A stretch of 23,493 nucleotides of DNA from a virus, in IMG/VR virus record IMGVR_UViG_3300035698_002828, positions 1 to 23,493 of that record; one strand, written 5' to 3'. The position numbers were made by a program, and so were the translations under genes. The notes under the pieces were generated by a model. It was not told the DNA's origin and did no database searches. It was given only the letters and a program-made list of their open reading frames with translations. Shown piece after piece: positions 1-23,493 of this stretch. The first letter of the stretch is position 1. The number at the start of each line of letters is the position of its first letter.

Positions 1-232
1 ATTCGCAACCGTACCATAGACAATTCATACATCCAAATTGTGAGCTTTTAACATTGTTGGGGACTGGTTGTATATCGGTTGTTTGCTCTTTAGTATTTTC
101 GTTCTCGAATGGTCTCTGGCAATTCTTACAGAAGAATTTGTTTTCGCCTGTTTGCTGGTTCAATCCGACTTTTTCACAGTGTGGGCATTTAATCAAAGCT
201 ACCGTGTACTCTACTTCTAATTTGCTTTTCAT
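1..232 (-). CDS. zinc-ribbon small protein (partial, runs off left edge)
   Basis: Leftward gene cut by the window edge; 77 codons are visible from ATG at 232. An AGGAGG ribosome-binding site lies 8 bases upstream (241-246 on the plus strand), and a consensus promoter lies just beyond it. The product has CPHC at residues 16-19 and CKNC at 35-38, the usual four-cysteine zinc ribbon. A second cluster (C68, C71, C76) follows near the visible end, so a second zinc site is possible. Small zinc-ribbon proteins in phages are often regulators or nucleic-acid binders, but nothing here fixes a function. It is the only leftward gene and diverges from the terminase operon. I am confident that it is coding and unsure of its role. 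Confidence 0.75.
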   Translation of the reverse strand, partial: MKSKLEVEYTVALIKCPHCEKVGLNQQTGENKFFCKNCQRPFENENTKEQTTDIQPVPNNVKSSQFGCMNCLWYGCE

Positions 233-265
233 TGTGTTATCCTCCTATTTATTTTATCTACATTC

Positions 266-294
266 ATTATAAAGGTTGTATGTAGCTGTGTCAA
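266..294 (-). promoter_or_regulatory. consensus sigma-70-type promoter, leftward
   Basis: On the minus strand TTGACA (289-294) is followed by exactly 17 bases and then TATAAT (266-271). Both hexamers match the housekeeping sigma factor consensus perfectly. It lies about 35-60 bases upstream of the zinc-ribbon start, giving a short leader that contains AGGAGG. Such a strong promoter suggests early or constitutive expression, for example from a prophage. Confidence 0.88.
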
Positions 295-350
295 TAGGTT
301 TTAAGGGTTTTAACAAGTATTTTTTAAAAATAGTTAGTTGAAGGTTTTCA

Positions 351-393
351 AGGGTATAGTAGATGAGTAGTGTAGCCATTCCGACCATACCCT
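351..393. repeat. 7-bp inverted repeat upstream of the rightward promoter
   Basis: AGGGTAT (351-357) and its exact reverse complement ATACCCT (387-393) are 29 bases apart. The right arm falls between the candidate -35 and -10 of the rightward promoter. It could be a binding site for a dimeric regulator with separated half-sites, or chance; the match is short. Confidence 0.35.
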
Positions 394-408
394 GATGTCT
401 CGTATAAT
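381..408 (+). promoter_or_regulatory. candidate promoter for the terminase/structural operon
   Basis: A perfect TATAAT lies at 403-408, about 50 bases before the small terminase start. The best -35 is poor (CCGACC at 381-386, spacing 16), so an activator or a phage-specific factor may be needed. It is the only good -10 element in the 233-458 gap facing right. Confidence 0.45.
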
Positions 409-412
409 ATCA

Positions 413-425
413 ACAGCTCTGCTGT
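413..425. promoter_or_regulatory. small palindrome at the expected transcription start
   Basis: ACAGC-tct-GCTGT is a perfect 5-bp inverted repeat beginning 5 bases after the TATAAT at 403-408. It therefore covers the expected start of transcription. It could be an operator or a 5' stem-loop on the mRNA. Confidence 0.35.
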
Positions 426-458
426 ACCAAAGTAATAACTAATAAAGGGATATAACAA

Positions 459-875
459 ATGACTAAGTTAACACAAAAACAAGAAGGCTTTACGCTTGAT
501 ATATTCAAAGGTATGACCCAACGGAAATCCTATCAAGCGAATTATAACTGTAAGAATATGAGTTTAGACGCTATTGATGTAGAGGCGTGTAAGTTATCCG
601 CAAACCCTAAAATATCCCAAAGGCTGGCAGAGCTTAATAGTGCTGTCTCAGTCGTGAATATTATGACAGTAACAAAGCGAAAGGAGTTTTTAAGCGAATT
701 AGCTACAAAAAACAAGGATATTTCAACGAATCCAGTGACAGCAATACAGGAATTGAACAAGATGGAGCACGTTTATGATGAGACTAGCAGACCGACACAG
801 GCTATACAAATAGTTATAAATATGCCCGGTGAACAAATAAAAGAGAATATAATTGAAGGGGAGATAATTGTATAA
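459..875 (+). CDS. terS: terminase small subunit
   Basis: The 138-residue product begins with a pattern typical of small terminases: LTQKQEGF near residues 4-11, then a stretch rich in helix formers with alternating acidic and hydrophobic residues to about residue 60 (AIDVEACKLSANPKI). This matches the N-terminal helix-turn-helix that binds the packaging site. The middle and C-terminal part (65-138) is helical then more variable, as expected for the oligomerisation and large-subunit-contact region. In the family this protein forms a ring that recognises pac or cos DNA and hands it to the large subunit. It is the first gene of the rightward operon and the large subunit follows about 1.3 kb downstream. 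The upstream AAAGGGA is a weak ribosome-binding site 10-11 bases from the start. Confidence 0.8.
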   Translation: MTKLTQKQEGFTLDIFKGMTQRKSYQANYNCKNMSLDAIDVEACKLSANPKISQRLAELNSAVSVVNIMTVTKRKEFLSELATKNKDISTNPVTAIQELNKMEHVYDETSRPTQAIQIVINMPGEQIKENIIEGEIIV

Positions 876-1275
876 AGATATAAACGAATCAAACAAAGCT
901 GCTGCTGAGCGTATGAGAAAGAGCCGATTGAACAAAAAAGGCGTAACAAAAGGCGTAACAAAAGGCGTAACATCTGAAGGCGTAACATCATTAAAGGACA
1001 AAAAAAGCGTTACGCCTTGCCCTGAATCAGTGACACTTTCAGATGGGCAAATCTGGCATCCAGACACTAAATACTGGCATCCAATAATTGAGGAGGAGCA
1101 TCCCGACTTTCCTCCGGCAATAGTCCGTGCAATAACAGACCCAATAAAACGGAAACGAATTGAGAAGATAGCCCAAGAGCTGAAGTCGCACAATGTCAAT
1201 GAGTCAATGAGGTACGGGCTATACGGTCCAACATTCGACAAGGTTGAAAAGATACTCGAGTGTGTAAAAGCATAA
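868..1275 (+). CDS. hypothetical protein with GVT repeats
   Basis: I chose TTG at 868 as the start. It is preceded by GGGGAG at a good distance and overlaps the last 8 bases of the small terminase gene, which suggests translational coupling; no ATG is available nearby. The product (135 residues) has a basic N-terminus (MRKSRLNKK), then GVT repeated at about residues 25-40, followed by SVT repeats, a WHP...YWHP...EHP segment near 65-85, and a charged helical C-terminus. Low-complexity V-T repeats of this sort occur in many uncharacterised phage proteins. No enzyme motif is visible. The DNA under the repeats is itself an iteron-like array and may matter as much as the protein. Confidence 0.7.
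   Translation: MYKDINESNKAAAERMRKSRLNKKGVTKGVTKGVTSEGVTSLKDKKSVTPCPESVTLSDGQIWHPDTKYWHPIIEEEHPDFPPAIVRAITDPIKRKRIEKIAQELKSHNVNESMRYGLYGPTFDKVEKILECVKA
940..1016 (+). repeat. GGCGTAAC iteron-like repeats
   Basis: GGCGTAAC occurs at 940-947, 952-959, 964-971 and 979-986 (spacing 12, 12 and 15), and inverted as GTTACGCC at 1009-1016. The first three copies sit in an AAAAGGCGTAAC tandem. All direct spacings are multiples of 3 and keep the reading frame of the overlapping gene. The location just after the small terminase gene would suit a terminase-binding array, but peptide repeat expansion explains the direct copies equally well. Confidence 0.7.
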
Positions 1276-1418
1276 TACATTGGTAGTTCGTGCCTAGATA
1301 TGACGCCACAGAATGGATATATAACCCCTTAAAGCAGGTAAGTGGTAGATTACTATTGCTTGATGTACTCGTGTGTTGTCATACATATACATTGGTTGGC
1401 TTGGTGATACCATTGATT

Positions 1419-1442
1419 AGAGCTTGAAATTATAAGAGCTTG
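1419..1442 (+). repeat. 8-bp direct repeat AGAGCTTG x2
   Basis: AGAGCTTG at 1419-1426 and 1435-1442, 16 bases apart, left of the GC palindrome. It is short and could be chance, but it sits in the candidate packaging region. Confidence 0.45.
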
Positions 1443-1469
1443 TTGGAGAGAGTATCAGAGCCACCCCCA

Positions 1470-1481
1470 CCCCCTAGGGGG
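1470..1481. repeat. 12-bp perfect GC palindrome CCCCCTAGGGGG
   Basis: The 12 bases are self-complementary and stand out in an AT-rich genome. They are preceded by another C-rich block (CCACCCCCA at 1461-1469). A symmetric site of this kind is a plausible nicking target for a terminase making cohesive ends. There is no T-run after it, so it does not look like an intrinsic terminator. Confidence 0.75.
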
Positions 1482-1502
1482 GTACTTTATAGAGACGTGG
1501 TC

Positions 1503-1529
1503 GCGGAGGTACTGTATATGGTACTCCGC
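1503..1529. repeat. 9-bp stem hairpin with a one-base bulge
   Basis: GCGGAGGTAC (1503-1512) pairs with GTACTCCGC (1521-1529) with one bulged G and an 8-base loop. The following bases are AT-rich but not a T-run, so a terminator is unlikely. It lies between the GC palindrome and the 22-bp tandem repeat. Confidence 0.6.
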
Positions 1530-1572
1530 AATCTTATTCGTATTTTAAAGCAATCTTATTTGTATTTTAAAG
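1529..1572 (+). repeat. 22-bp tandem direct repeat, two copies, one mismatch
   Basis: Copies at 1529-1550 and 1551-1572 both start CAATCTTATT and end GTATTTTAAAG; they differ only by C/T at the eleventh base. The second copy ends inside the ribosome-binding region of the gene at 1581. It could be a pair of terminase-binding sites or a recent slippage duplication. Confidence 0.85.
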
Positions 1573-1580
1573 GAGATAAT

Positions 1581-1862
1581 ATGAAAGCGTATAGAGAAGA
1601 AAAGAAAGAGTTTAAACCTATAAATGTGATAATAGAGAGTGAAGAAGAACTAAGGGTATTAAGCACTCTTTTATATGAATCGAGTGATGTAATAGAAGGG
1701 TTACACGACTTAACAATTAAGGCTAGAATGTGGTTTGCTCTGAATATAATAAAGGAAGTCAAACCTAGTGAAGAAGCCAAAGGCAAGCGATGGAAAGATT
1801 TGAGTGATTGTTTATATTGGTGTAATTTAGATGACGAGGGACTGGTTGAATCCACAAAGTAG
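1581..1862 (+). CDS. hypothetical acidic helical protein
   Basis: The ATG at 1581 is preceded by AAAGGAG 6 bases upstream. The frame is also open back to TTG 1440, but that would translate through the GC palindrome and tandem repeat, so I prefer the ATG. The product has 93 residues, is rich in charged residues and appears mostly helical, with a central run around residues 20-55 (EEELRVLSTLLYESSDVIEG). No zinc, nucleotide-binding or membrane motif is seen. It lies between the small and large terminase genes, where small accessory or host-modifying genes are common. Function unknown. Confidence 0.72.
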   Translation: MKAYREEKKEFKPINVIIESEEELRVLSTLLYESSDVIEGLHDLTIKARMWFALNIIKEVKPSEEAKGKRWKDLSDCLYWCNLDDEGLVESTK

Positions 1863-1922
1863 TTTTCAGCCAAGAAGTAAAAAAAGAAAAGCCAATTTTA
1901 CATATTTTAAAATCAAACGACA

Positions 1923-1938
1923 TTACATAAGGATGTAA
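1923..1938 (+). promoter_or_regulatory. stem-loop displaying the Shine-Dalgarno in its loop
   Basis: TTACAT (1923-1928) and ATGTAA (1933-1938) form a perfect 6-bp stem around the loop AAGG, which is the core of the ribosome-binding site of the gene at 1941. The start codon follows 2 bases after the stem. The fold could expose or regulate the site. Confidence 0.5.
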
Positions 1939-1940
1939 AT

Positions 1941-2126
1941 ATGGAAGATAGAGAATTAAGGCAATACTATTTAGATAAAGTAATAGAGCAATATCCTAAT
2001 AGTTCATTTGAACACGCAGTAGAAGTTGCGGCTGTTATGGTTGAATTTGTACAGACTGGGAATGTATTTCAAATCCCTGCCCCTGAATATATTGAAATTG
2101 CACACGATTATTACAAAACAAAGTAA
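1941..2126 (+). CDS. hypothetical small helical protein
   Basis: A 61-residue product with start ATG and AAGG 8 bases upstream inside a small hairpin. The sequence is helical and amphipathic, with aromatic residues at both ends (YYLDKVIEQYP at 9-19; YIEIAHDYYKTK at 50-61). No known motif is recognised. It ends 6 bases before the large terminase start, which has almost no ribosome-binding site of its own, so translation of this gene probably feeds ribosomes to the terminase. Confidence 0.7.
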   Translation: MEDRELRQYYLDKVIEQYPNSSFEHAVEVAAVMVEFVQTGNVFQIPAPEYIEIAHDYYKTK

Positions 2127-2132
2127 ATAGAT

Positions 2133-3416
2133 ATGAATAAAATAAAACCGTTTATAGAATTGAATAATGGGAAGTTAGAGATAAACCCACACGAAGGGCA
2201 AGCTAAGGCATTGAATAGTACGGCAAGGTTTATATCAATGCAGGCTGGAACACAGGGTGGAAAAACTTGTCTTGAGCCTATCTGGTTATACAATGAGATA
2301 CAGAAATGTGGTGAAGGTGATTATCTTGTAGGTACTGCTACATATCCTTTATTGGATTTGAAGTTATTACCGGAATTTATATATTTCTTTAAGACGTTAT
2401 TGAATCTTGGGGATTATAAAGGAACGAAGCATATATTTGAGTTTTACGATGGAAAGACAAGGATAATCTTTTTCTCTGCAACCAATCCTGAATCCATTGA
2501 ATCGGCTACGGCTAAGGCTGCGGTTTTAGATGAAGCCGGACAAGACCAATTCAAGAGAGGGACTTATGAAGCTGTATTAAGGCGATTAAGTCTGTCGAGG
2601 GGAAGGGTTTTATTTGGGACTACTATTTACAATATGGGGTGGTTTAAACAAGAGGTATATGACAGATGGATAGCCGGTGATAAGGATTACGCAGTTATAG
2701 AGTTTGATTCGATAGCCAATCCCTCATTCCCCAGAGAAGAATACGAGAGGGCAAGAAAGACAATGCCTTCTTGGAAATTCGATATGTTTTATAGGGGAAA
2801 GTTCTCTAAGCCAGCAGGAGTGATTTATGATTGCTTTCAACCGTGTCATATTATACCGAGATTTACTATCCCTGACAACTATCTGGTGTACGTTGGACAC
2901 GACTTTGGGGGAGTTAACCCTGCCGCTGTTTTTTTCGCCCAGAATCCCGCCACAGGCGATTACACAGCCTTTCATACATATAAGCCGGCAGACAAAAGAG
3001 GCATATTCCAACAATGTAATGATTTGAAGAATGTAGTTGGAGAACAAAGGATAATGAAGCGAGTTGGGGGAAACCATCAAGAGGGTGGTTGGCGAGATGC
3101 TTATTGTGCACAAGGTTGGATTATCTTAGAGCCATCGTTGTTTCTTTCAAGACCGAGAGACGCTGTTGAGACAGGGATAGACAGGGTATATGAACTAATT
3201 AAATTGAATAAGATGTTTGTATTCAGCGATTTACACGATTTGATAGACGAATTTCAATCTTATTCTTATGAATTAAACGAGAGTTATGAGCCGATAGACC
3301 AGATACACAATAAGTCAGAGTATCATTTAATGGATGCTAGTAGATATATTTTGAGTGATTTTACACCAACAACGGTTATTAGACAAACAATCGGACAGGT
3401 TAAACGCTATTGGTAG
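2133..3416 (+). CDS. terL: terminase large subunit
   Basis: The ATPase and nuclease that pumps DNA into the prohead. The 427-residue product has a Walker A motif GTQGGKT at residues 39-45, Walker B VLDEAG at 131-136 (D133, E134) and a coupling motif FGTT at 161-164. The C-terminal half looks like an RNase H-fold nuclease: YVGHDFGG near 253-260 gives the first catalytic aspartate (D257), and HLMDASRY near 398-405 supplies the last (D401); the middle acidic residue is not obvious. The length is at the short end for the family. The start is only 6 bases after the previous stop with no good Shine-Dalgarno, implying translational coupling. The portal gene follows directly. Confidence 0.93.
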   Translation: MNKIKPFIELNNGKLEINPHEGQAKALNSTARFISMQAGTQGGKTCLEPIWLYNEIQKCGEGDYLVGTATYPLLDLKLLPEFIYFFKTLLNLGDYKGTKHIFEFYDGKTRIIFFSATNPESIESATAKAAVLDEAGQDQFKRGTYEAVLRRLSLSRGRVLFGTTIYNMGWFKQEVYDRWIAGDKDYAVIEFDSIANPSFPREEYERARKTMPSWKFDMFYRGKFSKPAGVIYDCFQPCHIIPRFTIPDNYLVYVGHDFGGVNPAAVFFAQNPATGDYTAFHTYKPADKRGIFQQCNDLKNVVGEQRIMKRVGGNHQEGGWRDAYCAQGWIILEPSLFLSRPRDAVETGIDRVYELIKLNKMFVFSDLHDLIDEFQSYSYELNESYEPIDQIHNKSEYHLMDASRYILSDFTPTTVIRQTIGQVKRYW

Positions 3417-3424
3417 GAGCTAAA

Positions 3425-5092
3425 GTGGATAAGATTAAAGAGACAGCTAAATTAACATCAAGTGAATGGTTGAATAAAGTCAAGGGGTGTATGAGCGATT
3501 TATCAGCACTTCATTTAAGACAAGATAAAGATAAAGACCGTATAAATAATGAACCATATAAAATGAAAGCTATTGATGGCAAGAACGATGAGAAAGATAT
3601 GGCTAATGTCACATTGCCTATCGGGCAACTCTATATTGAATCTGCTATCTCTAACCTTATTAGCGTAACAAAGCAGACAGTTGTTTCCGGGAAGAAACCA
3701 AACGACAAAGAGACAACTAAGGTTGAGGAATTTCTTGATGATTTGAATTACGAGATAGATAAACGATTAACAGAAAACGGAGAGAGCGAGGAGTTTGCTA
3801 CACTAGCAGATTATGTTTGTTCTCGTGGTTCTGCTGCTGAAATGAATCTACTGAGAGTAGATAAAGATGGAGAGTTTATAGCAGATGTAAGACCGATTGA
3901 TACACGCTGGTTTGCTTGGGAGTTTGGTAAAGGTGGGTTAGCTTGGGGTGCTCCTACGTATAATCGAACAAAGGGTGATATACAGGCAGAGTTCGATATT
4001 ACCATTCGAAGTGCTGAAGCTGAAGTTGTTGATTTATGGACTCCTGATTGGGAATACACTTGGGTTGATGGCAAATTAGTCCGAGACCAAGCTAATGATT
4101 ATGGTTTTGTTCCTATCGTATTTCAAGGTGTAGCAGTCGGTTCAGCTTTAAGAGAAAAGAACTCTATACAATATAAATGGGATTCTATATTTCATTCCAG
4201 TAGGGAATTATTTGACGAAGCTAACTTTATAGCTACTGTAATCAAAACACAGAACTATTCAGCGAATAAGCCTCCACTTCAATTACCTAATCCTTCAAAT
4301 GGAGTTCGCCAAGCAGAACTTCCATTTTATCCAGGAGCAGGCGATATAGCTTCTGTAGAAATTCCCTTACAACCTGTTAATGTTGGGGACCTTAAACAAT
4401 ACACAGTTAAGTATCAAGAGATTATCAATACGCTAATTAGTCAAGCTACATTTAACAGTATTGATTTAGGAGATATTCCTTTTCCATTAAGTGCTGTTGC
4501 TATATCAAGATTGTCAACTAATAGAAACAAGATGCAATATCATAGGCTATTAGCTTTAAACCAGATATTACAGCGTTCAAGTGCTATGAGAATTAGACAA
4601 GTTATAGGGCTTGCTCAAACAGTAAAACTTGGAGAACTTGGACATCAGAGAGAATATAAACCGCAAGACCTTGAGGGTGAATATTCAATCAAGTATAGAT
4701 TCTATAGTTTATCAAGTGAGGATATAGCAGCACAAGGTACTATATCGAATGTACTCGGCTCTCTTGTTAGTGAAGATTATAAACGCAGAGAGATACTACA
4801 TTTGTCTGACCCTGATGGGGAGAAACAGAAACAACGTGCAGAACTTGCTGAAAGTGTGGACCCTGTAATTGGTTTAATCGAACAAGGGTTATCTTTAATT
4901 GAACAAAGCTCTGATGATTCAGATATTAAAGTAAGACGTATATATGGGAAAATCATTGGCATATTGAAACAGGAAAAATTAGCTGAAACTCAACCATTGA
5001 ATCAAGATATAGAACGTGGCTCAACTGCCCCACAGAACCCAACACAGTCTTTAGCTTTGTATGGTGGTAATGATTCCACAAGGAGTAGTTAA
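3425..5092 (+). CDS. portal protein
   Basis: I chose GTG at 3425 because AGGAG (3415-3419) lies 5 bases before it; a TTG at 3410 would also work but has no such site and overlaps the terminase. The product has about 555 residues, a normal size for a portal, the 12-subunit ring through which DNA enters and leaves the capsid. Supporting features are its place right after the large terminase, a long helical middle (SSRELFDEANFIATVIK followed by an NKPPLQLPNPS loop), a beta-rich region around residues 130-250, and a polar, Gln/Ser-rich C-terminus (NQDIERGSTAPQNPTQS). No catalytic motif defines portals, so the call rests on context, length and general resemblance. Confidence 0.8.
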   Translation: MDKIKETAKLTSSEWLNKVKGCMSDLSALHLRQDKDKDRINNEPYKMKAIDGKNDEKDMANVTLPIGQLYIESAISNLISVTKQTVVSGKKPNDKETTKVEEFLDDLNYEIDKRLTENGESEEFATLADYVCSRGSAAEMNLLRVDKDGEFIADVRPIDTRWFAWEFGKGGLAWGAPTYNRTKGDIQAEFDITIRSAEAEVVDLWTPDWEYTWVDGKLVRDQANDYGFVPIVFQGVAVGSALREKNSIQYKWDSIFHSSRELFDEANFIATVIKTQNYSANKPPLQLPNPSNGVRQAELPFYPGAGDIASVEIPLQPVNVGDLKQYTVKYQEIINTLISQATFNSIDLGDIPFPLSAVAISRLSTNRNKMQYHRLLALNQILQRSSAMRIRQVIGLAQTVKLGELGHQREYKPQDLEGEYSIKYRFYSLSSEDIAAQGTISNVLGSLVSEDYKRREILHLSDPDGEKQKQRAELAESVDPVIGLIEQGLSLIEQSSDDSDIKVRRIYGKIIGILKQEKLAETQPLNQDIERGSTAPQNPTQSLALYGGNDSTRSS

Positions 5093-5329
5093 ATGGCTAG
5101 AATGACACGCAAGGAGTTCTTAGACGGAATACAAGCAGAGATGGAGGCTACTCCTATGGCAGAGGGATTGGATAAAGCTTCAATAAAAGATACGATTTTA
5201 AATATTGCGAAAGACAAATCCCCTGTTATGCCTGAGCAACCAGTGGTGAAACAGGCTCCAAAAGCAATGCCAACAAGTAAGACAGTTAATAGAAAACAGG
5301 TAATGAAACCTATAGTACAAGGTGAATAA
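5093..5329 (+). CDS. hypothetical small virion-module protein
   Basis: A 78-residue product whose ATG directly follows the portal stop codon, with AAGGAG inside the end of the portal gene. The first 45 residues are charged and helical (TRKEFLDGIQAEME); the rest is Pro/Lys/Gln-rich and probably disordered (MPEQPVVKQAPKAMP). It ends immediately before the next ATG. The position between portal and the giant protein suggests a small assembly or anchoring factor, but that is inference. Confidence 0.72.
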   Translation: MARMTRKEFLDGIQAEMEATPMAEGLDKASIKDTILNIAKDKSPVMPEQPVVKQAPKAMPTSKTVNRKQVMKPIVQGE

Positions 5330-8300
5330 ATGGCTAATCAGATTGAAATAAAAAAACCGAAATTGCCTCCTATAACTGATACCACATTAAACCAAGACGA
5401 ATTGAGCGAACAACTGGCTATTCTTGCAGGTGTTCCGGGTACTCAACCTAAAATTGAACAGCCTGTTATCGAAGAACCTATCATAGAAGAACCAATTGAA
5501 ACTCAAGAGATTAAGACGGCAGATTTAATGTATCAGAACTCACAGCTAGCCAAAACTGCGTCTAATTTTGCAATAGCAAGGGGCGTTTCCCCTTCGGCTG
5601 ATTGGCTCTGGAAACTAGGGGGTGATGTCGATTTAGTTCAACTGTCAAGCGGTTATATATGGAATAACGGCGGCTCTGATTCTTTTGATGATGATATATT
5701 CACTTCCCCTGAAGGTATGGATTATTCTTATAATGAGTTTTCACAGATAGCAAGTGAAAGCATAGACCCTTTATTGCTGGAAGATTATGCAGGGATTACA
5801 GGGGAAGGTACAACTGAAGAACAACGTGCTGCTAACATCATAACTGGGATTGACTATCTATTTCCAGAAGATGATGCTTATGATACGGCTGATTATTATT
5901 TCGGCTCAGAAGATGAGGAAGAATATAATACTCGTATGGCTGAATTTTTCACTAAAGTACAAGAGGCTGGCAGAACTACTGAAACTATCAATATGCTTAA
6001 AGGAATGGGATTAACAGACGAAGATATAAATATCGTATTCCCTGTTGTAGCAACTGAGGATATATCAGGGATAACAGGTCAACCATTAACAGATGAACAA
6101 AAAGAATTGGATATTTATCAAGGGATAACAACTCTTTTCCCCGATACTGATTATGAAGAGCTGTATAATTATTACTTCGGCTCATCTGATGAAGATGAAT
6201 ATAATGCACGTACAGATGAGTTTATAAATGTAGTTTATGAATCAGGGAGAACTAACGAAAATGTCTTAATGCTTAAAGCATTGGGATTGACAGACGAAGA
6301 TATAAATACCATATTCCCTGTTGTACCGGAAGAAACAGTTTCTGAAGATTGGTGGCACTCTGTATTATGGAACACTAGAAGTACGGTTACTACTTTCGAA
6401 TCAGGTCTTTTCACAATGTTAAAGGGTTTTATCAATCAAATAGAATTCGTCCCCAGTGAAGATGAAGAGGGGAATATAGTATTAAATGAAGAAGCAGTTG
6501 ACAAAATGCCTTGGTTGACGGATTGGTTAAATGAGAATATAGAACGTAATCAGGAAGAACTTGTACAATGGCAAGAGGAACATCCGGGCTATGCTTCAAC
6601 TAAATATGATGATGCTGATTTAGGAGATGCAGAAACATATACGGATTGGGGCTTTTATGCAAGTCAAATACCTAAAGCCATCCCTACAATTGCAACCTTA
6701 TTGGCTGCTGTTATTACATTAGCTGTAACTAAAAATCCTGCGGCAGCTAAGACCGTTGCTTTTGCATTATTTGAGCCACTTAATGTACAAGGTGTTTATG
6801 AGGACTTAATGGCAACAGGCAATATTGATGATGAAGAGGCGACACAGTTATCTAATATGGTTGGAACAGCTATAAGTGCTTTAGATATAACTTCAGTGGG
6901 TATAACGTGTAAAGTTCTATTAGCCCCAGCGATGAAGCTGTTAAAAGGCACAATAATTAAAGAAGTAACTAAACATATAATAAAGAATCGCACAAAGAAA
7001 CAGCTAGTAATTGGGGCTGGTAAAGCCTTTACTGCTGTTGAATTATCAGAACTTGTAACTGAAAATCTACAGAATATTATTCAGAACGCAACTGTAAAAG
7101 CATTTGACGAGAATAGAGAATTACTCGAAGGGTGGGGAGAGACTACAATCCAAGTTGCTATAACTATGCTCCCATTTGGCTTCTTAGGTGGTGGTGCGTA
7201 TTATACTCAAATGAAAGCTAAGCTTCCAACTGATATTCAAGCTAATATAGATACAACTGCAAGCAAACTTGTTGAAGCTGGTTTTGAAGAAGAACACGCT
7301 GAATCAATCGCTGTTACCAGAGAATTAGAGAAGAACGAAGATGTTTTTAAAACAGCTATCGAACAAACGCAAGAAGAAGTTGATAATGGTACGATAGAAA
7401 AAGTTGAGGAAGGCGTTTCTGTTCCATTTATGATTACAAAAAAGATGACTTCTGACTTATTGGCTAAAGGCTATTCACAAAGAGATATAGACTCAATGAC
7501 GGCTAAAGAGGCTAATGCTAATTTACAGGTCGAAGAAATAACTAAAGAACAAGTTCCCATAACAGGGGAGGAGATAGCAAAAGAGTTAGGGGTTAAGTAT
7601 GATGGGGTACAAGAGGGTTTCGGTGATATTCCAAACCAAATGCAATTTACTGACCCTGTAACAAAATCAACAACTTACGGTAATACATTAGAAGAAGCAC
7701 GAACTAAAATTAATGAAATGAGAACAGAGTTTGGTGTTGAGCTATTGCCAGAAGTAAAGGTTACTAAAAAAACTACAATGGCTGGTGTAGAAAAGACTAT
7801 ATCAAAATTACCACAAGAATTAAAATCGCTTGTGAGTAGTGCAAGTAATTTAAGCAAAGCAGAGTTTATTGAACAATACCAAGCAGGTCTTAATGAACAG
7901 AATTTAACACGCAGAGAAACTGCACAAAAAATAGACTCTTATATTAAGAAAACATTAAAAACAACTCCCGAACAATTCTATGATAATTATGTTTCTAAAG
8001 AACAACCAACAACCAAAGCAATCCCCCAATCCATAGACAAAATGGAATCTCGTATAAGTGAAATGACAAAAGAAGAATATAGCGATTACGTTGATTCTCC
8101 AGAAGGTAAAAGCGAATGGGATAAAGTAAGAACTTGGAATAATGAACAATCTAAACTAGGGCGTATTGATAAAACTGGACAAAAAGCTGTAGATGTTTAT
8201 TATGATGAAGTTGTCTCTCAAATAGAACAACCAACAGAGCAAAAAGGTAAAGAAGCTGGTTTTGGACCGGGTTCTCCCAAGTGGAATGAACTTGGTGATG

Positions 8301-11002
8301 TAATGGCTATGATACCTACTGGTAATCTTAATGCAGACCAGATAGACGGTATATGTAATACATTTGGTGAATTGATAGCAAGTAAAGAGGGCGAAGCTAG
8401 AATGGCTTTGACTACTAAACTTCGCAAGGCTGAACGTGCAAAGAGGGCTGCCAATTATAGCGTTAGAATACAAGAACTTATTATTGAAGGATATGACGCA
8501 GAAACAGCAGAGGGTATGGCACGAAAAGAAATTATGTCAGGAGAACTTCCACGAGTAGATAACGAAGTATTAAAAGAAATCACAGGAGACCTTAGAAAAG
8601 CATTACACGCTAAAGTCTATAATACTTTAAGAAATGACCCATACGAATTAATGTCCACTACGGAAGCTCTTATTCACGCCTTAGACGGCAAACCAATTCC
8701 TAGAGAACCCGGCACAAAGGGTGGTTCTGCTTATTCAAGACTTATGCGTGTCTTTAGCGATATGCCAGAGATTATGGATGTACTTGAAGAAGAGAAACCG
8801 ATTGAAGATATAATCGAAGGTGTATTTAGAGAGTATGGAGACCCAATAGATTTAGACCAAGAGATGCTTGATAGACTTCGTGACTTACCTGATATTGGCA
8901 GACAACTGGCACTATTTGAAGGACCGACTAAGCAAGAGGTCAAGATAGCCGTTGAGGGCACTTACAAGATAGCTAAGCAGAGATTAGATGCTCACTTGAA
9001 AGCTGGAACTATAACGCAAGGTGAATACGATGTCCAGTTAGCTTACGCAGACGAAATGGCACACGGTGTTGGTAGAGTCAATTCCTATGAACCTGCTATC
9101 AATACTGAGATAAATAAGAAGTCTGTATTTTCCAAGAAAGAACAGATATTACTTGTTAGAGTTATGAAGGCTACAGGCAAAGATATAATATTCATAGGCA
9201 ATCTTTTAAGGGCTTTAAAGGCTTCATTCGATATGTCATTTGGCAGACAGATGGCACCACTAATTATTTCACATCCTAACATTTTCAAGATGGCATTTAT
9301 TAAAAACTGGAACGCATTTTTTAGTGAAGCGACAGCAGATGCGGAATGGCAACTGCTAAAGAGAAGAACCGGATTCGCATTACACCAACAATACCAAGGT
9401 GATGTATTTAGAATGAGGGAGTTTAAAAAAGGAACTGCCGCCTATCTAAAGACAGAAGAATATGGATTTTTTGATAAAGAAGGTGCGTATGAAAAATTAG
9501 CTCTTAAAGCGTTTCCATGGATTGACTGGTCTCAAAGGGCATTTGAAACAGGAATTAACTCAATGATATGCGACTTAATAGAAAGTTTCTATGGTACGCA
9601 ATTAAGAATACAAGAACAATATGCAAATGGTGAGAGAACACTCAAAGAGGGTGAGGCATTTGACATCCACAAGAATATGCAACAGTACATGGAACACATT
9701 GCCAATGCTTCAGGTAGGGCACAAATAGGAGGTAAACTTGGTGCTATCGCTCCTTTTGCAAATGCTATGTTCTTCTCACTTAGATTGAACATAGGCAGAT
9801 TGGTTTCTGTAAAGTCAATGTTCTCTGGTAATAAATATGTTATGAAGGAGGCTTGGAAAGATTTTGGTTCTTTTGTTGGTGTGATTAGTTCAATAATGTT
9901 ATTAGGTGCTATTGTAGGATTATGGGAAATAGAGGAAGACCCACGTAGTACCAACTTTATGAAGATACGAGTAGGGAATATACGAATTGACCCATGGGGC
10001 GGTTATCAACAATTTGTAGTGTTCTTTGCTAGGGTTATAACGAAAACTGGCTTAGTTTCAACTTCCGAGATGGAATATGATGTTAAATGGATAACAGCAA
10101 TAACCACATTTTTAAAGAGCAAGGCATCTCCATTAGCATCTACTTTAATGGAATTTGAATCTGGTAAAGACTATTTCGGGGATGAGATAGATTTAACCGA
10201 TGCAAGCGCATGGGTTGAGAGATTTGTTCCTTTTGCACTTTTGGATATATACGAAGCATTCCAAGAACAAGGATTTAAGGGTGCTATTATTTCGCTTCCT
10301 GCTTTGCTTGGAGTTAATATACAAGCCTATTCAGGTGATTGGACAGAAAACTTTCCTAAATTAGGCACACCTAAATTCCCTGATAATGAAGCGTATGGAG
10401 TAGATGAACCAATTTATGATACTGGGGATTTATATTCTGATACAGCTTCTCAATTCAAAGGTGTTGACCCTGCAACGATTACTGAGAGCAAGGGTTTCCC
10501 AAGTTATGTAACATCTATTGTTGAAGCAAGACAAGTTATAGATAGTCTAAGCGAAATGGAAAATGACGACAGGAAAGAGTGGTTAAGAGAGAACACGGAG
10601 GCTAACGCTTTACTTGCCGTTTGGAGCAAGTCAGATTTGTATTCAATGGAAGCCTATAATAAAGCCGTTAAAATAGCTAATGATTTAGATATTCCACAAG
10701 ATTCAATAGACTGGGAATTACCAACCAAAGAGTCATTTAGGAATTGGTTTAACTACCTAGATGATATGAGTGTTTACGATAAGGATAGAGATAGTTCAAA
10801 AGCTTCATTACACAATACATTCAATAGTTTGCGTAATGTGACTGAGGACAATCTTAAATACTTCTACTGGGATATGGAATACTCATTATTGAGAGATGAC
10901 GATGGTAGTGCTGACACATCTGCACGAAAGGCTTACAGAAGAACACACAAGAGTTATGATAAATACGGAATTAGTGAGGAGTGGTTTAAAGAAATGACTT
11001 AA
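5330..11002 (+). CDS. giant polyvalent virion protein, LPD38-like
   Basis: The 1890-residue product fills a quarter of the window. Order: a Pro/Glu-rich N-terminus (EEPIIEEPIE near 45); two 92-residue tandem repeats (about 155-246 and 247-338); hydrophobic segments near 451-480 and 609-625; a YDG...FTDP...NEMRTEFG segment around 750-805; a helical region with STTEALIHALDGKPIPREP near 1107-1125; and a C-terminal domain from about 1290. The last carries ISHPNIFK and DPRSTNFMKIRVGN...IDPWGGYQQF near 1537-1562, which I recognise from phage proteins labelled large polyvalent protein-associated domain 38. A further hydrophobic stretch (about 1514-1533) precedes that motif. Such proteins are thought to be packaged and possibly ejected with the DNA; no catalytic triad is evident. 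Position between portal and scaffold fits an internal virion protein. Confidence 0.75.
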   Translation: MANQIEIKKPKLPPITDTTLNQDELSEQLAILAGVPGTQPKIEQPVIEEPIIEEPIETQEIKTADLMYQNSQLAKTASNFAIARGVSPSADWLWKLGGDVDLVQLSSGYIWNNGGSDSFDDDIFTSPEGMDYSYNEFSQIASESIDPLLLEDYAGITGEGTTEEQRAANIITGIDYLFPEDDAYDTADYYFGSEDEEEYNTRMAEFFTKVQEAGRTTETINMLKGMGLTDEDINIVFPVVATEDISGITGQPLTDEQKELDIYQGITTLFPDTDYEELYNYYFGSSDEDEYNARTDEFINVVYESGRTNENVLMLKALGLTDEDINTIFPVVPEETVSEDWWHSVLWNTRSTVTTFESGLFTMLKGFINQIEFVPSEDEEGNIVLNEEAVDKMPWLTDWLNENIERNQEELVQWQEEHPGYASTKYDDADLGDAETYTDWGFYASQIPKAIPTIATLLAAVITLAVTKNPAAAKTVAFALFEPLNVQGVYEDLMATGNIDDEEATQLSNMVGTAISALDITSVGITCKVLLAPAMKLLKGTIIKEVTKHIIKNRTKKQLVIGAGKAFTAVELSELVTENLQNIIQNATVKAFDENRELLEGWGETTIQVAITMLPFGFLGGGAYYTQMKAKLPTDIQANIDTTASKLVEAGFEEEHAESIAVTRELEKNEDVFKTAIEQTQEEVDNGTIEKVEEGVSVPFMITKKMTSDLLAKGYSQRDIDSMTAKEANANLQVEEITKEQVPITGEEIAKELGVKYDGVQEGFGDIPNQMQFTDPVTKSTTYGNTLEEARTKINEMRTEFGVELLPEVKVTKKTTMAGVEKTISKLPQELKSLVSSASNLSKAEFIEQYQAGLNEQNLTRRETAQKIDSYIKKTLKTTPEQFYDNYVSKEQPTTKAIPQSIDKMESRISEMTKEEYSDYVDSPEGKSEWDKVRTWNNEQSKLGRIDKTGQKAVDVYYDEVVSQIEQPTEQKGKEAGFGPGSPKWNELGDVMAMIPTGNLNADQIDGICNTFGELIASKEGEARMALTTKLRKAERAKRAANYSVRIQELIIEGYDAETAEGMARKEIMSGELPRVDNEVLKEITGDLRKALHAKVYNTLRNDPYELMSTTEALIHALDGKPIPREPGTKGGSAYSRLMRVFSDMPEIMDVLEEEKPIEDIIEGVFREYGDPIDLDQEMLDRLRDLPDIGRQLALFEGPTKQEVKIAVEGTYKIAKQRLDAHLKAGTITQGEYDVQLAYADEMAHGVGRVNSYEPAINTEINKKSVFSKKEQILLVRVMKATGKDIIFIGNLLRALKASFDMSFGRQMAPLIISHPNIFKMAFIKNWNAFFSEATADAEWQLLKRRTGFALHQQYQGDVFRMREFKKGTAAYLKTEEYGFFDKEGAYEKLALKAFPWIDWSQRAFETGINSMICDLIESFYGTQLRIQEQYANGERTLKEGEAFDIHKNMQQYMEHIANASGRAQIGGKLGAIAPFANAMFFSLRLNIGRLVSVKSMFSGNKYVMKEAWKDFGSFVGVISSIMLLGAIVGLWEIEEDPRSTNFMKIRVGNIRIDPWGGYQQFVVFFARVITKTGLVSTSEMEYDVKWITAITTFLKSKASPLASTLMEFESGKDYFGDEIDLTDASAWVERFVPFALLDIYEAFQEQGFKGAIISLPALLGVNIQAYSGDWTENFPKLGTPKFPDNEAYGVDEPIYDTGDLYSDTASQFKGVDPATITESKGFPSYVTSIVEARQVIDSLSEMENDDRKEWLRENTEANALLAVWSKSDLYSMEAYNKAVKIANDLDIPQDSIDWELPTKESFRNWFNYLDDMSVYDKDRDSSKASLHNTFNSLRNVTEDNLKYFYWDMEYSLLRDDDGSADTSARKAYRRTHKSYDKYGISEEWFKEMT
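5792..6343 (+). repeat. 276-bp tandem repeat inside the giant gene (two copies)
   Basis: Copies of 92 codons at 5792-6067 and 6068-6343. Both encode GIT-G at the start, a Y-Y-FGS acidic stretch in the middle, and a LTDEDIN-FPVV end. They have diverged at DNA level but key residues remain, so this is an old internal duplication, not an assembly artefact. Confidence 0.88.
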
Positions 11003-11053
11003 CAGTTTAATAAGATTTCTTGAATAAAAAATATTATAGGAGAAAAAAACATT

Positions 11054-11740
11054 ATGGACGGAACTGAGAATAAGCAAAACACCGAGACGACTGAAAACTT
11101 GTCTACGGCTCCTGCGGAATCACAGGAAACTTCAAAAACAACATCCCCAACTTTTACAGAAGAACAGGTTATCGCACGAGAGCGAAAAGCAATCTCTGAC
11201 TACGCATCAAGGACAGGCAGAACGGATGAATCCCTAACAAAAAGGGAGAAAGCAGTATTAGAATCAGAGGCTCGCAGACAAAGTGAGCAAGACGAAAAAG
11301 AGTTAGCCTTTCTAACGGATGTTACAAAAGACAAGCCGGAAGAAAAGGATACGTTGCTTGACTTTAAAAGGAAGTTAGGTGATAAACAAAGAGCTTTTAA
11401 TGCTGAAAAAACCCAAAACCAGCCTTTGATAGACGCACTTAAAGAACTTGGTATTACAGATCCCGAAGAACTTAAAAAGACAATCACTGCTTCACGAACA
11501 ACGAGCTTTGAAATGTCTATAGCGGAAGCAGCTACAAGTAATAACGTAGATGCTGCTATTCTTAAAGACCAAGTAACCGCTCTCGGATTAAAAGATAAAA
11601 CAGCTATCGAAAGGCTTGCTAGTGCATTGCCTAAGAAAACTGTTATTACCGAACCTGATTCTGGTAAGACTACAGGGGGACACATTGGTTTAACTGGCAA
11701 TATACTGGAACGTACCAGCCAGATTTACAGTAAAAAATAG
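11054..11740 (+). CDS. scaffold-like protein preceding the capsid gene
   Basis: The 228-residue product lies directly upstream of the major capsid gene, the usual place for a scaffolding protein, which fills the prohead during assembly and then leaves. It is highly charged, poor in aromatic residues, opens with a disordered Ser/Thr/Glu-rich tail, then forms helices with heptad-like spacing (about 40-125, ESEARRQSEQDEKELAFL), and ends in a basic SKK. These are scaffold traits. No protease motif is seen. AGGAG lies 11 bases before the ATG, a slightly long spacing. The family is not recognised by sequence, so the call is by composition and position. Confidence 0.65.
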   Translation: MDGTENKQNTETTENLSTAPAESQETSKTTSPTFTEEQVIARERKAISDYASRTGRTDESLTKREKAVLESEARRQSEQDEKELAFLTDVTKDKPEEKDTLLDFKRKLGDKQRAFNAEKTQNQPLIDALKELGITDPEELKKTITASRTTSFEMSIAEAATSNNVDAAILKDQVTALGLKDKTAIERLASALPKKTVITEPDSGKTTGGHIGLTGNILERTSQIYSKK

Positions 11741-11751
11741 GAGGAACAATT

Positions 11752-12729
11752 ATGGCTTGGACTTTAGCTGAGTTTTCTAAGATAGAGAAAGATACCCTTC
11801 GAGGAACCGTTATAGATACGCTCTTGGAGGAATCACCCATTTTGCAAATGATTCCGTGGGAAACCATCGGACAACTTGCTACCACAATCGTAAGAATGCA
11901 AGACCTCCCCAGTGTAGGCTTCAGGAAAATAAATGAAGGCTATGCTGCCGGAACTGGCAAATTCGAGCAGAAGATAGAAACCATCTCACTTATGGGATGC
12001 TATCTGGACTGCGACAAAGCAATCGCATGGGCGAAGAACTCAATAGCGGATGCAAGGGCAATCGCTCAGGTTATGGCTCTCAAGGCTATGGCTTATAAAT
12101 TCAATGACAAATTCATCAATGGAAATCCGACAAGCGCCCCAGAAGAGTTTATGGGTCTGTCAAAAAGGATAGATGCAATTAACGCTGAGGGCTACACAGA
12201 CCAGTATATAGACTGTGATGGAACTTCAGGTGATGGCATCTTACTTTCTGATGCTGAGGCTCTGAACTTCTTAACCAAACTCGACCAACTTGTATATTCC
12301 ATTAAGGGACATCAGCCAAACGCTTTGCTAATGAACAAAAAGATGCTTTTGGCTCTCAGAGCAGTTTTGAAGAAAGAGAAATTACTGGACTATGGCAGAG
12401 ATATGTTTGACCGCAGGGTTGATATGTATGCAGGTTGTCAGCTTATAGACATTGGTGTAAAAGCAGACCAAACAACTGAAATCATAACTTCAACTGAAAC
12501 GCTTGAAGCTGCTGGTGCGGCAGAAAGCACTTCTATCTATGCCGTTAAATTCGGTATAGGCGATATGTTATGGGGTATTCAGGAATATCCTATGGACGTT
12601 GAGGACAAGGGTTTACTGGAAGCTTCTCCTGTTTACAGGACAGAAGTTGACTGGCCTTTGGGCTTGGCGAATGCAGACCCACGTGCTTTAGGTAGGTTAT
12701 ATGGAATTATACCGAATAGCTCCACTTAA
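11752..12729 (+). CDS. major capsid protein (HK97-fold type)
   Basis: The shell-forming protein. The 325-residue product has the look of a phage major capsid protein: an early SPILQMIPWE at about 28-37, a PSVGFRKINEGY segment near 53-64, a middle containing a MNKKMLLALRAVLKK helix (about 195-210), and a C-terminal beta-rich region with IQEYPMDVEDKGLLEASPVYRTE near 280-302. The arrangement and size match proteins of the HK97 fold that need no long N-terminal delta domain because a separate scaffold gene is present. It has a strong AGGAGG site. Base composition here is less AT-rich than in neighbours, consistent with high expression. Confidence 0.88.
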   Translation: MAWTLAEFSKIEKDTLRGTVIDTLLEESPILQMIPWETIGQLATTIVRMQDLPSVGFRKINEGYAAGTGKFEQKIETISLMGCYLDCDKAIAWAKNSIADARAIAQVMALKAMAYKFNDKFINGNPTSAPEEFMGLSKRIDAINAEGYTDQYIDCDGTSGDGILLSDAEALNFLTKLDQLVYSIKGHQPNALLMNKKMLLALRAVLKKEKLLDYGRDMFDRRVDMYAGCQLIDIGVKADQTTEIITSTETLEAAGAAESTSIYAVKFGIGDMLWGIQEYPMDVEDKGLLEASPVYRTEVDWPLGLANADPRALGRLYGIIPNSST

Positions 12730-12774
12730 TCTTAATAAGTTTAAGCGCACGATAAAAATAACAGGGAGGAAAAT

Positions 12775-13443
12775 ATGGCTTTTGATGCTTCAGGAATTTT
12801 AAAAGGACTTTATAGTGGCTCGTTGGTGGAGGTTGACGCTGCGGATGCGGTTGCAACTTCACTGACAGTTAACTCCAATGGTAACGGAGTAATAGATATA
12901 CACAAAACAGGTGTAAAGGGTTTAACAGCTACCCAAGTATGGACTGCTATCTCTTCAACAGCACCTTATGGAGATGAATGTGCTACAAGCATTCAGGCTT
13001 CAGACGAACTCGATAGGAATTGGGAAACAGTAGCATCGTTCCCGAAAGTTTACCCTTATCTTTATAGGCTCAAGGATTGCGTAGCTACCGTAGCTTTCGT
13101 AGCTGCGGATGTTACCACACCAAGAGTTCTTACTGCAACTTCGGATGGAGCTACTGGGCAGATACGTTCTGTTGACCAGGCTCTGTGGACTGTTGGTGGC
13201 GTAGGCGACATCGTAGTTCAGATGATGGATTCAGGGGATGTCTATGGCACTGCTGGAGATACTCTGACCGCCACTTCAGGCACTGGTACAGCTACTCAGG
13301 GTGCTGCCGGTGTTGTGGATGTACCACAGCAAGTTCCAGGCACTCAGGTTGTCAGATTCTCAACCGACAAGCGTTATGTACGTTGCTCTTGTACGGCAGA
13401 TGATGGCATAGGGACTGCTTGGATTCTCTTAAACAACGCTTAA
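12775..13443 (+). CDS. probable capsid cement/decoration protein
   Basis: A 222-residue beta-rich product rich in Ala, Thr, Val and Gly, without membrane or catalytic motifs. It opens with MAFDASGILKGLYSG, has a YLYRLKDCVATVAF beta strand pair near 97-110, a Gly/Thr-rich loop region around 140-185 (GDTLTATSGTGTATQG), and ends in a strand pair RYVRCSCTADDGIGTAW. In phages a gene directly after the major capsid gene with this make-up often encodes an outer cement protein, as with Bbp16 of Bordetella phage BPP-1. GGGAGG lies just before the ATG. The call rests mainly on position. Confidence 0.5.
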   Translation: MAFDASGILKGLYSGSLVEVDAADAVATSLTVNSNGNGVIDIHKTGVKGLTATQVWTAISSTAPYGDECATSIQASDELDRNWETVASFPKVYPYLYRLKDCVATVAFVAADVTTPRVLTATSDGATGQIRSVDQALWTVGGVGDIVVQMMDSGDVYGTAGDTLTATSGTGTATQGAAGVVDVPQQVPGTQVVRFSTDKRYVRCSCTADDGIGTAWILLNNA

Positions 13444-13449
13444 ATTATC

Positions 13450-13471
13450 GGGGGAGGGGAAACTCTCCCCC
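13450..13471 (+). terminator. GC hairpin between cement and fibre-like genes, without T-run
   Basis: GGGGGAG (13450-13456) pairs with CTCCCCC (13465-13471) around an 8-base loop, and AAAGGAGG, the next ribosome-binding site, follows at once. The absence of a T-run argues against strong termination. It may protect the highly expressed capsid mRNA from 3' decay or lower read-through into the next gene. Confidence 0.5.
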
Positions 13472-13483
13472 AAAGGAGGATAT

Positions 13484-14086
13484 ATGATTATAGATATTAA
13501 GTTTGAGGCTGGTTATGTAACAGTAACACCTCAATTCGGTGCACCGTATAAGATGGCAATCTCAGAGATATTAAATAACTCTGTTGGCAGTACAGCTTAT
13601 GTTGACGGAAGTATTCAAGCTGCACATCTAGCTGCTGATTCTGTTGATAGTCCATCTATTGTTGATGGGAGTGTAGATACAGTACATTTAGCAGTACCTA
13701 AAGTAGTCGCATTGGCAAGTCAAGCTCTTGCATTTGGGGATTTCACAGACGAAACAGGCACCGCGTTGGGTAATATTGACTTTACATCGGGGACTATTCC
13801 AGCAGGAGCTATTGTTCTTGGTTGGAAAGCAGTTGTTTCCACAGGATTTGCAGGAGATGCTTCAGCAATTATTCAAGTAGGTATAGCAGCCGACTTGGAC
13901 AGGTTTAGTTCAGTAGTAGACCAATCAGTTTTTGCCGCAGCTACAGTTGGCTCAGGCGTTCCCATAGACGGACAAGATGGAATGGGAGCAGCACAGACAC
14001 CGAGAGTTACAGTTACAGCAGGCACAGATTGGGGCAGTGTTACGGCAGGGGCAATGATAGTAACAATTTATTATATAGGAACGTAG
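13484..14086 (+). CDS. fibre-like virion protein (possible head fibre)
   Basis: The 200-residue product has a short N-terminal domain (1-30), then two DGS repeat stretches (VDGSIQAAHLAADSV and VDGSVDTVHLAVP, about 41-73) of the type seen in trimeric fibre shafts, then a beta-rich C-terminal domain with GTALGNIDFTSGTIP near 105-120 and a strongly hydrophobic final strand. No charge-rich helices. A strong AGGAGG lies 4 bases before the ATG. Its place next to the capsid genes suggests a capsid surface fibre, but a tail attachment role is possible. Confidence 0.5.
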   Translation: MIIDIKFEAGYVTVTPQFGAPYKMAISEILNNSVGSTAYVDGSIQAAHLAADSVDSPSIVDGSVDTVHLAVPKVVALASQALAFGDFTDETGTALGNIDFTSGTIPAGAIVLGWKAVVSTGFAGDASAIIQVGIAADLDRFSSVVDQSVFAAATVGSGVPIDGQDGMGAAQTPRVTVTAGTDWGSVTAGAMIVTIYYIGT

Positions 14087-14096
14087 GAGAAATTAA

Positions 14097-14189
14097 ATGA
14101 CAGATTTTGGAAGAGATGAAGACACAGGGTTTCCCAATAGCGATAAAGTTTTTGGTGATATAAAACTAAACTCCCGTGCCTTGAGGTAG
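14097..14189 (+). CDS. micro-protein, 30 residues
   Basis: ATG at 14097 with AGGAG 8 bases upstream, 30 residues ending in TAG at 14187. Sequence: hydrophilic, with MTDFGRDEDTG at the start and a basic end. It sits 10 bases after one gene and 7 before the next. The good ribosome-binding site and fit into the gene string argue for real translation; function unknown. Confidence 0.55.
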   Translation: MTDFGRDEDTGFPNSDKVFGDIKLNSRALR

Positions 14190-14196
14190 CGTAATT

Positions 14197-14403
14197 ATGA
14201 AAGATAAAAGAAGCCCGGAATTAAAGAAAGAAATAGCGGATATATCCGCTGTAACTAAAGAAATACCAGAGGCAAAAGACTTTGGGACAAGACTAATTTC
14301 TACTCTGAAATCGGAAACTGAGGGTAGAGGTAAACCGTCAGAAGAAAAACTTAATAAACTCAGGAAGGGTTGGGCTGCTATGGTAGCCTCATTCAGGGAA
14401 TAA
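14197..14403 (+). CDS. hypothetical small charged helical protein
   Basis: A 68-residue product rich in Lys and Glu, likely a single long helix followed by a turn and a second helix (KLNKLRKGWAAMVASF). GAGG about 10 bases upstream is the best ribosome-binding site. No domain recognised. It is packed in the small-gene cluster between fibre-like and adhesin genes. Confidence 0.65.
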   Translation: MKDKRSPELKKEIADISAVTKEIPEAKDFGTRLISTLKSETEGRGKPSEEKLNKLRKGWAAMVASFRE

Positions 14404-14404
14404 A

Positions 14405-14740
14405 ATGGACAGTTTTACAAAATCAAAAGGCAGGGCAAGACGGATAACTACTGTCACAGGAAGCCACTGTAATGGTAAGGGTGAACTAATAGCTAAAACG
14501 TTCAGTGTACAGCCCCCAGACCCGCCACAGGGCGTTAGCCCGAGGTGTATGTGGAAGTTCTTCCGAGATACTTTGTTCTGTGCTTTACTATCAAGTTATC
14601 ACACTCGGAGAGTTACTTATGCAGAAGCCAACAGACACAAAAAGATATTAGAAAGGTACAGGACTGGTGAGCCTTCACCAGACACCATCTATAAAACATT
14701 AAGGGAGAATATATTACTAATTTTTAGGAGGACAATTTAA
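14405..14740 (+). CDS. hypothetical basic protein
   Basis: The 111-residue product begins 1 base after the previous stop and ends with its stop codon TAA sharing its last base with the next ATG. The ribosome-binding site is weak, so coupling to the upstream gene is likely. It is Arg/Lys-rich, with SKGRARR near 7-13 and a helical second half (YAEANRHKKILERYR near 76-90). Single cysteines are scattered and no zinc motif forms. Position hints at a small head-completion or assembly protein, but this is not shown by sequence. Confidence 0.6.
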   Translation: MDSFTKSKGRARRITTVTGSHCNGKGELIAKTFSVQPPDPPQGVSPRCMWKFFRDTLFCALLSSYHTRRVTYAEANRHKKILERYRTGEPSPDTIYKTLRENILLIFRRTI

Positions 14741-15156
14741 TGGCACAGACAGATATAGTCACAGACCAAGGTATAGGAGAATTGATTTTACTCTGGAGAG
14801 AAGAAGCGGCAACAGGGATGGAAAGTATTGTATGTCTTGATAAAGCAACGGTTGTTACAGCAGCCGCAGGCTCAACTTTTGCCGCTCCCGGTTCTACATC
14901 GGCACACCATACAGACTCAGGACTTGCAATTCAGGCAATAGATACAGTTGGCGGTGATACGACCAACACGGCTGGAGACACGATTACTTTTGACCACGTA
15001 TTCACAGCAACAGCTACTAAAAATGTAGCGGGCATTCACGTTTGCAATAACGATGATGACGCAACTTTTATTGAAAGTGGTTTTAACGCAGTTCTCGCAA
15101 TGGAAAATACTGACACTTTAACAATCGATGGACAAAGTACGATTGACCAGGCTTAA
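14740..15156 (+). CDS. hypothetical beta-rich virion protein
   Basis: A 138-residue product with AGGAGG 8 bases before its ATG. The opening MAQTDIVTDQGIGELILLW resembles the start of several phage tail-fibre-associated or structural proteins that begin with a -TDIVTN-G-pattern. The rest is Thr/Ala/Asp-rich and predicted to be beta structure, with DTITFDHVFTATATKNVAGI near 80-100. No membrane segment. Probably exposed on the virion or part of a fibre attachment complex. Confidence 0.62.
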   Translation: MAQTDIVTDQGIGELILLWREEAATGMESIVCLDKATVVTAAAGSTFAAPGSTSAHHTDSGLAIQAIDTVGGDTTNTAGDTITFDHVFTATATKNVAGIHVCNNDDDATFIESGFNAVLAMENTDTLTIDGQSTIDQA

Positions 15157-15158
15157 TT

Positions 15159-15260
15159 ATGAACAATTACGGTGAAGCTATCCCTGAGATAATATTATTC
15201 GGTTTATGTATTATCTTGGGGCTGGTAGTCATTATTAGAACGGCTTTAAGAGGCAAATAA
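15159..15260 (+). CDS. single-helix membrane micro-protein, 33 residues
   Basis: ATG at 15159, 2 bases after the previous stop, to TAA at 15258-15260. A 15-20 residue hydrophobic stretch (IILFGLCIILGLVVII, residues 11-26) is flanked by an acidic N-terminal side and a basic C-terminal side (RTALRGK), as expected for one membrane helix with the C-terminus inside. The ribosome-binding site is weak. It could be a small lysis or superinfection factor, or a virion membrane-interacting peptide. Confidence 0.6.
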   Translation: MNNYGEAIPEIILFGLCIILGLVVIIRTALRGK

Positions 15261-15299
15261 ATGGCGGATTATAAAGTAAAAGAATTAGGTGATGTATGA
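15261..15299 (+). CDS. 12-codon micro-ORF overlapping the adhesin start
   Basis: ATG at 15261 follows the previous TAA directly and encodes 12 residues (MADYKVKELGDV) ending in TGA at 15297-15299. That stop overlaps the ATG of the adhesin gene in ATGA. It may serve mainly as a coupler that carries ribosomes to the adhesin start; a functional peptide is less likely. Confidence 0.4.
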   Translation: MADYKVKELGDV

Positions 15300-17743
15300 G
15301 TACTGAAACATTAAGACCAAATGGTGCTGGCGCTGATTATACTGTTACTGGTATAGGAGATATTGATAGTCAGTACCCCAATAATGGTTATCATTATCAG
15401 AAAGTGGATGAATCAACTGTTGATGATGACGATTATGTTTATGATGACGGGAGTGGACTTGACTTATACACACTTCCTGATTTATCAGTATCTAGTGTCA
15501 TAATTAGTTCTATAAGAGTTTGCGTACGTGGCAAGGCAAGTGGTACCGATTCAGGTAATCATACATACCCTGCTATTAAAGTGTCTGGAAGTGATTCGGC
15601 GTATCAAGGTAGTACAGGGTACAACAATACCTATTTTTACAATCATTATGCTGATTGGGCTACTAACCCATATACTGGTGAAGCTTGGACAATAGCTGAT
15701 ATAAATGCTCTCCAAATTGGAGTAAGAATTTATAATGAAAGCACTGGTGATACTATCTATTGTTCCCAAGTATATGTTGTTGTTACTTATACTGCTGTTA
15801 CTAATTATCCCATCTCATTATCACCAGGGGTTGACGCTTCAGCTAGTATTGCATATAAAGCAGCTTGGGATAGAACAATAAGCCCTAGTTTGGATGTAGC
15901 AGTGGCAGCAATAGCATACGTGTTTTCACATACAAAAATAATCAACCCTTTGCTTACAGCATCCGCTACGATAAGTAAGGCAGTAACTTGGACTAAAGCA
16001 ATATCTTCTGGGTTGACTACAGCAGTTAGTATAATCAAGAGTGGTGCGGCCACAGTAGTAACATCTGTTGGATTGGCTGTAAATACTGTAATAAGCAGAG
16101 TTACAACTTTGGCAAAGGCGTTATCCTCTGGGGTAGCGGCATCTGCTACGGTAAACAAAGCATTAACTTGGACAAGAGCAATGTCATCTGGGTTGACTAC
16201 AGCAGTTAGTATAATCAAGAGTGGTAAGGGCGCAGTAGTAACATCTGTTGGATTGGCTGTAAATACTGTTATATCACGTAGTTTGACACATACTAGGGCG
16301 ATTACATCAAATATAGTGGTAAGTTCTACCATATCACGTGGCTTGACATATTATAGAGCTATCGGGACTAGGACTCTAACTGCCACTATAGACCCTGACG
16401 ATATAGACAGTGATTTATCTGACTTCCCTGTTTATATCAATCTATCTACTTCGGCTGGCAAAACTAACGCTGATATATCTGCTATCTTTGACGAGATTGG
16501 AGCAAACTACCAGAAGCTACGAGTTACTTGTGGTGGCGTTATGTGTTCTGTCGAAGTTGTTAGTTGGGATGCAGGGGATGAAGCCGCAGAACTATGGGTT
16601 AAAATTCCAACCATATCCTCTTCTGCTACTACAACCATAATTATACAGGCTCTATCTTCTTACCCCGATAATCCGAATGTGGGACTGACAGGCTCTACTC
16701 CTGCCCAATCTGTATGGGCTTCTAAGTTCATTTTTATTCATCACGGCAACGACCTAACGACATCAACAATAGCAGACAGTACCTCTAATGCGAATAACGG
16801 TACAAAATATGCTGCGAACGAGCCTTTAGAAATAGATGGCTCGATAGGCAAAGCACAGAGTTTTGACGGCTCTAATGATGTTACTACGCTTGCCAGTAGT
16901 ACCTCTTTTAATGCTTTGAGTACAGAATTGACTATCATTTCGCTAGTAGAGAATAAGAGCGATGTATGGGAAGGTATATTTACTCGTGGTTATTTATGGG
17001 ACGCAGATAGCTGGGGTATTTGGTGGGCTCCCGAAAATGGTTATAACTTAAGAATTAGAGCTGGTTCTGCAACAAAAAGAACAAATTATATAAAACCCGC
17101 ATTAAACACACAGGCTTGCATAGGATTTACTTATAACTCTGGAACTGGCATCCCATATCTCAATGGTGTGGGTACTACGCCTACTACAGATATGGCAGTT
17201 ACATTACCGGACAAAACAGGGGTAGATGTAACAATCGGTAGAGACAGGGCTGATTATCAGTTTAATGGCTCTTATGATGAAATTTGGGTACTTAATGAAG
17301 AACAGTCTGCTGATTGGATGGAAACAACTAATCTAGCTTTGACCGATGCACTTCTGACATTCAGTTCGGTTTCACCTACTTTGGGAATAAATACATCTTC
17401 GGTGATAGATAGGGCATTTGATGCTACAAGAGCTTTATCGGCAGGAATAACTATATCATCTACTATCGCCTATCTTATGGCTTGGGTAAAGACAACAATG
17501 CCTGGTATCACAACTGCGGTTAGTATAATTAAAAATATAAATGAGACAATCCATATTACAGTTAATTTAGTAATAAGTTCTACCATATCAAGATTATTTG
17601 GTAGGATAATCTCTGTATCAACAAACTTGACAGTGGTTGCAGTAATTACAAGATTAGTTCGTAGAATTCTCCACTTAGGAACACGTTCTAACAGTTTCAC
17701 TGCAAAAACCAGAGATAACAAATTTAATCTTCCAAGGAGATAG
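15296..17743 (+). CDS. large repeat adhesin/tail fibre with DUF2341-like and LamG-like domains
   Basis: The 815-residue product is built as: an N-terminal beta domain (1-170) with a Y-Y-Asp-rich face; about nine 20-residue repeats (175-355); a DUF2341-like domain (about 360-450, DPDDIDSDLSDFPVYINL); a LamG/concanavalin-like domain (about 455-680, IADSTSNANNGT, QSFDGSNDV, YNGSYDEIWVL-like end); five more repeat units (692-793); and a basic C-terminal tail. LamG folds often bind sugars, and DUF2341 often accompanies them in surface proteins, so host receptor binding is likely. Repeats have consensus S-x-G-[LIV]-x5-[ST]-x-I-x-[KR]. AGGTGA lies upstream and the start overlaps the micro-ORF stop. 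The exact fibre location is not known. Confidence 0.75.
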   Translation: MSTETLRPNGAGADYTVTGIGDIDSQYPNNGYHYQKVDESTVDDDDYVYDDGSGLDLYTLPDLSVSSVIISSIRVCVRGKASGTDSGNHTYPAIKVSGSDSAYQGSTGYNNTYFYNHYADWATNPYTGEAWTIADINALQIGVRIYNESTGDTIYCSQVYVVVTYTAVTNYPISLSPGVDASASIAYKAAWDRTISPSLDVAVAAIAYVFSHTKIINPLLTASATISKAVTWTKAISSGLTTAVSIIKSGAATVVTSVGLAVNTVISRVTTLAKALSSGVAASATVNKALTWTRAMSSGLTTAVSIIKSGKGAVVTSVGLAVNTVISRSLTHTRAITSNIVVSSTISRGLTYYRAIGTRTLTATIDPDDIDSDLSDFPVYINLSTSAGKTNADISAIFDEIGANYQKLRVTCGGVMCSVEVVSWDAGDEAAELWVKIPTISSSATTTIIIQALSSYPDNPNVGLTGSTPAQSVWASKFIFIHHGNDLTTSTIADSTSNANNGTKYAANEPLEIDGSIGKAQSFDGSNDVTTLASSTSFNALSTELTIISLVENKSDVWEGIFTRGYLWDADSWGIWWAPENGYNLRIRAGSATKRTNYIKPALNTQACIGFTYNSGTGIPYLNGVGTTPTTDMAVTLPDKTGVDVTIGRDRADYQFNGSYDEIWVLNEEQSADWMETTNLALTDALLTFSSVSPTLGINTSSVIDRAFDATRALSAGITISSTIAYLMAWVKTTMPGITTAVSIIKNINETIHITVNLVISSTISRLFGRIISVSTNLTVVAVITRLVRRILHLGTRSNSFTAKTRDNKFNLPRR
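15818..16360 (+). repeat. N-side array of 60-bp (20-residue) repeats
   Basis: Nine consecutive 20-residue units (one of 21) from residue 175 to 355 of the adhesin. Typical units are SSGLTTAVSIIKSG and SVGLAVNTVISR. A recent 180-bp step (three units) is visible: 15961-16089 closely matches 16141-16269, with an almost identical core from about 16007. Confidence 0.88.
17369..17674 (+). repeat. C-side array of 60-bp (20-residue) repeats
   Basis: Five units (residues 692-793), the first 22 long and the next four exactly 20. They share the pattern of the N-side array, for example MPGITTAVSIIKN and NLVISSTISR, but lie after the LamG-like domain. The array was therefore split by, or flanks, the DUF2341/LamG insertion. 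Confidence 0.8.
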
Positions 17744-17744
17744 A

Positions 17745-18050
17745 ATGAAACAGGCAATATTAGAGGGACTGCAAAATCAAGGGAAAGACGAAGAGCAAGC
17801 ATATTCTATTGACACGACTGATTACGGAGGCTCACCTGCTTTGGTGAGTTGTGCCGTGTTCTGCCTTGATACTAACGATGATGTAACTTCGGTAACAATG
17901 CCAACCAATTCACCATCGGTAACCGGTGACGATATAGGTCTAAGCGTATTAAAAAGTTTAACACCGGGTAAAACATACAGAGTAGAAGTTCTATTTACAT
18001 CTACAGGTCAAATATGCGAAGTTTACTTTAGGGTATCTTGCCCATTCTAA
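17745..18050 (+). CDS. hypothetical small beta-rich structural protein
   Basis: A 101-residue product starting just after the adhesin stop, with AAGGAG overlapping that stop region. After a short helical N-terminus it has an Ig-like strand pattern with SPSVTGDDIGLSVLKSLTPG near 56-75 and TYRVEVLFTSTGQICEVYFRV near its end. Similar small proteins occur in phage head-tail regions. It could be a fibre attachment or neck factor; the sequence alone does not decide. Confidence 0.6.
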   Translation: MKQAILEGLQNQGKDEEQAYSIDTTDYGGSPALVSCAVFCLDTNDDVTSVTMPTNSPSVTGDDIGLSVLKSLTPGKTYRVEVLFTSTGQICEVYFRVSCPF

Positions 18051-18059
18051 GGAGCGAAT

Positions 18060-19667
18060 ATGAAAACATCAATGCAAATACTGAGAGATGCCGCAACAAT
18101 TCTTGAAGACCCAGACTTGAATATATTTAATATTCCTGCTCTTAATCTTCAAAAGCAAGATGGGCTGAATGAGATATCAAGAGTACGCCCATACGAAAAG
18201 AGGGAGTCAAGATTTCTTTCTGTTAGTTCAACCGAGATAGATACATCTGAGGTGAACAATCTAATCCGTGTGTCGAAAGCTGAATATGAGATAGGACAAG
18301 ACCCTAGAGAATACAGGAATGTATCTCAATTTGGAGATACAGTTGATATAAAAACTACTCAGATACCAGTAGCAGATGACGAGGTATATCTCTACTGTAA
18401 TAAATATCATACTTTAGTTGACCCTCCGTCTACTTTAAAAGGAGCGGTTAATCTTATAGCTGGTTATGCAGTAGGTGAGACTTCGATTGTATTAGATGGA
18501 CTTGGAACTGGAATTATATCTTCTGGAACTCTTGTTACTTTTACAGAGATAGCAGGAGAGTACAAGGTTGTTTCAGATGTTCATATAACAACAAACGCAG
18601 CTACTATTACCATTACTCCAGGATTAATAGAAGCCGTAGTTAATGATACCGTTGTTACATTTAAGTGTTCTACAATCTCCCCTGATATGGAAAGCATATT
18701 AGCAAACTATATAGCATCACGGGTTGCAATGAACTGGGCAGGCGTAGGGAGAACTCAGATTGAGTCTGCGGTAGATGCTGTGGCTCTTATCAATTCAACT
18801 ATTGATTCTATGACGGATAGATTAGGGCAAGCCGTAACTGATGTAGGTGGCATAAGAACTCAGACAACAGCCTTGCTAACAGAAGCCGATACTGCTATAG
18901 GAAATGTAGGAACTACTATCAGTACAGCTATGACTAATCTGGAAGCTGCTGTAACAGGGTCGGCTATAGATATCGATAGCGTACAGACAGCAATTAATAA
19001 TGCTCTCGAATTGGCAATAACCGATATAGATTTAAGCAGGGTGTTACTTGCCACAAATATAACGGCAATAACATCAGAAATAGAGAAAGTGGCTGGTGAA
19101 ATTGATTTAGCTAAAGATGACATAGCAAGTGCAAGGGCATTAAACAATACAATCACAGTTGGTCCTTCCCCTGAATCTCAATTACACGCTTCGGCAAATG
19201 CTCAATTAAACGAGGCTCAGGTAATCTTATCAGAAATCAACACATTATCAGGTAATGCTTCGAACATAGGGGCTAACTCTACGATTGCAGGGAACGACTT
19301 AAACATTGCTTCAGGTTATCTTGCGGATGCCAGAACGATTATAAGTGAGAAGTCTAACGAAGCCAGTCTATTATCAGGAATTGGGGCAAGAGAACTCGGG
19401 GCTGCTAATGCTTATGTTTCACAGGCTAGTGTTTTAATCTCCAATGTGGTAAATGCCATAAATGCTTATGCCACATCTGCAACTAAAGAAATACAGATAG
19501 CTAACGGATATTTAAGTCAGTCTAACGGATATGTAAGAGAAATCAATTCAAGGTTATCCGTAGCGAATATAATCACATCCTATCAAAAGTGGGGACAATT
19601 ACAATATCAGCTTGCATTATCTGGACTAAGACAATTACACAAAACAGAAATCTATCACACTTATTAA
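18060..19667 (+). CDS. head-tail-connector-like protein with long helical tail
   Basis: The 535-residue product has AAGGAG before its ATG. Residues 1-120 resemble head-tail adaptor proteins (ILRDAATILEDPDLN then a mixed alpha/beta part). A beta domain appears inserted at 124-202 (VGETSIVLDGLGTGIISSGT). The adaptor resumes at about 205-227 (ISPDMESILANYIASRVAMNW). From 232 to 520 it is almost wholly helical, Ala/Ser/Asn-rich with regular hydrophobic spacing and recurring YLADAR, YVSQAS and YLSQSNGYV motifs: a coiled coil or bundle. The C-terminus is basic and aromatic (LRQLHKTEIYHTY). This could reach from the portal ring to a tail or into the virion core. Confidence 0.6.
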   Translation: MKTSMQILRDAATILEDPDLNIFNIPALNLQKQDGLNEISRVRPYEKRESRFLSVSSTEIDTSEVNNLIRVSKAEYEIGQDPREYRNVSQFGDTVDIKTTQIPVADDEVYLYCNKYHTLVDPPSTLKGAVNLIAGYAVGETSIVLDGLGTGIISSGTLVTFTEIAGEYKVVSDVHITTNAATITITPGLIEAVVNDTVVTFKCSTISPDMESILANYIASRVAMNWAGVGRTQIESAVDAVALINSTIDSMTDRLGQAVTDVGGIRTQTTALLTEADTAIGNVGTTISTAMTNLEAAVTGSAIDIDSVQTAINNALELAITDIDLSRVLLATNITAITSEIEKVAGEIDLAKDDIASARALNNTITVGPSPESQLHASANAQLNEAQVILSEINTLSGNASNIGANSTIAGNDLNIASGYLADARTIISEKSNEASLLSGIGARELGAANAYVSQASVLISNVVNAINAYATSATKEIQIANGYLSQSNGYVREINSRLSVANIITSYQKWGQLQYQLALSGLRQLHKTEIYHTY

Positions 19668-19675
19668 GGATAATT

Positions 19676-21085
19676 ATGAGAACAGTTAGTACATTAGGAA
19701 CTACAGAGGGAGCGATAACAGCCACTCTGGCAACTGCACAGATAAATAATCTTACTCCTTATTTCCATCTGCAATTTGTCAGGAATACTACGCACGCTAT
19801 TGTCGGTGATTATAGTTGTTCAGGGAGTCCTACTGACGCTTCTGCACGATTGCTGTATTTAAAGATTAACGAATTGCCTTATGCAAGTGGGGTAACGACT
19901 TCCACAGGAAGCAATGAATCGACTATTATCTTAAATAACCACGATGCTTCTATCCCAGATTTAAGAGGAACGTATCTTGACCCCGGGCTTGGAAATGTAA
20001 CTTCTGCAGGGAATGAATATTGTATCTTGCCGAGAATGAGGGTCAAACATCAAGTAGAATCGTCTTATCCAGGAGGAGTATTAACTAAATTAACCTTAGA
20101 AGGTTGGGCTGAATCATTAGATGAAGAACACGCAAGGGCTGATAACGCTATAACCGACCCTGCTCTTTATTACTTATTTGATAGGACACATACACCTTAT
20201 GAGATTATGGCTGTCCTTTTGGATTCTAGTGTGTCATCCCTGTTATTCACTCTTGATGCTCTTGGTGTAGATGACGGAATTATAAATACCTTCTTACCTT
20301 ATTTTGAAATCAATGCTGAAAGGAATAAATACGAAAGCAAACTGGCGATTTTAACATATCTGGTTTATATGACTAAATGCTATTACAAGCCATTACCCAA
20401 AGACCATATCGGAATAGTTTATCCACAGGTATCAGATGCAACAGATTTAACCATTTATTCTGACACAAAGCCTTGGTTCTATGAGTTTAACGAAAGGAAG
20501 AATGAAGTTATACCAAACTCTATTCGTGTCTTTTGCAATGCTACTGATATGACAAAGGATTATAACTGGCCGAATATATTATATGGTTTAGCCTATGATA
20601 CCGATTCATATGCTAGATACCAAAAGTATATAACAAAACTTGACCAAGCTCCTAAAATACTAATTCCGGTAGATGCAAACAATAGGGCTGATGCCCAACT
20701 TACAAGAATAAAAGCAGAGGCATTAACTCAAGGGTTAGTAATGCCACACGATTGTAGAATTGAACTATACGACCATTTGCTTATAAGAGATAAGAGAGGG
20801 CGTTCTGCTTATAACGATACGAAAGTAAGGGTATCGGGATTGACTCATACCTATTCAAGAGCAGATGGAGTTTATCGTTTATCTGTTTATGGTGGAGGGC
20901 TTGTTAATTTCCCAATGCAAGAAGAAGCTCCTGTAATTGATAAACAGGATGCGACGCAATTCAAAGCTCCTGATATATATGATGATATTATTCCATCAAC
21001 TAGACCGGGTGGAGCGTTATTTACTGAAGCTCCTGATATATATGATGATATTATTCCATCAACTAGACCGGGAGATATGATTTAG
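19676..21085 (+). CDS. tail hub-like virion protein with duplicated C-terminal peptide
   Basis: The ATG at 19676 has AAGGAT 5 bases upstream; the frame extends further left into the previous gene, but that start lacks support. The product has about 469 residues. The N-terminal part is beta-rich (about 1-150), followed by helical and mixed regions, and a C-terminal section (about 340-430) with LTRIKAEALTQG and IELYDHLLIRDKRG, like the hub domains of phage baseplates and tail caps. The last 40 residues carry two copies of APDIYDDIIPSTRPG, spaced 21 residues, probably a flexible linker or docking peptide. No peptidase motif is seen. Confidence 0.58.
   Translation: MRTVSTLGTTEGAITATLATAQINNLTPYFHLQFVRNTTHAIVGDYSCSGSPTDASARLLYLKINELPYASGVTTSTGSNESTIILNNHDASIPDLRGTYLDPGLGNVTSAGNEYCILPRMRVKHQVESSYPGGVLTKLTLEGWAESLDEEHARADNAITDPALYYLFDRTHTPYEIMAVLLDSSVSSLLFTLDALGVDDGIINTFLPYFEINAERNKYESKLAILTYLVYMTKCYYKPLPKDHIGIVYPQVSDATDLTIYSDTKPWFYEFNERKNEVIPNSIRVFCNATDMTKDYNWPNILYGLAYDTDSYARYQKYITKLDQAPKILIPVDANNRADAQLTRIKAEALTQGLVMPHDCRIELYDHLLIRDKRGRSAYNDTKVRVSGLTHTYSRADGVYRLSVYGGGLVNFPMQEEAPVIDKQDATQFKAPDIYDDIIPSTRPGGALFTEAPDIYDDIIPSTRPGDMI
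20964..21072 (+). repeat. 46-bp exact direct repeat at the end of the hub-like gene
   Basis: Bases 20964-21009 and 21027-21072 are identical, offset by 63 bases (21 codons), so the frame is kept. The repeat encodes APDIYDDIIPSTRPG twice near the C-terminus. Exact identity suggests a recent duplication. Confidence 0.93.
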
Positions 21086-21118
21086 GTTGACAATTTAACT
21101 AGTGTCTAAGGAGCTATT

Positions 21119-22975
21119 ATGAGAACAAGTAACGCAGGTAGACCGAGTTTGGGTGCATACGCTGGAATAGGATTCGACCTTGAAACAAGAAGAATTCAGT
21201 ATAACCTTAGCGAAACGATAGTCAATACAGATATACTTGATGACAAAGAGAATAAGCCATCAACAATCTCGTGGACAACTTCAAATATAGTAACAAGCAA
21301 TGACTTACAGACTGACGGCACATCTGTCCCAGGATATTCAGTAACCGTTCCAACAGCAGCACTCGCAGTTAAGGGTGCTTATTACAATATCGAAATGAAA
21401 CTATCCACTGATACGTGGGATGAGAATAAGTCTTTTAGTATCTATCAACCTACAAGTGGAGACCCTGTATTAAAAATATCCCCTGTAGTTGGAAGTGTTA
21501 CCTATAATTTCAGGGTAAGAGGCATATCAAGTTTAGGCACAGTTGGAGAATGGAGCAACGAAATCAGTAAGGCTTCGGTTGGTGATAGTTCTGCCCCAGA
21601 CACTCCTACAGGATTATCTGCAACAAGTTTAATTAAAAGTATAATGCTTGATTGGACAGCGAACACAGAACTCGATTTGAGGGATTACTCTATTTTTAGG
21701 GGATTGACTTCAACACCTACTTATAAGATAGCTTCAACAGGGTCAACAACTTTTATAGACAGTGATGTGAATGTAGGGACTACATATTATTACAGAATTA
21801 AGGCAAAGGATTTATCTGGTAATTCTTCAGGCTATTCTAGTTCAGTAAGTGCCGTTCCATCAAATACAATGGCTGATGACCTCATAAAGACAATGCAACC
21901 TTATAATTCTAATATTGTATTCACAAGTACTTCTTCAATAAGTGCAAGTTGGGCTGCTGGAACAATTAAATTTGCAGACGGGGACACTTTAAGCATTAAC
22001 TCTGGGGCAACAGGCAACCTATCAACAGGCTATGTTTATTATGTTTATTTCACTTTAGGGTCTGCGACATTAAATGCAACAACAACTTATTCAAATTGTG
22101 TTAGCGATACGAAAGGCTTGATTTGTGCGATTGCCGTATCAAGCGATGACGCAACAACAGAAGTCGGAATTCTCCCCTTCAAGGCTAAAGGTGAAAATAT
22201 AGTCGCTGATTTTATAGCCTCCAATGCCATAGCAACTAAACATCTCCAAGCTAATAGCATTATTGCAAGCAAAGTTGCGACTGTGGGTTCAGATACAACA
22301 AGTGGCTCCAGGATTAAAATAAACCACTTGACATTAAGAGCTTATAATTCTACTAGTACAACAGATGAAAACGACTATCCTATTGAGATAAGCAAAGATG
22401 GTTTTAATACTTATAGTTGGGATGCTTCTCATAACGAAACCCTTCAATGTTCGGTTGGTAGTAACGGAGAACTTATTGCAGGTGCAGGGAAGGCACTTCT
22501 TAGCTCATCTGGGATTGAGGTCAACGCTGATAATGCTTTCATCATAAAGAATGGAACAACAACTGTCGGCAGAATATATTCAGCTTCAGCGGGTTTTGGT
22601 TTATTTGCTGAAGCAGGAAAGATAATCAATATCAATGACCAAAGCACAAGCACAACAGGGGGTATCGAAATTAAGTCTCCTAAGGCGAGTGTGGGGATTA
22701 TAGCAGGGAATGACATAGGACTAACAGCAACAGATGACATTCCCATAAAAGCTGGTGGAAATATAACACTTAACTCAACAGGTGGGGGTGTTGGGTTTTT
22801 TATAAACTCTTCACAGGTATTAGCGATTAGTTCTGGGGGAATAATAATATCCAGTGGAAAGAAATTTTTCATTGGCGATACAGACGGAAATGCCAATCGT
22901 GCCTTATGGGTAAGCGGTAATGATTTAAAATACAGAGATTCTTCAGGAACTCTAAGAACATTAACAGGGAGTTAA
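21119..22975 (+). CDS. tail fibre with fibronectin type III domains
   Basis: The 618-residue product has TAAGGAG before its ATG. A likely first fibronectin III domain lies at about 70-150 (YNFRVRGISSLGTVGEWSN) and a clearer second one at about 158-247 (SAPDTPTGLSATS, LDWTAN, TYYYRIKAKDLSGN). A beta-rich region follows (about 260-350), then a helical DFIASNAIATKHLQANSI patch typical of fibre trimer necks (about 362-382), and a Gly/Ser-rich C-terminal shaft ending in a GDTDGNANRALWVS tip. This is a central or side tail fibre for host contact, as in J-like proteins. It has no visible intramolecular chaperone. Confidence 0.75.
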   Translation: MRTSNAGRPSLGAYAGIGFDLETRRIQYNLSETIVNTDILDDKENKPSTISWTTSNIVTSNDLQTDGTSVPGYSVTVPTAALAVKGAYYNIEMKLSTDTWDENKSFSIYQPTSGDPVLKISPVVGSVTYNFRVRGISSLGTVGEWSNEISKASVGDSSAPDTPTGLSATSLIKSIMLDWTANTELDLRDYSIFRGLTSTPTYKIASTGSTTFIDSDVNVGTTYYYRIKAKDLSGNSSGYSSSVSAVPSNTMADDLIKTMQPYNSNIVFTSTSSISASWAAGTIKFADGDTLSINSGATGNLSTGYVYYVYFTLGSATLNATTTYSNCVSDTKGLICAIAVSSDDATTEVGILPFKAKGENIVADFIASNAIATKHLQANSIIASKVATVGSDTTSGSRIKINHLTLRAYNSTSTTDENDYPIEISKDGFNTYSWDASHNETLQCSVGSNGELIAGAGKALLSSSGIEVNADNAFIIKNGTTTVGRIYSASAGFGLFAEAGKIININDQSTSTTGGIEIKSPKASVGIIAGNDIGLTATDDIPIKAGGNITLNSTGGGVGFFINSSQVLAISSGGIIISSGKKFFIGDTDGNANRALWVSGNDLKYRDSSGTLRTLTGS

Positions 22976-22977
22976 TT

Positions 22978-23136
22978 ATGAAACAGATATTTACAATGGT
23001 GTTTGATACTGAAACAAAAGAGTTAAACCATATAGGAAGTATGGCATTATCAGATGTGCTTCAATTTGCACAACAGCTTGTTATTGACGAGGCAGTTAAA
23101 AAGCAACTACCTGAAAAAGAGGTAATTGATGGATGA
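22978..23136 (+). CDS. hypothetical small protein downstream of the fibre
   Basis: ATG at 22978 with GGGAG 6 bases upstream, 52 residues. The opening MKQIFTMVFDTETKELN resembles short phage proteins often found after tail fibre genes. It has a beta hairpin start and an amphipathic helix (ALSDVLQFAQQLVIDEAVKK). The end overlaps the next gene by 8 bases. Function unknown. Confidence 0.65.
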   Translation: MKQIFTMVFDTETKELNHIGSMALSDVLQFAQQLVIDEAVKKQLPEKEVIDG

Positions 23137-23356
23137 CAAACAAAAAATAATGGTAGAAGCTGCTATCGAACTTGTCAAAGGATGGGTGAGACCTCTTGTT
23201 TTTCTAGGAATGACGGCTGTAATGTGTGTTATGACTTTAGACGGTACTCTGAATGATGTATCGTGGCAATTTTGGGCAGTCTATGGTGGTGTCGGTAGTG
23301 TATGGATTGGAGAAGGAACTCTGAATAAGATTGTTAAAATTAAGAGCAGCAAATAA
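23129..23356 (+). CDS. small two-helix membrane protein (candidate holin)
   Basis: I chose ATG at 23129; a TTG sits directly before it. AGAGG lies 8 bases upstream inside the previous gene. The product (75-76 residues) has a polar helical start, a hydrophobic segment RPLVFLGMTAVMCVMTLDG (about 20-38) and a second one WQFWAVYGGVGSVWIG (about 46-61), with a basic C-terminus KIVKIKSSK. Size, two membrane segments and a position after the tail fibre fit a holin, which forms the lysis hole. No endolysin is in the window, so this remains a guess. Confidence 0.55.
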   Translation: MDDKQKIMVEAAIELVKGWVRPLVFLGMTAVMCVMTLDGTLNDVSWQFWAVYGGVGSVWIGEGTLNKIVKIKSSK

Positions 23357-23357
23357 T

Positions 23358-23493
23358 ATGAATATATATAAAGCTCTTTGGTCCCGAATCGGAGGTAGAC
23401 CCTGGACTTACATTTTAAGAGACTTTTGGGTCAACAATGAGTTCTTTTGCATTGTTATCTTAGTAAGCACAGGGATAATACTCGGACACTTCA
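23358..23493 (+). CDS. hypothetical membrane protein (partial, runs off right edge)
   Basis: ATG at 23358, 1 base after the preceding stop, open to the window end (45 codons visible). The N-terminus is basic and aromatic (NIYKALWSRIGGRPWTYILR), then comes a hydrophobic stretch (FFCIVILVSTGIILG, about 29-43). The ribosome-binding site is weak, suggesting coupling. Together with the previous gene it looks like a small membrane-protein pair, which may belong to lysis. Confidence 0.55.
   Translation, partial: MNIYKALWSRIGGRPWTYILRDFWVNNEFFCIVILVSTGIILGHF

Follow-up and report, generated by a model that had tools for sequence, protein, structure and literature searches.

A putative tailed-virus fibre with a 20-residue repeat array interrupted by a DUF2341-like and ConA-like domain pair

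Modular phage adhesins are already known, and several described systems resemble in part the fibre analysed here. The triple beta-spiral shaft of adenovirus has about 15 residues per repeat. By analogy, the repeats of our fibre are likewise short and of beta type, have a turn rich in Gly/Pro and would form a shaft, but their units are of 20 residues, they have no sequence relation to the adenovirus repeats, and a trimer is hypothetical for the fibre. Hoc is an example of a phage protein with Ig-like adhesion domains. Such promiscuous domains (modular adhesins, PMC13370021) are optional beta-sandwich modules on different phage proteins; the domain pair of our fibre is the same in this respect, with an adhesive role that is putative here, but it consists of a ConA-like lectin fold and DUF2341 instead of Ig, apparently inserted in a repeat stalk. 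The BACON-domain arrays of crAss-like phages are likewise tandem arrays evolving by duplication and domain transfer, but in them the carbohydrate-binding-type domain itself is repeated, whereas the fibre repeats a 20-residue stalk unit and has a single lectin-like part (PMC6949934).

With the known pair of DUF2341 (PF10102) and Laminin_G_3 (PF13385), the fibre has the domain order and fold class in common, and its relatives pass both cut-offs. Unlike the usual pair, the present one lies inside one 20-residue unit, in a phage structural block, and its own DUF2341 score is below the cut-off. Text searches of the open-access literature turned up no report of DUF2341 as part of a phage fibre. A repeat array with such an insertion is a new variation on these modular adhesins.

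Architecture of the repeat fibre

The window, that is, the whole stretch of 23,493 nucleotides (IMG/VR record IMGVR_UViG_3300035698_002828) that was analysed, is a 23.5-kb virus record. It encodes a terminase and a major head protein, the latter matching phrog_212 at 3.8e-60, and has putative tail genes. The reading frame at 15296-17743 on the plus strand is open throughout, and its product is a protein of 815 residues. The order of its parts is an N-terminal domain, repeat array 1, the DUF2341 and ConA/LamG-like pair (aa ~357-693; hereafter the cassette), repeat array 2 and a tail:

15296..15793, plus strand: N-terminal beta-rich domain (aa 1-166); most relatives have another N-terminal domain
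15800..16339, plus strand: repeat array 1, nine consecutive 20-residue units (aa 169-348), by profile and fixed 20-residue steps
15959..16093, plus strand: copy 1 of a three-unit (180-bp) tandem duplication, 89% identical in DNA to 16139-16273
16139..16273, plus strand: copy 2 of this duplication, by DNA self-comparison
16340..16363, plus strand: first 8 residues (GLTYYRAI) of the interrupted unit, left of the cassette; the repeat score climbs to phase 8 and then drops
16364..16711, plus strand: DUF2341-like half of the cassette (aa ~357-472), by profile and structure model
16712..17374, plus strand: LamG/ConA-like half of the cassette (aa ~473-693), by PF13385 at its cut-off and Foldseek
17375..17413, plus strand: closing part of the interrupted unit on the cassette's right (VIDR, up to aa 706); the re-entry is uncertain by several residues
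17414..17653, plus strand: repeat array 2, four 20-residue units (aa 707-786), by profile, shuffles and BLAST
17654..17743, plus strand: Arg/Lys-rich C-terminal tail (aa 787-815) and stop, from sequence

A profile of the 20-residue unit, made from the relatives alone, detected repeats on both sides of the middle region. It scored 60.7 bits for array 1 and 31.8 bits for array 2, values matched by none of 500 shuffles, while the middle region scored no better against it than its own shuffles. The consensus of the unit was A-V-A-Y-T-R-A-T-S-A/P-G-L-T-V-S-V-T-I-x-R. The period of 20 gave z = 7.8 in array 1 and z = 4.9 in array 2, and the lag of 60 in array 1 gave z = 11.3. At the level of sequence, the repeat, domain pair, repeat architecture of the protein is confirmed beyond chance. 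The initial annotation had described nine units, two domains and five more units; the nine units and the domain pair stand, and the five are four whole units preceded by part of a fifth (aa ~694-706). It had also named a profile comparison of the arrays as a test that could refute it. An HMM of array 1 detected array 2 and vice versa, as none of 500 shuffles did, and a BLAST search with array 1 returned array 2 at E 9.5e-11. Short DNA matches also joined them (77% over 31 nt and 83% over 36 nt). By these sequence comparisons, the two flanking arrays are related to one another.

The three-unit tandem duplication in array 1 is judged recent from its sequence. The array of a relative, L019, also has a tandem duplication, of 120 bp. 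In the AlphaFold model of the window protein the repeats stood at pLDDT below 50, unlike the cassette, which was modelled confidently (mostly 84-97 for aa 361-690). A separate model of 18 repeats had a mean pLDDT of 39 and two strands per 20 residues; used as a hint only, it would make the unit a beta repeat of two strands.

No family was found for the repeats at the curated cut-offs of Pfam, PHROGs and NCBIfam, in agreement with the initial annotation and despite a likeness in register to archaeal repeats described below. The fibre thus adds a 20-residue phage repeat without a curated family. Searches of the repeats against 50,697 phage records (E 10, BLAST low-complexity filter on) gave no match, nor did an initial scan of genome contigs.

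The N-terminal domain was 41% identical to that of the relative L104 across the aligned N-terminal part, and a search of named phages with it returned no match. A domain of the same type occurs in L082 (9706-10885), fused to a different 20-residue repeat (SxEAFGT type). At the other end, the tails of the relatives are basic or contain Arg but are unlike the window tail in sequence. The fibre C-termini of L109, L100, L105 and L022 have short repeats of about 10 residues, often with Arg and phage-specific (e.g. LYKRAFTASLYLRDMAIKLYKRAFT).

The domain pair and its place within one repeat unit

Laminin_G_3 matched the second half of the cassette with 27.6 bits (E 3.8e-6), exactly at its 27.6-bit cut-off. 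For DUF2341 the window scored 15.5 bits by hmmscan and 18.1 in the genome search, under the Pfam gathering cut-off of 23.4, whereas the homologous cassettes of L002, L006 and Methanoculleus virus Blf4 exceeded it. We therefore call the first half DUF2341-like by sequence and claim no membership from its own score. It was about 45% identical to the cassettes of relatives over the first ~157 aligned residues. Foldseek placed the second half among ConA-like jelly rolls (5hon, TMt 0.76; BFVD A0A6J5NKQ5, TMt 0.78). As modelled, this half has a ConA-like jelly-roll fold, for which glycan binding is only predicted. An identity as a sialidase or clostridial toxin binding domain was rejected, the Foldseek matches being 8-14% identical and indicating the common jelly roll only. 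The cassettes of L002, L029 and L038 agree at 72-82% identity over their first ~165 residues and at 29-42% beyond, from which we infer that variation lies in the lectin face while the DUF2341 part may act as an unchanging connector.

When the repeat score was followed position by position, the window array fell out of register at phase 8 to the left of the cassette, and to its right was back in register by about phase 15; in L002 the array departs after phase 15 and returns near phase 17. Since the register exits and re-enters in mid-unit, the cassette sits within one unit and not between units.

Uninterrupted arrays were found in at least nine distinct relatives: L004-type (18 units), L019-type (19), L021 (9), L022 (5), L023 (5), and also L100, L104 (18 units), L105 and L109. 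The other refuting condition of the initial annotation, domains fixed in all relatives and no repeats, is thus contradicted, and the modular architecture that had been proposed is borne out by the presence or absence of the cassette among relatives. L104 combines the N-terminal domain of the window with its 18 units and has no cassette. Three fibres carry the cassette (window, L002 and L029); the contigs of L002 and L029 are 5'-truncated, and the L029 sequence begins inside the cassette, so its left flank lies outside the contig. L029, with the cassette, and L019, without it, share 2777 bp at 94.3% DNA identity and 375 bp at 89%, and their homology restarts within the array, five units past the cassette. 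Being nearly identical yet differing in the cassette, they point to its recent gain or loss. A natural pair of phages that differ by one lectin-type cassette is thus available, together with a relative in which the N-terminal domain of the window is joined to a cassette-free array, and module swapping along repeat stalks becomes testable on named sequences.

Of the two origins offered by the initial annotation, insertion of the domains is favoured by the uninterrupted relatives, and growth of the repeats on both sides is borne out only in part, by the duplication in array 1. Growth on both sides does not account for those relatives whose arrays are uninterrupted. A stronger form of it, with an ancestral cassette from which the repeats expanded outward on both sides and which the cassette-free relatives have lost, appears improbable to us. 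In its favour, tandem duplications of 180 bp in the window and 120 bp in L019 show that arrays can lengthen, and a count of changes over seven relatives does not separate gain from loss. However, at least nine distinct uninterrupted fibres stand against three interrupted ones, the phase within the unit differs (8 in the window, 15 in L002), and the cassettes of the window, L002 and L029 are not one clade: in a 35-row tree, a clade of the three fibre cassettes fitted worse (p-AU 0.034). Independent insertion in these three is likely rather than proven, because the window branch is very long and its placement unsure. The cassette-free relatives, the near identity of L029 and L019, and the occurrence of the same pair on tail hubs and in other repeats support the reading of the pair as a mobile cassette placed into an already existing repeat fibre.

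We also considered that the repeats had produced a chimeric window contig. The contig is metagenomic, repeats favour misassembly, and the L029-type sequence begins inside the cassette; nevertheless an artefact is hardly credible, since the frame is single, long and open with its phase preserved on either side, and the same architecture occurs in L002 and partly in L029, which come from other datasets.

The cassette on other proteins and the three-gene module

Tail-hub proteins (L006/L038 and, by reading, L048) carry the cassette too, in their case N-terminally. A 37.6-kb phage record has it N-terminally on a second protein, downstream of the tape measure, and also has an uninterrupted repeat fibre. 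The L029 fibre cassette clustered with the L038 hub cassette in the 35-row tree (support 96/96). Blf4, the only isolate found here with a homologous cassette, infects a methanogen (PMC8540584). Its tail protein QXM18650.1 carries a homologous DUF2341-LamG cassette (33% identity), but on a Gp37-like tail protein (Sipho_Gp37, 3e-68) without the repeats. In L027 a homologous cassette lies within an array of another repeat type; from 3611 onward it is flanked by repeats of the pattern '(A/S)(D/E)TL(S/A)I(S/A)D', 18-21 residues long. The same pattern is seen in the phage and bacterial loci L031, L056, L086 and L092, whose DUF2341-LamG cassettes are followed by other short tandem repeats. The only cellular loci matched were reached via the cassette and are spread over several phyla.

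Two genes upstream of the fibre accompany it in relatives:

14405..14740, plus strand: o111, upstream module gene, 44-62% identical in most module relatives
14740..15156, plus strand: o138, a 138-residue protein directly upstream of the fibre, 69-85% identical in nearly all module relatives

The o138 protein of one distant relative was 48% identical. Every gene after o138 that was legible at length (L097, L099/L100, L104, L105, L107 and L109-L112) encoded a repeat fibre; the sequences of L106 and L113 are too short for a decision, and those of L098, L103 and L108 stop before one is possible. Small and conserved, o138 is a marker of this type of fibre and presumably a partner of it. The o111 of the relatives is a longer, Cys-rich form. 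The window o111 is without the CxxC...CxxC stretch of the L004 homologue (3850-4338), a difference that resembles the deletion of a zinc-ribbon-like part.

The terminase, portal, capsid and most tail proteins of the window gave no match to the module loci, the exceptions being the capsid protein, which weakly matched L108 (25%), and o535, which had partial matches in three loci. Judged by these comparisons, o111, o138 and the fibre are a three-gene module common to phages with otherwise non-matching structural genes. More tentatively, it may be a transferable adhesion module of unrelated tailed viruses, with the array as a recombination platform for cassettes, N-terminal domains and tails. If so, close phages would exchange binding parts via unit homology, and surface or host binding would alter without the fibre being remade.

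Proposed role and related archaeal repeats

The protein is probably a tailed-virus surface fibre of modular build, composed of a repeat stalk, an N-terminal binding-type domain and an optional inserted lectin-like cassette; its virion location, oligomer and ligand are presumptive, as is the use of its repeats as recombination sites. The 20-residue beta repeats would form a stalk with the binding-type domain at its N-terminus, and the number of units would set its reach. Insertion within a unit would make the lectin-like face point sideways from the stalk, where the cassette may give reversible attachment to host-surface glycans. For o138, the role would be that of an adaptor or of a partner in assembly.

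The gene order of relatives is major head protein, o111, o138, fibre and head-tail connectors, and in a group with a common siphovirus backbone the fibre is found between the major head protein and head-tail adaptor genes. This position suggests a head-associated fibre. In the window the fibre lies several genes past the capsid gene, the connector set of the relatives is absent downstream, and putative tail genes follow. These tail genes, and the fusion of the same cassette to the tail-hub proteins of L006 and Blf4, would fit a tail fibre or a baseplate-associated receptor-binding protein, which would keep the principle of a lectin on a stalk. We hold this to be possible but on the unlikely side, as the siphovirus-type relatives have the gene between the major head protein and the connectors, far from the tape measure and hub.

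The array profile matched two of 300 genomes from the phylum of L060 (a Bathyarchaeota MAG), and nothing was found with it in about 295 genomes from each of the phyla to which L059 and L056 belong. Both matches (Thermoproteota, L095 and L096) are repeats of 20 residues of the form 'SFxRxxTDSLSxxDSIxK', scoring 42.4 and 77.6 bits, which none of 300 column permutations that kept period and composition reached. The period of 20 residues is common to them and the fibre, with Phe/Tyr, Arg, Leu, Ile and Arg/Lys positions in register, but the archaeal repeats are Asp/Ser-rich, unlike those of the fibre, and an HMM of the 20-residue unit alone did not match them. As far as the sequences go, the Thermoproteota repeats have the period and register of the fibre repeats, and the match is of pattern only. 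Four other phage repeat types, those of L082, L040, L072 and L033, failed the column-permutation test and were rejected as the same family. Pfam matches to DUF4320 and TFIIB on the archaeal repeat, and one to NCBIfam NF033849 far under its 650-bit cut-off, were treated as composition or repeat effects.

These nearest non-viral repeats belong to proteins resembling surface proteins, as would suit a non-virion protein that the infected cell produces and exposes on its surface, where it would alter adhesion or block superinfection. Such a role seems very improbable, because the gene lies within the structural block in every relative and the protein has a plain MSTE... start and, on visual inspection, neither an obvious signal peptide nor an obvious membrane anchor.

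We therefore keep to the surface fibre as the preferred reading. Elsewhere in the window, which has no tRNA, a protein of 1890 residues without family match is encoded ahead of the capsid genes (5330-11002), with partial homologues in L074 and L092, and one of 498 residues (19589-21085) has a C-terminal tandem copy of 'APDIYDDIIPSTRPG'.
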